Origin: Planosporangium flavigriseum
Lineage (GTDB): Bacteria > Actinomycetota > Actinomycetes > Mycobacteriales > Micromonosporaceae
Direction: 5' to 3'
Assembly: GCF_011947225.1 (NCBI RefSeq)
Contig: NZ_JAATVW010000008.1
Coordinates: 124,001-188,000 of the forward strand
Length of the DNA stretch: 64,000 nt
In this document: positions 1 through 64,000 of the stretch, piece after piece
Numbering within the stretch: position 1 is the first letter of the stretch
How the letters are laid out: each line of letters starts with the position of its first letter
Translations under genes and position numbers: made by a program
Notes under the pieces: generated by a model
What the model saw: the letters and a program-made list of their open reading frames with translations, nothing else
Told to the model about the DNA's origin: nothing
Databases searched by the model: none

Positions 1-412
1 TCGAGGACCTGTGCGTGGCCGGTCTCGGCCGGACCCGGCTGGCCAAATCCGTGCACGACGCCGGCTGGGCGTCGTTTGACGGGATGTTGGAGTACAAGGC
101 CGCCCGGTACGGGCGGACCTTCGCCAAGATCGACCGGTTCTTCCCGTCCACCCGGATGTGCTCGCAGTATGGGCGTGTCAACGACAAGATGGCGCTCACC
201 GTCCGAGCGTGGGACTGCCCCTGCGGAGCAGCCCACGACCGGGACGTCAACGCCGCCATGAACGTGCTCGCCGCCGGACGGGCGGAGAGCCTAAACGACC
301 GTGGAGCGCACGTAAGACCGGCACTCGTGCCGGCGGCGCGCAGGGAAGCGGTAATCCACCCGCGCGCCGCGCGCGTTCCACGCGCAGCGCGGAGGGAATC
401 CCCGTCCTTTAG
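1..412 (+). mobile_element. tnpB: IS200/IS605-family TnpB relic, 3' part and right end
   Basis: The frame open from base 3 reads as the C-terminal part of an IS605 OrfB/TnpB nuclease: a VAGLGRTRLAKSVHDAGW segment, then the zinc-binding region and the final RuvC segment AHDRDVNAAMNVLAAG. The 5' part lies outside the window. The first zinc knuckle reads CSQYG where the family has CxxCG, so one ligand is a Tyr; the second is CPCG. The reading frame runs through the element end and on to 1283 with no stop of its own, whereas another frame ends EGIPVL-stop at 412, a common-looking end for these proteins, which suggests a frameshift near 345-395. The CCCCGTCCTTTAGG sequence at about 400-412 resembles the IS605 right-end hairpin but lacks a good complementary arm. 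Probably a decayed copy. The family call is firm; the exact boundary is not. Confidence 0.75.
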
Positions 413-1078
413 GCCGGCCAGCACGAACGCGACGGCCGCCAGGATCGTGGCGGTGTCGCCGCCGCTGCCCGTCGCCGGCTGCGCCGGCGTGGGCTCTGCG
501 CCGGCGATGTCGGCGCCGGTTTTGGTCGATCGAGAACGTACTACGTGCGAGTCGTTTGACGACGCAGGCGGCGCCGAGGGGCCCGCGTGCTGTCCAGGAG
601 CGCCCGGAGAGCCGGTTCCGGGCACGGGAGTGCCGCTGTTGACCGAGCTGTCGGCGTTGCCGGTGGGGCCCTTCCTGACCGGCCCCTCCTGGTTGCCGGG
701 GGTCGGAATTGCGGGATGGCCCGCAGTGGGCTGCGCAGTTGGCTGCTGCTGGTCGATGACCGGAACGCCTGGCGCGGTCGGTAGGGCCGGTAGATCCGGC
801 ACGGCTGGTACGGCCGGTACGACCGGCACCGCTGGTACGGCCGGTAGGGCCGGTAGGGCCGGCAGGGCTGGAACGTCCGGTGCGGCCGGAACGGTTGGCA
901 GCGCTAGCGCCCCGGGGCACGGTCCGGAGACCGGGAGACATGTCTCGGCGCTTGCCGCCGGCGCGCCCAGGACGACCGTCCCGGGTATTGCCACCGCTGC
1001 GGCGGTCAGCGTGGTCGCCGCGCTCCGGCGCACGAGTCGGACCCAATCGATCGCGGCTTGGACCTCCCTGCGTCTCAT
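413..1078 (-). pseudogene. Secreted Pro-rich protein, C-terminus cut off by the IS element
   Basis: The minus-strand reading frame starts with ATG at 1078 and has no stop before it enters the IS relic, continuing open to the window edge. The N-terminus is basic (MRRREVQ), then a hydrophobic stretch ending APAASAE, a convincing Sec signal peptide. Next come two Cys residues (TCLPVSGPC) and a run of about 14 three-residue repeats PAV/PAL/PVV encoded at about 780-900. A hydrophilic linker follows (PVIDQQQPTAQPTAGHP), and the last host-like residues PATGSGGDTATILAAVAFVLAGL look like the first half of a C-terminal membrane anchor. The anchor is broken at the IS end near 412, which is why I call it disrupted. 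Function unknown; presumably a cell-surface protein. I do not recognise the family. Confidence 0.6.
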
Positions 1079-1434
1079 TCAGTGCTGGCCTCAGTCGCGG
1101 ACCCGTCAAAAGACGCGCTCACTCAGCGCTCTAGATCCAGTACGGACTGTGTGTGATCAGGCCATGCTTGAGATTGACAGTTGCGGTACGGGTGCTCGTC
1201 GGTTGCCAACCGGTTGCCGGTTGCCATTCGGTTGCGGGTACCTCTCGGTTTGGTTGACGGGCCGGGTTCATTCGTCCGGTTAGATGGCGTATTGCCCGAG
1301 GCAATGAACAAACAGGGGGGGGAGGGACCGCACTGGCCGGGGCTGCGACGGGCGGGGCTGGCTGGGAGCTACCCACCTACCGCTATGACGGCGATCACAG
1401 CCGTAAGTTGGGGGACATCCGTCGAGATCCTGAG
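1079..1434. other. Intergenic region with GGTTGCC repeats
   Basis: No gene is supported here. It holds the divergent upstream regions of the secreted-protein gene and the HAD gene. Four closely spaced copies of a CGGTTGCC-like heptamer lie at about 1198-1240, partly arranged as inverted repeats, and an eight-G run lies near 1314-1321. I see no convincing promoter pair. Confidence 0.5.
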
Positions 1435-2109
1435 GTGAGTGTGTCGGAGCTTGAGGCGGTGCTGTTCGACATGGACGGCACCCTTGTCGACAGTGAGAAA
1501 GTGTGGGATGTCGGCCTGCGGGAGTTGGCGCGCAGGTTCGGGGGAGAGCTGTCGCAGGCGGCCCGTACCCGGATGGTCGGCACCAGCATGGCCGAGTCGA
1601 TGGAGATCCTCCACGCCGATATCTCCCAGCCGTGGCTAAACCCGGAGGAGAGCGTCACCTGGTTAGAGAACCGGGTGTACGAGCTGTTCGCCGCGGGGTT
1701 GATCTGGCGACCGGGCGCGCGGGAGCTACTCGACGCGGTGCGGGCAGCCGGGTTACCGGCGGCGTTGGTGACGGCGACCCGTCGGCGCCTGGTGGACGTG
1801 GCTCTCGGCACGATCGGTGCGCATAACTTCGACGTCGTGGTGTGCGGCGACGAGGTCGGCAACAGCAAGCCGCACCCTGAGCCGTACCTGACGGCGGCGT
1901 CCAAGCTCGGTGCGGACCCGCGGCGGTGCGCGGCGATCGAGGATTCGCCGACGGGCGTGGCGAGCGCCCTGGCCGCCGGATGCCTGGTCGTGGCGGTTCC
2001 CTGTGAGGTTGCCCTGGTCCCGACGGATGGCGTCGTCCAGATCGACAGCCTCACGATGATGGATGTCGCGACGCTGCGCCGGCATCTGGCGGGCCGCGCC
2101 GCGGCCTGA
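1435..2109 (+). CDS. HAD-superfamily hydrolase, beta-phosphoglucomutase-like
   Basis: About 224 residues. Motif I is FDMDGTLVDS near the N-terminus (nucleophile Asp plus acid/base Asp), motif II is LVTATR, the conserved Lys is in GNSKPHPEPYL, and motif III is AIEDSPTGVASALAAG. This is the layout of the subfamily I HAD phosphatases related to beta-phosphoglucomutase and sugar phosphatases; the substrate cannot be read from the sequence. Three in-frame starts are possible: TTG 1408, GTG 1435 and GTG 1441. I chose 1435 because it leaves a short lead before motif I; there is no strong ribosome binding site. It is convergent with the ABC ATPase gene downstream. Confidence 0.85.
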   Translation: MSVSELEAVLFDMDGTLVDSEKVWDVGLRELARRFGGELSQAARTRMVGTSMAESMEILHADISQPWLNPEESVTWLENRVYELFAAGLIWRPGARELLDAVRAAGLPAALVTATRRRLVDVALGTIGAHNFDVVVCGDEVGNSKPHPEPYLTAASKLGADPRRCAAIEDSPTGVASALAAGCLVVAVPCEVALVPTDGVVQIDSLTMMDVATLRRHLAGRAAA

Positions 2110-2139
2110 CGGTCGGGTACCGACCACGTCGCGGCCGGG

Positions 2140-2925
2140 TCAGCCCACCGCCGCCAGGGTGTCGAGATTCTTCAACATGTCCAGTACGGCGTCGGGGCTC
2201 GGCGTGCCCAGCTCGGTGACGAGTTGCCCGTCGGCCAGGAAGATCACCCGGTCGGCGTACGCGGCGGCGCTTGCGTCGTGGGTGACCATGACGATGGTCT
2301 GGCCGAAGTCGCGCGCCGAGTTGCGCAGGAAGCTCAGGACCGCGGCGCCGGAGCGGGAGTCGAGGTTTCCGGTCGGCTCGTCGGCGAAGATGACCTCGGG
2401 TCGCGAGATGAGGGCCCGGGCGCAGGCGACGCGCTGCTGCTGCCCCCCCGACAGCTGGGTGGGGCGGTGCTGGAGGCGGTCGCGCAGCCCGACCGTGTCG
2501 ACGACGGCGTTGAACCACTGACGATCGGGCTTGCGCCCGGCGATGGCCAGCGGCAGCAGGATGTTCTCCTCGGCCGTCAGCGTGGGCAGCAGGTTGAACT
2601 GCTGGAAGATGAAGCCGACCTGGCCGCGCCGCAGCCGGGTCAGGCCGCGGTCGGGCAGCCCGCTGATTCGGGTGTCGCCGACGTACACCTCGCCCCGCGT
2701 CACGGTGTCCAGTCCGGCGAGGCAGTGCATCAGCGTCGACTTGCCCGATCCGGACGGCCCCATGATCGCAGTGAACTCCCCGCGGGTCAGGTCGACGTTC
2801 ACCCCCCGGAGCGCCGCCACCTGGGCCTCGCCGCTGCCGTACACCTTCCACACGTCCACCGCGCGCGCCGCCGGCAGAATGGTGCGCGCCACGTCCGTCC
2901 TGCGTGTACCCGTGGTGAGTGTCAC
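2140..2925 (-). CDS. ABC transporter ATP-binding protein (MacB/LolD type), copy 2
   Basis: 261 residues with all nucleotide-binding motifs: Walker A GPSGSGKS at about 56-63, Q-loop FQQFNLLP, signature LSGGQQQR at about 158-165, Walker B VIFADEP at about 178-184 and the H-loop VMVTHD. The family drives MacB/FtsX-type permeases that move lipids, peptides or drugs out of the membrane. It is nearly the same sequence as the other ATPase at 5800-6591, including the leading AVDVWKVYGSGEAQV segment. It sits downstream of the large permease gene on the same strand but is separated from it by about 320 bp containing a hairpin, so it may have its own promoter. It probably serves the same permease as an alternative ATPase. 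Confidence 0.9.
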   Translation of the reverse strand: MTLTTGTRRTDVARTILPAARAVDVWKVYGSGEAQVAALRGVNVDLTRGEFTAIMGPSGSGKSTLMHCLAGLDTVTRGEVYVGDTRISGLPDRGLTRLRRGQVGFIFQQFNLLPTLTAEENILLPLAIAGRKPDRQWFNAVVDTVGLRDRLQHRPTQLSGGQQQRVACARALISRPEVIFADEPTGNLDSRSGAAVLSFLRNSARDFGQTIVMVTHDASAAAYADRVIFLADGQLVTELGTPSPDAVLDMLKNLDTLAAVG

Positions 2926-3118
2926 CGCTCCTCCATCTGTCCCGTCGATCCCCGTCGTCCCGCAAGCCCATGATCGGGGCGGTGACGTGCGGTTACGTCC
3001 ACCCGGCGGGGGAGCCTGCCACCGGTTTTCCCATCAGGGGAACCCGGCTCCGCCCCTCCGGGAAAATCCCCGATGTCGGGTGGGCGCGGACCGTCTCCGG
3101 CGCGGTAAACCGGGCGTT

Positions 3119-3132
3119 CATAAGGACTTATG
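3119..3132. promoter_or_regulatory. Short inverted repeat, possible operator
   Basis: CATAAG and CTTATG separated by two bases, in a locally AT-rich spot of an otherwise GC-rich gap, about 200 bp upstream of the copy-2 ATPase start. Arms this short can occur by chance; an operator role is inferred from position only. Confidence 0.3.
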
Positions 3133-3179
3133 TCCGTCAGGGAGCCCCCGACGTGTGCGGTGGAGCGCCCCTGTACGTG

Positions 3180-3227
3180 AGGAGGGCGCCCCTCGTACGG
3201 TCTAACCCGTGAGAGAGGCGCCCTCCT
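3180..3227 (-). terminator. Hairpin after the permease gene
   Basis: Perfect 11-bp arms, AGGAGGGCGCC (3180-3190) and GGCGCCCTCCT (3217-3227), enclosing a 26-nt loop, starting 18 bp after the permease stop codon. There is no U-tract, which is usual for actinobacterial intrinsic terminators. Confidence 0.6.
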
Positions 3228-3244
3228 GCGAGATGGTCGCGCCG

Positions 3245-5803
3245 TTACTCGTACGCGATCGCGTTCAGCACGTTGAGGCGGGCCGCCCGGATCGCCGGGA
3301 TGATGGCGGCGACCACGCCGACCACGGCCCCGCCGATGACGTACGTGGCCATCAGGCCCCACGGCAGCGACAGTTCGGTGATGCCCTTGTCCTTGAGCGC
3401 CCGGACGACCGCCGCGCCGAGCCCGGCCCCGACGGTGATACCGAGCAGCGCCCCGAACAGCGAGATGACGACCGACTCCACGGTGATCATCCACATTGTA
3501 CGACCACGGCGCAGGCCGATGGCCCGGAGCATGCCGAGTTCGCGGGTACGCTCGAGGACGGACAGCACCAGGGTGTTGATGATGCCGAGGATCGCGATGA
3601 GCATGGCCACGAAGAGCAGTACCTGGACCATGAACAGCGCGAAGGTGAAGATCTTCAGCTGGTTGCCGATCCATTCACTGCGGGTCGACACGTTGACCTC
3701 TGGGCTGTCCTTGAGGACCATGTCGATGTCGCGCTTGGCGCTCGTCGCGTCGGCCCCCGGCCGCAGCTTGACGAACGCCTGTGTGGCGGTCGCGGTCCGG
3801 AACCCGGTGGTCGCGTCCTGCCAGGACATGATCATGCCGCCGCCGCCCCCGCTGTTGGCGAAGACGCCGGTGATCCGGAACTGGCGCGGCTCACCGCGGG
3901 ACAGTTGGGCGGCGACCGTGTCGCCGGCCTTCCACTTCCGGTCCTTCGCCGTGCTCTCGTCGATGAGCAGCTCTCCGGCGCCCAGCCGGTCGACCCGGCC
4001 GTTCGTCGCCTTGAGCCTGAGGACCCGGCTCGCGGCGGCCTGGTCGTCGAAGGCGCCCACGAAGCGCTGCTTGCCGTCGACCAGGACGGCGTCGTACGCC
4101 TCGGCGGCCACCGCGTCCACCGCGGGCATGGCGCGGACCTGCCGCAGTGCCGCCGGGTCGATCGACGGCGGGATCGCTGACGTCTGCTGACCGGCGATGA
4201 TCAGGTCGGCCTGGATCTGCTTGTCGAGAACCTTCCCGATGCTCTCGTCGACCGACGAGAAGATCGTGCTGATACCGGTGACCAACGCGATGCTGATCAT
4301 CATCGCGGCGGCGGTGATCGCCGTGCGGCGCGGGTTACGGCCGGAGTTGAGCCGGCCCAGCTTGCCCGGCACCGACCAGGAGAACAGCCTGCCGAGCAGC
4401 GACACCACCGGCTGGCCCAGCAACGGGGTCAGCAGGGCGACCGCGATGAAGTCGACGAACACGCCACCGACGACCCACCAGATCGTGTTGCCGCCGGCCT
4501 TGCCGGACAGGCCGTACACGAGCGAACCGCTCCCGGCCAGCAGGAGGACCGCACCCGCCACGGTGAGCCGCGTCAACGGCCGGTCGGCGGTGTTCGCCTG
4601 GCGCATCGCGGCGACCGGCGGCACGCGGGACGCCTGGAACGCCGGCAACAGAGCGGCGAGGATCGTCACCCCCACCCCGACGACGAACGACACGATCCAC
4701 GCCGCCGGTGGAACCCCGAGGCTGGCGACCTCCAGGTCGCCGCTGAGCTTCGCCACCAGGAACCCGCCCAGCCAACCGATCCCGACCCCCAGGGCGAGAC
4801 CGACCAGCCAGGACACCACGCCGATGACGGTCGCCTCGACCATCACGGATCCGATCATCTGACCCCGGCTGGCGCCCATCGCGCGCAGCAGCGCCAGTTC
4901 CCGGGTGCGCTGCGCCACGATGATCGAGAAGGTGTTGAGGATCAGGAACACGCCGACCAGCAACGCCACCCCGGCGAAGCCGAGGAGGATGTACGTGATG
5001 AACGACAGCACCTGCTTGAGATTGTCGGCCTGCTTCTTGGCCAGATCCTCACCGGTGTCGACCTGGTAGGCCGCACCCAGTTGGGTGCGCAGCGCGTCGC
5101 GTACCTTCGTCAGGTCCCGCTCGTCGGTGACTTTGACGTCGATGACGTTGTAGACGCCCGTCGCCCCGAGCATGAGCTGCTGGGCCACCGGTTCGGTGAA
5201 CGCGACGGTCTGCTCGCCACCGACGGAGTCCCGGCCTCCGGTGTACCCGAAGATGCCCACCACCGTGAACGTCTTCTTCGCCTCGAGCGTGAGCACCCCG
5301 ACCTGCTCGCCGACCGTGAGGTCGCCGGTCTTGGCCAGGCCGGCGTTGATGGCCACCTCGCCGCTCGTCCGCGGACCACGACCTTCGCGCAGCGACATCA
5401 GCTCGTCCTCGCCGGCCCAGTTGACGCCGAAGCGGGGAGAGGGGCTGGCGCCCCCCACGACCTTGCCGTTGTGCCCGACCACCCGGGCGCCTTCGGCCAA
5501 GACCAATCCCGTGGCCTTCGCCACGCCGGGCACCGCCGCCACCTTGCCGACCACAGTGGACTCTATGTTCGCCGGTACGGCCCCCTGACCGTCGCCGTCC
5601 ACGTCGACCTTGGGCTTGGCCTGGACCTGGATGTCGGTGTTGTCGTACGCATTGGTGAACAGCGAGTCGAAGGTGCGGCCGAGCGTGTCGGACAGCACGA
5701 ACGCCCCCGATACGAACATCACCGCAAGCACGACCGCCAGGCCGCTCAGTAACAGTCGCAGTTTGCGCGACAGCAGGCTCTTGAGTGTGGCGCGCAGCAT
5801 CAC
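3245..5803 (-). CDS. ABC transporter permease, FtsX/MacB fold, duplicated
   Basis: 852 residues. An N-terminal membrane segment (LRLLLSGLAVVLAVMFVSGAF) is followed by a roughly 230-residue extracytoplasmic MacB-like periplasmic-core domain and three membrane segments (about 265-390) carrying the FtsX motif AQRTRELALLRAMGAS. The same plan repeats in the second half: membrane segment, second extracytoplasmic domain, and three membrane segments with LERTRELGMLRAIG. Such doubled-FtsX permeases act as one polypeptide with an ATPase dimer and export lipids or peptides across the actinobacterial membrane; the cargo is unknown. The ATG overlaps the stop of the upstream ATPase by 4 bp, so the pair is translationally coupled. 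Confidence 0.9.
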   Translation of the reverse strand: MMLRATLKSLLSRKLRLLLSGLAVVLAVMFVSGAFVLSDTLGRTFDSLFTNAYDNTDIQVQAKPKVDVDGDGQGAVPANIESTVVGKVAAVPGVAKATGLVLAEGARVVGHNGKVVGGASPSPRFGVNWAGEDELMSLREGRGPRTSGEVAINAGLAKTGDLTVGEQVGVLTLEAKKTFTVVGIFGYTGGRDSVGGEQTVAFTEPVAQQLMLGATGVYNVIDVKVTDERDLTKVRDALRTQLGAAYQVDTGEDLAKKQADNLKQVLSFITYILLGFAGVALLVGVFLILNTFSIIVAQRTRELALLRAMGASRGQMIGSVMVEATVIGVVSWLVGLALGVGIGWLGGFLVAKLSGDLEVASLGVPPAAWIVSFVVGVGVTILAALLPAFQASRVPPVAAMRQANTADRPLTRLTVAGAVLLLAGSGSLVYGLSGKAGGNTIWWVVGGVFVDFIAVALLTPLLGQPVVSLLGRLFSWSVPGKLGRLNSGRNPRRTAITAAAMMISIALVTGISTIFSSVDESIGKVLDKQIQADLIIAGQQTSAIPPSIDPAALRQVRAMPAVDAVAAEAYDAVLVDGKQRFVGAFDDQAAASRVLRLKATNGRVDRLGAGELLIDESTAKDRKWKAGDTVAAQLSRGEPRQFRITGVFANSGGGGGMIMSWQDATTGFRTATATQAFVKLRPGADATSAKRDIDMVLKDSPEVNVSTRSEWIGNQLKIFTFALFMVQVLLFVAMLIAILGIINTLVLSVLERTRELGMLRAIGLRRGRTMWMITVESVVISLFGALLGITVGAGLGAAVVRALKDKGITELSLPWGLMATYVIGGAVVGVVAAIIPAIRAARLNVLNAIAYE

Positions 5804-6591
5804 ACGGCCCCGTCGACGGCGCCGTCAGCGAGCTGGGCCGCCGTGACGTCGAGGCGCTTGAGCCGGTCGAGTACGGCCTCGGCGCTCGGGTCGCGCAGTT
5901 CGTCGACGACCCGGCCGTCGGCGAGGAAGATCACCCGGTCGGCGTACGAGGCGGCGTTGGGGTCGTGGGTGACCATGACGATGGTCTGGCCGAAGTCGCG
6001 TACCGAGTTGCGCAGGAAGCTCAGGACCTCGGCGCCGGAGCGGGAGTCGAGGTTTCCGGTCGGCTCGTCGGCGAAGATCACCTCGGGCCGGGCCACCAGC
6101 GCCCGGGCGCAGGCGACCCGCTGCTGCTGGCCGCCGGACAACTGGGTCGGCCGGTGCTTGAGGCGGTCCCGGAGCCCGACCGTGTCGATCACCGTGTCGA
6201 ACCAATCCCGGTCGGGCTTGCGCCCGGCGATGGCCAGCGGCAGCAGGATGTTCTCCTCGGCCGTCAGCGTGGGCAGCAGGTTGAACTGCTGGAAGATGAA
6301 GCCGACCTTGTCGCGGCGCAGGTCGGTCAGCGCCCGGTCGCTCAGCCCGGTGACCCGGGCGTCCCCGACGTACACCTCGCCCCGGGTCACCGTGTCCAGC
6401 CCGGCGAGGCAGTGCATCAGCGTCGACTTGCCCGATCCGGATGGCCCCATGATCGCGGTGAACTGACCGCGCTGGAGCTCCACACTCACTCCGTGCAACG
6501 CGATGACCTGGGCCTCACCGCTGCCGTATACCTTCCACACGTCCACCGCACGAGCGGCGATATCCACCGCCGTTGGGAGTGTCGCGGTCAC
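5800..6591 (-). CDS. ABC transporter ATP-binding protein (MacB/LolD type), copy 1
   Basis: 263 residues from GTG 6591, preceded by a GAAAGGA ribosome binding site with about 6 nt spacing; the longer open frame to 6735 lacks such support. Walker A GPSGSGKS is at about 49-56, signature LSGGQQQR and Walker B VIFADEP are present, and the H-loop is VMVTHDP. It is the partner ATPase of the 852-residue permease, whose start codon overlaps this stop. A LuxR response-regulator relic lies just upstream on the same strand, so the operon may once have been under two-component control. Confidence 0.92.
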   Translation of the reverse strand: MTATLPTAVDIAARAVDVWKVYGSGEAQVIALHGVSVELQRGQFTAIMGPSGSGKSTLMHCLAGLDTVTRGEVYVGDARVTGLSDRALTDLRRDKVGFIFQQFNLLPTLTAEENILLPLAIAGRKPDRDWFDTVIDTVGLRDRLKHRPTQLSGGQQQRVACARALVARPEVIFADEPTGNLDSRSGAEVLSFLRNSVRDFGQTIVMVTHDPNAASYADRVIFLADGRVVDELRDPSAEAVLDRLKRLDVTAAQLADGAVDGAV

Positions 6592-6735
6592 GTCTAGTCC
6601 TTTCGAAGGTTCCCCGTCAGTTGCATCAACGACGGTAAAGGGCGTATGCGAATGGAGCTTCGTTCCTTCGGATAACCGCCACATGTGTTTCCGGTGAAGA
6701 ACATCTCCATCCGGAGGCGGCAGGGCCGTGGGCAC

Positions 6736-6880
6736 ACGCGGGGCGGACAGGACCGCTCTCGTATGCGAGGACGACCGCCGGTACGCGGTCGCGCGGTCTC
6801 AGCTTTGTCAGGACGTGGCCTACATGCGTCTTAACCGTGGTCGCGCCGACGTGCAACTCATGGGAGATCGCAGCGTCAGT
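6736..6880 (-). pseudogene. Relic of a NarL/LuxR-type response regulator, HTH end only
   Basis: About 48 codons read DAAISHELHVGATTVKTHVG then HVLTKLRPRDRVPAVVLAYESG, the typical C-terminal HTH and tail of NarL-family response regulators (usual form NAEIA..L..S..TVKTHV..L..KL..RDR). The receiver domain and the first part of the HTH are gone; the fragment starts where the adjacent RecB-type nuclease gene ends and overlaps its stop codon by a few bases. The frame runs on to a stop at 6626 without recognisable sequence. A deletion that joined the nuclease gene to the tail of a regulator gene is the simplest explanation. Confidence 0.7.
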
Positions 6881-7913
6881 CCTCGCCGGCGGGCGCGGGT
6901 ACGCCCGGCGCCAACGCGATCGCCGGGTACGGCGGCGGGCTGCCACCGAATTCGGGGCAGTGGGCCTGGTGGGCGCACCAGCCGCAGAGCCTGCTCGGCT
7001 TGGGGCGGAAGTCACCGGTCTGGGTCGCCCGTTCGATCGCCTGCCACAACGCCAGCAGGGTGCGCTCGAAACGCAGCAGCTCGTCGAGGTCGGGGGTGTA
7101 GTCGCAGACCTCCGCGTCACGCAGATAAAGCAGGCGCAGCACCCGCGGCACGACGCCGTGGATGCGCCACAGCACCAGCGCGTAGAACTTGAGCTGGAAC
7201 AGGGCCCGCGCCTCGAACGCCTCCCGCGGCGCCCCGCCGGTCTTGTAGTCGACCACTCGCATGTCGCCGGCGGGTGAGATGTCGAGCCGGTCGACATAGC
7301 CACGGATGAGGAGCTCGTCGCCGATCGTCGCCTCGATCAGGGTCTCGCGTTCGGCGGGCTCGAGGCGCCGCGGATCCTCCATGGTGAAATAGCCGGCCAG
7401 CAGGTCGGTGGCAGAGGCGAGGAACTCCGCCGCCGTCGCGCCCTTCGGTGGCGCGCCTGCCGGCGCCTCGCCCGCCGGCGGCATCGCCGGGGCTGCCGCA
7501 TCCGGCGAGAACAGCCCGGCCAGCTCCGCGTTCGCGGCCCGCAGCCGCTCCCACTCGGGAGCGACGAGCTCCGCGGCGCGCTCCGGGGTGCGGTCGGCGG
7601 CAGGCAGGTCGAACAGCCGCTCCAGAACGGCGTGCACCAGGGTGCCGCGGGCCTGGTCAGCCGTTGGCTGCTCGGGAAGCCGATCGATGGTGCGGAAACG
7701 GAATAGCAGCGGGCAGGTCTTGAAGTCGGCCGCGCGGGACGGGGACAGCGACGGCCGCCGCGGCCGCTCCGCCGCCTGGCCCCTTGCCGGATCCGCGCTC
7801 GTCGAGGCCGGGCTCGTCGGCTCCGCGCTCGTCGGCTCCGCGCCCGTCGGCGCCGGGCTCGTCGGCTCCGCGCCCGTCGGTTGGGATGGGTCCCGCACCA
7901 TTTCGACCGTCAT
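6876..7913 (-). CDS. RecB-family PD-(D/E)XK nuclease with Fe-S cluster ligands
   Basis: 345 residues. The catalytic PD-(D/E)XK motifs are visible: GYVDRLD, then VVDYKTG with the Asp and Lys, then QLKFYALVLW. One Cys near the start of the domain (FKTCPLLF) and three at the end (CGWCAHQAHC) match the AddB/Cas4-type iron-sulfur staple. The family trims or cuts DNA ends in recombination and repair; this is a stand-alone copy without a helicase. The first 40 residues are a low-complexity PTGAEPTS/PTSAEPTS repeat. The ATG lies 7 nt from a TAACCT box, consistent with a leaderless transcript. The gene end abuts a regulator relic, so the last residues may be new. Confidence 0.85.
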   Translation of the reverse strand: MTVEMVRDPSQPTGAEPTSPAPTGAEPTSAEPTSPASTSADPARGQAAERPRRPSLSPSRAADFKTCPLLFRFRTIDRLPEQPTADQARGTLVHAVLERLFDLPAADRTPERAAELVAPEWERLRAANAELAGLFSPDAAAPAMPPAGEAPAGAPPKGATAAEFLASATDLLAGYFTMEDPRRLEPAERETLIEATIGDELLIRGYVDRLDISPAGDMRVVDYKTGGAPREAFEARALFQLKFYALVLWRIHGVVPRVLRLLYLRDAEVCDYTPDLDELLRFERTLLALWQAIERATQTGDFRPKPSRLCGWCAHQAHCPEFGGSPPPYPAIALAPGVPAPAGED

Positions 7914-7926
7914 GGGGGACAGGTTA
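7914..7926 (-). promoter_or_regulatory. -10 box for the RecB-type nuclease (leaderless)
   Basis: On the minus strand TAACCT (7926-7921) is followed by 7 nt and then the ATG. No ribosome binding site is seen, so transcription probably starts at or near the start codon. Confidence 0.5.
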
Positions 7927-7927
7927 G

Positions 7928-9675
<1,748 letters not shown>

Positions 9676-9748
9676 GCACCGCGAAGGCGCTACGGAGGGT
9701 CCGATCCCGGTGACCGGCCGCTGGTTTGAGCCGGCCGGCCAGTAGGGG

Positions 9749-10039
9749 TCAGTCCTCGGCGTCCGGGCCGGCCACCGGGGCGCCGTCGCTGGCGCGCTGC
9801 ACGTGGATGCACTCGCCCGGGCACTCCTTGGCCGCGTCGATGACTTCGAGGCGCAGGTGGGCCGGCACGCCAACCTTGCTGCCCTCGGCGAGTTGCAGTT
9901 CGCCCGACTCGTCCTTGACGTAGGCCAGGCCGTCGACGTCGAACTCGAACACGTCCGGTGCGTACTGCACGCACAGCCCGTCGCCGGTGCAGAGCGACTG
10001 GTCAACCCAGACCTGCAATTCATCGGTGTCGACGACCAT
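9749..10039 (-). CDS. Ferredoxin, short actinobacterial type
   Basis: 96 residues. The motif CTGDGLC near residue 17 and CPGEC near residue 73 give the C-x5-C and C-x3-C arrangement of small [3Fe-4S]/[4Fe-4S] ferredoxins that feed electrons to cytochromes P450 and other oxidoreductases. The segment APDVFEFDVDGLAYV is typical of the family. The tail (PVAGPDAED) is short and acidic. GGGAGG lies 8 nt before the ATG. It is divergent from arc/mpa, an arrangement I recall in other actinomycetes; no direct link to the proteasome is known. Confidence 0.9.
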   Translation of the reverse strand: MVVDTDELQVWVDQSLCTGDGLCVQYAPDVFEFDVDGLAYVKDESGELQLAEGSKVGVPAHLRLEVIDAAKECPGECIHVQRASDGAPVAGPDAED

Positions 10040-10212
10040 GCTTTACCTCCCGGGCACTCTACGGTAGCGACGTTACCGGACGAAGGATCGACGGCGCACA
10101 GCGCCGCAGCCGGATCGGTAACAGATCACGTGATGGCGTTTGGTACGGGGCTGTTTGGGCGATCAGCAGTTAGTGTTAGAGCACGACGTTCAAAGCCCCG
10201 GGGAGGTGGGAC

Positions 10213-11979
10213 GTGGCACGCAGCGACGACGCGGAGACGCGCGCCGCACGGTGGGAGAAAGATGCCCGCGATCTCTCCAACCAGGTCGCGTTCCTGCAGG
10301 AAGAGATTGCCCTGCTGCGGCGCAAGCTGACCGAGAGCCCGCGACACGTCCGCCAGCTCGAAGAACGGCTGGCGGCGGCTCAGGCTCAGATTGCCCGGAT
10401 CACGGAGAACAACGAGCGCCTGGTCGCCACGCTCAAGGAAGCGCGCGCGCAGATCATCACGCTCAAGGAGGAGGTCGACCGCCTGGCGCAGCCGCCGAGC
10501 GGCTACGGCATCTTCCTCGACAAGCATGACGACGGCACCGTAGACGTGTTCACCGGCGGGCGGAAGCTGCGGGTGGCTGTGTCTCCGGCCCTCGACGTGG
10601 AGGACCTCCGGCGCGGCCAGGAGGTCCTGCTCAATGACGCCCTCAACATCGTGGACGCGTTCGGCTTCGAACGTACCGGCGAGGTCGTCATGCTCAAGGA
10701 GGTGCTCGACGGCGGCGACCGCGCCCTGGTGATCTCGCACGCCGACGAGGAGCGCATCGTGTTCCTCGCCGAGACGCTGCTCGACACGCCGCTGCGCGCG
10801 GGCGACTCGCTGATGATCGAGCCCCGCTCGGCGTACGCGTACGAGCGGATCCCCAAGAGCGAGGTCGAAGAGCTCGTGCTGGAGGAGGTCCCCGACGTCG
10901 ACTACCACGACATCGGTGGTCTTTCCCGCCAGATCGAGCAGATTCGCGACGCGGTGGAGTTGCCGTTCCTGCACGCCGACCTGTTCCGCGAGCACCAGTT
11001 GCGGCCGCCGAAGGGTGTCCTGCTCTACGGCCCGCCCGGCTGCGGTAAGACCCTCATCGCCAAGGCGGTGGCCAACTCGTTGGCCAAGCAGATCGCCGAG
11101 AAGCGCGGCGAGGAGAAGCGCGCCAGCTACTTCCTCAACATCAAGGGTCCGGAGCTGCTCAACAAGTACGTCGGCGAGACCGAGCGGCACATCCGGCTGA
11201 TCTTCCAGCGGGCGCGCGAGAAGGCCGGTGAAGGCACACCGGTCATCGTGTTCTTCGACGAGATGGACTCCGTGTTCCGCACCCGCGGCTCGGGCGTCTC
11301 CTCCGACGTGGAGAACACGATCGTTCCACAGCTCCTCAGCGAGATCGACGGTGTCGAGGGGCTGGAGAACGTCATCGTCATCGGCGCCTCCAACCGGGAA
11401 GACATGATCGACCCGGCCATCCTGCGACCCGGCCGTCTCGATGTGAAGATCAAGATCGAGCGTCCGGACGCCGAGGCGGCCAAGGACATCTTCAGCAAGT
11501 ACATCCTCTCCGGGCTGCCGCTGCACTCCGACGACCTGGCCGAGCACGGTAGGTCAACCGAGGCGACGGTGGCGGCGATGATCGACGCCGTGGTGATGAG
11601 GATGTACGCCGAGACCGAGGAGAACCGTTTCCTCGAGGTCACCTACGCCAACGGTGACAAGGAGGTCCTGTACTTCAAGGACTTCAACTCGGGTGCCATG
11701 ATCCAGAACATCGTCGACCGCGGCAAGAAGATGGCCATCAAGGACTTCCTGTCCAACGGCCAGAAGGGGCTGCGCCTGCAGCACCTACTAGACGCTTGCG
11801 TGGACGAGTTCCGGGAGAACGAGGACCTGCCCAATACGACCAACCCCGACGACTGGGCGCGCATCTCCGGCAAGAAGGGCGAGCGGATCGTGTACATCCG
11901 GACGCTCGTCTCCGGTGGCAAGGGTGCCGAGTCGGGTCGATCGATAGAGACCGCCACCAACACCGGTCAGTACCTGTAG
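10213..11979 (+). CDS. arc: Proteasome-associated AAA ATPase (ARC/Mpa)
   Basis: 588 residues. An N-terminal coiled coil (about 15-85) recognises Pup on tagged substrates; the OB-fold region follows, then a AAA module with Walker A GPPGCGKT at 273-280, Walker [11 protein letters not shown] at about 344-353 and an arginine-finger region LRPGRLD. The last residues are GQYL, the C-terminal tyrosine motif that docks into the 20S core and opens its gate. It forms a hexamer that unfolds pupylated proteins for PrcBA. The GTG start has GGGGAGG upstream. It is unusually far from dop-pup: about 7.6 kb of cell-surface sugar genes lie between. A perfect palindrome closes the gene. Confidence 0.97.
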
Positions 11980-11990
11980 GCGTCCGGCGG

Positions 11991-12028
11991 GCAGCAGGTG
12001 CGGCGCGTTAACGCGCCGCACCTGCTGC
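11991..12028. terminator. Perfect 38-bp palindrome, bidirectional terminator
   Basis: Arms begin GCAGCAGGTGCGG and meet at a central GTTAAC (12007-12012), with no mismatch over 38 bp. It starts 12 bp after the arc stop and lies between arc and the convergent GtrA-like gene, the expected position for a shared terminator. The near-absence of a loop means the RNA hairpin would lose a few central pairs. Confidence 0.75.
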
Positions 12029-12105
12029 GTCACCGCAGTGGACGAGGATTTTCGTCGCCGGTTCGATGCCGTGCTTCCGGGTGTCCGGTACCTCGGTCAA
12101 TGCGA

Positions 12106-12543
12106 CTACGGCACCTCGACGGTCCCGGCGGACGTGAAGATCCACTTCCGGGAGACGAGATAGTTGGCCACGGCCAGCAAAGCGGCGGTGACCACTTTGG
12201 CGACCAGGTAGGGGAGCCCTGCCCAGGTCAGCGTCGAGACCAGTGCGACGGTAGCCACGAGATTCGCCAGGACCAGGGCGAGATAACGCCACAGTTGGGT
12301 GCCGATCGTGTTCGTGCCGGCCGCGCCACCCTCGAACGCCCATACCCGGTTGAGGCCGAAGTTGACCACGAACGCCACGGCGAAGGCGAGCACCGTCGCC
12401 AGTGGGAGCCAGATCCTGGCAACGCCGTGGAAGACGAACAGCGCGCCGGTGTCGGTGACCATGCTGAGGCCGCCGACAACCAGGAATCGCACCGCGCTGT
12501 GCCGAGTCAGGGCAGTGATTGACCGGGGGATTTCTGACTTCAA
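12106..12543 (-). CDS. GtrA-like membrane protein
   Basis: 145 residues with four predicted membrane segments: SAVRFLVVGGLSMVTDTGAL, LPLATVLAFAVAFVVNFGLN, YLALVLANLVATVAL and LVAKVVTAALLAVANYL. The spacing and the FLVVGG..., NF..NR.WAF and SRKWIF motifs match the GtrA family, which helps move polyprenyl-linked sugars across the membrane or modifies surface glycans. The start is TTG 12543 with GGGAG about 8 nt upstream. It is divergent from the sugar-biosynthesis genes, so it likely belongs to the same cell-surface block. Confidence 0.85.
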   Translation of the reverse strand: MKSEIPRSITALTRHSAVRFLVVGGLSMVTDTGALFVFHGVARIWLPLATVLAFAVAFVVNFGLNRVWAFEGGAAGTNTIGTQLWRYLALVLANLVATVALVSTLTWAGLPYLVAKVVTAALLAVANYLVSRKWIFTSAGTVEVP

Positions 12544-12678
12544 GAGATGACTCCCAAGTACTGGACGCGACTCGATCGGTCACGGCGCGGTGGCGCATGA
12601 TCGGTCACGGCTTTGTAGGTTATCGTCTGTTCGTCCCACAGGGCGGCGCGGCCGCTACGAGTCATCGGGAGTACTCCA

Positions 12679-13233
12679 GTGATTGATGCCGGTTCCCCGG
12701 CGCCGACAGCGTTCGTCCATCCCACGGCGGAAGTCGAGGACGGTGCCGAAGTCGGAGCCGGCACGAAGATCTGGCACGTGGCACACATCCGGTCCGGAGC
12801 GCGGATCGGTGCCGGCTGCAACATCGGCCGCAATGTCTACGTCGATGCGGGCGTCAGCATCGGCGATCTGGTCAAGGTACAGAACAATGTCTCGGTCTAC
12901 GTTGGCGTGACTCTCGAGGACGAGGTGTTCGTCGGTCCGAGCGCCGTGTTCACCAACGACTTGCGGCCGCGGGCACAGAATCCGGACTGGGTCGTCACTC
13001 CAACGGTGGTACGCCGCGGTGCTTCCATCGGCGCGAACGCAACGATCGTTTGCGGAACCGAGATAGGGCAGTACGCTCTCGTCGCGGCCGGTTCGGTGGT
13101 GACCCGCGATGTCCAACCACACCAGGTTGTGGCGGGCAATCCCGCCCGCCATCTCGGCTGGGTCAACCGACGCGGCGACATCGTGTCGCGCGAGGCCGAG
13201 AAGCCTGCCGCTGACATCCTCGAAGAACACTGA
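12679..13233 (+). CDS. Sugar N-acetyltransferase, left-handed beta-helix (WbpD/WlbB-like)
   Basis: 184 residues made largely of hexapeptide repeats (for example VEDGAEVGAGTKIW, GARIGAGCNIGRNVYV, GASIGANATIVCG), the left-handed parallel beta-helix of acyltransferases. The pattern FTNDLRPRA and the ending PARHLGWV match the WbpD/WlbB group, which acetylates the 3-amino group of a UDP-linked 2-acetamido-3-amino sugar (acid). The two genes downstream encode the matching aminotransferase and dehydrogenase. GTG start with GGGAG upstream. An alternative is a QdtC-like 3-N-acetyltransferase acting on dTDP-sugars; the partner genes do not decide between them. Confidence 0.85.
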   Translation: MIDAGSPAPTAFVHPTAEVEDGAEVGAGTKIWHVAHIRSGARIGAGCNIGRNVYVDAGVSIGDLVKVQNNVSVYVGVTLEDEVFVGPSAVFTNDLRPRAQNPDWVVTPTVVRRGASIGANATIVCGTEIGQYALVAAGSVVTRDVQPHQVVAGNPARHLGWVNRRGDIVSREAEKPAADILEEH

Positions 13234-13248
13234 GACGGAACGAGAACA

Positions 13249-14352
13249 ATGAGTTTCATCCCCATCACCTCAGTTGTCATCGGCCCGGATGAAGAGGCCG
13301 CCGTTCTGGAGGTGCTCCGTTCGGGCAAGCTCGCACAGGGTCCCGTCGTCGCCGAGTTGGAACGCGCCTTCGCCGAGCTGTGTGGGGTGTCTCACGCGGT
13401 CGCCGTCAACAACGGCACGGTGGCGCTCGTCGCCGCGTTGGAGGCCGTCGGTCTCGGTCCCGGCGACGAGGTGATCACCACTCCCTTCAGCTTCGCCGCG
13501 ACCCTCAACGCGATTCTCGAGTCTGGAGCGACCGTCCGCTTCGCCGACGTGCGCGACGACTTCACGATCGACCCGGCCGCGGTGCAGGCGCTGGTCAACG
13601 AGCGCACCAAGGCGATCCTGCCGGTGCACCTCTATGGACTACCCGCTGATATGACCGCCTTGACCGCCATCGCCGAGAGCGCCGGTCTCGCCATCATCGA
13701 GGACGCCGCGCAGGCCCACGGGGCGCGGGTCGGCGACCGGGCCGTCGGCTCGTTCGGCACCGGCTGCTTCTCGCTCTACGCCACGAAGAACCTGCAGTGC
13801 GGCGAGGGCGGCCTCATCACCACCTCGGACGACGCCATCGCCGACCGGCTGCGGCTGCTGCGCAACCAGGGCATGCGCGTGCGCTACCAGTACGAGATGC
13901 CGGGGCACAACTGGCGGCTGACGGACCTGCAGGCCGCGATCGCCGTGCCGCAGGTCGGGCGGTTGGCTGAGACCACCCAGCGACGGGCCGCGAACGCCGC
14001 CCGCCTCAACGAAGGGCTCGCCGGTGTGCCCGGGCTGACCACGCCCAGCGTGCCTGAGGGCCGCAGCCACGTGTGGCACCAGTACACGGTGCGCGTCGGT
14101 GCCGACGCCCCGATCACCCGAGACGATCTCGGCAAGCACCTGGACGAGGCGCAGATCGGGTACGGGCTGTACTACCCGAGGCTCATGCATCACTACGACT
14201 GCTATGTCGATCACCCCCAGATCGCGGACGACGCCACGCCGCTGGCTCAGCAGATAGCCGGCGAGGTCGTCTCGCTCCCCGTGCACCAGCACCTGGCCGA
14301 CAGTGACGTGGACCGGATCGTGGCCGCCGTGCGAGGGGGCTTCCGTGCCTAA
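13249..14352 (+). CDS. DegT/DnrJ/EryC1/StrS sugar aminotransferase (WbpE/WlbC-like)
   Basis: 367 residues, the usual length. The family segments are present: AVNNGTVAL, GDEVITTPFSFAAT, IEDAAQAHGA and the PLP-binding lysine in SLYATKNLQCGEGG, followed by RNQGMR and GHNWRLTDLQAA. The enzyme transfers an amino group from glutamate to a 3-keto nucleotide sugar. Between an acetyltransferase and a Gfo/Idh/MocA dehydrogenase it is best read as the middle step of a 3-acetamido-sugar pathway. It is 15 bp after the acetyltransferase and overlaps the next gene by 8 bp, so these three form one operon. Confidence 0.92.
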   Translation: MSFIPITSVVIGPDEEAAVLEVLRSGKLAQGPVVAELERAFAELCGVSHAVAVNNGTVALVAALEAVGLGPGDEVITTPFSFAATLNAILESGATVRFADVRDDFTIDPAAVQALVNERTKAILPVHLYGLPADMTALTAIAESAGLAIIEDAAQAHGARVGDRAVGSFGTGCFSLYATKNLQCGEGGLITTSDDAIADRLRLLRNQGMRVRYQYEMPGHNWRLTDLQAAIAVPQVGRLAETTQRRAANAARLNEGLAGVPGLTTPSVPEGRSHVWHQYTVRVGADAPITRDDLGKHLDEAQIGYGLYYPRLMHHYDCYVDHPQIADDATPLAQQIAGEVVSLPVHQHLADSDVDRIVAAVRGGFRA

Positions 14353-15292
14353 TCTCGCTATCATCGGCGCCGGCATCATGGGCGCCAACCACGGCCGCGT
14401 CGCCCGCCTCGTGCCGGATTTCACCGTCACCACGGTCTGCGACCCCTCGGCCGAGCGGGCCGCCGCCCTGGCGGCATCGATCGGCGCGGACTACACGTCC
14501 GATTTCGACGAGGCCATCGCCTCGGCCGACGCGGTCGTGCTCGCCACTCCCAGCGAGACCCATGGTGAGCTGGGGCTGCGGGTCCTGCAGAGCGGCCGTG
14601 ACCTGCTCATCGAGAAGCCGATCGCGACGTCGGTGGGCGACGCGCGGAAGCTGATCGATGCCGCCGCGGCCCACGACCGGGTGCTCATGGTCGGTCATGT
14701 CGAGCGGTTCAACCCGGCGGTGGTCGAGCTTCGGCAGTTGGTCGACGACCCGCTGTCGGTCGCGATCACCCGGGTCGGCCCGTACCCGAACCGGGCGCTG
14801 GCCGATGTGGTGCTCGACCTGATGATCCACGATGTGGATCTCGCGCGTGCCATCGCCGGCGCGGAGGTCGTGGAACACCATGCGATGGCACGCGTGGTGC
14901 GGTCCGGGGAGCACGATCACGCCATGGCGCTGCTGCTCTTCGACAACGGCGTGGTCGCGAACATCACCGCCAGCCGGGTCAGCCAGAACAAGATCCGCCG
15001 GATCACGTTGACCCAGCGGGAGAACTCGGTCGTGGCCGACCTGCTGCGCCAGCACGTCGAGGTGCACCGGATCGAACACTCTGAGTACCTCTCCGAGGGT
15101 GGGGTGCGTTACCGCCAGAGCGGTCTCGTCGAGATCCCGTTCCTGTCCCAGCACGGTGAGCCCCTCATGCACGAACTGCGCAACTTCGCCGACTGTGTCG
15201 TCAATCGGCGCCGGCCGGAGGTGACCGGAGAGGACGGGCTGGCGGCTCTCGAGGTCTGCCTGGCTATCCGCGACTCCGCGACGATGGGCTAA
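14345..15292 (+). CDS. Gfo/Idh/MocA oxidoreductase (WlbA/WbpB-like nucleotide-sugar 3-dehydrogenase)
   Basis: 315 residues from GTG 14345, which gives the exact Rossmann start PNLAIIGAGIMGANH (GxGxxG). The conserved EKPIATS motif (Lys-Pro active-site segment) is at about 95 and the HVERFNPAV and DLMIHDVDLA segments hold the catalytic His/Asp region. The family oxidises sugars with NAD(P). With the adjacent aminotransferase and acetyltransferase it would make the 3-keto precursor of a 2,3-diacetamido sugar. It overlaps the aminotransferase gene by 8 bp. Confidence 0.88.
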   Translation: MPNLAIIGAGIMGANHGRVARLVPDFTVTTVCDPSAERAAALAASIGADYTSDFDEAIASADAVVLATPSETHGELGLRVLQSGRDLLIEKPIATSVGDARKLIDAAAAHDRVLMVGHVERFNPAVVELRQLVDDPLSVAITRVGPYPNRALADVVLDLMIHDVDLARAIAGAEVVEHHAMARVVRSGEHDHAMALLLFDNGVVANITASRVSQNKIRRITLTQRENSVVADLLRQHVEVHRIEHSEYLSEGGVRYRQSGLVEIPFLSQHGEPLMHELRNFADCVVNRRRPEVTGEDGLAALEVCLAIRDSATMG

Positions 15293-15294
15293 GG

Positions 15295-16227
15295 ATGTAC
15301 AAGGGCAGGAAGATCGCAGCCGTTGTGCCCGCGTACAACGAAAGCAAGCTGATCGGCAAGACGATCACGACGATGCCGGACTTCGTCGACATGATCATCG
15401 TGATCAACGACTGTTCCACGGACGACACCTCGGCGCGTGCGCGGGCGGTGGGCGACCCTCGGGTGACCGTCATCGACCACGAGAAGAACACCGGCGTCGG
15501 TGGATCGATCATGGATGGCCACCAGCGAGCGCTCGAACTCGGCGCCGATGTCAACGTGGTCATGGCGGGGGACGCGCAGATGGACCCCGCCTATCTGCCG
15601 GCCCTGCTCGACCCGATCTGCGAAGACGGGTACGAGTTCACGAAGGCCAACCGGTTCTTTTCCCGTACCTCGTTCGCCGACATGCCGAAGATCCGCATGG
15701 TGGGCAGTGTGTTGCTCTCCTTCGGTACCAAGCTCGCGAGCGGCTACTGGAACCTCTTCGATCCGCAGAACGGCTACACCGCCATCGCGCGCTCGGCGCT
15801 GCAACGGCTCAACCTGGGCGCGGTGGCGCGCGGGTACGAGTTCGAGAACGACCTCCTCATCTGGCTCAACATCGCCAACGCACGCGCCAAGGATGTCCCT
15901 GTCCCGGCCCTGTACGGCGAAGAGGTCTCGACGATGCGCATCCACCGCGTCGCCCCGGCCATCGCGAGCCTGCTCTTCCGTGGGTTCTGGCGGCGGATGC
16001 TGCTCAAGCACGTCTTCCCGTCGCTCTCGGCGGTGGCGCTGCTCTTCTTCACGGGGCTGTTCCTCGTGTTCGTCGGCGTCGGGTGGGGCATCTGGGTGGT
16101 GGTGGAGACCCTCGGTCCGCCGGTGGCCACCACCGGCAGCGTGCTGCTGGCCGTCGCTCCGCTGCTTACCGGCGTCCATATGTTGATCTCCGCACTGACG
16201 CTGGACATCCAGTCCACACCAGACTGA
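15295..16227 (+). CDS. Glycosyltransferase family 2 with C-terminal membrane anchor
   Basis: 310 residues. The GT2 fold starts at once: IAAVVPAYNESKLIGKTI, the nucleotide-binding NDCSTDDT, NTGVGGSIMDG and the metal-binding AGDAQMDP (in place of DxD). Two hydrophobic segments follow at the C-terminus (AVALLFFTGLFLVFVGVGWG and GSVLLAVAPLLTGVHMLISA), so it is membrane-bound like polyprenyl-phosphate sugar transferases. Only 2 nt separate it from the dehydrogenase gene, which places it in the same operon, and it may load the sugar made by the three upstream enzymes onto a lipid carrier. Confidence 0.9.
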   Translation: MYKGRKIAAVVPAYNESKLIGKTITTMPDFVDMIIVINDCSTDDTSARARAVGDPRVTVIDHEKNTGVGGSIMDGHQRALELGADVNVVMAGDAQMDPAYLPALLDPICEDGYEFTKANRFFSRTSFADMPKIRMVGSVLLSFGTKLASGYWNLFDPQNGYTAIARSALQRLNLGAVARGYEFENDLLIWLNIANARAKDVPVPALYGEEVSTMRIHRVAPAIASLLFRGFWRRMLLKHVFPSLSAVALLFFTGLFLVFVGVGWGIWVVVETLGPPVATTGSVLLAVAPLLTGVHMLISALTLDIQSTPD

Positions 16228-16317
16228 CGGGCGCGTGGGAGCGGATCCGGAGCGCGGTCCGGCACCATCCATCGCGGCGACCCACGGCAGTACTACGACA
16301 GGCGATACGAGGCGGCG

Positions 16318-17895
16318 ATGAGCGACACAGTTTCGGCAGCTACCGAACGGCGGGGGGCGCTGCGGCTCTGGGCGCTCGCCTTCGCGGGTTTCTTCCTCCT
16401 CATCGCCGCTTGGTCGGTGGCCACCCCCTACGACGGCGCGCCGGACGAACAGGAGCACGTCATCCGTGCCGCGGGCGTGGCCGCCGGGCAGTTCGCGCCG
16501 AAACCGGAGGTGGCCAAGAAGGGTTCGGGAGCGTTCCAGACCGTTCCCCGGGGCCTCGTGCGGGATCAGTGCTGGCAGTTCAACGTTCAGGCCAACGCCG
16601 GCTGCGCGCCGTCTCCGGGCGGCGACTCCACCCCGGTCCGCGTGGGCACCGCTGCCGGGCGCTACCACCCCGCCTACTACGCGGCAGTGGGTTGGCCGCT
16701 TGTGCTCCGGCCCGGCATGTCCGGAGTGCTGGGGGCCCGCCTGATCAGTGGCGCGTTCTGCGCCGCCCTGCTGGCCGGCGCCTTCGTCGTGATCATGCGC
16801 CGCTCGCGTCGCCGGTTGATGATGGCCGCGCTCCTGGCCGTCACGACCCCGATGACGGTGCACCTGGCCAGTTCGGTCAACCCCAGCGGACTGGAGCTCG
16901 CGGCGGCCATCGCCTTCTTCGCCGCGTTCATCCCGCTCATGTTGGGGGAGCGCACCGGGTCGTGGCGTGGGTTGATCTTTCTGGCCGGGATCAGCGGGCT
17001 GCTGCTCTCGATGCTCCGGCAGACCGGCCCGCTCCTGCTCGCCACGGCGTTCGTCGCGTTCGCGTTCCCGCTCCGGCGCGGCAACCTCCCCGCCCTGATT
17101 CGGCAGCGGGCGGCTGTCTGGTGGGCGGCCGGGATCGCCGTCTCCACGGCAGTCGCGGCGGCCTGGATCGTCGTGATGAAGGCGTCCGACCTCGGCAACT
17201 ACAAGTTCCCGATGCAGCTGTCGCCCTTCCAGGCGAGCTGGCTCGTGGCGGAGCGCTGGGGCAACTTCCTGGAGCAGATGGTCGGTGTCGCCTCGTACCT
17301 CGACGCCCGACTGCCGACGCCGTTCTACACGACCTGGCAAGCCGCTGTCTTCGGGCTCCTGTTCCTCGGCGTGGTCTTCGGTCGCCTGCTGGACCGCTGG
17401 CGGCTGCTGGTGCTGCTGGTCGGCGGGGCGCTCGTGCCCACGGCGATGCAGGTCCGCTACTTCAACGAGACCGGCTACGTCATGCAGGGGCGCTACATGA
17501 TGCCCATTCTCGCCGGGGCGGTGCTCTTCGCGGCGTACGTGGCCGAGGATCGGGGGCTGGACCTGGCCCGGTGCCGGGCCGCGACCCGCCTGTTCGTCGT
17601 GCTGTTCTCACTCCACCTCGTCTTCCTCTCGTACACGATGGTCCGCTGGCAGCACGGTCTGCGCGACTTCACCCCGTTCCGGCGGTTCAACCCGTTGGCC
17701 GGGGAGTGGCATCCCGTGCTCGGGTCGCTGCTTCCGCTCGTCATGGCGGCCGCGGGCATCGCGGTGATCGGATGGCTCGGCTGGCGCGCGCAGCGCGGCC
17801 TTCCGGGTGGGCCCGCAGCAGAGGCGGATCAGGCATCCGAGACCGGCGCGCGGCCCATCGCTCCCGCCGCGGGTGCGTTCGGCCCGGCGAGCTGA
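16318..17895 (+). CDS. DUF2142 multi-spanning membrane protein
   Basis: 525 residues. A first membrane segment (LWALAFAGFFLLIAAWSVA) leads into the conserved PYDGAPDEQEHVIRA motif, an extracytoplasmic stretch with two Cys, and about eight more hydrophobic segments. These features match DUF2142 proteins, which look like GT-C-fold glycosyltransferases and sit in cell-wall polysaccharide clusters; the acidic PDEQEH motif after the first membrane helix would be the candidate active site. The stop overlaps the start of a related gene (TGATG), so the two form a coupled pair. Confidence 0.82.
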   Translation: MSDTVSAATERRGALRLWALAFAGFFLLIAAWSVATPYDGAPDEQEHVIRAAGVAAGQFAPKPEVAKKGSGAFQTVPRGLVRDQCWQFNVQANAGCAPSPGGDSTPVRVGTAAGRYHPAYYAAVGWPLVLRPGMSGVLGARLISGAFCAALLAGAFVVIMRRSRRRLMMAALLAVTTPMTVHLASSVNPSGLELAAAIAFFAAFIPLMLGERTGSWRGLIFLAGISGLLLSMLRQTGPLLLATAFVAFAFPLRRGNLPALIRQRAAVWWAAGIAVSTAVAAAWIVVMKASDLGNYKFPMQLSPFQASWLVAERWGNFLEQMVGVASYLDARLPTPFYTTWQAAVFGLLFLGVVFGRLLDRWRLLVLLVGGALVPTAMQVRYFNETGYVMQGRYMMPILAGAVLFAAYVAEDRGLDLARCRAATRLFVVLFSLHLVFLSYTMVRWQHGLRDFTPFRRFNPLAGEWHPVLGSLLPLVMAAAGIAVIGWLGWRAQRGLPGGPAAEADQASETGARPIAPAAGAFGPAS

Positions 17896-19526
17896 TGGAG
17901 TCGCTGTCACCGGGGAAGCCCCGGAAAACCGGAACTTCCAGGGCGGAGAACGGAATGTCGCTGCTTCGGCTCTGGCTGCTCGCGTTCGTCGGCTTCGGCC
18001 TGACCATCGGCGCCTGGTCGCTGGCCCTTCCGTAAAGCGGTACCGCCGACGAGATGTCGCACGCGTTGCGCGCCTGCCAGGTGGCCAGCGGCGACATCAT
18101 GCCCGAGTTGGCGCCCCGCGGCGCCTACCAGTCGGTGCCGAAGAACCTCCGCAGTGAACACTGCCCCTTGGAGCCCCGCGCGTGCCAGGCAGATCTCCAT
18201 GGCCCGCAGACCCCGATCAGGTTCGCCAATTCGGCCGGTCGGTACAACCCCTTCTACTACGCGATGGTCGGCGCTCCGCTGAAGATTTGGCCGACGATGA
18301 AGGGCGTCGTCCTGGCCCGTCTGATCAGCGCCGCCAGGGCGGCCGCGCTGCTCGCAGCCGCCCTGGTGAGCGTCGTAAGTTACTCCCGGTACCGGTTTAT
18401 GCTCGGCGCGTTGCTGTTCGGCGCTACGCCGATAGCGATCAACATGGCTGGCGCGATCAACCCCAGCGGCCTCGAGATCGCGGCGGGTATCGCCTTCTTC
18501 GCCTCAGCCATCCCGTTGCTGGTCGGCAGCGCACGCGAGCACCCGCCGACCTGGCTGGTCTGCGTCACTGTCGTCAGCGCCGTCATCCTGGTCATGGTTC
18601 GCAGTGGCGGCCCGATCTGGCTTGCGCTCGGCGGCCTCGCCCTGCTGCTGCCGTTGACCCCGCGGACCGTCAGACAGGTACTGCGGCCGGTGGCGGTGCG
18701 TTGGGGCGTCCTCGTGCTGGTGGTGGCCGGCATCGCGTCGGCGCTGTGGATCTTGATCATGAAACCCGGGGAAATCGTCGGGGTTTCGCCGTTCGCGCTG
18801 CTCAATCGCGGCCAGCTCTTCATCGGCGAGCTCATGACCTGGCCCAGCCTCACTCAGCAGCTGGTCGGCATCACGGGCTGGCTCGACACCGCGATGTGGC
18901 CACCGGCCTACCAGTTCTGGCAGTATCCGGCGGCCGCGCTGTTGCTGGTCGCTCTGCTGGTCGGGTCCGGTCTGGACCGCGTGCGGCTGCTCGTCGTCGT
19001 CGGAGGCACCATCGCGGCCGCGGCCATTCTGGACATGAGCGCCGTCAACAAGGTCGGCTTCTGGTTCGCCCAGGGTCGCTACCTGCTGCCGACGTTGAGT
19101 GGTGCACTCCTGCTCGCTGCCTGGATCATCGAACGGCGCGGCGCCATCACCGCGGCATATGCCCGCTTGAGCAGCAGGCTCGCCGTTGTCGTCACGCTGC
19201 CCATCCAGCTGCACGCGCTCCAGGTCACCATGGCCCGCTACCAGCAGGGCATCCCGCGATCGTCCCCGCCGCCCAACCTCAGCTCCTACAACCCGCTCGT
19301 TGGGAGCTGGCACCCGCAGGTCGGCTCGCTGTTGCCGTTGTTGTGTTCGGTGTCCGGCCTCGTCCTCCTGGGCGTGCTGTGTTGGCGGCTCGCCGCCGGC
19401 TCGGCTCGGCCGAGCGTGACTGATCATGCCGAAGGTGTGCCCGGAGAGGGTTCGGACAGCTCCGGGCGGGAAAACCTGTCCGGGCAGCCGAAACTGTCAG
19501 CCTTCGGCACTGCCCCCGCTCAGTGA
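17895..19526 (+). pseudogene. Second DUF2142 membrane protein, interrupted by an in-frame TAA
   Basis: The frame opens at ATG 17895, overlapping the stop of the first DUF2142 gene, and reads a proper first membrane segment (LWLLAFVGFGLTIGAWSLALP) before TAA at 18033-18035. The same frame then continues SGTADEMSHALRACQVASGD and stays open to 19526. Aligned with the upstream paralogue (ATPYDGAPDEQEHVIRA), the TAA sits exactly where the conserved Tyr codon (TAC) is expected, so one base change explains it. The rest, about 490 residues with many membrane segments, is undamaged. It is a recent pseudogene, a readthrough gene or a sequencing error; translation from ATG 18054 would lack the first membrane helix. 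Confidence 0.75.
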
Positions 19527-19601
19527 GGTCCGGCTGGCGCGCTGGCCGGCACATGGACAGAAGTGCGTACCCGGACTAAGCCATCGCGCCGCCGGTACGT
19601 C

Positions 19602-19613
19602 TAGGGTTGGGGC
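19602..19613 (+). promoter_or_regulatory. -10 box for dop (leaderless)
   Basis: TAGGGT at 19602-19607, then 6 nt and the ATG of dop. No ribosome binding site is seen. This fits a leaderless mRNA starting at the ATG. Confidence 0.55.
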
Positions 19614-21134
19614 ATGAGCGTGCGTCGTGTGATGGGCACAGAGGTCGAATACGGCGTGTCGGTGCCGGGGCAGTCCGGCGCGAACCCGATGGTGACCTCC
19701 TCGCAGGTGGTGAACGCCTACGGTGCGCGGCCCGAGTTGACCAGAGGTGGCCGCGCCCGCTGGGACTACGAGGAGGAGTCGCCGCTGCGCGACGCTCGCG
19801 GCTTCAGCTACTCCGGTGCCCTCTACGACCCCGCTGAAGCGCTCGCGGACGAGGACCTCGGCCTCGCGAACGTGATACTGACCAACGGTGCCCGCCTCTA
19901 CGTCGACCACGCCCACCCGGAGTACTCCACCCCCGAGGTGACCAACCCCCGTGACGTGGTGCTGTGGGACAAGGCGGGGGAGCGGGTGATGGCCGAGGCG
20001 TCCCGCCGGGCGGCCACCATCCCCGGCAGTCACGTGATCCACCTCTACAAGAACAACACTGACAACAAGGGCGCTAGCTACGGCGCGCACGAGAACTACC
20101 TGATGCGCCGGTCGACGCCGTTCGCCGACATCGTGGTGCACCTGACGCCCTTCTTCGTCACCCGCCAGATCGTCTGCGGGGCCGGGCGGGTCGGCATCGG
20201 GCAGGACGGCAACACCCCGGGCTTCCAGATCTCGCAGCGCGCCGACTTCTTCGAGGTCGAGGTCGGTCTGGAGACCACGCTCAAGCGGCCCATCATCAAC
20301 ACCCGCGACGAGCCGCACGCCGACGCCGACAAGTACCGACGGCTGCACGTCATCATCGGCGACGCCAACCTCTCCGAGATTTCCACGTACCTGAAGGTCG
20401 GCACGACCTCCCTGGTCCTGGCGATGATCGAAGACAAGGCGCTGCCCGGCGATCTCGGCATCGCCGACCCCGTCAGCGAGCTCAAGGCCGTCAGCCACGA
20501 CCCGTCGCTCAAGCACCTCATCCGCATGCGGGACGGGCGTCGGCTGACCGCCCTGGACATTCAGTGGGCGTTCTATGAACGCGCCCGGGCCTACGCCGAG
20601 GCCCGCCGAGGCGAGGACGAGGCCGAAGAGGTCACCTTCGACGTACTGGATCGCTGGGAGAGCATCCTCGACCGCCTCGGTCGCGACCCCGCGCTGTGCG
20701 CCGACGAGCTGGACTGGGTGGCCAAACTGCGCCTGCTGGAGGGCTACCGCGACCGCGAGTCCCTCGGATGGGCATCGCACAAGCTGCAACTGGTCGACCT
20801 GCAGTACTCCGACGTGCGACTGGAGAAGGGCCTCTACCACCGCCTGGTCGCGCGTGGCTCGATGAAGACGCTGTTCGGCGAGGAAGACGTGCGTCGGGCG
20901 ATGGTCGAACCGCCCGACGACACTCGTGCCTACTTCCGGGGCAGGTGCCTGGCGCAGTACGCCTCGGAGGTGGTTGCGGCGAGTTGGGACTCGGTCATCT
21001 TCGACGTGGGCAGGGAGTCGCTGGTCCGGGTTCCGATGATGGAGCCGGAGCGGGGGACGAAAAAGCACGTGGGCACCTTGTTCGATCGTTGCGCCAGCGC
21101 GAAGGACCTGCTTGAGGCGATCACGTCCGGGTAA
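19614..21134 (+). CDS. dop: Pup deamidase/depupylase
   Basis: 506 residues. It starts MSVRRVMGTEVEYGVS, where the Glu residues after the first strand coordinate Mg-ATP in the carboxylate-amine ligase fold shared with glutamine synthetase. Other family landmarks are the long Dop-loop region (about 35-80, LTRGGRARWDYEEESP), TNGARLYVDHAHPEYSTPEV, HLYKNNTDNKGASYG and [16 protein letters not shown]. Dop converts the C-terminal Gln of Pup to Glu and also removes Pup from substrates. The downstream Pup ends in GGQ, so it needs this enzyme. Distinguished from the paralogue pafA by the extra loop and length. Confidence 0.96.
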   Translation: MSVRRVMGTEVEYGVSVPGQSGANPMVTSSQVVNAYGARPELTRGGRARWDYEEESPLRDARGFSYSGALYDPAEALADEDLGLANVILTNGARLYVDHAHPEYSTPEVTNPRDVVLWDKAGERVMAEASRRAATIPGSHVIHLYKNNTDNKGASYGAHENYLMRRSTPFADIVVHLTPFFVTRQIVCGAGRVGIGQDGNTPGFQISQRADFFEVEVGLETTLKRPIINTRDEPHADADKYRRLHVIIGDANLSEISTYLKVGTTSLVLAMIEDKALPGDLGIADPVSELKAVSHDPSLKHLIRMRDGRRLTALDIQWAFYERARAYAEARRGEDEAEEVTFDVLDRWESILDRLGRDPALCADELDWVAKLRLLEGYRDRESLGWASHKLQLVDLQYSDVRLEKGLYHRLVARGSMKTLFGEEDVRRAMVEPPDDTRAYFRGRCLAQYASEVVAASWDSVIFDVGRESLVRVPMMEPERGTKKHVGTLFDRCASAKDLLEAITSG

Positions 21135-21206
21135 CGTCGGAGGATCGCGGTACGTTGGCACGCACAAGGACGGCACGCATCGGCGATGCGCTGAAGGAGG
21201 CCCGAT

Positions 21207-21425
21207 ATGGCAACTCGTGAACCCGGGGGACGGGCGCAGTCCGGCCGCTCCCGCCGTGACGAAGAGATCGACGAGGCGCCGGCTGCCGAGGCCAGCGCCG
21301 AAGCGGCGGAGCGTCACGAGAAGTTGAGCGAGGACGTCGACGACCTGCTCGACGAGATCGACTCGGTTCTTGAGGAGAACGCAGAGGAGTTCGTTCGGGG
21401 TTACGTCCAAAAAGGCGGACAGTGA
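21207..21425 (+). CDS. pup: Prokaryotic ubiquitin-like protein Pup
   Basis: 72 residues, acidic and largely disordered, with a helical Arc-binding segment (about 33-62, AERHEKLSEDVDDLLDEIDS) and the C-terminus VQKGGQ. The terminal Gln must be deamidated by Dop before PafA can link Pup to substrate lysines. AAGGAGG lies 7-8 nt before the ATG. The length and the GGQ end are typical of actinobacterial Pup. It is 72 bp after dop. Confidence 0.97.
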   Translation: MATREPGGRAQSGRSRRDEEIDEAPAAEASAEAAERHEKLSEDVDDLLDEIDSVLEENAEEFVRGYVQKGGQ

Positions 21426-21479
21426 CGCTTATTTCCGAGTAAATCGGACAAAGCGCGGCCTATCGGCGACCGCGACGAA

Positions 21480-21934
21480 TTGCGTCGCTGTCGGGACTGC
21501 GGTGAGTGGAGACCGCTAACCGAGCTTGCAGTAGCAGCCGGCGCCCAAGTGGCAACGGCAGCTGCTGCAAGCCGTGTTACACGTGCGTTCAGTGGCTAGC
21601 CCCGCGAAGCGCTCGCCAGTATCACCTGAGGCGTCGGTACCGCATCGGCCAGAAGGAGTTTGGGGCACTGCTGGCCGAGCAGGGCGGCGTCTGCGCAATC
21701 TGCGGCACACCCGACCCCGAGCGTGTTGACCACGATCATGTGTTCGGTAACGTACGTGGCATTCTCTGCTTCAACTGCAACGGCGGCCTGGGTCAGTTCT
21801 CCGGCGATGTCCGGAGGCTGAGCGAGGCGATCAGATACCTGAAAGGAACCACGTGGCAGCGGGTCTCGATCCATCCGGGCGTCTACCGGCTGTATTCACC
21901 ACGCCGGGAACTTCGTCGTTCACCGAGTTCCTGA
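21480..21934 (+). pseudogene. Endonuclease VII-like HNH protein between pup and prcB, apparently frameshifted
   Basis: The main part reads RYRIGQKEFGALLAEQGGVC then [22 protein letters not shown] and [12 protein letters not shown]: the DHDH catalytic motif with flanking CxxC pairs of the recombination endonuclease VII family. This frame can only start at GTG 21506. The N-terminal zinc half that the family needs, CRDCGEWRPLTEL, is encoded just upstream (about 21489-21530) in another frame, while its second half, CCKPCY, is in the main frame; a one-base deletion (or two-base insertion) between about 21530 and 21560 would explain this. The only start codon in the first frame is TTG 21480. The end, HPGVYRLYS, is family-like and overlaps prcB by 82 bp. 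Confidence 0.65.
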
Positions 21935-22692
21935 GCATGGCCGCTCCGGAACTGCTGCCCGGCCGGCGCCCGTTGCCCGCTGGCGCGTCAGCCGAGGTCG
22001 GACCGCACGCGACCACGATCGTCGCGCTCACCTGCGCGGACGGTGTGGTGATGGCTGGCGATCGGCGGGCCACGATGGGCAACCTCATCGCCAGTCGGGA
22101 CATCGAGAAGGTCTTCGCCGCCGATGCGTACTCGCTGGTCGGCATCGCCGGAACCGCCGGTGTGGGCATCGAGCTCATGCGGTTGTTCCAGGTCGAACTG
22201 GAGCACTACGAGAAGATCGAGGGCGCGATGCTCTCGTTGCACGGCAAGGCCAACCGGTTGGCGACGATGATCCGCAACAACCTCGGCGCCGCGCTGCAGG
22301 GACTCGCGGTGATCCCGCTCTTCGCCGGGTTCGATGTGGACGCCGAGGACCCCGGCCACGCCGGGCGTATCTTCAGCTTCGACATCGCCGGCGGGGTCTA
22401 CGAGGAGAAGGGCTTCGACGCCATCGGCTCCGGTTCGCTGTTCGCGAAGTCGGCGTTGAAGAAGCGCTACCGCGCCGGGGTGAGCCTCGACGAGGGGGTC
22501 CGGCTGGCGATGGAGGCGCTGTACGACGCCGCCGATGACGACACCGCCACCGGCGGCCCCGACCTGATCCGGAAGGTGTACCCGGTCGTCATGACCGCGA
22601 CCGCGGAGGGCTCGCGCCGGCTGACCGACGAGGAAGCGGGTGAGGTGGCCGAGGCCGTGGTCCGCGACCGGATGGAAAACCCGGGCGGCTGA
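21853..22692 (+). CDS. prcB: 20S proteasome beta subunit
   Basis: 279 residues. The propeptide runs to residue 53 and ends GPHA; cleavage exposes Thr54 of [11 protein letters not shown], the N-terminal nucleophile, followed by [13 protein letters not shown] with the catalytic Asp and the Lys of IEKVF. It forms the two inner rings of the 20S core. The GTG start at 21853 is preferred over ATG 21937 because the propeptide segment SSFTEFL...APELLPG is conserved in other actinobacterial PrcB proteins; this means the gene overlaps the endonuclease gene by 82 bp in a different frame. Confidence 0.96.
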
Positions 22693-22744
22693 CGCCCACA
22701 CCAGTTCGTAAGCGACGATCGCCGTAAAGGAGACGCAACCCGCC

Positions 22745-23572
22745 GTGGCCATGCAGTTCTATGCCTCGCCCGAGCAGATCATGCGGGACCGCTCGGAGTA
22801 CGCCCGCAAGGGAATCGCCCGTGGGCGCAGCGTCGTCGTGCTCACCTACGAGGGTGGGGTGCTCTTCGTCGCCGAGAACGTGTCGACCGCCCTGCACAAG
22901 GTCAGTGAGCTTTACGACCGGATCGGGTTCGCCGCGGTCGGCCGGTTCAACGAGCTGGAGAACCTGCGCGCCGCCGGGGTCCGCATGGCGGACCTGCGCG
23001 GGTACTCCTACGACCGCCGGGACGTGACCGCCAGGTCTCTCGCCAACGCGTACGCCCAGACCCTCGGCGCGATCTTCACCGAGCAGTCCAAGCCGTTCGA
23101 GGTGGAGATCTGCGTGGCGGAGGTCGGTTCCCGGCCGGAGCGCGACGAGCTCTACCGGCTGACATACGACGGGTCGTTGCAGGACGAGCCGGGCACGATC
23201 GCGATGGGTGGCCAGGCGGACGCCATCTCGCAGGTGCTCAAGGCCCGTCACCGCCCGGACATGTCCCTGCGTGATGCGGTCCAGCTCGCGGTGCAGTCGT
23301 TGGGCAGCGTCGGGGGAGAGGGCGGCCAGCCGCGCAAGTTGGAAGCCAGTCAGCTTGAGGTGGCGGTGCTCGATCGTCGCCGGCCCGGGCGTACGTTCCG
23401 GCGGATCACGGGAGCAGCGCTGGCTCCGCTGCTCGCCCCCGAGGACGGGGCCGGTAAGAAGGGCGGGGCGCCGGTGGAGCCGGCCGAGGGGCCGAAGATC
23501 GCAGAGCCGGGCCCGTCACCGGCGGACAAGTCCCCGGGCGGGGTCGACCCCGTCGCCGACGGCGAGGGGTAA
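22745..23572 (+). CDS. prcA: 20S proteasome alpha subunit
   Basis: 275 residues. It starts [23 protein letters not shown], the gate-forming N-terminal segment, and continues [18 protein letters not shown] and [18 protein letters not shown]-like alpha-subunit segments; it lacks the catalytic Thr. It forms the outer rings that contact Arc/Mpa. The tail from about 225 is a charged low-complexity stretch, longer than in mycobacteria. AAAGGAG lies 12 nt before GTG 22745, 52 bp after prcB. Same operon as prcB. Confidence 0.96.
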
Positions 23573-23596
23573 GCCCGCCGCTCACATCCGTACACG

Positions 23597-23633
23597 ACCG
23601 TGCCCGGCTCTCTTCGCGAGGGCCGGGCACGGT
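23597..23633. terminator. Terminator hairpin after prcA
   Basis: Perfect 12-bp arms ACCGTGCCCGGC and GCCGGGCACGGT with a 13-nt loop that contains a further CTC/GAG pairing around TTCG. It lies 25 bp after the prcA stop and 20 bp before the stop of the convergent DUF2304 gene, so it can serve both. Confidence 0.8.
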
Positions 23634-23653
23634 TCGTTGCGCGTCGGGTGGGA

Positions 23654-24052
23654 TCAGGCCGGCGGCTCAGTCGGAGCCAGCAGGGTCGGGGCGGGCAGCA
23701 GCCCCCGGTCGCGATTGAGGATTTCGGCGTCCCGGATGGCGACCGTGCGGACCAGTTCCGTGGTGCGCTGCTCGCTGCTCTGCAGGCGCAGGTAGAGGCT
23801 GAGGACCGCGAAGACGAACGCCACGATCAGCGCGTACAGCAGCAGGTCCGCGCCGCGGCCGACCCCGAAGATGTGCTTGGCCACCCAGGACGTGGCTTCC
23901 GGCTGCAGCACCGCGAACGCATTGAGGAACAGGAAGGCGATGAACGCCAGGCGCTTGCTCGCCCGCATCCGCGCGCCGTGCTGACCGCGGACGAACACGA
24001 TCAGGAAACCGAGGACCGCAGCCAGCAGGACGGCCTGAATCAGAAGCTTCAT
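23654..24052 (-). CDS. DUF2304 small membrane protein
   Basis: 132 residues with three hydrophobic segments (LIQAVLLAAVLGFLIVFV, LAFIAFLFLNAFAVL, LLLYALIVAFVFAVLSLYL) and a C-terminal coiled stretch ending in an APTLLAPTEPPA tail. The layout matches DUF2304, small proteins encoded next to GT2 enzymes such as the gene 4 bp upstream. The pair probably works together in transfer of a sugar to a membrane lipid; the role of DUF2304 itself is not known. Confidence 0.85.
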   Translation of the reverse strand: MKLLIQAVLLAAVLGFLIVFVRGQHGARMRASKRLAFIAFLFLNAFAVLQPEATSWVAKHIFGVGRGADLLLYALIVAFVFAVLSLYLRLQSSEQRTTELVRTVAIRDAEILNRDRGLLPAPTLLAPTEPPA

Positions 24053-24056
24053 CGGA

Positions 24057-24746
24057 CTACCTCCCGCGCCGGGACATCGAGACGTCGAAGAGGATGTTGA
24101 CGCCGTTGATCAGGGACTGGCCCTTCGCGCGCGAGTACTCCGTGTAGAGAACCGTCACCGGGCACTCCGCGACGCGCCAGGAGGACCGGGCGAGGGCCGT
24201 GGCGATCTCGGAGGCGTGGGCCATCCCGTTCTGGCTGATGCGCAGGGCTTCGGCCGGACCCCGGGTGAAAAGGCGCAGGCCGTTGTGCGCGTCGGTCAAC
24301 TTGAGACGGCGAGCGGTGGGGCTCAGGGCGACGACGGTGCGCAGGACGACCCGCTTGATCCACGGCACGGTTTCGGCGCTCGTGAGGAAGCGCGAGCCGA
24401 GCACGACGTCGGCCTTGCCGGAGCGGGCCAGGTCGAGCATCGTGAGGACGTCCTCGACCCGGTGCTGGCCGTCGGCGTCGAAAGTGACGAAGTAGCTGCT
24501 TCCGGTGCGGCCCAAGGCGTAGCGCAGGCCTGTCTGCAGCGCCGCGCCCTGGCCCAAGTTGATCGGATGGCGGACGAGGTGGGCTCGGGTACCGAGGATC
24601 TGCTGTGCGGAGGCGTCGGAACTGCCGTCGTCGACGCAGACGACATTCGGGAAGGTCTGCAGGACATTCTCGAGGACGTCGGCAATCACCTTCTCCTCGT
24701 TGTAGACGGGGATGATGATCCACACGTCCTCGTTGCCCCTGGCCAC
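24057..24746 (-). CDS. Glycosyltransferase family 2 (dolichyl-phosphate-type)
   Basis: 229 residues from GTG 24746, chosen because AGGGG is about 7 nt upstream and the fold begins soon after (WIIIPVYNEEKVIADVL); the frame is open to 24800. GT2 motifs: VDDGSSDAS, NLGQGAALQTGL, the metal-binding FDADGQH and LGSRFL. It resembles polyprenyl-phosphate mannosyl/glucosyl transferases. The DUF2304 gene follows after 4 bp. Confidence 0.88.
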   Translation of the reverse strand: MARGNEDVWIIIPVYNEEKVIADVLENVLQTFPNVVCVDDGSSDASAQQILGTRAHLVRHPINLGQGAALQTGLRYALGRTGSSYFVTFDADGQHRVEDVLTMLDLARSGKADVVLGSRFLTSAETVPWIKRVVLRTVVALSPTARRLKLTDAHNGLRLFTRGPAEALRISQNGMAHASEIATALARSSWRVAECPVTVLYTEYSRAKGQSLINGVNILFDVSMSRRGR

Positions 24747-24807
24747 TCGCTCACCCCTAGAATTCGTTCGCGCGGTCATCGTAGCGGCTGCTCTGACCAA
24801 CGACCGA

Positions 24808-25845
24808 TCACACCAATGGGCGCACGAGGCGCCAGTACGCCCGCATGACGGCGTTGAGCGGGGTGACCACGCCGGGCAGCTCGATCGCGCTCGTGGAGAG
24901 CTGGTCGGTCAGCAGGGCCATCCACTGCCGGTCGGGAACGACACGCTCGGCCTGCAGCAGCCGCCGCCGTCGCCGGATGTGGCCGGCGTGGCCGATCAGC
25001 CATCGCCAGCTTCGCAGCTTGGCCCGCAGCCATCCCTGCTTGGCGGCGAGCGGCACCATGCCCAGTTCGAGGCTGAGCAGCGCGGGTGACAGCAGCAGGA
25101 GCGCCCGCCACCCCCACAGCGTGGCGAGGAACATGAGCCGGTTGCGCTCGATCATGTAGAACTTGAACTCGTTGCGGGAGAATTCGTACCGGTGCACGGC
25201 GACCGCGTCGGGGACGTAAACCACGCGCAGGCCGCGCCGCCACGTGCGAATCGACAGCTCGGTGTCCTCGTGGTAGGCGAAGTACTCCACGTCGAAGCCG
25301 CCCAGCTCCACCCACAGCGAGCGGCGCATCAGCAGGCAGGCGCCACTGGCGGTCACGACGTCGACCGGCTCCGTGCCCTCCTCCGGCTCACCCAGGCGCC
25401 CGGCCCAGCTCAGCCCCAGCACGTGGACCGGGTTGCCGGCGGAGTTGATCAGACGGGGATCGTCGGCCAGCCGGATACTGGCGCCGGCGATTCCGATCCC
25501 GGGGCGGGCGGCCTCCTCGACCAGCCGGGCCATCGTGTTCGGCTCGACGATCGCGTCACCGTTGACCAGCGCGATGTACTCGCCGGTCGCAGCCATGGCG
25601 CCGGCGTTGCAGCCGCCGGCGAAGCCCAGGTTCTCGCCCGGGCGTACGACGGTCACGCCGGGCAGCTTTTCGAGGACCTCGACGTCGTCGGTGGTGCACC
25701 CGTTGTCGACGAGCACCACGTCGACCGCCGCCTTCTCCGATGCCAGCAGCGCCTCCACGCCGCGGCGCAGCCACGGCTCGGCCTGCCACGCGAGAACGAT
25801 CGCGCTGACGCGCGGCAGCGCGTCGCTCTCTCGATTGGTGGTCAT
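24808..25845 (-). CDS. Glycosyltransferase family 2, rhamnosyltransferase-like
   Basis: 345 residues from ATG 25845, which has AGGAG 7 nt upstream; the open frame extends to 25914 without support. Motifs: VSAIVLAWQAEPWLRRGVEA, VDNGCTTDD, the ENLGFAGGCNAG loop, LVNGDAIVEP in the DxD position, and a GGFDVEYFAYHEDTELSIR segment typical of GT2 rhamnosyl/galactofuranosyl transferases. A hydrophobic stretch at about 235-265 probably anchors it to the membrane. It lies upstream of the GT2-DUF2304 pair on the same strand and likely belongs with it. Confidence 0.88.
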   Translation of the reverse strand: MTTNRESDALPRVSAIVLAWQAEPWLRRGVEALLASEKAAVDVVLVDNGCTTDDVEVLEKLPGVTVVRPGENLGFAGGCNAGAMAATGEYIALVNGDAIVEPNTMARLVEEAARPGIGIAGASIRLADDPRLINSAGNPVHVLGLSWAGRLGEPEEGTEPVDVVTASGACLLMRRSLWVELGGFDVEYFAYHEDTELSIRTWRRGLRVVYVPDAVAVHRYEFSRNEFKFYMIERNRLMFLATLWGWRALLLLSPALLSLELGMVPLAAKQGWLRAKLRSWRWLIGHAGHIRRRRRLLQAERVVPDRQWMALLTDQLSTSAIELPGVVTPLNAVMRAYWRLVRPLV

Positions 25846-25935
25846 CGTCGATCTCCTGTCGGTCCGCTCGTAGCTCGCGCACGACAGGGTAGCCGCATTC
25901 GGATTGGCGTTCATGAAACGGGCAAAGTGTGTTGC

Positions 25936-25941
25936 TACATT
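25936..25941 (+). promoter_or_regulatory. -10 box upstream of the gntR leader
   Basis: TACATT, followed by 6 nt and an ATG (25948) that opens a 19-codon reading frame ahead of the GntR gene. The spacing is the same as for other leaderless genes in this window. Confidence 0.45.
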
Positions 25942-25947
25942 AAGACA

Positions 25948-26007
25948 ATGGGTGACACGAAGCGGGCGGTGCCGGGCACCGCCCGCTCACCGCGGGCGAT
26001 GCGATAG
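25948..26007 (+). CDS. Possible 19-residue leader peptide before gntR
   Basis: ATG 25948 to TAG 26005-26007 encodes a basic 19-mer beginning MGDTKRAVPG. It starts 6 nt after a TACATT box, spans a strong hairpin (25961-25987) and its stop codon shares the G with the GTG start of the GntR regulator. That arrangement could couple translation of the regulator to the leader, or let ribosome position decide hairpin folding. There is no homology support; it could be a chance ORF. Confidence 0.35.
   Translation: MGDTKRAVPGTARSPRAMR
25961..25987 (+). promoter_or_regulatory. Hairpin 19 bp before the gntR start
   Basis: Perfect 13-bp arms AGCGGGCGGTGCC and GGCACCGCCCGCT around a single base. In RNA it would form a stable stem inside the putative leader ORF and close to the gntR start; in DNA it could be an operator for GntR autoregulation. 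Confidence 0.5.
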
Positions 26008-26387
26008 TGATCAACGTCGACCCGCACTCGCCGGTCCCACCGTACGAGCAGGTCCGATCCCAGATCGCGGCCCTGGCCCGGGATGGCCACCTGTCGGCAG
26101 GCACCCGGCTCCCCACCGTCCGCCAGCTCGCGGGCGACCTCGGCCTCGCCGTCAACACCGTGGCGCGGACGTACCGGGAGTTGGAGGCGGCCGGCCTGGT
26201 CGAGACCCGGGGCCGGCACGGCACGTTCGTGACGCACCGCGCCGCCTGCGTGCCCGTCGAGGCTGAGCGGCTCGCGGCCCGGTATGCGGAGGAGACCCGC
26301 CGCCTGGGCCTCGATCCGGCTCAGGCGCTGGGCCTGGTCCGCGCGGCGCTCGGGCAGCCCGAACCGGGGCTCGGCGCGGGCGCCTGA
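26007..26387 (+). CDS. GntR-family regulator, YtrA subfamily
   Basis: 126 residues. The winged helix is clear: PPYEQVRSQIAALARDGHLS, RLPTVRQLAGDLGLAVNTVA and RTYRELEAAGLVETRGRHGTFV. Only about 45 residues follow, so it is the short YtrA type, which usually controls an adjacent ABC transporter; none is next to it here. The GTG start overlaps the stop of a possible leader peptide by one base. Its targets may be itself or the divergent glycosyltransferase genes. Confidence 0.88.
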   Translation: MINVDPHSPVPPYEQVRSQIAALARDGHLSAGTRLPTVRQLAGDLGLAVNTVARTYRELEAAGLVETRGRHGTFVTHRAACVPVEAERLAARYAEETRRLGLDPAQALGLVRAALGQPEPGLGAGA

Positions 26388-26517
26388 CCCCGGGCGCTGG
26401 CCCGCGAGTCGCCGGTACCGCCGTGATCGGCCGCCCAGGAGCCGTCTAGGCGGATCATGCCAGAAATCAGGTGCGATCCAGGCCGGATCGCTACGGCAGG
26501 AATGCTCCCTCGGCGGC

Positions 26518-26529
26518 TAATGTCTTTCC
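26518..26529 (+). promoter_or_regulatory. -10 box for pafA (leaderless)
   Basis: TAATGT at 26518-26523, then 6 nt and the pafA ATG, with no ribosome binding site. Confidence 0.55.
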
Positions 26530-27888
26530 ATGGACCGGCGCATCTTCGGACTGGAGACCGAGTACGGGGTCACCTGTACCTACCGTGGGCAGCGGCGGCT
26601 GTCCCCGGACGAGGTGGCGCGTTACCTATTCCGCCGGGTCGTGTCGTGGGGCCGTTCGAGCAACGTGTTCCTGCGCAACGGCGCGCGGCTGTATCTGGAC
26701 GTCGGCTCGCATCCGGAGTACGCGACTCCGGAGTGCGACTCTGTGCCCGACCTGGTCATGCACGACCGCGCGGGCGAGCGCATCCTCGAGGGTCTGCTCG
26801 TCGACGCGGAGAAGCGGCTGCACGACGAGGGCATCGCGGGCGAGATCTACCTTTTCAAGAACAACACGGACTCGGCCGGCAACTCATACGGCTGCCATGA
26901 GAACTACCTGGTCAGCAGACACGGGGAGTTCGGGCGGCTGGCCGACGTCCTGATTCCTTTCCTGGTCACCCGCCAGCTCATCTGCGGCGCCGGCAAGGTG
27001 CTGCAGACCCCGCGGGGGGCCGTGTACTGCCTGTCCCAGCGTGCCGAGCACATCTGGGAGGGCGTCTCGTCGGCCACCACCCGCAGCCGGCCGATCATCA
27101 ACACGCGCGACGAGCCGCACGCCGACGCTGAGCGGTACCGGCGGCTGCACGTCATCGTGGGCGACTCCAACATGAACGAGGTCACGACGCTGCTGAAGGT
27201 CGGCAGCGCCGACATCGTGCTGCGGATGATCGAGGCCGGCGTTCCGGTGCGTGACCTGACCCTGGAGAACCCGATCCGGGCGATCCGCGAGGTCAGCCAC
27301 GACATCACCGGGCGGCGCAAGGTACGCCTGGCCAACGGCAAGGAGTGCAGTGCGCTGGAGATCCAGCAGGAGTACTTCGCCAGGGCCAGCGAGTTCGTCG
27401 AACGGCGGGGCGCCGACGCGGCGACGAAGCGGGTCGTGGACCTGTGGAGCCGGGTGCTGCAGGCGGTCGAGAGCGGTGACCTGTCCGGGGTGGACCGTGA
27501 GATCGACTGGGTCACGAAGCTGCGGACGATCGAGAGCTACCAGCGCAGGCACGATCTGCCGCTGTCGCATCCAAGGGTCGCGCAGATGGACCTGGCCTAC
27601 CACGACCTGCGGCGCGGTCGCGGCCTGTACGCCCTGCTGGAGAAGCGCGGCGCGGTCGACCGGGTCGCGACGGACGTGGAGATCTTCCAGGCCAAGGAGA
27701 CCCCACCGCAGACCACGCGGGCGCGGCTGCGCGGGGAGTTCATCCGGCACGCCCAGGAGCGTCGCCGCGACTTCACGGTCGACTGGGTGCACCTCAAGCT
27801 CAACGACCAGGCGCAGCGGACGGTCCTGTGCAAGGACCCGTTCCGGGCCTATGACGAGCGGGTCGACCGGCTGATCGCCAGTATGTGA
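26530..27888 (+). CDS. pafA: Pup-protein ligase
   Basis: 452 residues, the standard length. It begins [18 protein letters not shown], with the conserved Glu residues that bind Mg-ATP in the glutamine-synthetase-like fold; further landmarks are [40 protein letters not shown] and [18 protein letters not shown]. PafA phosphorylates the C-terminal Glu of deamidated Pup and joins it to a lysine of the target. It lacks the long Dop loop. A separate leaderless-type promoter suggests it is not simply cotranscribed with prcA. Confidence 0.97.
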
Positions 27889-28229
27889 CCGGCGATCAGG
27901 TAGTGGGTAGGCTCGGCGACGCCATGGCACACGATGACCCAGTCGCCGAGTCGACCGCCCCGGCCGGGAGCGCCCAGCCGCCGTCCGCGGGCCCGGCCAC
28001 GTCCGCGGCTCCGGGCCGGTCGGTTGAGCTGCCCCTCCGCTCGGCTGAGCTGCCCCTCCGCTCGGACATGGTGGGCTGGGCGGTCCAGCGCGTCCGGCGG
28101 CGCCGGAACAGGATCTCCGCCGAGATCGAGCGCAACCGGCGCGGCGAGCCGGTCGTGCCCACCTGGGTCCTGACGGTGCTGCTCGCCGTGATCCTCGGCG
28201 GCTGGCTCGCCCTGGTGGTCCTGTCCTGA
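27885..28229 (+). CDS. Small C-tail-anchored membrane protein
   Basis: 114 residues from GTG 27885, which overlaps the pafA stop; ATG 27924 ([10 protein letters not shown]) is an alternative. The N-terminal half is Pro/Ala-rich and carries a duplicated LPLRS(A/D) unit from a tandem 24-nt repeat near 28026-28069. A basic stretch ([20 protein letters not shown]) precedes one C-terminal membrane segment ([20 protein letters not shown]). Small proteins of this shape follow pafA in related actinomycetes as I recall; function unknown. Confidence 0.65.
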
Positions 28230-28238
28230 CCGCTCCGC

Positions 28239-29312
28239 TTAGAGCAGTGACGCGGCGTGCCGTCCGGCGGCCGCGGCGGCCAGGAAGTACGCGTGGTCGG
28301 CGGCCAGGCCGCGCCCCATCGTCGAGAGCGTGACCGGCAGGGCGCGCAGCGCCTCGTCGAGCCCGGCCACGCCGACCGTCACGATCCGGTGCCGCTGCCG
28401 GAGCGGGGCGAGCGCGGCGTCGACGCCCAGGTCCGGGTCCACGCCCGCCGGCACCACCAGGTCGGCCGGCGCCAGGGCGACTCGCCCGTACGCGGTGAGG
28501 CTGTGGTGGGAGACGCCCCGGTGGCGGGCCCGGGGGTCAGCGGCGGAGATGCGCAGCGAACCCACCGGACGGCCGGACAGCGTCGCGGCCGCGTTGACCG
28601 CCTCGCCCACGGCGACGCCGGAAAAACCCCAGGGGGTACCCGTACCGAGGTTGCCCGGCCCCTGCGCCACGACCGCCACGTCGGCGCGCAGGGCATGGCG
28701 CGCCGCGAGCAGGCCGGTGTGCACGTTGGTGGCCTCGAGGTCGCCGCCGAAGGCCTGCCCGACGGTCACCACCCCGGCGAGCCGGTCGGCGAGGGCGTCG
28801 AGCGTGCGGGAGAACCAGGCCGGCAGCGCGCCACCGTCGGTCATCACGTACGCGACGCGCGCGTCGGGCCGGTCGGCGTGCACCCCGGCGACCACCGCGG
28901 GGAGCGCGGAGTGCAGGTCCGCGGTCACCACGGGCATCCCGTCCAGCGAGTCCGACGACTCGAGCACGCCACGGTGGGGTGAGTCGTCCTCGTCGGCGGC
29001 CAGCACGACCGCCTGCAGCGGCGTGTAGCGGGCCTTCACCACGTGTCCCGGCTGGTCGGCGTCGGCGGGCAGCCGGTCGGGTAGCGCGACGACCAGGGCG
29101 TACCCGCCGGTACCCAGGCCCAGGGCGAGCGCGTTGACGTTGAGCAGGACCATGTCTCCGACCTGCGGTTCGCCGACGAGCGCGGGGTAGGCCAACGCCC
29201 GTACCGCCGCCGGATCCTCCGGGCGCCGGCGTTCCAGCGTCACGTCGAGTTCGACCGCGCCCCGCCAGCGGCGACGCAGTCCGGTCACGGTGCCCTGGCG
29301 CCATCGGATCAC
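28239..29312 (-). CDS. DUF3866 family protein
   Basis: 357 residues, soluble. It starts MIRWRQGTVTGLRRRWRGAVELDVTL and has Gly-rich segments (VLLNVNALALGLGTGGYALV, VVAQGPGNLGTGTPWGFSG, RHRGVSHHSLTAYG). I recognise the pattern of DUF3866, conserved in actinobacteria beside pafBC; its activity is not known. The GTG start lies 6 nt after a TAGCGT box, giving a leaderless transcript divergent from pafB. Confidence 0.85.
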   Translation of the reverse strand: MIRWRQGTVTGLRRRWRGAVELDVTLERRRPEDPAAVRALAYPALVGEPQVGDMVLLNVNALALGLGTGGYALVVALPDRLPADADQPGHVVKARYTPLQAVVLAADEDDSPHRGVLESSDSLDGMPVVTADLHSALPAVVAGVHADRPDARVAYVMTDGGALPAWFSRTLDALADRLAGVVTVGQAFGGDLEATNVHTGLLAARHALRADVAVVAQGPGNLGTGTPWGFSGVAVGEAVNAAATLSGRPVGSLRISAADPRARHRGVSHHSLTAYGRVALAPADLVVPAGVDPDLGVDAALAPLRQRHRIVTVGVAGLDEALRALPVTLSTMGRGLAADHAYFLAAAAAGRHAASLL

Positions 29313-29438
29313 CGTGCCACGCTAACGGATCACGCCGTGGCCTCCGCGCCACCCCGCCGGGACACAGTTGATCGTACGTACGTACGGATATCGTCAACCG
29401 TCACCGCAAACACGCCCGGACGCTGCTAGCGTCGGAGC
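29313..29438. promoter_or_regulatory. Divergent leaderless promoters, DUF3866 gene and pafB
   Basis: Both genes have the same -10 hexamer TAGCGT exactly 6 nt before a GTG start: 29324-29319 on the minus strand and 29427-29432 on the plus strand. Between them a CGTACGTACG run near 29375-29384 forms a short palindrome that could bind a shared regulator. Confidence 0.55.
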
Positions 29439-30434
29439 GTGTCGCGCAGCCGCACCGAACGCCTCGTCAACCTCGTCATCTGCCTGTTGTCCACCCGCCG
29501 CTTCCTGACCGCGGCGCAGATCGCCGCGACCGTGCCCGGCTACGAGCACGATCCGTCAGACCCGCGCGACCACGAGGCGTTCCAGCGCAAGTTCGAGCGG
29601 GACAAGGCCGAACTGCGCGACCTCGGGGTGCCGCTGGAGACCGGCACCGCCAGCGTCTTCGACACCGAGCCCGGCTACCGCATCGCACGGGGGGAGTACG
29701 CGCTCCCCGACATTCACCTGGAGCCGGACGAGGCGGCGGCCGTGGGCATCGCCGCCCGGACCTGGCAGCACGCCGGCCTCGCCGCCGCGGCGGCGTCGGC
29801 CCTCGCCAAGCTGCGTGCGGCCGGGATCGACGTCGACCCGCACGCGACCCTCGGGATCGAGCCGGTGGTCCGGGTGGATCCGGCGTTCGAGCCGCTGACC
29901 GCCGCGGTGCGGGACCGGCAGCCGGTGACGTTCGACTACCGCACGCCATCCGACGACCGGCCCACGACCCGCCGGCTGCAGCCGTGGGGCGTGGTCTGCT
30001 GGCGCGGCCGGTGGTACGTGGTCGGCCACGACCTGGAGCGCGCGGCGCCCCGGTGCTTCCGGCTGTCGCGCGTCGTCGGGACCGTGCGGCGCATCGACCG
30101 CCCGGGCGCGTACACCCCGCCCGACGTCGATCTGATCAGCTACGTGGCCAGGTGGTCCGGCCCGCCGGAGCGCACCCGCCGCGCCACCGTCGTCGTCCGC
30201 AAGGGGCGCGGCGCGGGCATCCGCCGCTATGCCGAGGAGATCGTCCCGGGCGACGACGGAGATCGGGTCGTGTTGCGGTACGCCGACGCCGAGGGGCTCG
30301 CCGGGTGGCTGGTCGGCTACGGTGCGGACGTGATCGTCCTCGACCCGCCCGAGGTACGTGACTTCGTGGTCAAGCGGCTGCACGAGATCGTCGGCGCGCA
30401 CCCGTCCGTACGGCAGGAGGCGGCTTTTTCATGA
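29439..30434 (+). CDS. pafB: WYL-domain transcriptional activator PafB
   Basis: 331 residues: N-terminal winged HTH (RLVNLVICLLSTRRFLTAAQ... FQRKFERDKAELRDLGVPLE), then a WYL domain with RRLQPWGVVCWRGRWYVVGHD and a WCX C-terminal extension. PafB pairs with PafC to activate the LexA-independent DNA-damage regulon in actinobacteria; the WYL domain is the presumed sensor of DNA or a nucleic-acid ligand. GTG start 6 nt after TAGCGT. It overlaps pafC by 4 bp. Confidence 0.95.
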   Translation: MSRSRTERLVNLVICLLSTRRFLTAAQIAATVPGYEHDPSDPRDHEAFQRKFERDKAELRDLGVPLETGTASVFDTEPGYRIARGEYALPDIHLEPDEAAAVGIAARTWQHAGLAAAAASALAKLRAAGIDVDPHATLGIEPVVRVDPAFEPLTAAVRDRQPVTFDYRTPSDDRPTTRRLQPWGVVCWRGRWYVVGHDLERAAPRCFRLSRVVGTVRRIDRPGAYTPPDVDLISYVARWSGPPERTRRATVVVRKGRGAGIRRYAEEIVPGDDGDRVVLRYADAEGLAGWLVGYGADVIVLDPPEVRDFVVKRLHEIVGAHPSVRQEAAFS

Positions 30435-31387
30435 GCGGTTCCGCGGACCGGGTGTCCCGGCTGCTCAATCTGGTGCCCTACCTGCTGGCCCGGCCGGGTA
30501 TCGAGGTCGCCGAGGCGGCGGCGGATCTCGGGGTCACCGAGCGTCAACTCCGCGATGACCTGGAGCTGCTGTGGGTGTGCGGCCTGCCTGGATACGGGCC
30601 GGGTGACCTCATCGACATGGCGCTCGACGGCGACCGGGTCACGATCACCTACGACGCGGGTATCGACCGGCCGCTGCGGCTGACCCGTGACGAGGCCCTC
30701 GCGCTGGTGGTGGCGCTGCGGCTGCTCGCCGAGACCCCCGGCGTGGGGCACCGGGACGCGATCGAGCGGGCCCTGGCGAAGATCGAGAGCGCGAGCGGCG
30801 ACGAGGCCGCCCCGCCGGTGACGGTGCGGCTGCCGGGCAACCGGGACCGGCTCGCCGAGCTGCGCTCCGCGGTCGAAAAGGGGCGGGCGCTGCGGATCAC
30901 GTACTACACCGCGGGGCGGGACGAGACCACGGACCGGGTCGTCGACCCGATGCGGGTGCTGGCGGTGGGGGACCGGGCCTACCTGGAGGCGTGGTGCCGC
31001 CGGGCCGAGGGCGTACGGCTCTTCCGCGTGGACCGCATCGACGCCTTCACGTCGCTTTCCGAACCGTCGGCGCCCCCGCCGGGCGCGCACCCTACCGACG
31101 TGCGCGACGGCGTCTTCCGTGCCACCCCAGACCAGCCGCTGGTCACGCTGCGGGTCGGCCGCGGCGCGCGGTGGATCACCGAGTACTACCCGTGCGAGGA
31201 GGTCCGGGCCGAGCGGGGCGAGCACTGGCTGGTCTCGCTGCGCGCCTCCGACCTGTCGTGGGCGCGGCGGCTGGTGCTGGGGCTGGGGCCGGAGGTGAGC
31301 GTCGTCGGGCCGCCCGAGCTGATCGAGGCGGTGGGTGCTGAGGCGCGGACCGCTCTCGCCGTGTACGAGGAGTCGGTCGGGTGCTGA
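30431..31387 (+). CDS. pafC: WYL-domain transcriptional activator PafC
   Basis: 318 residues, same plan as PafB: HTH (RVSRLLNLVPYLLARPGIEVAEAA..LGVTERQLRDDL), WYL domain (LRITYYTAGRDETTDRVVDP, LAVGDRAYLEAWCRRAEGVRLFR) and WCX end. It is the obligate partner of PafB. The ATG overlaps the pafB stop by 4 bp, which keeps the two proteins in equal amounts. Confidence 0.95.
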   Translation: MSGSADRVSRLLNLVPYLLARPGIEVAEAAADLGVTERQLRDDLELLWVCGLPGYGPGDLIDMALDGDRVTITYDAGIDRPLRLTRDEALALVVALRLLAETPGVGHRDAIERALAKIESASGDEAAPPVTVRLPGNRDRLAELRSAVEKGRALRITYYTAGRDETTDRVVDPMRVLAVGDRAYLEAWCRRAEGVRLFRVDRIDAFTSLSEPSAPPPGAHPTDVRDGVFRATPDQPLVTLRVGRGARWITEYYPCEEVRAERGEHWLVSLRASDLSWARRLVLGLGPEVSVVGPPELIEAVGAEARTALAVYEESVGC

Positions 31388-31424
31388 TCGGGTCCGGAGA
31401 CGATCGACGTATTAGAGTCGGTCC

Positions 31425-31667
31425 GTGATCTGGTCGCTCGTGATCGTCCTCGTGGTCGGTTCGTTGCTCCTGCTGGCTGTCGCGGCGGCGCCGCTGCTGC
31501 GGCGGCTGCGTGAGCTGGGCATCGCGGCGCGCCGCCTGGAGTTGCGCGTGGCGGACGTGCAGCGGCTGATGCCAGCGGTGACCGCGCTCCAGAGTCGGGC
31601 CGAGCGGATGCAGCAGGAGGTCGTGGCGGTTCAGGAGCGGGCCACTCAAATTCGGAGTGGTCACTAG
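31425..31667 (+). CDS. Small protein: one membrane helix plus coiled coil
   Basis: 80 residues. An N-terminal membrane segment (WSLVIVLVVGSLLLLAVAAA) is followed by a long amphipathic helix (LRELGIAARRLELRVADVQR..LQSRAERMQQEVVAVQERA). GTG start 6 nt after TAGAGT (31413-31418), again leaderless. It lies between pafC and tatA. Not recognised; its shape would suit a membrane-tethered assembly factor, but this is speculation. Confidence 0.7.
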   Translation: MIWSLVIVLVVGSLLLLAVAAAPLLRRLRELGIAARRLELRVADVQRLMPAVTALQSRAERMQQEVVAVQERATQIRSGH

Positions 31668-31820
31668 CGGATCAGTTGGTTAACAGAGCTGTGCGACCGT
31701 TGACGCCCGGGCCGCGCTGGTCAAGACTTCTTTGCTGACCGATCGCAGTCGGCCTGGGTCCCGTGCATAAACACACGTACCATGAGGTCGGCAGCGACAA
31801 TTACTGTGAGGTGGCTTCAC

Positions 31821-32075
31821 ATGGGTGCTCTCCGACCGTGGCACATCGCCGTTCTGGTGGTCGTGCTGATCCTGCTCTTCGGTGCGAAGCGCCTGCCTGA
31901 CGCCGCCCGCGGCCTGGGCCGTTCGATGCGCATCCTGAAGGCCGAGACCAAGGGCCTGGCCGACGACGACGTGAACGCCAAGGCCGACGCGCAGCACGAA
32001 CGCCAGCCGTTGCCGAAGTCGGAAGACGGGCGGCCGAGCACCGTGGACCCGGTCGAGCGGGTCCGCGACAAGTAA
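31821..32075 (+). CDS. tatA: Sec-independent translocase protein TatA
   Basis: 84 residues from ATG 31821 with GAGGTGG upstream. One membrane helix (PWHIAVLVVVLILLFGAKRLP) with the conserved FGxKxLP hinge, then the amphipathic helix DAARGLGRSMRILKAETK and an acidic tail. It oligomerises with TatC to move folded proteins across the membrane. tatC follows after 3 bp. The tatA-tatC pair after pafC is the common actinobacterial order. Confidence 0.95.
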   Translation: MGALRPWHIAVLVVVLILLFGAKRLPDAARGLGRSMRILKAETKGLADDDVNAKADAQHERQPLPKSEDGRPSTVDPVERVRDK

Positions 32076-32078
32076 ATC

Positions 32079-33026
32079 GTGGCACTCCCCATTCGACGGC
32101 AGCGCGAAGCCCGGTTCAACCGGGCCGCCGACGGCTCCATGACCCTCATGGAGCACCTCCAGGAGCTGCGTAGCCGCCTGTTCAAGGGTTCGTTGGCGGT
32201 CCTGGTCGGCCTGTGCGTCGGATACTTCTTCGCCAGGCAGGCTCTCGATTTCCTGATCACGCCCTACTGCGATCTCAAGGGCGTCAAGCCCGGGCCGGAC
32301 TGCCAGTTCGTGGCGAGCGCCCCGATGGACCCGTTCATCCTGAACCTGCGCATTGCCCTCTACCTGGGGCTGATGGCGGCGGCGCCGATCTGGCTCTACC
32401 AGCTGTGGGCGTTCATCGCGCCCGGTCTGCACAAGCATGAGCGGCGCTACACGTACGCCTTCGCGGCGGTCGCCGCGCCGCTGTTCTTCGCCGGCGCCAC
32501 CCTGGCGTACTTCATCGTCGCCAAGAGCCTGCACTTCTTCCTCGGGGACAGCAGCCAGTTCAACATCACCGTCGGGCTGACCGGCTACTTCGACTTCGTC
32601 ACGAACATGATGTTGCTGTTCGGCGCCGGGTTCGAGTTCCCGTTGATCGTGGTCATGCTCAACCTGGCCGGTGCGGTGTCCGCGCGCAAGCTGTTGAGCT
32701 GGTGGCGCGTGGCGGTCTTCCTGATGTTCCTCTTCGGCGCGGTGGTCACCCCGACCCCCGACCCGTTCGGAATGTCGGCCCTCGCCGGTGCGATGGCCGT
32801 GCTCTACTTCGGGGCCGTCGGGTTCGCGTTCCTCAACGACCGCCGCCGTGAGCGCCGCCGCAAGGCGGAGTTCGGCAACGTCGGCGACGACGAGGTCTCG
32901 CCGCTGGAGTACGACGCGGACCCGATCGAGGCCGGCGAGCCGGTCGACCGGATCTCTTCGATCGACGCGCCGGAGTCGGTGGCCCGGCCAAAGCCCCTCG
33001 ACCGCGGCTACGACGACTTCACGTGA
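32079..33026 (+). CDS. tatC: Sec-independent translocase protein TatC
   Basis: 315 residues, six membrane segments. The signature MTLMEHLQELRSRLFKG (with the Glu that recognises the twin-arginine signal) is near residue 22, and FVTNMMLLFGAGFEFPLIVV near the middle. The C-terminal 60 residues are charged and extend beyond the core, as in other actinomycetes. GTG start 3 bp after tatA. Confidence 0.95.
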   Translation: MALPIRRQREARFNRAADGSMTLMEHLQELRSRLFKGSLAVLVGLCVGYFFARQALDFLITPYCDLKGVKPGPDCQFVASAPMDPFILNLRIALYLGLMAAAPIWLYQLWAFIAPGLHKHERRYTYAFAAVAAPLFFAGATLAYFIVAKSLHFFLGDSSQFNITVGLTGYFDFVTNMMLLFGAGFEFPLIVVMLNLAGAVSARKLLSWWRVAVFLMFLFGAVVTPTPDPFGMSALAGAMAVLYFGAVGFAFLNDRRRERRRKAEFGNVGDDEVSPLEYDADPIEAGEPVDRISSIDAPESVARPKPLDRGYDDFT

Positions 33027-33053
33027 GGCTGATGCGGCCGTACGCTGCTCGCC

Positions 33054-33989
33054 GTGACCACCAGCGCCACGAGCGATGTGACGGAGCCGCCCTGTACCGG
33101 TGAGATCGCGGTGCTCGCCAACCCGTCGGCCGGCCGTGGACGCCTCGCCCGGTTGCTGCCGGAGGTCCTGGCCCGGCTCGGCGGTGCCGGCGCGTCCGTG
33201 CGGCTGTTGGAGGCCTCGGACGCCGCCGGGGCCTCCGACGCCTGCCACGCGGCCGTCGCCGGGGGCGCCGCGGCGCTGGTGGCCGTCGGCGGGGACGGGA
33301 CCGTGCACACCGCCCTGCAGGCGGTGGGCGGGACGCCGGTACCGCTGGGCATCGTCCCGGCCGGCACCGGCAACGACTTCGCCGCGGAGGTCGGGCTGTC
33401 GACGCAGCCGCTCGCCGCGGCCGACGCCGTCGCCGCGGCCCTCGCAGCCGGCCGGACCCGTACGGTCGACCTGGCGAAGCTGCGCTCCGGCGCGGACCGG
33501 ACCCGCTGGTACGGGGCGGTGCTCGGCGCGGGATTCGACGCCATCGTCAACGAGCGGGCCAACGTCATGCGCTTCCCGCGCGGTCCCCGCCGCTACGACC
33601 TCGCCATCCTCGCCGAGCTGGCCCGGCTGCGGCCTCGCCGGTACACGCTGCGCCTCGACGGTGTGGCGCACACCGTCGACGCGGTCCTGGTCGCGGTCGG
33701 CAACACCGCCAGCTACGGCGGTGGCATGCGGATCTGTCCCGCCGCGGACCCGGGCGACGGGCTGCTGGACGTGGTCGTCGCGGGCGCCGTCGGCCGGTTG
33801 ACGCTGATGCGGATCAAGCCTCGGGTCTACCGGGGCACCCACGTGGAGCATCCGATGGTGAGCACGTTCCGTGCCCGTACGGTCGAACTGGACGCCGAAG
33901 GGATCATCGGATACGCCGACGGCGAGCGCGCGTTCCCGCTGCCGGTCACGATCACCTGTGTGCCCGGCGCGCTGACGCTGCTCAGCTGA
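33054..33989 (+). CDS. Diacylglycerol/lipid kinase, YegS/DagK family
   Basis: 311 residues. The catalytic-domain motifs are LANPSAGRGR, VAVGGDGTVHTALQAV and GIVPAGTGNDFAAEVGL, and the C-terminal half has the family's DGEL-like segment YADGERAFPLPV. It phosphorylates diacylglycerol or another lipid with ATP. GTG start 7 nt after TACGCT (33041-33046), so it may be expressed apart from tatC. Confidence 0.9.
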   Translation: MTTSATSDVTEPPCTGEIAVLANPSAGRGRLARLLPEVLARLGGAGASVRLLEASDAAGASDACHAAVAGGAAALVAVGGDGTVHTALQAVGGTPVPLGIVPAGTGNDFAAEVGLSTQPLAAADAVAAALAAGRTRTVDLAKLRSGADRTRWYGAVLGAGFDAIVNERANVMRFPRGPRRYDLAILAELARLRPRRYTLRLDGVAHTVDAVLVAVGNTASYGGGMRICPAADPGDGLLDVVVAGAVGRLTLMRIKPRVYRGTHVEHPMVSTFRARTVELDAEGIIGYADGERAFPLPVTITCVPGALTLLS

Positions 33990-34004
33990 TCCGGCCGGCC
34001 CCCA

Positions 34005-34817
34005 CTACAGCCCGGCGAGGTCGAGCACGGCCGCGATGCCGTTGGCCGTCGCCGGCGGTTGGGCCGGGATGATCAGCACCCGGCAGCCGGCCACCACCGC
34101 CCCGGCGTCGGCGGGAGTGTCACCCACCATCAGCGTCCGCTCCGGGTCAACGCGGAGCCGCCCGCACGCGTACTCGAAGATCGCCGCATCGGGTTTGCAC
34201 CGCCCGACCTCGTACGAGAGCACAAACTCGGTGACGAGATCGGCGAAGCCGAGATGTGCCGTGATCGGCCGGATGTCGAAGCCGATGTTGCTGACCACCG
34301 CCACGGGGATGCCGGCGGCGCGCAGCGCCTTGAGGGTCGGCACCGTATGCGGGTAGGTCACCCACCCACCCGGGCTCAGCAGCCGGTCGTACAGCGCCTC
34401 CGGCAACCCGTCCACGCCGCAGTCCACGGTCTGCGCCAGGCCGGTGTACGTCGCCCGATGCGACCGCGGGTCAAGATCCCGGTCGCAGTAGGCCTCCGCC
34501 AGGTGTGGCGGGACCCGGTGCGGTGCGGGGCCGCCGGCCCGGCCCGCGGTGACGAGCCGGTCCGCGAGGATCGTCGCCCGGGGCCGGTCCAGTTCCACGC
34601 CACAGGTACGGGCCGCCTCGCGTACCCAGGTCACGGGGTCCTCGACCTGCGCGAGCGTGCCCTGGAAGTCGAACAGCACCGCCTGCGGCCGCTCCACCTG
34701 GGCCCGATCCGCTCGCCGGGACGGGTTAACCGCTGGCAGCGGTGACGCCGAGGGGTCGGAGTCCGACTCGTGGTTCTGCTGCGGCGCTTCGGGGCGGTGC
34801 GGCACGCCGAGCACCAT
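34005..34817 (-). CDS. HAD-superfamily hydrolase with Gln in motif I
   Basis: 270 residues if ATG 34817 is used; the frame is open to 34886 and the true start is uncertain. Motif I is VLFDFQGTLAQ: the nucleophile Asp is kept but the second Asp, the general acid/base, is Gln. Motif II (VAVVSNIG), Lys (GRCKPDAAIF) and motif III (MVGDTPADAGA) are intact. In HAD phosphatases loss of the second Asp usually slows hydrolysis strongly, so this may be a weak enzyme or act on a different leaving group. Convergent with the lipid kinase gene and divergent from helY. Confidence 0.85.
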   Translation of the reverse strand: MVLGVPHRPEAPQQNHESDSDPSASPLPAVNPSRRADRAQVERPQAVLFDFQGTLAQVEDPVTWVREAARTCGVELDRPRATILADRLVTAGRAGGPAPHRVPPHLAEAYCDRDLDPRSHRATYTGLAQTVDCGVDGLPEALYDRLLSPGGWVTYPHTVPTLKALRAAGIPVAVVSNIGFDIRPITAHLGFADLVTEFVLSYEVGRCKPDAAIFEYACGRLRVDPERTLMVGDTPADAGAVVAGCRVLIIPAQPPATANGIAAVLDLAGL

Positions 34818-34897
34818 ACCGACCCGACAGGAGACGATTGAAACGAACCGGCCGTCGAGTCGTGGGCTCCGCCCGACAGCCCACAACCTCCGTCCCC

Positions 34898-34909
34898 TAG
34901 CCTTAGGTT
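34898..34909 (+). promoter_or_regulatory. -10 box for helY (leaderless)
   Basis: TAGCCT at 34898-34903, then 6 nt and the ATG of the helicase gene. Confidence 0.5.
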
Positions 34910-37687
34910 ATGACCAGCCCGGCCGAACGGTATGCCGCGGCCCGAAAGCGCGCCGCTGAGGTGGCCCGATTCCCGGCTCTCCATGAGTTCGCCGAGGGGC
35001 TCGGGTTCGAACTGGACGATTTCCAGCGCGAGGCGTGCGAAGCGCTCGAGCGCGGCAGCGGGGTCCTGGTCTGCGCGCCGACGGGCGCCGGCAAGACCGT
35101 CGTCGGTGAGTTCGCCGTCCACCTCGCGCTGCGCGGGAGCGCAGCCGCCGAGCGGCCCGACTCCGACGGTGACGGGCTGCTCCGGAAGTGCTTCTACACC
35201 ACCCCGATCAAGGCGCTGTCCAATCAGAAGTACAACGACCTGGTCGAGCGCTACGGCGCCGAGCAGGTCGGCCTGCTGACCGGGGACAACGCGATCAACG
35301 GTGACGCCCCGGTGGTCGTGATGACCACCGAGGTCCTGCGGAACATGCTGTACGCCAAGTCGTCGGCCTTGCGGGGGCTGGCGTACGTGGTCATGGACGA
35401 GGTGCACTTCCTCGCCGACCCCTTCCGCGGCGCGGTCTGGGAAGAAGTGATCATCCACCTGCCCGAATCGGTGCGAGTGGTATCGCTGTCGGCCACCGTC
35501 TCCAACGCCGAGGAGTTCGCCGACTGGCTGATCACCGTGCGCGGCCACACCGACGTCATCGTCAGCGAGCACCGACCTGTTCCGCTGTGGCAGCACATGC
35601 TCGTCGGCAAGCGGATGTTCGACCTGTTCCACGACCCCGAGGCGGCCGAGAAGCGCGAGGTACACCCGGAGCTGCTGCGCTACACCCGGGAGACGCTGCG
35701 GCGGCTGGGCGAGTACGACGGTCGCGGCCGGCCGGGTCGCGGCCGGCGCTGGATGCCGCCGCCGCGGCCGGACGTCGTCGAGCGCCTCGATCGCGAGGGC
35801 CTGTTGCCGGCGATCGTCTTCATCTTCAGCCGCGCCGGCTGCGCCGCCGCGGTGGAACAGTGCCTGCAGGCCGGTCTGCGCCTGACGGCGCCGGACGAGC
35901 GCATCGAGATTCGGCGCATCGTCGAGGAGCGCACCGCCCACATCCCGAGCGAGGACCTGCAGCTGCTCGGGTACTGGGAGTGGCTCGACGGGCTGGAACG
36001 GGGCCTGGCCGCCCACCACGCGGGGATGCTGCCGGCGTTCAAGGAAGTCGTCGAGGAGCTGTTCGTACGGGGCCTGGTCAAGGCCGTCTTCGCGACCGAG
36101 ACGCTGGCGCTGGGGATCAACATGCCGGCGCGCTGCGTGGTGCTCGAACGGCTGGTCAAGTTCAACGGCGAGGCGCACGTCGACCTGACGCCGGGGGAGT
36201 ACACCCAGCTCACCGGTAGGGCAGGCCGGCGCGGCATCGACGTCGAAGGGCACGCCGTCGTCGCGTGGTCGCCCGAGATCGACCCGCGGCACGTCGCCGG
36301 ACTGGCCTCCACCCGCACCTACCCGCTGCGGTCGAGCTTCCGGCCCTCGTACAACATGGCCGTGAACCTCGTCGGCAGCGTCGGCATGACGGCCTCCCAC
36401 GAGCTGCTGGAGTCCTCGTTCGCCCAGTTCCAGGCCGACCGGTCGGTGGTGGGCTTCGCCCGCCAGGTGCAGCGCAACACCGAGGCGATGCAGAGCTACC
36501 TCGAAGAGATGAGCTGCCACCTCGGCAACTTCGAGGACTACTTCGCGCTGCGGGTGGCGATCGCGGACCGCGAGCGGCAGTTGGCGCGCCGGGGCAAGGC
36601 GCAGCGGCGCGCCGCTGCCGTCGAGTCGGTCGAGCGGCTGCGCATTGGCGACGTGATCCGGGTGCCGCACGGGCGGCGGGCCGGTCTCGCGGTCGTTCTC
36701 GACAACGGCTCCGCCGGGTTCGGCGAGCCCCGCCCGCTCGTGCTCACCGAGGACCGGTGGGCCGGCCGGATCTCGTCCGGCGACTTCGCCGAGCCGGTCG
36801 AGCCGCTGACCCGGGTACGGGTACCCAAGCACTTCAACCACCGTTCCCCGCAGGCACGCCGCGACCTCGCGTCGCTGCTGCGCGACGCCGCCGGGGAGGT
36901 CGACGGGCACCGCCGGCCGCGCCGGCACCGCGCGGACGGCGGCGACGACTCCGAGCTGGCGCGGCTGCGCGACCGGATGCGCAGCCACCCCTGCCACGCC
37001 TGCCCCGACCGGGAGGAGCACGCCCGCTGGGCCGAGCGGCGCTGGCGGCTGGCCCGCGAGAACGAGGCGCTGCAGGAGAAGGTCTCCACCCGGACCGGTT
37101 CGCTGACCCGTACCTTCGATCGGGTCTGCACGATCCTCGCCCAGCGCGGCTACCTCGGCGGCGGGGGCGAGGTGACCCCGAACGGCCAGATGCTTGCGCG
37201 GATCTGGACCGAGGCGGACCTGCTCGTCACCGAGTGCCTGCGGGAGGGCGCATGGGACGGCCTCGACGCCGCTGAGCTGGCCGCCGCGGTGTCGGTGGTG
37301 CTCTACGAGTCCCGCCGGGAGACCGAGGAGCGGGCGTCGGTGCCCCGTGGCGCGCTCGCCGAGGCGGTGGACGACACGCTGAAGCTGTGGGCGGAGCTCC
37401 AGAACGCCGAGTCCGCCCTGGGGTTGCAGCTGACCCGCGAGCCCGATCTCGGGTTCGTCTGGCCGATGTACCGGTGGGCGCGCGGCGAGTCGCTGTCGAA
37501 GGTCCTGGCGAGCGCGCACGGCATCGAGGGCGACATGCCGGCGGGCGACTTCGTGCGCTGGGCACGCCAGGTGATCGACCTGCTCGGCCAGCTCGCCGAG
37601 GCGAGCGGCGCCTCGGCGGAGATCCGCAAGACCGCGCGGCAGGCGATGTCCGCCGTGAACCGCGGGGTGCTCGCGTACACCCGGTGA
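34910..37687 (+). CDS. helY: SKI2/Mtr4-like superfamily 2 helicase
   Basis: 925 residues, the usual length. Motif I CAPTGAGKTVVGEFAVH at about 55, motif II VMDEVHFLAD (DEVH), motif III SLSATVSN, motif VI TGRAGRRGID. A winged-helix and a C-terminal helical DSHCT-type domain follow, as in Ski2/Mtr4 RNA helicases. Mycobacterial HelY is the nearest named relative; the substrate in bacteria is not settled. Between the helicase core and the C-terminus is CHACPDREEH, a small Cys pair. It follows pafBC-tatAC in many actinomycetes. Confidence 0.93.
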   Translation: MTSPAERYAAARKRAAEVARFPALHEFAEGLGFELDDFQREACEALERGSGVLVCAPTGAGKTVVGEFAVHLALRGSAAAERPDSDGDGLLRKCFYTTPIKALSNQKYNDLVERYGAEQVGLLTGDNAINGDAPVVVMTTEVLRNMLYAKSSALRGLAYVVMDEVHFLADPFRGAVWEEVIIHLPESVRVVSLSATVSNAEEFADWLITVRGHTDVIVSEHRPVPLWQHMLVGKRMFDLFHDPEAAEKREVHPELLRYTRETLRRLGEYDGRGRPGRGRRWMPPPRPDVVERLDREGLLPAIVFIFSRAGCAAAVEQCLQAGLRLTAPDERIEIRRIVEERTAHIPSEDLQLLGYWEWLDGLERGLAAHHAGMLPAFKEVVEELFVRGLVKAVFATETLALGINMPARCVVLERLVKFNGEAHVDLTPGEYTQLTGRAGRRGIDVEGHAVVAWSPEIDPRHVAGLASTRTYPLRSSFRPSYNMAVNLVGSVGMTASHELLESSFAQFQADRSVVGFARQVQRNTEAMQSYLEEMSCHLGNFEDYFALRVAIADRERQLARRGKAQRRAAAVESVERLRIGDVIRVPHGRRAGLAVVLDNGSAGFGEPRPLVLTEDRWAGRISSGDFAEPVEPLTRVRVPKHFNHRSPQARRDLASLLRDAAGEVDGHRRPRRHRADGGDDSELARLRDRMRSHPCHACPDREEHARWAERRWRLARENEALQEKVSTRTGSLTRTFDRVCTILAQRGYLGGGGEVTPNGQMLARIWTEADLLVTECLREGAWDGLDAAELAAAVSVVLYESRRETEERASVPRGALAEAVDDTLKLWAELQNAESALGLQLTREPDLGFVWPMYRWARGESLSKVLASAHGIEGDMPAGDFVRWARQVIDLLGQLAEASGASAEIRKTARQAMSAVNRGVLAYTR

Positions 37688-37977
37688 CGGCGGTAGCCGC
37701 CGCCCTCGGGAGGTTCACCCAGCCAGGGTGATGAAGACGAACCCGGCCCTCTCCTACCGTTCTGGGCGTTGTGGGTGAACCGGCGCGATACCGCCGGTGC
37801 CCGGTTGCGGCAGTTCACGGGCGCGGGAAGGGGTACGTCCCGGGCCTGCCCGGCGCTGACCATCCCCGGACATCGACCACTCCACTGTGGATGCTGCGGC
37901 GCCACTCGTCGGGCGTTAGCTGAAGCCCGGTTGCCTGCAGACGTGTCCCACCCCGAACCGGTAACGAAGGAGCGTTG
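37688..37977. other. Intergenic region between helY and the DivIVA-like gene
   Basis: About 290 bp without a supported gene. It ends in AAGGAG just before the next start. A GGCGGTAGCCGCC inverted repeat directly follows the helY stop and may help terminate transcription. Confidence 0.45.
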
Positions 37978-39180
37978 ATGGACCAGTCACCCGCGCAACC
38001 CGCCGCGACGACGGCCGCACCGGAGGTCAGGGGCGAAGAGGCCCACCCGACCCCGGTCGGCGGAGATGTCGACCTGCAAGCGCACGCCGGGTTCGACGGG
38101 GCGCTGCGCGGGTACGACCGGCGGCAGGTCAACAAGTACGTGACCCGGACGCAGCAGCGCATCGAGGAGCTCACGAACGAACTGGTCGCGGTACGCCAGC
38201 ACGAGCAGATCCTCACCGCCCGGGTCGACGACCTGACTAGGGCCGCCGCCATATGCACCTGCGACCCCAACAAGCCGGAATCAGTAGTCGTTGGTGCCCG
38301 CCTCCGGCAGATCATCGACATCGCCACCGCCGAGGCCGAGGAGATGCGCGCCCGCGCCGACGCGGAAACCAGGGCGATCCGCGAGGAGGCCGAGAACGTC
38401 CTCACGACCGCCCGCCAACAGGCCGAGCAGGCGACCTCGGCCCTGGAGGCCATGCTGGCCCAGCGGCGGGCCGCCGAGGACGCCGCGGCGGCCGAGCGTC
38501 GCGCCGCGATCGAGGGCTGGGCCGAGCGGCACGTGAACGAGGCCCGCGACACGGCGCGCCGGGTCATCGAACGCGCGGGTGCGGTCAGCAGCCAGGTGAT
38601 CGCGTCGGCCCGGTGGCTGGTCGACGCGCTCGGCGCGCACCGGGACGCGCTGTCCGAACAGTTGGGCGGGGTGCAGCGGCGCATCGACGAACTGCCGTCG
38701 CTTGAAGTCGCGGCGGCGGTACCCGGCGAGCACCTCCTGGCGGCACTTGCCGACCCCGAGGAGTCAGCCGCCCGGGAGCCCGCCCGGGAGCCCGCCCGGG
38801 AGCCCGCCCGGGAGAACGACGACCAACCGGCCGCGCCCAGCCAGCCGGACCCGCTCAGCGATCCGCTTCCGGCCGTTCAACCGGCCGTGCAGGACCGCGC
38901 CGGCACCCGGCCGGACCAGCTGAGTCAGCCCGTACGCGGGGTGGTGCGGATGCCGGGCGCGCACGCGGCGGACGAGGCGCCCCCGGGCAACGGACAGGAA
39001 GTCGTCGCCGGTGCCGACGCGGCGCCGCCAGGCGGCGCCGGCAGATCTGCCGCGCACGTCGCACCGGCCGAGGCCGGCATCGCCAGGCCTCCCGCACACG
39101 CCGCGCCCGGCGACACGGCAACGCTCAACCGCACCTGGGCGCCGATCAGTAGCCGGATCGGGGGCGCCCACCGCGGCTAG
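37978..39180 (+). CDS. DivIVA-like coiled-coil protein
   Basis: 400 residues from ATG 37978 with AAGGAG 5 nt upstream. Residues about 35-65 (FDGALRGYDRRQVNKYVTRT) match the DivIVA N-terminal membrane-curvature-binding motif, followed by a long Ala/Glu/Arg coiled coil to about 250. The rest is disordered, Pro/Ala-rich, and carries three to four copies of AREP encoded by a 12-nt tandem repeat near 38770-38813. DivIVA/Wag31 relatives organise polar growth and cell-wall synthesis; this one is not the canonical Wag31. Its stop overlaps the stop of the convergent exonuclease gene. Confidence 0.82.
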   Translation: MDQSPAQPAATTAAPEVRGEEAHPTPVGGDVDLQAHAGFDGALRGYDRRQVNKYVTRTQQRIEELTNELVAVRQHEQILTARVDDLTRAAAICTCDPNKPESVVVGARLRQIIDIATAEAEEMRARADAETRAIREEAENVLTTARQQAEQATSALEAMLAQRRAAEDAAAAERRAAIEGWAERHVNEARDTARRVIERAGAVSSQVIASARWLVDALGAHRDALSEQLGGVQRRIDELPSLEVAAAVPGEHLLAALADPEESAAREPAREPAREPARENDDQPAAPSQPDPLSDPLPAVQPAVQDRAGTRPDQLSQPVRGVVRMPGAHAADEAPPGNGQEVVAGADAAPPGGAGRSAAHVAPAEAGIARPPAHAAPGDTATLNRTWAPISSRIGGAHRG

Positions 39181-40082
39181 GCGGAGAGCGCGTCGACCAC
39201 CCGCTGTACCGAACCGGCGATGTTCCACTTCTCGGCGAGGGCGAGCACCCGCTCGCCCTCGGTCGACGGCGGCAGGTGACCGTCGAAGGGCGGCACCGCG
39301 ACGTCCACGGCCACCCGCACCACCTCGGGCGCCACCCCCAGGTAGTCGCGGGCGGCCGTCAGCTTCGTGCGCAGGCCGGGCGCGAACCCCGCCGCCGGGT
39401 CGTCGAGGGCCGTGAGTACGCCGGCCACGCTGCCGTACCGGTCGACCAGCCGGGCGGCGGTCTTCTCGCCGACGCCGGCCACGCCGGGCAGCCCGTCGCT
39501 CGGGTCCCCGCGCATCGCCGCGAAGTCCGCGTACGCGGCCGCCGGCACCCCGTACTTCGCGCGTACCGCCGCGTCGTCGTACACCGCGAGCTTGGACACG
39601 CCGCGACCGCAGTACAGCACCCGTACGGCGCGGTCGTCGTCGATCACCTGGAACAGGTCACGGTCGCCGGTGGCCACCTCGATCGGGCCGGGCTCGCGGG
39701 CTGCGAGGGTGCCGATGACGTCGTCCGCCTCGTAACCGGCCACCCCGATCGCGGGCACGCCGAGCGCCTCGAGGACGTCGAGGATGATCGGCACCTGGCG
39801 CGACAGCCCGTCCGGCGTCTGCTCGCCGCCGTCGTCGGCGAGCCGGTGGGCCTTGTAGCCGGGGATCAGCGCCACCCGCCAGGCGGGGCGCCAGTCGGCG
39901 TCCAGCGCGCACACCACGCGCCCCGGTCGCCGCGTGCGCACCAGCGTCGCGAGCATGTCGAGAAAGCCGCGTACGGCGTTGACCGGCGTGCCGTCCGGTG
40001 CGGCCACTGCCGACTCGGGGATGCCGAAGTAGGCCCGGAAGTAGAGACTTGCCGTATCGACGAGCAGCAGAGGTCGACTCAC
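39177..40082 (-). CDS. 5'-3' exonuclease (PolA N-domain/FEN type)
   Basis: 301 residues, a free-standing version of the 5' nuclease domain of DNA polymerase I. The metal-binding acidic residues are in LLLVDTASLYFRAYFG, VCALDADWRP, GYEADDVIGTLA and VATGDRDLFQVI; a helix-hairpin-helix (LPGVAGVGEKTAARLVDRYG) binds DNA. It probably removes flaps or RNA primers. It commonly follows helY in actinomycetes. The stop codon is read from the same CTAG that ends the convergent DivIVA-like gene. Confidence 0.92.
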   Translation of the reverse strand: MSRPLLLVDTASLYFRAYFGIPESAVAAPDGTPVNAVRGFLDMLATLVRTRRPGRVVCALDADWRPAWRVALIPGYKAHRLADDGGEQTPDGLSRQVPIILDVLEALGVPAIGVAGYEADDVIGTLAAREPGPIEVATGDRDLFQVIDDDRAVRVLYCGRGVSKLAVYDDAAVRAKYGVPAAAYADFAAMRGDPSDGLPGVAGVGEKTAARLVDRYGSVAGVLTALDDPAAGFAPGLRTKLTAARDYLGVAPEVVRVAVDVAVPPFDGHLPPSTEGERVLALAEKWNIAGSVQRVVDALSA

Positions 40083-40329
40083 GAGGCAAGCCTAGTGACC
40101 GGAGGCCAGCTCGCGGCGGTGACCGGCCGAACAGTCCGACCGCGGACACCCCACGCTCACCCGGAGGATGACCCCGGCCGTACCCGCCGGAGCCGGTACG
40201 GGGTGACGGCGGCGCGGGCGAGCGGTGTCCGTAGCGGGTGACGCGCTCTCACCCGATCGAGCCCCACGATTGCCGGCAACGACTCGGTCGCCGACGGCCG
40301 GGGCAGAGGTAGGCGGACAGGAGCGGTTG

Positions 40330-40758
40330 ATGGCGGGGATCGGTCCACTGGAGTTCCTGGTGGTGGCGTTTCCGGGGGAGGCGCTGCCGGACCGGGTCGC
40401 GTCCGTGCTGCAGGCCGTGGAGACCGGCGGCGCTGTCCGGATCGTCGACGCGCTGGCGGTCGTCAAGGACCGCGACGGGCACGTCCGCGGCGTGGAGTTC
40501 GCGGACGTGCCGGCGCTGGCCGCGTACGACGTCGCCGACCCGGGGCTGATCGACGCCGCCGACGTCGACGAGGTCGGACAGGCGCTGGACGCCGGAACCG
40601 CCGCGCTCGCCCTGCTGATCGACCACGTCTGGGCCAGCGCGGCCGACGCCGCTGTGCGCGAGCTGGGCGGCCTGCTGGTCGGCGCGGTACGGATCCCCGA
40701 GGCGTACGCGAACGAAGCGCGCCGGTGCCAGGAGGCGCCCGGCCACCCGGCCCGTTGA
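40330..40758 (+). CDS. DUF6325 (DUF1269-like) protein
   Basis: 142 residues. It starts MAGIGPLEFLVVAFPGEALP, has a central IVDALAVVKDRDGHV segment and a helical region ALLIDHVWASAADAAVRELGG. This is the pattern of small proteins called DUF6325 (earlier DUF1269) found with SHOCT proteins and LuxR regulators. AGGAG lies 6 nt before the ATG. Coupled to the SHOCT gene 24 bp downstream. Biochemical role unknown; the surroundings suggest an envelope or stress response. Confidence 0.78.
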   Translation: MAGIGPLEFLVVAFPGEALPDRVASVLQAVETGGAVRIVDALAVVKDRDGHVRGVEFADVPALAAYDVADPGLIDAADVDEVGQALDAGTAALALLIDHVWASAADAAVRELGGLLVGAVRIPEAYANEARRCQEAPGHPAR

Positions 40759-40782
40759 CGACCCCGTCGTAAGGAGGGACCA

Positions 40783-41076
40783 ATGTCTTCTCGCCGGCAT
40801 GGCGCGCCGCTGCTGCGCGGCGCCCTCAGCATCGGTCTGGCGCACCGCAGGGCGGAGGAGGCCGTCGCGGCGCTCTCGGCTGGTTGGCCGGGCGGTCTGC
40901 CACCGGAGCCGGTACCCGCGAGCCCGATCTCCACGCCGCCGTCCATCGCGAGCGGGGGCGATGACGTCGTCGCCCAGCTCAGCCAGCTGGTCGAGCTGGC
41001 TGAGCGGGGCGTGCTGACCACGCAGGAGTTCGCGGCCGCGAAGGCACGCGTGCTGCGCCACGAGCAGTGGTGGTGA
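40783..41076 (+). CDS. SHOCT-domain protein
   Basis: 97 residues. The C-terminal 35 residues, QLSQLVELAERGVLTTQEFA, then AAKARVL, form a SHOCT domain, a short helical motif thought to mediate oligomerisation. The N-terminal half is basic then Pro-rich. AAGGAGG precedes the ATG. Second gene of a two-gene operon with the DUF6325 protein. Confidence 0.85.
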   Translation: MSSRRHGAPLLRGALSIGLAHRRAEEAVAALSAGWPGGLPPEPVPASPISTPPSIASGGDDVVAQLSQLVELAERGVLTTQEFAAAKARVLRHEQWW

Positions 41077-41091
41077 CCGGGTAGGCGCGGG

Positions 41092-41541
41092 TCAGCGTGG
41101 CGCGCCGCCCGCCGGCCGTGCGTCGGGAACCGCCAGTGGCTCGGTCACGGGCTCGACCACGGCGTCGGGCCAGTGCACCGTCAACGCGAACAGGACCACC
41201 ACGTCCAGCGCGACCATGATCAGCGACCAGATCGGGAAGGCCGCGAGCACGGCGACCTGGATGAGCGCGTGCAGGCAGATGAGGACCACCGCCGCCACGC
41301 GTGCCAGCTGGCTGCGGGCGAGCAGTCCCAGGCCGACGGCGATGAGCAGCGCGCCGGAGACGAGGGCGAGCACGCCCCACGCCGTCAGGTTGACCACTAT
41401 CAGGCGGCCCGCGTCGACGAAGCTGACCGTGCCCACCATGAGGGTGGCCAGGCCGTGCGCGATGTTGAACGCTCCGATGATCGTCAGTATGACCGTGGCG
41501 AAGCTGATCCAGCCCGACCGTGGGCTCGTACTTTGGGTCAT
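41092..41541 (-). CDS. DUF7144-like four-helix membrane protein, copy 1
   Basis: 149 residues from ATG 41541 (MTQSTSPRSGW). Four hydrophobic segments: FATVILTIIGAFNIAHGLAT, LTAWGVLALVSGALLIAVGL, ARVAAVVLICLHALIQVAVL and WSLIMVALDVVVLFALTV. Same fold and the same GAFN.. and WSLIM motifs as the protein at 44860-45705. Often beside SHOCT/DUF6325 genes in actinomycetes. Divergent from a large LuxR regulator, which is its likely controller. Confidence 0.8.
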   Translation of the reverse strand: MTQSTSPRSGWISFATVILTIIGAFNIAHGLATLMVGTVSFVDAGRLIVVNLTAWGVLALVSGALLIAVGLGLLARSQLARVAAVVLICLHALIQVAVLAAFPIWSLIMVALDVVVLFALTVHWPDAVVEPVTEPLAVPDARPAGGAPR

Positions 41542-42129
41542 TGGCTGACTCCTCCGACTCCGGATAGCTCGGCCGGACTCGCCGGCGGACCGTGGCGCGT
41601 CGCGTGCGGCAGGAGCGGGCGGCGTAGTTGGCCGGAAGCCGCCCGGCGGGTGAGAGTGCTCCCTGTCGCGGCCCGCCTGGCGAGCCTCCTTCAGCGGCCA
41701 CCTCCCTTGGCTTGAGCGTGCCAACCATGACGCCGTCGATCGTGGTAGGGGCCTGGGTGAGCACACGTCACCTCGGTGGGGTGGTCGCATCCGTGGTGTC
41801 GGCGGCCGGCGCGTGGTCCGGCCGGTGCGAGGCGCGCTCACCCCACCCGGCCGCATGATGGACGACGCGGTGGCGTCGCTGTCGGCGCTGGATGCCGAGG
41901 TCACGGGGCCTGCCGGTGCGGATGCGGGCTTCACCTTCGCGGGGTGAAGACGGATCACCTCGGCCGCCTAAAGAATTCCCGGCGTGTTACGCATCAACGG
42001 GCAGGGGGACCGCTGGGTGAACGACAGGTATGGCTACCAGGACTTCGGGCGGTCCCACGGGGCTGCCCGCCGGGGTGAGCGAGGGGCGGTCCGGCGCCTG
42101 GGCGCGCGTACGGCCCAGTGGGGGCCGGC
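41542..42129. other. Intergenic region upstream of the first LAL regulator
   Basis: About 590 bp between divergent genes. A TAAAGAATT stretch at about 41969-41977, AT-rich against the background, is the best promoter candidate. I see no conserved coding sequence; a 30-codon ORF at 41855-41947 has no support. Confidence 0.4.
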
Positions 42130-44793
42130 ATGACCTCTGACAGCCGGTCGGATCCGACCGTCGCCGTGATCGACGCGTTCGCGCCCGGTGGCATGGAGCA
42201 GGTGCTGTCCGAACCGGCCATCCCGGCGCCGCCACCGAACCTGGTTGAGCGGCCGCGCCTGTTCGAGCTGCTCGACCAGGCGGTTACCCGGCCGCTGACC
42301 ATCGTTTCCGCGCCTGCCGGCTGGGGCAAGACGACGCTGCTCGGCGCGTGGGTGCGGGCCGGGCGGGCGCCGGGCCCGGTGGCCTGGTTCACGGCCGAGG
42401 CCGCCTCAGTCGCGGAGTTCTGGGACCAGTTCGCCGCCGCGCTCGCCGCCGTCGAGCCGTTCGCGCACCGGGCGGACGACCGCGCCGGCACGATCGGGGA
42501 GATCGTCGCCGCGCTGGAGGTACCGGGGCCGATCATCGTCGTGGTCGTCGATGACGCCCACGAGGTGGCCGACGCGCAGGTCTGGACTGAGCTGGAGACC
42601 GTGCTCGGCCGTACGGCCGCCCGGCTGCGGTTCGTGCTCGGCTGCCGGGCCGACCCGGCGGTCGCGCTGTACCGGTGGCGGATGAACGGCGCGGTGACCG
42701 AGATCCGCAGCGCTCAGCTCGCGTTCTCCCTGGCCGAGACCGGGCAGTTGCTCGGCGCCCACGGCGTGCGGCTCGCGGAGCCGGCGCTGGTGAGCCTGCA
42801 CGCGATGACTGAGGGCTGGGCGGCCGGGCTGCGGCTGGCGGCCCTCGCGATCGCCGACCACCCGGACCCGGACAGCCTGGTACCGGAGTTCGCGGTGCAT
42901 GACCGGGCGCTGGGGGAGTACCTCGTCGGGGAGGTGCTGGGCAAGCTGCCGGACGACATCCGCGAGGTCCTGCTCGCCACGTCGATCCTGGAGCAGGTAC
43001 GCCCGGAGCTGGTTCAGGCGTTGACCGGCCGCGCCGACGGGGAGCGGATCCTCGCCTCGCTCGAGCAGGCCAACCTGCTGGCCGTACACGGTACCGGCAG
43101 TCGTGGCTGGTACCGCTGTCACCCGCTGTTCGGCCTGATGCTCTACAACGAGCTGCGCCACCGCCGGCCCGAGCAGCTGCCGGTGCTGCACCGGCGGGCC
43201 GCGGAGTGGTACTTCGCGCACGACATGCCCGCGGACGCGATCCGGCACGCGCTCGCGGCAGGGGAGTGGGCCCAGGCGGTCGCTGTCGTCGACTCCAGTT
43301 GGCACGAGCTCGTGCCCGGCGCCCGCATGCGTACCCTCAAAGAGATCGTTCCGACGCCGCCGCAGCAGGTGCAGCAGGATCCCCGGTTGGCGCTGGCGTT
43401 CGCCGCCGAGCGGCTCGACGCGAGCGACCCGCGGGCCACCGAGACGTTCCTGCACCTGGTGGACCGCTCCCAGCACGCGGCGCCCGACGACTCCACCCGC
43501 GACCAGGTGCGCCCGATCCTCGCGGCGTTCCGGGTGGCGGAGGCGCACCTGTCCGGCGATTCTGAGCTGGTACTCGCGACCGCGCCCCTGCTGCTCTCCG
43601 ACGACGTGCCGGTGTCCGAAGGGGACATCCACCAGGTCCGGGCCCTCGCGCTCATCGCGATGGGGAGCGCGCGGCTGCACCAGGGCGATCTGCAGGCGGC
43701 CGAGGCGCCGCTGGAGGAGGGACTCGTGCACGCCCGGCGCTCCGGGGTGGCGCAGGCGCAGATCGCGTCCCTGCGCCAGCTCGCCGCGCTGCATGCCACC
43801 CGGGGCCGGCTCAACGCCGCCGTGCGCTTCGCCAAGGAGGCGGTGAGCCTGGCCGACCAGCACGGCCTGATCCAGGGCAGCGACCTGATCTGGACCCTGC
43901 TGACCCTCGCCGACGTGTGCTACCAGCAGAACCGGGTCCGCCCGGCGATGTACTACCTCGAACGCGCGGTGAACAGCGGCGGCCTCGTCGACCCGGGCAT
44001 GGTCGCCTCGGCGGCGATCGTCCGTGCCCGCCTGGCGGCGGCCGCCGGCGACGTCCAGGGCGCCGCGAGCGAGCTGTCGGTGGTGCGCCGCCAACTCGTC
44101 GACTGCCAGATCTCGGGCCTGCTGTGGCACTCGTTGACCCTCGCCGAGGCGGAGCTGCACGTGCAGGCCGGCGAGCCGGCGGCGGCCAAGCGGCTGCTGG
44201 GCGCACCGCCGCCGGATCTGCTGTCGGTCTGGTTCACCCTGGTGCAGGCGAAGGTCCACCTGGCTGAGCGACGACCGTCGCCGGCCGCGTCCGCGGTCGT
44301 GGCGCACCTCGAGCCGGGCGGCACCTCGCTGCTGTGGACGATCGAGGCCAACCTGACGTACGCGCGGGCGATGCGGGCGCTCGGCGACCGGACGAAGGCC
44401 GGCCGGTCGGTGGAGCAGGCGCTGCGCCTGGCCGACGAGGAGGGCATCCGGCGGCCGTTCCTGGAGGGTGGGCACGCGATCCGCGAGCTGCTCACCACGT
44501 ACGTGCCGGCCGGCAGCAGCTACCGGAGCCTCGCCGACGACCTCGCCGGCGACCTGGCGCAGGGGGCGTCGCGGCAGAACGTGGCGGTGAGCCGGCTGCC
44601 CGAGCCGTTGACCGAGCGGGAGCTGACCGTCCTGCGGTACCTGCAGAGCATGCTGTCGGCCGCGGAGATCGCGTCGATGCTGTGCGTGTCGGTCAACACC
44701 GTGAAGACCCACATGAAGAGCATCTACCGCAAGCTGGGGGCCGGCCGTCGCCGCGAGGTCATCCAGCGGGCGCGCGAGCTGAACCTGCTCTAG
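42130..44793 (+). CDS. LAL/MalT-type LuxR-family ATPase regulator, copy 1
   Basis: 887 residues from ATG 42130 (GTG 42118 is also in frame). An N-terminal STAND-type ATPase has P-loop SAPAGWGKTTLLGAW near residue 60 and Walker B IIVVVVDDAHEVAD; a central region of TPR-like helical repeats spans about 350-780; the C-terminal LuxR HTH reads LTERELTVLRYLQSMLSAAE then IASMLCVSVNTVKTHMKSIY. Such proteins bind a ligand or partner in the helical region and activate genes in an ATP-dependent way. About 2 kb away is a second, related copy. A 25-bp hairpin follows the stop. Confidence 0.93.
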   Translation: MTSDSRSDPTVAVIDAFAPGGMEQVLSEPAIPAPPPNLVERPRLFELLDQAVTRPLTIVSAPAGWGKTTLLGAWVRAGRAPGPVAWFTAEAASVAEFWDQFAAALAAVEPFAHRADDRAGTIGEIVAALEVPGPIIVVVVDDAHEVADAQVWTELETVLGRTAARLRFVLGCRADPAVALYRWRMNGAVTEIRSAQLAFSLAETGQLLGAHGVRLAEPALVSLHAMTEGWAAGLRLAALAIADHPDPDSLVPEFAVHDRALGEYLVGEVLGKLPDDIREVLLATSILEQVRPELVQALTGRADGERILASLEQANLLAVHGTGSRGWYRCHPLFGLMLYNELRHRRPEQLPVLHRRAAEWYFAHDMPADAIRHALAAGEWAQAVAVVDSSWHELVPGARMRTLKEIVPTPPQQVQQDPRLALAFAAERLDASDPRATETFLHLVDRSQHAAPDDSTRDQVRPILAAFRVAEAHLSGDSELVLATAPLLLSDDVPVSEGDIHQVRALALIAMGSARLHQGDLQAAEAPLEEGLVHARRSGVAQAQIASLRQLAALHATRGRLNAAVRFAKEAVSLADQHGLIQGSDLIWTLLTLADVCYQQNRVRPAMYYLERAVNSGGLVDPGMVASAAIVRARLAAAAGDVQGAASELSVVRRQLVDCQISGLLWHSLTLAEAELHVQAGEPAAAKRLLGAPPPDLLSVWFTLVQAKVHLAERRPSPAASAVVAHLEPGGTSLLWTIEANLTYARAMRALGDRTKAGRSVEQALRLADEEGIRRPFLEGGHAIRELLTTYVPAGSSYRSLADDLAGDLAQGASRQNVAVSRLPEPLTERELTVLRYLQSMLSAAEIASMLCVSVNTVKTHMKSIYRKLGAGRRREVIQRARELNLL

Positions 44794-44796
44794 GTT

Positions 44797-44854
44797 CCCA
44801 TGTTCACGGGGAGTCGGTGTCGTCCTGGTGACACCGACTCCCCGTGAACATGGG
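44797..44854. terminator. Perfect 25-bp hairpin, bidirectional terminator
   Basis: Arms 44797-44821 and 44830-44854 are exact complements (start CCCATGTTCACGGGG) with an 8-nt loop. It begins 3 bp after the LAL regulator stop and ends 5 bp before the stop of the convergent DUF7144-like gene, filling the whole gap. Confidence 0.85.
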
Positions 44855-44859
44855 GACGA

Positions 44860-45705
44860 CTACTGCAGGCTCGCGTCCGGCCACCGGCCGGAGATGGCAC
44901 CGATGATCGGCGGCGCGACTCCCCGTGCCGTGCCGGCCGGCGTCGTGCTGGCCGCGTCGGCGGCGCTGTGGGCCACCGCGCCGACCATCGTGGCGGTCGG
45001 CGGCTGTGGTCCGGCGACGCCGGCCGGCCCGGCCTGTCCCGCCGGCCCCATCGGGCCGGCCAGCAGTGCCCGCGGCGCCAGGACGTCATCGGCCCCGGCC
45101 GTCCGGTGCGGTGCCGCCTCGGCGATGACCGCCTCCGTCAGCTGGCTCAGCACGACCGTCGCGTCGGCACTCGCTATCTGATGGCGGGGCCGGTAACCGA
45201 CCCGGTCGCCCGCGCCGCGCCGGGCCCGGCCGGCCCCGACCGCGGTACCGGTCCTGCCCGCTCCCGTGATCGCCGCTTGCCGGGCGTCGGCGGGCATGGA
45301 CCCGGTCCGGGCGACGCTGGCCGCGCCTCCGGCGGGGGTCGCGGTCAGCGCGAAGATGATGACGACATCGAATGAGATCATGAGAAGCGCCCACGCCGGG
45401 AACGCGGCCAGCACGCCGAGCTGGGTGAGCGCGTGTACGCAGACGACGGACAGGGCCATGAGCCGCACCCGGACCGTCACCAGCGACAACCAGATTCCGA
45501 GCGAGAACAGCAGCGCACCGAGCGTCAGCGTGACCTGGGCCCAGCCGGCCAGATCGAGGACCAGCACCCGGCTGGGATCGACGCGCGCCACGTTCCCGCC
45601 GTACACCACGACGAGACCTTCCACCATGTTGAACGCCCCGACCAGGGCGAGCATCGCGGCGCTGAACCTCCTCCACTCCGCCCATCCGCTGTGACTCATG
45701 GGCAT
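44860..45705 (-). CDS. DUF7144-like membrane protein with long Gly/Pro-rich tail, copy 2
   Basis: 281 residues from ATG 45705; ATG 45699 is also possible, and AAGGAG lies about 12 nt upstream. Residues 1-135 are four membrane helices like copy 1 (MLALVGAFNMVEGLVVVYGG, LTLGALLFSLGIWLSLV, MALSVVCVHALTQLGVLAAF, ALLMISFDVVIIFALTA). The remaining 145 residues are a low-complexity cytoplasmic or external tail with a GPMGPAGQAGPAGVAGP collagen-like stretch. It may be controlled by one of the neighbouring LAL regulators. Confidence 0.75.
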   Translation of the reverse strand: MPMSHSGWAEWRRFSAAMLALVGAFNMVEGLVVVYGGNVARVDPSRVLVLDLAGWAQVTLTLGALLFSLGIWLSLVTVRVRLMALSVVCVHALTQLGVLAAFPAWALLMISFDVVIIFALTATPAGGAASVARTGSMPADARQAAITGAGRTGTAVGAGRARRGAGDRVGYRPRHQIASADATVVLSQLTEAVIAEAAPHRTAGADDVLAPRALLAGPMGPAGQAGPAGVAGPQPPTATMVGAVAHSAADAASTTPAGTARGVAPPIIGAISGRWPDASLQ

Positions 45706-46109
45706 CCCTTGTCCCTCTCCTTCCCGCGACCGTTCCCGGTACGGGGTTTCGGGCAACCGCGAACGCGCCGGCCCGGTGTTAACCGGACCGGCGCGTTCGT
45801 ACCCCCCGGACAGTAAAGTCAAGCGGTGTGCCGGCCGCGCGGCGATCGCGGCCGGCACACCATCGGAGGCCCGTCAGACGGCGTGGACCCTGCGGCGAGT
45901 GCGACAACACCGGCCGCCATCGGCAAGGGTCGGTGCTGTGCGGATACCGGAGCAGGGTGGCCCGCGTGCTCGCGCCCACCGCGAACCGATGTCGGGGTCT
46001 CCACTGCCGTCATGAACGCCTCCACCCCCGGCACTCCGTCGTGCCTTGCCGCCTATGAAACGCTGTGGTCGGGTGAGTAACCATCACCCGGCGCGGGTGA
46101 AATTTGTGG
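45706..46109. other. Intergenic region with hairpins
   Basis: About 400 bp between two minus-strand genes. It contains the 15-bp hairpin at 45825-45861 and a small CACCCG/CGGGTG repeat followed by AAATTT at about 46087-46107, just after the phosphatase stop. No gene is supported. Confidence 0.5.
45825..45861 (-). terminator. 15-bp perfect hairpin
   Basis: Arms GGTGTGCCGGCCGCG and CGCGGCCGGCACACC with a 7-nt loop. It lies about 250 bp after the PP2C phosphatase stop and 120 bp before the start of the DUF7144-like gene on the same strand. A terminator is likely; an operator or mRNA leader structure is possible. Confidence 0.55.
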
Positions 46110-47273
46110 CTACCGCGCACCGGTCGCCTGGGCGGCGAGCATGCACGCGTCGTCGCCGGGATTGCGCGGACGCAGACGGTCCAAAATGGACTCAAGGCGG
46201 TCTGTCGCCGGTGCGTGCAGCCCTTCGGCCACCGACATCGCGAGGTCCCGTATGCCCTCGTCGATCCCGTGGCCGCGCTGCTCGATCAGGCCGTCGGTGT
46301 ACATGAGCACCACGTCACCCGGGTGAAGCTGGACCGACGCGTGCTCGTACTCCGCCTCGGGGCAGACGCCCAGGAGCATGCCGGCCGGCTCGTACCGGGT
46401 GTGCACGCCGTCCCGCCCGGCCACCATGATCGGCGGATGGCCGGCCCGAGCCCAGGTCAGCGTGCCGGTGGACGGACGGTACCGGGCCACCACGGCGGTC
46501 GCCGTCGCCCAACTGCCCTGCCGGCACAGCAGGACGTTGAGCGCGGCCAGAATCTCGCCGGGCTGGTGGCCGGCGACCGCGTACGCGGCGGCGGCGTGGC
46601 GCAACGCCACCATCGGCGGGGCCGCGGCGAGCCCGTGGCCCACCACGTCCCCGACGGCGAACACGACGTCGCCGTCGGCGAGCGGAACCGTGAGGTACCA
46701 GTCGCCACCGACGTCGGCGGAGTCGTCGGCGGCGAAGTAGCGTACGGCGACGCGCATCCCGCCCGCGTCGGTGACGGCCGTCGGCACCGGCAGGATCACC
46801 TGCTGCAGCTGGCCGTTGATCTCCCGCTGCTGGGCCAGGGCCCGCTGCTGCGCCACCACGGTGCGGTGGCTGACCAGCAGCCGGTCGCGTACCCGGTTCA
46901 GCTCGGTCAGGTCGTTGACGACCGCGTACAGGGTCTGCTGCGCCGGGTGCAGTTCGAAGGTCGCGCGGACCGGTCGCGCGCGGTCCGCGGCGCGCATCAG
47001 GTACTCGACGTCCACCGGCGCGCCGTCGTCCAGCAGCCGGTCGACGGCTGCCGAGACGCGGCCGCGGTCGTCGGGCGCGGCGAGGTTGAGAAAGCCCGGC
47101 AGAGCCAGCGCACCGTCGACGCGGCGCCTACCGGTCAGCCGGTACAGCCGCTCGGACCACTCGACCCGGTCGGTATCCAGGTGCCAGGCCCCCCAGCCCA
47201 GCCCCTGGCCAGCCGTGCCGAGCCCGGGGTCGGTCGCCACTGCGCTGCGCGCACCAGCGCGGATTTCCTCCAT
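46110..47273 (-). CDS. PAS-PP2C (RsbU/SpoIIE-type) serine phosphatase
   Basis: 387 residues from ATG 47273, chosen because GGGAGG lies 4-5 nt upstream; the frame is open to 47453. A PAS-like domain (WGAWHLDTDRVEWSERLYRL... VRATFELHPAQ) is followed by a coiled linker and a PPM/SpoIIE phosphatase domain: VRYFAADDSADVGGDWYLTV, VFAVGDVVGHGLAAA and VLMYTDGLIE carry the metal-binding Asp residues. Such enzymes dephosphorylate anti-sigma-factor antagonists in stress signalling. No antagonist or anti-sigma gene is adjacent. Confidence 0.92.
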   Translation of the reverse strand: MEEIRAGARSAVATDPGLGTAGQGLGWGAWHLDTDRVEWSERLYRLTGRRRVDGALALPGFLNLAAPDDRGRVSAAVDRLLDDGAPVDVEYLMRAADRARPVRATFELHPAQQTLYAVVNDLTELNRVRDRLLVSHRTVVAQQRALAQQREINGQLQQVILPVPTAVTDAGGMRVAVRYFAADDSADVGGDWYLTVPLADGDVVFAVGDVVGHGLAAAPPMVALRHAAAAYAVAGHQPGEILAALNVLLCRQGSWATATAVVARYRPSTGTLTWARAGHPPIMVAGRDGVHTRYEPAGMLLGVCPEAEYEHASVQLHPGDVVLMYTDGLIEQRGHGIDEGIRDLAMSVAEGLHAPATDRLESILDRLRPRNPGDDACMLAAQATGAR

Positions 47274-47478
47274 CGCACCTCCCGTGCCGAGTGCGCCTGA
47301 CAGACCATGGTTGGCACGGGTTGGTGACCCCGGCTCCCCCGAACCGGGTGATGTTCGGTTGTTGCCGCAGTTCCGGCGCTGCTCCACCCGGACCGGGTGA
47401 GGTGACATCTGGCAAACACCGCAGACCGCGGCCCGTTCGGTGGGGCTGGTCATCCAGCGACCGTCGGGTACGCTGCGG

Positions 47479-50277
47479 TCAGATCAGCCCCACCTCCTGC
47501 GCCCGGCGGATGGCGTCGCGGCGGCGTCCCACCCCGAGCTTGCGGTACACGTTCTTGACGTGGGTCTTGACGGTGTTGGGGGACACGCACAGCATCGACG
47601 CGATCTCCGGGGTGGACATCATGCTGCGCAGATGGCGGAGAACGATGAGTTCCCGCTCGGTGAGCGGCTCGACTCCGCGCGGACGTGGCGGTGGGGTGGC
47701 CACCGGAGCGTTGATCGCCGCGCCGGTGAGCTCGGTGATGAGGCTCGCGTGGCCGGTGCCGGCGGACAGGTGCGCCACCAGCAGGTCGCGTACAAGGGGG
47801 GCGTTGACGAGGAAGGGCAGCCGCAGCCCTTCGGCGCTGGCCAGTTGTAGCGACCGCTCGACGAAGCGCTCGCTGGCCGTTCGGTCGTCGAGGCTCCGCA
47901 GGGCCAGGGCGTGCAGCAGGCACGCCTCCGCCGAGTGGACCGACGTCCCGGCGGGCATCCTCGCGTACCGGCCGGCCGCTGCCGCGGCCGCCGCCGCCTC
48001 GCCGGCCGCCAGGTGCAGTTTGGCCCGGACAACGGCCGTCCAGTCGGGGTATGGCGCCGCCGTCGCGTCGCCCGCGACCAGCCGGCCCGCCTGCCGGACC
48101 TCTCCGAGCGCCAGCCGTAGCTCCGCCTCCATCAGCGCCAGGGCGGCGCCGAACACCGGCGGGAGGCCGTCGGTGTCGCTGTCGGCCCCGGCCGAGGTGA
48201 GGATCTCCAGGCCGCGCGCCGGATCTCCGCGCAGCTGGTACAGCCGGGCCTGGATGGTGGTGGCGAACATCCTGATCGCGGCGTCGGTGTGGGCTGCGCC
48301 GGCCATGCTCCGGTCGACGTGGTGGGCCGCGTCGTCGAGCCGGCCACGCAGCAGGCAGGCGCAGCCGAGCACGACCCGCGCCCAGTCGGCCTCGCTCGCA
48401 CTCGTCAGGCCGGCCCGGGACACGGCGCGCAGCAGGAGCTGACAGGCGTGCACCGCGGAGCCGAGGTGACCGCGGGCCAGGCCGACGAGCGCCTGCTGGC
48501 GCAGGGTCGCGATGAGGATCCGGCCGGAGCCGCTGCGGCGGGCGAGCGGCAGCGCCTCCCGGACCGCCGTAGTGGCCGCCTCCAACCGCCCGAGGGCCAG
48601 CGAGGCGTCCGCTGCGGCGGTCCGGCTCAACGCCCGTACCTCGTCCAGTACCCCGGCCGGCGCGCCGCGCACGCTGTCGAGCAGGCCCGCCGCGGCGGTC
48701 AGCGTACGGTCGGCGTCCCCGGCGCCGCGCGCCTCGGCCAGCCGCACGGCGTGGAGGATGGGGGCGACCGCGTCGTCGACGTGCGGGCTCTCCTCGGCCC
48801 GGCGCAGGAACGCGCGCACGCCGTCGACGTCGCCCGCCTCGTGGTGCGCGGCCGCGAAGGCGAGCGCCAGCCGGGCGTCGGTGTTGACCGCTTCGGGGGG
48901 TGTGGGCGTGGGCCCGACCGGGCCGGACGGGCCGCAGCCGGCCAGCAGCTCGCGCCAGTGCCGGACGAGCAGCAGGGTCGCGCTGTCCCAGTCGCCGGCG
49001 GCGAGGGCGTGGCGCAGCGCTGCGGCGGGCAGTCCGTTACGGGCGTACCAGTCGGCCGCGGCGGTGTGCAGGACCGGCATCCGCTCCGGCGCGCTCCGGC
49101 GCAGTTCGGCGTACATCGCCCGGCGGAGCAGCCGCCGGTACCGGTACCAGCCGTGGGCCCCGCCGCAGTAGACGGTGAACGCGTTCGCCTGCTCCAGCTC
49201 GTTCAGGATCCGCGCGCCGTCGCGGCGGTCGGTCAACGCCTCGACCAGCCCGGGGCAGACGTACTCCAGCACGGAGGTGCACAGCAGCAGCTCCCGCTGG
49301 TCGTCGGTCAGCCGGTGCAGCACCTCGCGCTCGAGGTAGTCGAGGTACGCCCGGTCGCCGACGCCCAACTCGTCGACCACGCGGTCCGGTTCGCCGCGCC
49401 ACGACATCTCCTGCACGGCGAGGGTGAGGCCGGCCGCCCACCCTTCGGTGACGCTCAGCAGCTTGCGGACGGTCGCGCGGGGCACCTCGAGTTCGTGTCG
49501 CCGCAGCAGCTCACCGGTTTCGTCAGCGGTGAACGTCAACTGCTCGGTGCGCAGTTCGGCCAGCTGCCCGAGCAGGCGCCACCGGTACAGCGGCAGGCCG
49601 GGCTCGCTGCGGGTGAGCAGCACCGCGCGCAGGTCGGGTCCGCGCTGTTGCAGCAGCCGCTCGACGTTGGACAGGACAGCCGGGTCGGTGACCAGATGGA
49701 AGTCGTCGAGGACGAGCAGGACGGGGGGACCGCTGCGCTGCGCCGGTCGGCCCCGGTCGTCGCCGTCGGCCTGGAGGTGCACCCCGGCGCGGGCCAGGGC
49801 CTCCACAATGTGGTGCCAGGAGTCGAAACCGTCGGCTGCGTCGAGCCCGTCGGCGGTCTCGAATCCCACCCAGGCGACCGGCCCCGGCGCCCGGTCGGCG
49901 CGGATCCAGGAGCTGAGCAGCACGCTCTTGCCCCACCCGGCTGGCGCGGCCACCAGCGTGAGGGGGTGGCGCAGGGCGACGTCGAGCCGGTGCAGCAGCC
50001 GGGGCCGGGGTACGTGCGTCGCGGGCAGCGGCGGCACCAGGAACCGGGGTGCGGTGAGCGGCCACTGGGTGCCACTGTTCGGCGCGGCCTGGCTGTTCTT
50101 CGCCGCGATCCGTCGTCGGCGAGCAACCGGTACGCCGGTGTCGCGGTGTGCGCGGCCGACTCTCGTCGCGCCGAGCCGGCGTTGCCCCGGCTGCTCAGTG
50201 TCGGCCAACGGGACCTGATTCGTGGAACGGCGGCCGTCCGGTCCCGTTCCGAGGCGCGTCGCGGATATCGGCCTCAA
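47479..50277 (-). CDS. LAL/MalT-type LuxR-family ATPase regulator, copy 2
   Basis: Up to 932 residues; the start at TTG 50277 is uncertain and the first 70 residues may not be real, since conserved sequence begins at about PRFLVPPLPATHVPRPRL. P-loop AAPAGWGKSVLLSSW, Walker B VLLVLDDFHLV, helical repeats, and C-terminal HTH LTERELIVLRHLRSMMSTPE then IASMLCVSPNTVKTHVKNVY. The HTH is close to that of copy 1 (about 75% identical by eye), so they may bind similar sites. Confidence 0.9.
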   Translation of the reverse strand: MRPISATRLGTGPDGRRSTNQVPLADTEQPGQRRLGATRVGRAHRDTGVPVARRRRIAAKNSQAAPNSGTQWPLTAPRFLVPPLPATHVPRPRLLHRLDVALRHPLTLVAAPAGWGKSVLLSSWIRADRAPGPVAWVGFETADGLDAADGFDSWHHIVEALARAGVHLQADGDDRGRPAQRSGPPVLLVLDDFHLVTDPAVLSNVERLLQQRGPDLRAVLLTRSEPGLPLYRWRLLGQLAELRTEQLTFTADETGELLRRHELEVPRATVRKLLSVTEGWAAGLTLAVQEMSWRGEPDRVVDELGVGDRAYLDYLEREVLHRLTDDQRELLLCTSVLEYVCPGLVEALTDRRDGARILNELEQANAFTVYCGGAHGWYRYRRLLRRAMYAELRRSAPERMPVLHTAAADWYARNGLPAAALRHALAAGDWDSATLLLVRHWRELLAGCGPSGPVGPTPTPPEAVNTDARLALAFAAAHHEAGDVDGVRAFLRRAEESPHVDDAVAPILHAVRLAEARGAGDADRTLTAAAGLLDSVRGAPAGVLDEVRALSRTAAADASLALGRLEAATTAVREALPLARRSGSGRILIATLRQQALVGLARGHLGSAVHACQLLLRAVSRAGLTSASEADWARVVLGCACLLRGRLDDAAHHVDRSMAGAAHTDAAIRMFATTIQARLYQLRGDPARGLEILTSAGADSDTDGLPPVFGAALALMEAELRLALGEVRQAGRLVAGDATAAPYPDWTAVVRAKLHLAAGEAAAAAAAAGRYARMPAGTSVHSAEACLLHALALRSLDDRTASERFVERSLQLASAEGLRLPFLVNAPLVRDLLVAHLSAGTGHASLITELTGAAINAPVATPPPRPRGVEPLTERELIVLRHLRSMMSTPEIASMLCVSPNTVKTHVKNVYRKLGVGRRRDAIRRAQEVGLI

Positions 50278-51024
50278 CCTCCCCTCGATGGGACTGGCTC
50301 ACCACATACCCATGGTCAAGATATGGGTACCGGTTGTGTGTGGCGGCGTTTCTTGCCTGGTTTCTTGCGCTTAAACGCGTGTCGCTGGCGTGGAATGAGA
50401 GAGCGCTGAAGTAAAGGTTCTTTATCGCGGCTGGCGGGGCGGATTCAGGTATCGACGCACGGCTACGGAGCGTGTTTGTGTTACGCGGCATTGCGCAGCA
50501 TCAGTACGTGAAATCGCTGTCTTGGTCGCAAAATGCCGGCCGGTGATGGCACAGGGTTACGGGCCTGACGCGCTGGTGCGACCGCGATCGGCGGCCGCGC
50601 GCGATTCGGGAGTTAACGCTGAGTGCAATGCGCGCTACCAATTGGTAACGCTTGTTTCGCCCGATGTGATTACCCAAGTCGCCGGTTCACTGCGGGGACG
50701 GGCTACTCGCTTTTATCGATCCAACGAATCGGGCTGATCCGGCATGTCCGATAGGCCGACCGACAATTCGAGTGGGCGCGCCTGGGATACCTACCGTGTG
50801 TCGCCGGCTCGTCACGAATTCTTCAGATGGTGCAAAAGGTTCGGGTAGGTGTCCACACGTTTTGTCCGCGGCGACGCGTGGCCGGCTGCCGGCTGCCCCC
50901 GTTCGGCGTTCGCTCCGGCCGTCCGGGCACCGGCGCCCCGTGTCACTCTCGGGAAAACCCAAACGACCGTTAAGCTTCAGAGTGCGGTCAACGAGGACCC
51001 TCTACCCCTGGATCCGGTGAGCCT
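50278..51024. other. Large AT-richer non-coding region with inverted repeats
   Basis: About 750 bp with no supported gene, between a LAL regulator and an acyl-CoA dehydrogenase, both facing away. Base composition is visibly less GC-rich at 50330-50860 than in the flanks. It contains TACCCAT/ATGGGTA arms at 50307-50313 and 50323-50329 and a TAAAG/CTTTA palindrome at about 50412-50424. These could be operators for the LAL regulator. Codon periodicity is not evident. Confidence 0.5.
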
Positions 51025-52179
51025 GTGAACCTCCACTCCCACGTCGAGCGCATCCTGCCCAGCGACGAGGCGTACGCGCTGCTCGACCTGACCCGCGACA
51101 TCGCCGACGCGGAGCTGGCCCCGCGCGCGGACGACTTCGAAGCGCGCGGAGAGTTCCCCCGCGACCTGGTGCGCACCTTGGGCCGCGCCGGCCTGTTGGG
51201 GCTGCCATATCCGGAGGAGTACGGCGGCGGCGCCCAGCCGTACGAGGTGTACCTGCAGGTACTTGAGGAGTTGGCCCGCCGCTGGCTCGCCGTCGCCGAA
51301 GCGGTGTCGGTGCACACCCTCGCCTGCTACCCGCTCGCTGGGTTCGGCACGGACGCCCAGCGCAAGCGGTTGCTGCCGGACATGCTCGGCGGTGAGCTGC
51401 TCGGCGCGTACTGCCTGTCCGAGCCCGCCGGAGGCTCCGATGCCGCCGCGATGACCACGAAGGCCGTACGCGATGGCGACGCGTATGTGGTGACCGGCAC
51501 GAAGGCCTGGATCACCCACGCCGGGTACGCCGACTTCTACAACATCTTCTGCCGTACCGGCGGCCCGGGCGCCCGCGGCATCTCGTGCCTGCTCGCCGAC
51601 GCCGCCACGCCGGGCATCGTGCCGCAGGCCCGGGAGCGCACGATGGGGCTGCGCGCCTCGCCAGTGGCCCAGATCGCGTTCGACGGCGCCCGGGTGGCGG
51701 GCGACCGGCTGCTCGGCGAGGAGAACACCGGCTTCCGGATCGCCATGAGCGCCCTGGACGGCGGCCGGCTGGGCATCGCCGCGTGCGCGGTGGGCCTGGC
51801 GCAGGCGGCGCTGGACTACGCGGTCGCGTATGCGCAGGAGCGCCAGCAGTTCGGCCAGCCGATCGCACAGTTCCAGGGGGTCGGCTTCCTGCTGGCCGAC
51901 ATGGCCACCCAGGTGTCCGCGGCCCGCGCCCTGCTCCTCGCTGCGGCCCGGCTGCGCGACGCCGGCCGGCCGTACGGCGTGGAAGCGGCCAAGGCCAAGC
52001 TGTTCGCCACCGACATGGCGATGCGGGTGACCACCGACGCCGTGCAGGTGCTCGGGGGGTACGGCTACGTAGCGGACCACCCGGTCGAGCGGTACATGCG
52101 CGAGGCCAAGGTGCTGCAGATCGTGGAGGGCACCAACCAGATCCAGCGGCTGGTGATTTCCCGCGCGCTCACGAAATGA
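51025..52179 (+). CDS. Acyl-CoA dehydrogenase
   Basis: 384 residues. FAD- and substrate-binding segments: GAYCLSEPAGGSDAAAMTTK near 125-145, WITHAGYADFYN at about 160, DGGRLGIAACAVGLAQAALD, and VLGGYGYVADHPVERYMREA then VLQIVEGTNQIQRLVISRAL at the end, with the Glu of the EGT motif in the catalytic position of short/medium-chain enzymes. It oxidises an acyl-CoA to the 2-enoyl-CoA and passes electrons to ETF. A link to the lysine cluster 4 kb away (crotonyl-CoA/butyryl-CoA) is possible but not shown. Confidence 0.93.
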   Translation: MNLHSHVERILPSDEAYALLDLTRDIADAELAPRADDFEARGEFPRDLVRTLGRAGLLGLPYPEEYGGGAQPYEVYLQVLEELARRWLAVAEAVSVHTLACYPLAGFGTDAQRKRLLPDMLGGELLGAYCLSEPAGGSDAAAMTTKAVRDGDAYVVTGTKAWITHAGYADFYNIFCRTGGPGARGISCLLADAATPGIVPQARERTMGLRASPVAQIAFDGARVAGDRLLGEENTGFRIAMSALDGGRLGIAACAVGLAQAALDYAVAYAQERQQFGQPIAQFQGVGFLLADMATQVSAARALLLAAARLRDAGRPYGVEAAKAKLFATDMAMRVTTDAVQVLGGYGYVADHPVERYMREAKVLQIVEGTNQIQRLVISRALTK

Positions 52180-52266
52180 GCGCCGGATCGCACCAGATGA
52201 GCGCCGGCTGGCACCCTGCGCATGAGTGAATCGCTCCGCCCGCACACCCCGGGTGCGGCGGCAGTG

Positions 52267-52279
52267 TAGTTTTCCGGGC
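52267..52279 (+). promoter_or_regulatory. -10 box for the Lrp/AsnC regulator (leaderless)
   Basis: TAGTTT at 52267-52272, then 7 nt and GTG 52280. Confidence 0.5.
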
Positions 52280-52723
52280 GTGGAAGAGACGGATCGGGCC
52301 ATCCTCACCGAACTCGGCAGAGACGGCCGGCAGTCCTACACCGACCTTGCCGAGAAGGTCGGGCTGTCGGTGTCCGCGGTGCACCAGCGGGTGCGCCGGC
52401 TCGAACAGCGGGGAGTGATCCGGGGCTACGCCGCCCGGTTGGACCATGAGGCCCTGGGCCTGCCGCTGACCGCGTTCGTGGCGATTCGCCCCATCGACCC
52501 CTCACAGCCAGACGACGCGCCGGAGCGGCTGGCCGACCTGCCCGAGATCGAGGCGTGCTACTCGGTGGCCGGCGACGACTTCTACATGCTGCTCGTGCGG
52601 GTCGCGAGCCCGGCCGATCTCGAGCGACTCCTCCAGGAGATCCGCAAGGCCGCGAACGTGGCGACGCGCACGACCGTGGTGCTCTCCACCCCGTACGAGG
52701 GGCGCCCGCCGCAGATCAGATGA
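52280..52723 (+). CDS. Lrp/AsnC-family regulator
   Basis: 147 residues from GTG 52280, which starts MEETDRAILTELGRDGRQSY as the family does. The HTH is TDLAEKVGLSVSAVHQRVRR and is followed by the RAM ligand-binding domain (LTAFVAIRPI, YSVAGDDFYMLLVRV). These regulators sense amino acids and form octamers. It may control lysine catabolism in the nearby kam cluster, which is an inference from distance and family only. It overlaps the convergent phosphatase gene by 8 bp. Confidence 0.9.
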   Translation: MEETDRAILTELGRDGRQSYTDLAEKVGLSVSAVHQRVRRLEQRGVIRGYAARLDHEALGLPLTAFVAIRPIDPSQPDDAPERLADLPEIEACYSVAGDDFYMLLVRVASPADLERLLQEIRKAANVATRTTVVLSTPYEGRPPQIR

Positions 52724-53294
52724 GTGGGGGCTGGTTCCACCGCAGGATGACCTGCTGCTCGCGCTCGTAGCCGAGGGCCGACAGCGTCGCGGTGTCCAGT
52801 CGCAGCCGCCCACCGCCCGACGGCGGCATGCCGATCCAGCGCGCGCCCAGCACCCGCAGCGCGTGGCCGTGTCCGACGATCGCCACGTCCCCCTGGTCGA
52901 GCAGCGGGCGTACACGTTCGATCACCCGGTCGATGCGGGTGCCGATCTGCTCCGGCGATTCCCCGCCGGGGCTGCAGCCGTCGGTCCAGACCGTCCAACC
53001 CGGACGGGTCCGCCTGATCTCCTCGGTGGTCACGCCCTCGTATTCGCCGTAGTTCCACTCGGCCACGTCGTCGTCGATCGCGGTGACGGTGAGCCCGGCC
53101 AGTTCCGCCGTGCGCAGCGCCCGCTGCCGGGGGCTGCTGATGACAGCGACGAACCGCCGGCCGGCCAGCAGTCGGGCGAGGTCCTTCGCCTGCTGCTCGC
53201 CCTCCGCGGTCAAGGGCAGATCCGTGTACGAGGTGTGCTGGTGCGATCTGCTCCACTGGGTCTCACCATGACGGATGAGGATGATCTCGGCCAT
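52716..53294 (-). CDS. Histidine phosphatase (phosphoglycerate mutase-like)
   Basis: 192 residues from ATG 53294, giving the exact family start IILIRHGETQWS, where the RHGE His is the phosphate acceptor. The second His is in VAIVGHGHALRVL, and ISSPRQRALRTAEL and AEWNYGEYEG fit the branch. Related actinobacterial proteins include acid phosphatases and MSMEG-type mutases; the substrate is unknown. Confidence 0.92.
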   Translation of the reverse strand: MAEIILIRHGETQWSRSHQHTSYTDLPLTAEGEQQAKDLARLLAGRRFVAVISSPRQRALRTAELAGLTVTAIDDDVAEWNYGEYEGVTTEEIRRTRPGWTVWTDGCSPGGESPEQIGTRIDRVIERVRPLLDQGDVAIVGHGHALRVLGARWIGMPPSGGGRLRLDTATLSALGYEREQQVILRWNQPPLI

Positions 53295-53370
53295 ACCCCT
53301 ATCATCCCTGCCCGGGCAGCACGGTTGATCACCGCGTCCCCGGCCGGGTCGGTCGCCTACGGTGGTACGG

Positions 53371-53661
53371 ATGCGCCTGGAGACCTCCCGCCTCGTGCTG
53401 CGCCGCTGGCGCGCCGACGATGTCGCCGTCATGGCGGCCATCAACGCCGATCCCGAGGTCATGAGATGGATCGGCGACGGCTCGGTCTCCACCATCGAGC
53501 GGACCGCGGCCGGGGTCGCTGCCTGCGAGCGCCACTGGGAGGAGCACGGCTTCGGCCTGTTCGCGGTCGAGGTTCGCGACACCGGTGAGCTGGCCGGTTT
53601 CACCGGCCTGGCAACACCGGAGTTTCTGCCCGAGATCATGCCGGCCGTGGAGATCGGCTGA
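53371..53661 (+). pseudogene. GNAT acetyltransferase, truncated at the conserved EIGW motif
   Basis: 96 residues from ATG 53371 (7 nt after a TACGGT box at 53358-53363). It reads as a RimJ/RimL-type GNAT: MRLETSRLVLRRWRADDVAV, MRWIGDGS, HGFGLFAVEVRDTGELAGF and FLPEIMPAVEIG. In the family EIG is followed by W and the acetyl-CoA-binding loop. Here the codon after EIG is TGA (TGG expected), and the sequence after it no longer resembles a GNAT; the stop of the convergent gene lies 4 bp away. The CoA-binding half is missing, so the product cannot be a normal acetyltransferase. Confidence 0.75.
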
Positions 53662-53664
53662 CGG

Positions 53665-54327
53665 TCAGCGCGTCGGGCCGGCGGTGTCCGCGTCGAAGTG
53701 CGCGACCGCGCCGCGGGCCCCGTCGACGGCCATCGCGGCCTCATCCGTCGTGGGCACCGCTACGTCCGCGACGTACCGCAGATGCCGGTCGACCGCCTCG
53801 GCCAGCCGGCGCCACCGCGCCGGTTGCGGCTCGTCGTTGTCCAGGGCGTCCCGCAGCGGCTGCAGGTGGTCCAGGCCGACGCCTCTGAGCTCGCCGGCCC
53901 GCGCGAGGACCGCGCCGATGACGGCGACGAGGTGGTCGTGGTGGCCGTCCAGCCAGCGCCGGGTCCGGTAGATGGGGCCGAGTTCCGGCCAGCGCTTGCG
54001 CGCGGCCTGCCGGGTACTGCCGCTCGTTGTGCCCAGGTCGGCGAGGCTGGCGCCGAGCCAGACCGCGTCGGCCGCCTCCTCGGCGGCGAACTCGGCCGTC
54101 ACCTCGTTGACGAGCGCCCCGGCCAGCTGAGCCGCCCGTACCCGGCGCAGCCGGTCGCGGCGCAGCCGGTACTCGTCGTCGGCGTCGCCGGGTCGCACGA
54201 CCGGTTGGGGCGCCTCGAGCCCGGGGTGCGCGGCCAGTTGCCGCGTCATGCGTTCCAGCAGGTCCCGCGCCTGGAGCTGAAGCTCCCTGCGTTCGGCCGC
54301 GGTCAGCACGTCGGCGAGACGATCCAT
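53665..54327 (-). CDS. Putative HTH-containing DNA-binding protein
   Basis: 220 residues from ATG 54327, with AGGGGGT about 5 nt upstream. A charged helical N-terminus is followed by the segment VWLGASLADLGTTSGSTRQAARKRWPELGP, which looks like the small helix-turn-helix (LGT-S-RQAA-KRW) found in many actinobacterial proteins of unknown role, and a helical C-terminal half (HHDHLVAVIGAVLARAGELR). I do not recognise a named family. Its upstream region holds two palindromes, which suggests autoregulation, and a divergent HAD gene. Confidence 0.65.
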   Translation of the reverse strand: MDRLADVLTAAERRELQLQARDLLERMTRQLAAHPGLEAPQPVVRPGDADDEYRLRRDRLRRVRAAQLAGALVNEVTAEFAAEEAADAVWLGASLADLGTTSGSTRQAARKRWPELGPIYRTRRWLDGHHDHLVAVIGAVLARAGELRGVGLDHLQPLRDALDNDEPQPARWRRLAEAVDRHLRYVADVAVPTTDEAAMAVDGARGAVAHFDADTAGPTR

Positions 54328-54340
54328 CCGGCACCCCCTG

Positions 54341-54358
54341 GGACACGTCGACGTGTCC
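54341..54358. promoter_or_regulatory. Perfect 18-bp palindrome, possible operator
   Basis: GGACACGTCGACGTGTCC, 13 bp upstream of the HTH-like gene's ATG and just downstream of its likely -10 box (TACAGT on the minus strand, 54364-54359). A protein bound here would block the start of transcription. Confidence 0.6.
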
Positions 54359-54365
54359 ACTGTAG

Positions 54366-54398
54366 CCAACCATGTAAACCGGAGGTTTACATGGTTGG
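54366..54398. promoter_or_regulatory. 33-bp inverted repeat in a divergent promoter
   Basis: Exact 15-bp arms, CCAACCATGTAAACC (54366-54380) and its complement (54384-54398), around GGA. The centre reads TGTAAACC-GGA-GGTTTACA. It overlaps the -35 region of the HAD-gene promoter and lies at the -35 position of the divergent HTH-like gene, so one bound dimer could control both. Confidence 0.65.
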
Positions 54399-54423
54399 GC
54401 ACATCGACCGCGCGCCGTAGAGT
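54395..54423 (+). promoter_or_regulatory. Promoter of the HAD gene (leaderless)
   Basis: TTGGGC at 54395-54400 and TAGAGT at 54418-54423, spaced exactly 17 bp, with the ATG 7 nt after the -10 box. The -35 overlaps the end of the 33-bp inverted repeat. Confidence 0.55.
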
Positions 54424-54430
54424 CGTCGCC

Positions 54431-55141
54431 ATGACCGGGGGAGTGCTGGTTCTGTGGGACGTCGACCACACGCTGGTCGACGCGGCCGGTGTGGGCGCAC
54501 GCGCGTTCCGGATCGCCTTCCGGCAACTGTTCGGGCGTGACGACACCGCGCCGCTGCCGCCCATGGCGGGGCGTACCGACCGGGCCATCGCCATCCACCT
54601 GCTAGCCGCCAACGGGGTGGCGGATCCCGATCGGCACCTGGAGGATTTCCGACTGGCCGCCGAGCAGGCCCTGGCAGGCCTGGAGGGCGTCCTGCGGGCG
54701 GAGGGGAGGGCCCTGCCCGGCGCGTTGGCCGCTCTGATGGCGCTGCGCGATCGGTCCACGGTGCAGACCCTGCTCACCGGCAACCTCCGCGCCTTCGCGG
54801 AGGCGAAGATGCGAGCGTTCGACCTGTCGGAACACCTCGACCTGGACATCGGCGTGTACGGCTGGGCCCACGCGGTGCGGGCGCGGCTGGTCGACCTGGC
54901 ACGGTCGGCGGCGCGGGTACGCCACGAGCGGGAGTACCCCGGACGGGCCACCGTGCTGGTGGGGGACACCCCGCTCGACGTGGAGGCGGCCCTCGCCTCG
55001 GGTGCGGCGGTGGTGGCCGTGGCGACCGGCCGTTACACCGCCGCGGAGCTTCGTAACGCCGGTGCGCACGCCGTCCTGGCCGATCTGGCCGACACCGAGG
55101 CGGTACTGGAGGCGATCAGCGCCGTGGCCGAGCCGATCTGA
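54431..55141 (+). CDS. HAD-superfamily hydrolase (phosphoglycolate phosphatase-like)
   Basis: 236 residues from ATG 54431. Motif I LVLWDVDHTLVDAAG keeps both Asp residues with the DHT form common in actinobacteria; motif II is TLLTGNLRAFAEAKM and motif III is VLVGDTPLDVEAALASG. A helical cap (about 18-85) fits the phosphoglycolate phosphatase branch. Substrate unknown. Shares a divergent promoter with the HTH-like gene. Confidence 0.88.
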   Translation: MTGGVLVLWDVDHTLVDAAGVGARAFRIAFRQLFGRDDTAPLPPMAGRTDRAIAIHLLAANGVADPDRHLEDFRLAAEQALAGLEGVLRAEGRALPGALAALMALRDRSTVQTLLTGNLRAFAEAKMRAFDLSEHLDLDIGVYGWAHAVRARLVDLARSAARVRHEREYPGRATVLVGDTPLDVEAALASGAAVVAVATGRYTAAELRNAGAHAVLADLADTEAVLEAISAVAEPI

Positions 55142-55144
55142 TAG

Positions 55145-55172
55145 ACCTAGCATCCTAGGATGCCCTAGCGGG
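55145..55172. repeat. 28-bp direct repeat, left copy
   Basis: Begins ACCTAGCATCCTAGGATGCC and contains the 14-bp palindrome GCATCCTAGGATGC. It lies 3 bp after the HAD stop and about 80 bp before the Pr6Pr gene. A near-copy, differing at about five positions, overlaps the stop codon of that gene. Confidence 0.6.
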
Positions 55173-55251
55173 TGTGACCCGCCCGGCGCGGGACGGGCGA
55201 GCGGCAGAACGGGGGACCTGGGGGATAGCGGTGCTGGATAGGCTCGCCGCC

Positions 55252-56010
55252 ATGTCTGACCGGTGGGCGCGCGTCTGGTTCGGCTCGACGGCGCTGGTGG
55301 CGTCCGCCGCGGTGACGCTCCAGCTGATCATGAGCGCGTCGCACGCGCACGGCCACTTCACCTCGGCCGGTGGCCGGGTGATCAATCAGCTGTGCTACTT
55401 CACGATCGAGTCGAACGTGCTGATCGCCGTCACCACCGCGCTGCTGGCGATCCGGCTGACCCGTACATCGCCGGTGTTCGGCGTGTTCCGGGTGGCGGGC
55501 GTGGTGGGTATCGCGATCACGGCGCTCGTGTACCACACGGTCCTGGCGGGGCTGGCGCATCTCACCGGCTGGTGGGTGGTCACCGACGCGCTGCTGCACA
55601 CCGTGGTGCCCGCGATGGCGATCCTCGGTTGGCTGCTGTTCGGACCACGGCGGGCCGCTTCATGGCGGCTCACCGCGCTGTCGCTGGTCTACCCGGTCGG
55701 GTACCTGGTGATCACGCTGATCCGTGGCGCGCTCGTCGGCTGGTACCCGTACCCCTTCGTGGACGTCGACCAGCTCGGGTACCCGGGCGTCCTGCTCAAC
55801 GCGCTGATGATGGCGGTCCTGTTCATCGTGGTCGCCGCGGCGGTGACCGGGGTGGACGGCTGGCTGTACCGCCGTGGCGGGCTGCCGGATCGCGGGCCGG
55901 CTGCGGACGCGCTCGATCTTCGTGGCGCGGTTGGCGCTGAGGTGCCCGGCGGTACAGCGCCGTCCGGAGCGCGCCGGCGCGCTCCGGACGGCGGTTCACC
56001 TATAACCTAG
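55252..56010 (+). CDS. Pr6Pr family membrane protein
   Basis: 252 residues from ATG 55252, which lies 7 nt after TAGGCT (55239-55244); the longer open frame to 55174 lacks support. Six hydrophobic segments are visible (for example WFGSTALVASAAVTLQLIMS, VVGIAITALVYHTVLAGLAH, LLNALMMAVLFIVVAAAVTG), with the family-typical NQLCYFTIESN loop and DALLHTVVP. Pr6Pr proteins are six-helix membrane proteins of unknown function. The last 35 residues are a soluble low-complexity tail. The gene is bracketed by two 28-bp repeats. Confidence 0.85.
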   Translation: MSDRWARVWFGSTALVASAAVTLQLIMSASHAHGHFTSAGGRVINQLCYFTIESNVLIAVTTALLAIRLTRTSPVFGVFRVAGVVGIAITALVYHTVLAGLAHLTGWWVVTDALLHTVVPAMAILGWLLFGPRRAASWRLTALSLVYPVGYLVITLIRGALVGWYPYPFVDVDQLGYPGVLLNALMMAVLFIVVAAAVTGVDGWLYRRGGLPDRGPAADALDLRGAVGAEVPGGTAPSGARRRAPDGGSPIT

Positions 56011-56032
56011 CGTCCTAGGAAGCCGTAGGCGG
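56005..56032. repeat. 28-bp direct repeat, right copy
   Basis: Begins ACCTAGCGTCCTAGGAAGCC. It matches the copy at 55145-55172 except at about five positions, including the two that break the central palindrome. The Pr6Pr stop codon lies inside it. Confidence 0.6.
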
Positions 56033-56179
56033 ATGTGGCTACCGCCACATCGCACTCAACGCCGCTACGCGGCAAACTTTCCGGTTCTCGACCTTCGCGG
56101 CGCGGTTCGTCGTACCCGCAGCGAATTGGCCCCACCGCCAACTCCGGAGGTAGGGCCAATTCTTCGCAGCTCAGGCGCG

Positions 56180-57538
56180 TCAGACGGCGACGGTCGCCTG
56201 TTGCTTGCGCCAGAATTTCTTTCCGGACTCGGGCAGCGTGTCGATCGGGTCGTAGTACGGGTACCGGCGGTCCAGGGCGTCGAGGTCGGCGGACTCGATC
56301 GAGGTGCGGTAGTTCTTGGTCCAGTACGAGATGCCGTGTTCGCGGTCGTACTCGGTGAGCATGTGGACCCAGCGCTTGCCGACGAACGGGACGTCGCACA
56401 CGATCCGCGGTGTGGCGTAGCCGGGCAGGTAGCCCATGATGTCGTGCTGCAGTTGCTGTGCCTGCCAGACGGCGACGCGCCAGTGTTCGGCGTTGGGGAT
56501 CATGTCGCACAGGTAGAAGTAGTACGGCAGGATGCCTGCCTCTCCCTGCAGCGCGAAGCACAGGTCGAGCAGGTCGGCGCTGGTGGCGTTGACGCCGCGC
56601 ATGAGGACGCCCTGGTTGCGGACGTCGCGGACGCCGACTTCGAGGGCGGTCCGCGCCGCGCGGGCGACCAGGGGCGTCAGCGACTGCGCGTGGTTGACGT
56701 GGGTGTGGATGGCGAGGTTGACGCCGCGGCGGGCGGCGGTACGGGCGACGCGTTCCATGCCTTCGACGACGTCGGGCTGCAGCCAGTGCTGCGGCAGGCC
56801 CATCAGGGCCTTGGTGGCCAGGCGGATGTCGCGGATGGTCTCGATGTCGAGCAGTCGCATGAGGAACGACTCGAGGTTTCGCCACGGCACGTTGGCGACG
56901 TCGCCGCCGGAGACGACGACGTCGCGCACACCGGGGTGGGTCTTCACATACGCGATCATGCCCTCATAGCGGTCCACCGGCTTCAGTGTCAGCTTGAGCT
57001 TGTCCACGGTTGGGGTGGAGTTGCCGACGAGGTCCATCCGGGTGCAGTGCCCGCAGTACTGCGGGCAGGTGGGGAGCAGTTCGGCGAGGACCTTGGTGGG
57101 GTAGCGGTGGGTGAGCCCTTCGGCGACCCACATGTCGTGCTCGTGGAGGGAGTCGCGGGTGGCGTACGGGTGGGAGGGCCAGTCGGGGCGCCGGTCGGAG
57201 GCGACGGGGATCATGTACCGGCGTACCGGGTCGGCGTAGAACCTGTCGGTGTCCGGGGTCGCTGTCGGCACCATCGTGTTGAGCATCTGCGGGGTGACCA
57301 ACATGGACATGGTGGCGAGTCGCTGCTGGTCTTCGAGGAGGTCGGTGTAGAAGGCCTCGTCGACGAGGTCGCCGAGGACGGTCCGCAGCTGCTTGACGTT
57401 CTTGACGCAGTTGGCTCGTTGCCACCGGGCGGATTCCCACTGCTCGCGGGTGACGTGGCGCCAGCCGGGCAGCCGGGTCCAGTCCGGTTCGACCAGCGTG
57501 CGTCGCTGGTACAGGTAGGGCTGGCCGGGTTCGTTCAC
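56180..57538 (-). CDS. kamA: Lysine 2,3-aminomutase, radical SAM/PLP enzyme
   Basis: 452 residues from GTG 57538 with AAGGAGG 4 nt upstream. The radical SAM cluster motif is C158PQYC162GHC165 (CX3CX2C); VVSGGDVANVP and the HTHVNHAQSLTP segment bind SAM and substrate; PRIVCDVPFVGKRW near the end holds the likely PLP lysine. The enzyme moves the alpha-amino group of L-lysine to C3, giving beta-lysine, the first step of lysine fermentation. It is divergent from the genes for the later steps. KamA homologues also make beta-lysine for antibiotics or osmoprotection, but the partners here favour degradation. Confidence 0.92.
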   Translation of the reverse strand: MNEPGQPYLYQRRTLVEPDWTRLPGWRHVTREQWESARWQRANCVKNVKQLRTVLGDLVDEAFYTDLLEDQQRLATMSMLVTPQMLNTMVPTATPDTDRFYADPVRRYMIPVASDRRPDWPSHPYATRDSLHEHDMWVAEGLTHRYPTKVLAELLPTCPQYCGHCTRMDLVGNSTPTVDKLKLTLKPVDRYEGMIAYVKTHPGVRDVVVSGGDVANVPWRNLESFLMRLLDIETIRDIRLATKALMGLPQHWLQPDVVEGMERVARTAARRGVNLAIHTHVNHAQSLTPLVARAARTALEVGVRDVRNQGVLMRGVNATSADLLDLCFALQGEAGILPYYFYLCDMIPNAEHWRVAVWQAQQLQHDIMGYLPGYATPRIVCDVPFVGKRWVHMLTEYDREHGISYWTKNYRTSIESADLDALDRRYPYYDPIDTLPESGKKFWRKQQATVAV

Positions 57539-57632
57539 CGCGCCTCCTTAGAGAGAATGGAGAATCTACGGCCGATAGATTAACCTGCGGGAAGAATTCT
57601 CGTCACTGCCCGGATTAAACGTAGGAGTTTTC
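57539..57632. promoter_or_regulatory. Divergent kamA/kdd promoter region with inverted repeat
   Basis: AATCTA (57563-57568) and TAGATT (57576-57581) form an inverted repeat around 7 bases. Each arm reads TAGATT on one strand and could be the -10 box of one of the two genes, so a single regulator could act on both. Ribosome sites: AAGGAGG before kamA, AGGAG before kdd. Confidence 0.5.
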
Positions 57633-58661
57633 ATGACCTCGCCCGTCGGGCTGCATCGGGTACTCGCGCCGCGCGGCGTGCTGCCCCAGGCGGCCGACCG
57701 ACTGGACAGCCGTCCGGAGATCGGACCGGACGAGGTGCGGGTCCGGGTCGAGCGGCTCAACCTGGACGCGGCGAGCTTCCGGCAGCTGGCCACGAAGCAC
57801 GCCGGTGACGGCGAGAGCGTGCGGGCCGAGGTGCTCGCGATCATTGAGGCTCGGGGCAAGATGCACAACCCGGTCACCGGCTCCGGTGGCATGCTCATCG
57901 GTACGGTCGACGAGGTCGGCCCGGAGTCGTCGCTGGGCCTCAAACCTGGCGACCGGGTCGCCACGCTGGTGTCGTTGACGCTGACCCCACTCAAGATCAC
58001 CGACGGGTTGAGAAGCTGGGACGGGTTGAGCGAGCAGGTGCCCTGTGACGGGCACGCGATCCTGTTCGGACGGTCGATCGCGGCGGTGCTCCCCGACGAC
58101 CTGCCTGCGGAGTTGGCTCTGGCCGTGTTCGACGTGTGCGGCGCGCCCGCGCTGACCGACCGGGTCGTCCGGCGTTACGGCCATCCGACCGTGGCAGTCA
58201 TCGGCGGTGCGGGCAAGAGCGGCTGTCTGTCGCTCGCCGCAGCCCGGCGCGCCGGCGCCCGTACCGTCGGGGTGGTCCCCACGACCGCGGAGCGCGACCT
58301 GCTGTCGAAGGCCGGTCTGGCGAACGCGGTGGCTCTCGCCGACGCCCGTGACCCGGTTGCGCTGAGCAGAGCCGTGACCGAGGCCCTGGGCGGGCCGGCG
58401 GACGTGACCGTGGTGTGCGTGGACGTGCCCGGCTGCGAGCACGGGGCGATCCTGTCGACGGCCGACGGCGGTACCGTGATCTTCTTTTCGATGGCCACGT
58501 CGTTCCCGGCCGCTGCGCTGGGGGCGGAGGGCCTGGCTGCGGACGTGACCATGCTGATCGGCAACGGGTACGCGCCGGGCCACGCCGACTTCGCGCTGGA
58601 CCTGCTGCGGGGTGTGCCGGCGGTGCGGGATCTGTTCGCGGCGCGGCTGGCGGCAGACTGA
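57633..58661 (+). CDS. kdd: L-erythro-3,5-diaminohexanoate dehydrogenase
   Basis: 342 residues. It starts MTSPVGLHRVLAPRGVLPQA, has EVLAIIEARGKMHNPVTGSG, a family-specific segment, and an NAD-binding site VAVIGGAGKSGCLSLAAARR at about 188. Kdd oxidatively deaminates 3,5-diaminohexanoate to 3-keto-5-aminohexanoate with NAD, the step after lysine 5,6-aminomutase. AGGAG precedes the ATG. First gene of the rightward operon. Confidence 0.9.
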   Translation: MTSPVGLHRVLAPRGVLPQAADRLDSRPEIGPDEVRVRVERLNLDAASFRQLATKHAGDGESVRAEVLAIIEARGKMHNPVTGSGGMLIGTVDEVGPESSLGLKPGDRVATLVSLTLTPLKITDGLRSWDGLSEQVPCDGHAILFGRSIAAVLPDDLPAELALAVFDVCGAPALTDRVVRRYGHPTVAVIGGAGKSGCLSLAAARRAGARTVGVVPTTAERDLLSKAGLANAVALADARDPVALSRAVTEALGGPADVTVVCVDVPGCEHGAILSTADGGTVIFFSMATSFPAAALGAEGLAADVTMLIGNGYAPGHADFALDLLRGVPAVRDLFAARLAAD

Positions 58662-58665
58662 GGCC

Positions 58666-60228
58666 ATGACCCCCTCCGCCATGACCCCCTCCACGCTCTA
58701 CCGCAACGGGCGGATCTACAGCGCGTCCGTGCCCGGTTCGACCGCGCTGCTCGTCACCGACGGCCGGATCGCCTGGCTTGGCGCCGACACCGGGGCGCCG
58801 GCCGCCGACCGGGTCGTCGACGTCGCCGGCGCGCTGATCGCGCCGGCGTTCGTCGACGCGCACGTGCACGCGTTCGACACCGGCCTCACCCTGCTGGGAC
58901 TCGACCTGGCCGCCACCCGGTCGCGGGAGGACGTCCTCGACGCGGTGCGCCGGCACGCTGCGGACCTGCCCGGTGACGCGGTCGTGGTCGGGCACGGCTG
59001 GGACGAGTCGGGCTGGGTCGACCAGCGGCCACCGGCGGCGGCAGAGCTGGACCGCGCGGCGGGCGGCCGAATGGTGTACCTGTCGCAGGCGTCGGTGCAC
59101 TCGGCGATCGTCTCGTCGCCGCTGCTGGCGAGGGTGTCCCCGGACGTGCCGGGCTACGCGTCCGACGGCTGGCTGCGCCGGGACGCCCATCACGTGGTGC
59201 GCGGCATCGCCCACGGGTCGATCGGCGCCACGCAGCGCCGCCGGGCGCAGGAAACGGCGCTGCGGCACGCCGCGTCGCTGGGGATCGCGGCGGTGCACGA
59301 GTGCGGCGGGCCGGGCACGTCCGACGAGGAGGGCTTCCAGGCTCTCCTCGCACTGCCGGCCGAGGGTGACCTGCCCGAGGTGTACGGGTACTGGGGTGAG
59401 CTGGGCGCGGCCGCGAAGGCCCGCGAGCTGGGCGCGGTCGGGGCCGGTGGCGACCTGTACGCCGACGGGGCGCTCGGATCGCACACGGCCCACCTGCGCT
59501 CGCCCTACCTGGACGCCGACACCTCCGGCCATGGGTACGTCAGCGCTGAGCAGGTGGCCAAGCACCTGGTCGGCTGCGTACGCGAAGGGGTCCAGGGCGG
59601 GTTCCACGCCATCGGGGACGCGGCGATCGGCACGGTCCTCGACGGGTTCGGTCTGGCCGCGCGGCAGGTCGGTATCGACGCGCTGCGAGCCGGGCGGCAC
59701 CGCATCGAGCACCTGGAGATCCTCGACCGGGACCTGATCCGCGGGCTCGTCGAGTACGGGATCACCGCCAGCGTGCAGCCGGCGTTCGACCGGCTCTGGG
59801 GCGGCGAGCACGGCATGTACGCGCAGCGCCTCGGCGTCGCCCGGTCGCTGGAGTCCAACCCGCTGGGCGCCCTCGCCGGCGTCGGGGTGGCCCTCGCGTT
59901 CGGTTCGGACTCGCCGGTGACGCCGCTGGACCCGTGGGGAACGATCCGCGCGGCGGCCACCCACCACAACCCGGTGTACCGGGTGAGCACCCGGACGGCG
60001 TTCGCCGCGCACAGCCGGGGCGGCTGGCGGGCGGCCGGGCTCGACGCCGACGGCCGCCTCGCCCCTGGGACGTCGGCGACGTTCGCGGTGTGGGACGTGG
60101 CCGGGCCGCTGCAGGGCGGCCTGCCGGTGCTGGCCCCGGATTCGCCGGAGGAATCGGCGCCGGCGCTGCCGGTGTGCCGGCGCACCGTGCTGCGCGGCGA
60201 GGTGATCTACGACGTGGAGGACGCGTGA
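58666..60228 (+). CDS. YtcJ-like amidohydrolase in the lysine cluster
   Basis: 520 residues. Metal-dependent amidohydrolase with the VDAHVHAFDTG motif (HxH) near 65, QGGFHAIGDAAIG, HRIEHLEILDRDL, and FGSDSPVTPLDPWG at the end carrying the last catalytic Asp; this is the YtcJ/NfdA branch (N-substituted formamide deformylase-like). Start ATG 58666 or ATG 58681, part of a tandem 15-nt duplication. It sits 4 nt after kdd and overlaps kamD by 4 bp. No such enzyme is part of the known clostridial lysine pathway; it may hydrolyse an N-acyl lysine or a lactam to feed the pathway. Confidence 0.88.
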   Translation: MTPSAMTPSTLYRNGRIYSASVPGSTALLVTDGRIAWLGADTGAPAADRVVDVAGALIAPAFVDAHVHAFDTGLTLLGLDLAATRSREDVLDAVRRHAADLPGDAVVVGHGWDESGWVDQRPPAAAELDRAAGGRMVYLSQASVHSAIVSSPLLARVSPDVPGYASDGWLRRDAHHVVRGIAHGSIGATQRRRAQETALRHAASLGIAAVHECGGPGTSDEEGFQALLALPAEGDLPEVYGYWGELGAAAKARELGAVGAGGDLYADGALGSHTAHLRSPYLDADTSGHGYVSAEQVAKHLVGCVREGVQGGFHAIGDAAIGTVLDGFGLAARQVGIDALRAGRHRIEHLEILDRDLIRGLVEYGITASVQPAFDRLWGGEHGMYAQRLGVARSLESNPLGALAGVGVALAFGSDSPVTPLDPWGTIRAAATHHNPVYRVSTRTAFAAHSRGGWRAAGLDADGRLAPGTSATFAVWDVAGPLQGGLPVLAPDSPEESAPALPVCRRTVLRGEVIYDVEDA

Positions 60229-61784
60229 GCGGAAAACTCGACCTCGACCCGGCCCTCGTTCGCCGGGCGCGGCAGTTGGCCCGCAGGGCCGGCAAGCCGG
60301 TGGTGGACCTGGCGCGCAGCCACACGACCGTGTCGGTGGAGCGGGCGGTGCTGCGGCTGGCCGGGGTGACCGGCGCCGACGCCGACGGCATCCCGTTGGT
60401 CAACCGCCTGGTCGACGCGGTGGTGGCCGACGTCGGCCTGGGCCACGGGGTGGCGCTGCCGGTCGTCGAAGCCGCCACCCGCGAAGGCGTGGACGATCTG
60501 ACGTTGCTGGCGCAGAAGGCGGCCGCCGGGTCGGTGCGCTTCGAGGTGCCCTCGGGGAGGGCGGCGACGGCGGCGCGGCGCGCAGCCCGGCGGGCGGTCG
60601 GGGCGGGCATCACGCGGATCGACAAGCGCCGCGCCGAGCGAGACCGGCTGATCAAACGCCACGGCGACCCCGACCAACGACCCTGGATCTACCTGATCGT
60701 CGCCACCGGCGACATCTACGAGGACATCCCGCAGGCGCAGGCCGCCGCGCGGGAAGGCGCCGACATCATCGCCGTGATCCGGTCGACCGGGCAGTCCCTT
60801 TTGGACTACGTACCGGAGGGCGCCACCCGCGAGGGGTTCGCCGGCACGTACGCCACCCAGGAGAACTTCCGCCTGATGCGAGCGGCCCTCGACGAGTCGT
60901 CGCGCGAGTTGGGCCGCTACGTGCGGCTGACCAACTACGCCAGCGGCCTGTGCATGCCGGAGATCGCCACCCTGGCCGGCCTGGAACGGCTGGACATGAT
61001 GCTCAACGACTCGATGTACGGGATCCTGTTCCGCGACATCAACCCCATCCGCACCTTCGTCGACCAGCGGTTCTCCCGGCAGATCCACGCCCGGGCCGGG
61101 ATCATCATCAACACCGGTGAGGACAACTACCTGACCACCGCCGACGCGGTCGAGGCCGCGCACACCGTCACCGTGTCGCAGCTGCTCAACGAGTACTTCG
61201 CCCACGAGGCGGGGCTTGCGGACTGGCAGCTCGGCCTGGGTCACGCCTTCGAGATCAACCCCGACCTGCCGGAGTCGTTCCGCCTCGAACTCGCGCACGC
61301 GCTGCTGGCACGGGAGCTGTTCCCGCACGCGCCGCTGAAGTGGATGCCGCCCACCAAGCACATGACCGGCGACGTGTTCCGCGGCAACCTGCTCGACGGG
61401 TTCTTCAACCTGGCCGGCACCATGACCGGGCAGGGCATCCTGCTGGTGGGCATGATGACCGAGGCGGTGGTGACGCCGTGGCTGTCGGACCGGGACATCG
61501 CCCTGCAGAACGTCCGGTACGTGCTGAACGCCGCCGGTGGGCTGCACGAGGACTTCGTGCCGGCGCCCGGCGGATTCATCCAGCGGCGCGCGAACCATGT
61601 TCTGGGTGAGGCGGTGGACCTGCTGGAGCGGATCGTGGACGACACGCTGCTGAACGCGATCGCCGACGGCACGTTCGGGATCACCAAGCGCCCGGCCGAC
61701 CGGGGCAAGGGCCTCGACGGCGTGGCCCGCCACGAGGCCGGCTACTACAACCCGGCCACGGAGATCCTGGAGGGCGAGCAGTGA
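60225..61784 (+). CDS. kamD: Lysine 5,6-aminomutase alpha subunit
   Basis: 519 residues from GTG 60225, overlapping the amidohydrolase stop (GTGA); clostridial KamD is about 516. TIM-barrel segments include LDLDPALVRRARQLARRAG at the start, VIRSTGQSLLDYVPEGAT, YASGLCMPEIATLAGLERLD and WMPPTKHMTGDVFRGNLLDG. With KamE and adenosylcobalamin plus PLP it moves the terminal amino group of beta-lysine from C6 to C5. Finding it in an actinomycete with its reactivase suggests a working B12-dependent path. Confidence 0.94.
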   Translation: MSGKLDLDPALVRRARQLARRAGKPVVDLARSHTTVSVERAVLRLAGVTGADADGIPLVNRLVDAVVADVGLGHGVALPVVEAATREGVDDLTLLAQKAAAGSVRFEVPSGRAATAARRAARRAVGAGITRIDKRRAERDRLIKRHGDPDQRPWIYLIVATGDIYEDIPQAQAAAREGADIIAVIRSTGQSLLDYVPEGATREGFAGTYATQENFRLMRAALDESSRELGRYVRLTNYASGLCMPEIATLAGLERLDMMLNDSMYGILFRDINPIRTFVDQRFSRQIHARAGIIINTGEDNYLTTADAVEAAHTVTVSQLLNEYFAHEAGLADWQLGLGHAFEINPDLPESFRLELAHALLARELFPHAPLKWMPPTKHMTGDVFRGNLLDGFFNLAGTMTGQGILLVGMMTEAVVTPWLSDRDIALQNVRYVLNAAGGLHEDFVPAPGGFIQRRANHVLGEAVDLLERIVDDTLLNAIADGTFGITKRPADRGKGLDGVARHEAGYYNPATEILEGEQ

Positions 61785-61899
61785 GCGCCCCACGCCCACG
61801 CCGGCGCTCAAGCCCGCGCCCAAGATCCGCGCAGTTTCGCCGTAACTGCGGCTACCGGCCGGCGGATAGCAGCAACTTCGCCCAAACTGCGGAGAGTTC

Positions 61900-62646
61900 A
61901 TGAGCACCGTCATCCGCCCCTACGGGGACACCACCGGCGACGGCATGGTGCAGCTGTCGTTCACCCTGCCGGTGCCGTGCGACAAGCGCGCCGAGGGCGC
62001 GGCGCTGCAGTTGGCGGGCAAGATGGGCCTGGACCCGGCGATGGTGGTGCACGCCAAGCAGATGGGCGAAGGCTTCACGTTCTTCGTGGTGTACGGGCGG
62101 GTCAACCACCTCGTCGACCTGTCCGAGGTCGTCGTCGCCGAGCGGGACTTCCCGCTGCTGTCGCCCCATGAGGTCAACGCGCTGGTGAAGCGGCGGCTGC
62201 GGCGCGAGCTCGTCGTGGTCGGGGCCTGCATCGGTACGGATGCGCACACGGTCGGCATCGACGCGATCCTCAACGTCAAGGGGATCGCGGGGGAGAAGGG
62301 CCTGGAGTACTACCGGGAGCTGCGGGTGGTCAACCTGGGTTCCCAGGTGGCCGTGCCCGACCTCGTCGAGGCCGCCCGGGCGGAGAAGGCCGACGCGGTC
62401 CTGGTCAGCCAGGTCGTCACCCAGCGCGACGCGCACCTGCACAACACCCGGGAGATGTCGGCGGCGTTCCGGGAGGCGGTGCCGGCCGACCGCCGGCCGC
62501 TGCTGGTCGTCGGTGGTCCCCGCTTCGACGAGCTGATGGCCGCCGAACTGGGCGTCAACCGGATCTTCGGGCGCGGCACTACCCCGCGCGAGGTGGCCAG
62601 CTACCTCGTCCACGCGTTGATCACGCAGAAAGCGAAGGCAGCATGA
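61900..62646 (+). CDS. kamE: Lysine 5,6-aminomutase beta subunit, B12-binding
   Basis: 248 residues. The cobalamin motif DAHTVG has His116 as the cobalt ligand, and Lys127 in ILNVKGIAG lies 11 residues later, the same spacing as the His133-Lys144 pair of the Clostridium sticklandii enzyme, where the lysine holds PLP. The Rossmann-like half continues DAVLVSQVVTQRDAHL and LLVVGGPRF. GGAGAG precedes the ATG. It is 115 bp after kamD, the only sizeable gap in the operon. Confidence 0.94.
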   Translation: MSTVIRPYGDTTGDGMVQLSFTLPVPCDKRAEGAALQLAGKMGLDPAMVVHAKQMGEGFTFFVVYGRVNHLVDLSEVVVAERDFPLLSPHEVNALVKRRLRRELVVVGACIGTDAHTVGIDAILNVKGIAGEKGLEYYRELRVVNLGSQVAVPDLVEAARAEKADAVLVSQVVTQRDAHLHNTREMSAAFREAVPADRRPLLVVGGPRFDELMAAELGVNRIFGRGTTPREVASYLVHALITQKAKAA

Positions 62647-63026
62647 GCGTTGGTCTGACCGTCACCCACCGGCGTTACGTGCCCTCCTCGCACGCCCACT
62701 ACGCCGGCAACCTCGTCGACGGCGCGTACGCCCTCGGACTGTTCGGCGACGTCGCCACCGAGGTGTGCATCCGCACCGACGGCGACGAGGGCCTGTTCGC
62801 CTCGTACTCCGACGTGCAGTTCACCGCGCCGATACGGGCCGGCGACGTCCTCGAAGTGACCGCGACGGTCACCCGCATGGGTACCCGCAGCCGCACCGTC
62901 GACTTCACCTGCGCGGTCGTCTGCCGCGGCAACCCGGACAAGGGTGACTCCGCGGCTGAGGTCCTCGACCCGCCGATCGTCGCCGTCACGGCCACCGGCA
63001 CCGTGGTCGTCCCGCCGCGCCCGTGA
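62643..63026 (+). CDS. kal: 3-aminobutyryl-CoA ammonia-lyase
   Basis: 127 residues, hotdog-fold protein: TVTHRRYVPSSHAHYAGNLV at the start, DGAYALGLFGDVATE, SYSDVQFTAPIRAGDVLEV. The length and the HYAGNLVDGA segment match Kal of lysine-fermenting bacteria, which removes ammonia from L-3-aminobutyryl-CoA to give crotonyl-CoA. It overlaps kamE by 4 bp and the reactivase gene by 4 bp. This step comes after the Kce cleavage, so Kce is expected nearby but is not in the window. Confidence 0.9.
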   Translation: MSVGLTVTHRRYVPSSHAHYAGNLVDGAYALGLFGDVATEVCIRTDGDEGLFASYSDVQFTAPIRAGDVLEVTATVTRMGTRSRTVDFTCAVVCRGNPDKGDSAAEVLDPPIVAVTATGTVVVPPRP

Positions 63027-64000
63027 CCGCCCGCGTCGACGTGCGGACCCGGCCCGCGCCGGGCACGCCCCTGGCCGTCTGCGCCGACATCGGGTCGACC
63101 TACACGAAGGTCGCCGTGGTCGACGTGACCGACGGGACGCTCGTCGTGACCGCGTCGCACCCGACGACCGCCGGCACCGACGTCATGCACGGCCTCGACG
63201 CGTGCGTCGCCGACGTCGCGGAGCGGCTGCCCGGCCACGACCTGTCGACCCGGTACGCGTGCTCGTCGGCCGGTGGCGGGCTGCGCCTGGCCGTGGTCGG
63301 CTACGAGGCTCTGGTCAGCGCGGAGGCCGCGCACCGGGTCGCCACGAGCGCCGGGGCGCGGGTGGTGCACGTGGCCGCCGGGCGCCTGGACACGGCCGGG
63401 GTGACGGCGCTACGGGCGGCGCAACCGGACGTGGTGCTGCTGGTGGGCGGCACCGACGGCGGCGACGCCGAAACCGTACGCCACAACGCCGCGCGGCTGG
63501 CCGCCGCGCGGCTGCGGGTGCCGGTCGTGGTGGCCGGCAACGCCGATGCCCGCGACGACGTGGTCACGGCGCTGCGCGCGAAGAGCGTCCCGGTCGTCGC
63601 GACCGACAACGTGCTGCCCCGCATCGGGGTGCTCGCGCCGCAGCCGGCGCGGGCCGCGATCCGGGAGGTGTTCCTGCGCCACGTCATCAGCGGCAAGGGG
63701 CTGTCGCGCGATCCCCGCTTCGCCCGCCTGGTCCGTGGCGCCACCCCGGATGTCGTGCTGACCGCGGTGGAGCTGCTGGCCGACAACGCCGACAGTGCTG
63801 ACAGCGCCCCCGGCGACTTCGCCGTGGTCGACGTCGGCGGGGCCACCACCGACGTGTACTCGGTGATCGTGCCCGACGCCGAACGGTCGGCCGGGCCGGG
63901 CCGGGAGGTCGCCGGGGTGCTGTGGCGCAGCCGTACCGTCGAAGGCGACCTGGGCGTGCGGTGGAGCGCGCCCGGCGTGGTCGTCGCGGCGCGGGCGGAG
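63023..64000 (+). CDS. MutL/GlmL-type reactivase of the aminomutase (partial)
   Basis: The first 326 residues of a protein that runs past the window. From GTG 63023 it reads VCADIGSTYTKVAVVDV, an actin/ASKHA-type ATP-binding strand, then SSAGGGLRLAVVGYE, VLLVGGTDGGDAETVRHNAA and FAVVDVGGATTDVYSV, the second phosphate motif. This is the glutamate mutase MutL/GlmL family; homologues in lysine clusters (called KamB in some annotations) exchange damaged cobalamin in lysine 5,6-aminomutase. A MutS-like partner may follow. Coupled to kal by a 4-bp overlap. Confidence 0.88.
   Translation, partial: MTARVDVRTRPAPGTPLAVCADIGSTYTKVAVVDVTDGTLVVTASHPTTAGTDVMHGLDACVADVAERLPGHDLSTRYACSSAGGGLRLAVVGYEALVSAEAAHRVATSAGARVVHVAAGRLDTAGVTALRAAQPDVVLLVGGTDGGDAETVRHNAARLAAARLRVPVVVAGNADARDDVVTALRAKSVPVVATDNVLPRIGVLAPQPARAAIREVFLRHVISGKGLSRDPRFARLVRGATPDVVLTAVELLADNADSADSAPGDFAVVDVGGATTDVYSVIVPDAERSAGPGREVAGVLWRSRTVEGDLGVRWSAPGVVVAARAE

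Follow-up and report, generated by a model that had tools for sequence, protein, structure and literature searches.

Lysine fermentation in clostridia is represented, in the Figure 1 legend of PMC3149608, by the genes kamA, kamDE, kdd, kce and kal. The window analysed here, a stretch of 64,000 nucleotides of a Planosporangium flavigriseum contig, contains a gene cluster (Table 1) predicted to code for the same lysine-to-crotonyl-CoA enzymes, and solved relatives of its products carry these names. Compared with the clostridial pathway as set out in that legend, kamA is divergent both in direction and in sequence, kce is unlinked, an amidohydrolase gene (AH) lies inside the operon, an lnt-ppm1-rbpA group adjoins it, and a MutL-type gene is present, but no match to the MutS_V domain was found in the genome. 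The main text of the same paper contains no occurrence of the words amidohydrolase, Actinobacteria or aerobic. A literature search found no paper on the AH/lnt/ppm1 locus, and none of the matches listed, as represented by the openings of their abstracts, describes the pathway in actinomycetes; most subscription papers lie outside such a search.

Table 1. Predicted genes of the cluster and its upstream neighbours, with positions in the window
Gene and predicted product	Position	Strand	Basis and remarks
acad, acyl-CoA dehydrogenase	51025..52179	+	Pfam Acyl-CoA_dh; often adjoins lrp in loci with and without kam genes
lrp, Lrp/AsnC-family regulator	52226..52723	+	Pfam HTH_AsnC-type and AsnC_trans_reg
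kamA, lysine 2,3-aminomutase-like radical SAM enzyme	56180..57538	-	NCBIfam KamA family, below cut-off; 2a5h, E 5.9e-38
kdd, L-erythro-3,5-diaminohexanoate dehydrogenase	57633..58661	+	NF052381; solved relative 7dl3, E 3.1e-66
AH, Amidohydro_3 (YtcJ-like) amidohydrolase, Asp263 subfamily	58666..60228	+	PF07969; nearest 3icj/3igh
kamD, lysine 5,6-aminomutase alpha subunit	60225..61784	+	NF052384; 8t0v, E 2.9e-164
kamE, lysine 5,6-aminomutase beta subunit, B12 and PLP binding	61900..62646	+	NF052385; 9q1a, E 1.9e-63
kal, 3-aminobutyryl-CoA ammonia lyase	62643..63026	+	NF052388
MutL-type (GlmL family) gene	63023..64000, to about 64444 past the window	+	Pfam MutL, 445 bits; TIGR01319

The genes kdd-AH-kamD-kamE-kal and the MutL-type gene form a tight run on the plus strand, with kamA on the minus strand. 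The orientation of kamA is not mentioned in the initial annotation of this DNA; 55 of 56 loci share the divergent arrangement. The stop codon of AH and the GTG start codon of kamD share the four bases GTGA at 60225-60228, the overlap reported at the outset, and the AH frame, for which an ATG start at 58666 was assigned, is still open further upstream. The MutL-type gene, which may encode a reactivase of the B12 mutase, is available as a full copy of 473 aa (L002:12023-13444). Directly beyond the end of the window follows an lnt-type gene (Pfam LNT_N) and then genes called ppm1, fxsA and rbpA, names that we assigned from gene order, length and look; the ppm1-named gene codes for a glycosyltransferase that stays under every NCBIfam cut-off. 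In many relatives, lrp is found upstream of kamA or AH. Judged by AH, the closest named relative is Planosporangium mesophilum (85% identity), a member of the Micromonosporaceae.

NCBIfam equivalog cut-offs, Pfam, and solved structures as relatives served as tests of gene identity. All genes named in the initial annotation, i.e., kamA, kdd, AH, kamD, kamE, kal and the MutL-type gene, are present as long open frames, and four of them exceed the equivalog cut-offs (bits/cut-off: kdd, 268/200; kamD, 703/600; kamE, 353/280; kal, 197/160). TIGR01319, describing the GlmL subfamily, is the sole NCBIfam model passed by the MutL-type gene. The kamA product scored below all NCBIfam cut-offs (AblA, 154 vs. 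525 bits; KamA family, 158 vs. 199 bits). It has in common with the L-lysine 2,3-aminomutase 2a5h the CX3CX2C motif and a pair of Asp residues aligned with the substrate Asp pair D293 and D330 of 2a5h; in addition, one of its Lys residues falls a single position away from the PLP Lys in the alignment. The statement that key residues are kept holds beyond this genome, the key residues of KamA being invariant in 96 of 96 relatives long enough to compare and the KamE motifs DAHTVG and N-x-KG being retained in 108 of 108.

A kce gene was detected in the same genome, unlinked to the cluster, at C12:248044-248883, and the assumption that kce is absent was rejected on this ground. Its best model is NF052387 (KCE; 270 bits, under the cut-off of 382), and among solved structures the KCE enzyme 2y7d matches it best. 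Elsewhere in the genome, at C21, lie two adjoining CoA-transferase matches. The initial reading of the cluster as being of the lysine fermentation type, in a high-GC actinomycete, is supported, with kce present in the genome. A 2007 paper in JBC reportedly deals with kdd, kce and kal.

The initial annotation described an anaerobe-type pathway in an actinomycete that is probably aerobic. In this group the pathway is less exotic than that suggests, since kamE was found above its cut-off in 70 of 394 genomes of the class; in a sample of the phylum, 12 of 198 genomes scored above the same cut-off. At a threshold of E <= 1e-50, kce occurs in 68 of the 70 kamE-positive genomes of the class vs. 8 of the 324 others. 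Three of these eight (G027, G076, G119) contain a kamE match that is cut short or below the cut-off, G108 contains other kam genes, and in G069, G160, G244 and G290 no kamE was seen. The two kamE-positive genomes without kce are G023, which is 80% complete, and G261, which harbors a different kind of cluster. The lysine-to-crotonyl-CoA pathway, as predicted from sequence, is well supported and not rare in the class, and a functional route of this kind is likely in this genome because kce co-occurs with kamE and the pathway gene set is present.

From the observed gene content, co-occurrence, gene order and residues we infer every enzyme activity discussed here. KamA would convert L-lysine to beta-lysine, which the B12-dependent KamDE would isomerize to 3,5-diaminohexanoate; Kdd would form 3-keto-5-aminohexanoate, Kce would convert this intermediate to 3-aminobutyryl-CoA and acetoacetate, and Kal would yield crotonyl-CoA. 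The kam genes would thus act together with the unlinked kce and CoA-transferase pair, the products probably entering beta-oxidation rather than butyrate formation, and an amino acid is probably the signal recognised by the adjacent Lrp/AsnC protein.

Across the class, 71 kam loci were compared for the presence of AH between kdd and kamD, a set that excludes L060, which is a second contig of G061, and L076, which represents a distant paralog of the mutase. AH occupies this slot in 33 loci, the slot lacks AH in 31, and seven could not be judged (L011, L014, L020, L036, L061, L062, L069), as their stretches did not show kdd together with kamD; AH is thus present in 33 of 64 assessable loci. In 29 of the 31 loci without AH in the slot, the kdd-kamD gap is no longer than 160 bp. 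Four loci (L012, L019, L024, L032) carry an extra 2-6 kb of DNA in the slot beside AH. In family f49, which belongs to another class, kamA-kdd-AH-kamD-kamE are co-directional in all six kam-positive genomes of the phylum sample; lrp lies beside kamA in five of them (the sixth stretch begins in kamA) and lnt lies downstream in four. The conservation of AH next to kam genes in relatives, on which the initial annotation had made its proposal depend, is therefore found, and the AH-kamD adjacency is real and old.

Co-occurrence gives a different picture. With a profile threshold of E <= 1e-90, AH was detected in 189 of the 394 class genomes, namely 37 of the 70 with and 152 of the 324 without kamE (odds ratio 1.27, Fisher p 0.43; counts that ignore kinship). 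The number of genomes containing both is slightly low because this threshold misses some AH copies in kam-positive genomes, for example that of G021 (L062) at a contig end. At E <= 1e-60, AH was found in 63 of 198 genomes of the phylum sample. The genome studied here possesses a single AH gene (721 bits), the next amidohydrolase match scoring 58 bits. That AH is specific to kam clusters was rejected, there being no association in the 394 genomes. Taken together, these data suggest that AH is linked to the pathway genes but not bound to the pathway, whereas kce is unlinked but bound to it.

The AH protein belongs to PF07969 (236 bits, gathering score 29.7). Its structure model (mean pLDDT 92.7) matches 3icj and 3igh, two uncharacterised Pyrococcus proteins, each with a TM-score of 0.75 to the model when scaled by target length (identity 26 and 23%), and the motifs HxH, H, H and D align. 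His66, His68, His314, His349 and Asp415 coincide with these metal-ligand motifs, and we take them, together with Asp263, to be metal ligands, as in the superfamily. Asp263 stands where 3icj has a Lys in the strand GVKLFVDG, i.e., AH has Asp in place of the Lys of the VKxFxDG motif of the YtcJ/3icj type. Asp is conserved at this position in 146 of 148 AH copies (Met and Glu in the other two), comprising 73 of 74 kam-linked and 73 of 74 kam-free copies, and in 26 of 29 copies from other classes, the exceptions being Ser in L232, Lys in L218 and the truncated L211. Across the 74 kam-linked and 74 kam-free full-length proteins, five fragments being omitted, the metal-site residues agree with one or two exceptions per position; positions 113, 117 and 300, outside the metal site, vary in other classes. 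We predict that AH hydrolyses a small C-N bond in a metal-dependent manner. Its family suggests a small amide or N-acyl compound as substrate, which neither the structure model nor Foldseek narrowed to an exact one. Because the metal site is unchanged in kam-free genomes, and in view of the co-occurrence table, the substrate is probably not a dedicated intermediate of the lysine pathway. A lysine-independent amidohydrolase subfamily, in which Asp replaces the usual metal-site Lys, is the best reading.

According to the initial annotation, AH could instead free lysine or beta-lysine from an N-acyl, N-formyl or lactam form, which would widen the entry to the kam pathway. The slot position in 33 of 64 class loci and in all six kam-positive f49 genomes, the 4-bp overlap with kamD, and the annotation of PF07969 as amidohydrolase agree with such a feeding role, but we regard it as unlikely, and the survey does not support the proposal: AH is present in 152 kamE-negative genomes, it was not found at the threshold in 33 of the 70 kamE-positive ones, and its metal site is identical where kam genes are lacking. 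Moreover, the slot of the kam-linked locus L034 holds a degenerate AH that has lost the metal ligands, a short AH copy lies beside the kam genes of L026 from the same genus, and the AH of G468, a kam-positive f49 genome, contains an internal stop.

The surroundings of AH recur both with and without the kam genes. On stretches of up to about 10 kb, lnt/ppm1 are found downstream in 66 of the 71 kam loci, and three of the five loci without them leave the contig within 900 bp. Among the nearest 80 AH relatives, 43, mostly from Streptomyces and Kitasatospora, are kam-free in the stretch, with lnt/ppm1 at most 3.5 kb downstream in 39 and lrp upstream in 40. In 36 further AH loci of the class and 30 loci of other classes, which were hand-picked from the survey matches rather than drawn at random, the arrangement recurs: 31 of the former are kam-free, and in 29 of them lnt/ppm1 follow at a distance of up to 3.5 kb; the latter comprise seven kam-linked loci (six from f49, and L218), one without AH, and 22 kam-free loci, of which 13 have lnt/ppm1 within 3.5 kb downstream and 13 have lrp or acad upstream. 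Six kam-free loci of the first two sets lack a near lnt/ppm1, and four of these leave the contig within 700 bp. Intermediate states were also observed; L202, L215 and L233 have kamA beside or near AH, their stretches are devoid of kdd, kamD and kamE, and a genome-wide search found no kamE match in their genomes.

The AH tree of 148 tips requires a minimum of 10 switches of kam state, and a tree of 177 tips that includes other classes (without L239, which overlaps L209) a minimum of 14, counts that do not separate gain from loss. With L034 and L218 excluded, AH distances track those of ppm1 (r 0.91), and for kamD, kamE, kamA, kdd and kal the correlation with ppm1 distances is r 0.53-0.73 (kamD, 0.65), with 0 of 500 permutations as high. 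A recent arrival of the cluster was rejected, since many families have it at this one locus and its distances track ppm1.

The products of lnt and ppm1 function in lipoprotein acylation and in the formation of polyprenol-phosphate mannose, respectively, and AH might be tied to them, e.g., in envelope-related amide turnover. Such a tie would fit the proximity of lnt/ppm1 (no more than 3.5 kb away in 81 of the 96 kam-free loci that make up the three sets), the aligned AH-lnt gap of at most 120 bp in 11 of the 31 kam-free further class loci, and the distance correlation with ppm1. It nevertheless appears improbable to us, as 28 of the 31 kam loci whose slot lacks AH have kept lnt/ppm1 as well, a signal peptide of AH is not apparent by eye, and the correlation shows shared descent only. 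Metabolite repair, with AH reopening a lactam of 3,5-diaminohexanoate or 3-keto-5-aminohexanoate, is highly improbable; on chemical grounds the products of the adjoining kdd and kamD could cyclise to six-membered lactams, but the 152 kamE-negative genomes with AH would offer no such substrate, so that repair cannot be its sole role. It is scarcely credible that the cluster is biosynthetic, supplying beta-lysine or diaminohexanoate for a natural product or osmolyte: G261 (L063) does have kamA-kdd-kamD-kamE among adenylation, amino-acid ligase-like and aminotransferase genes, with neither kal in the stretch nor kce in the genome, but the cluster in the window includes kal, its genome has kce and the CoA-transferase pair, and kce accompanies kamE in 68 of 70 genomes.

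We consider it probable, with some confidence, that the locus is an old one in which kam genes come and go and AH stays as an independent resident, lysine being routed via the kam genes and kce. AH would be an independent, perhaps older member of the arrangement acad-lrp-[kam]-lnt-ppm1-(fxsA)-rbpA, which recurs in several classes of Actinomycetota and which, from gene order and distances, appears to be one locus by descent. Around AH the kam state would have switched often, recurrent loss of the kam genes being the simplest account, with AH lost separately from the kdd-kamD slot in some loci. Against the independence of AH, the fact that kdd and kamD flank it in two classes, and its overlap with kamD, could reflect a lysine-related role. 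Also weighing against this overall reading are the kam cluster of L218 (family f62), in which a different, Lys-type YtcJ amidohydrolase adjoins kal, the lower share of kam-free loci with a near lnt/ppm1 in other classes (13 of 22) and the variable positions 113, 117 and 300 there, and the scores of kce and kamA below their cut-offs. More tentatively, and with the balance somewhat against it, an ancestor of several Actinomycetota classes may have had an operon acad-lrp-kamA-kdd-AH-kamD-kamE-kal beside lnt-ppm1; AH, once in that amino-acid module, would have outlived the pathway with an undescribed activity on a common cellular amide, a carboxylate replacing the carbamylated Lys.

AH is probably not a lysine-specific step but a widespread gene of the phylum, because it occupies the same place also where the lysine genes are absent. 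To our knowledge, no substrate has been assigned to its subfamily, which is flagged here as a widespread one, present in Streptomyces among others. The roles of kce and AH are thus separated by evidence rather than by gene position, and the data suggest that many actinomycete chromosomes have long carried the anaerobe-type lysine route as a fixed component, so that it is no oddity there.

A MutL-type gene of the GlmL family lies 3' of kal in the kam loci, which carry the clostridial-type lysine degradation genes, of Micromonosporaceae and Stackebrandtia (the window and loci L078–L110, L112 and L114). Among the remaining kam loci examined, a tblastn search detected such a gene 3' of kal in L002, L007 and L031, members of the window's own family, and in none besides. 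In genome G081, the alpha and beta genes of a second, distant B12 aminomutase are accompanied by a MutL-type gene of their own.

Features with coordinates
Feature	Locus	Genome	Position	Identity
MutL-type gene 3' of kal	window	P. flavigriseum	63023 onward	
Second B12 aminomutase alpha/beta pair	L076	G081	C1:2590200-2610100	28-32%

The YtcJ-like amidohydrolase located between kdd and kamD is decayed in two loci of genus g64. The L034 copy has lost the HxH motif, further metal-site His and the Asp, while that of L026 is shortened to a frame of 379 aa, its alignment falling into two pieces. An amidohydrolase of a different, Lys-type YtcJ group adjoins kal in the kam cluster of a genome from another class (L218, G565), which also contains a TrmB-type regulator gene. 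In L202, L215 and L233, the amidohydrolase gene has kamA adjoining or nearby, and kdd, kamD and kamE are absent from these stretches; kamA is here either a relic or has a separate role connected with beta-lysine.

In one kam locus outside the usual lnt/ppm1 neighbourhood, L068 (G275), kce adjoins kdd. L063, which lies away from the usual locus, belongs to G261, a genome sharing its family and genus codes (f21, g28) with Streptomyces-like genomes, a name that is inferred. It comprises kamA-kdd-kamD-kamE, with kdd and kamD seemingly fused in one open frame of 930 aa; kal was not found in this stretch, nor kce in the genome. Its neighbours code for AMP-binding, luciferase-like monooxygenase, ATP-grasp, aminotransferase, thioesterase, SDR and MFS proteins, and L063 is likely a natural-product cluster that employs lysine mutases.
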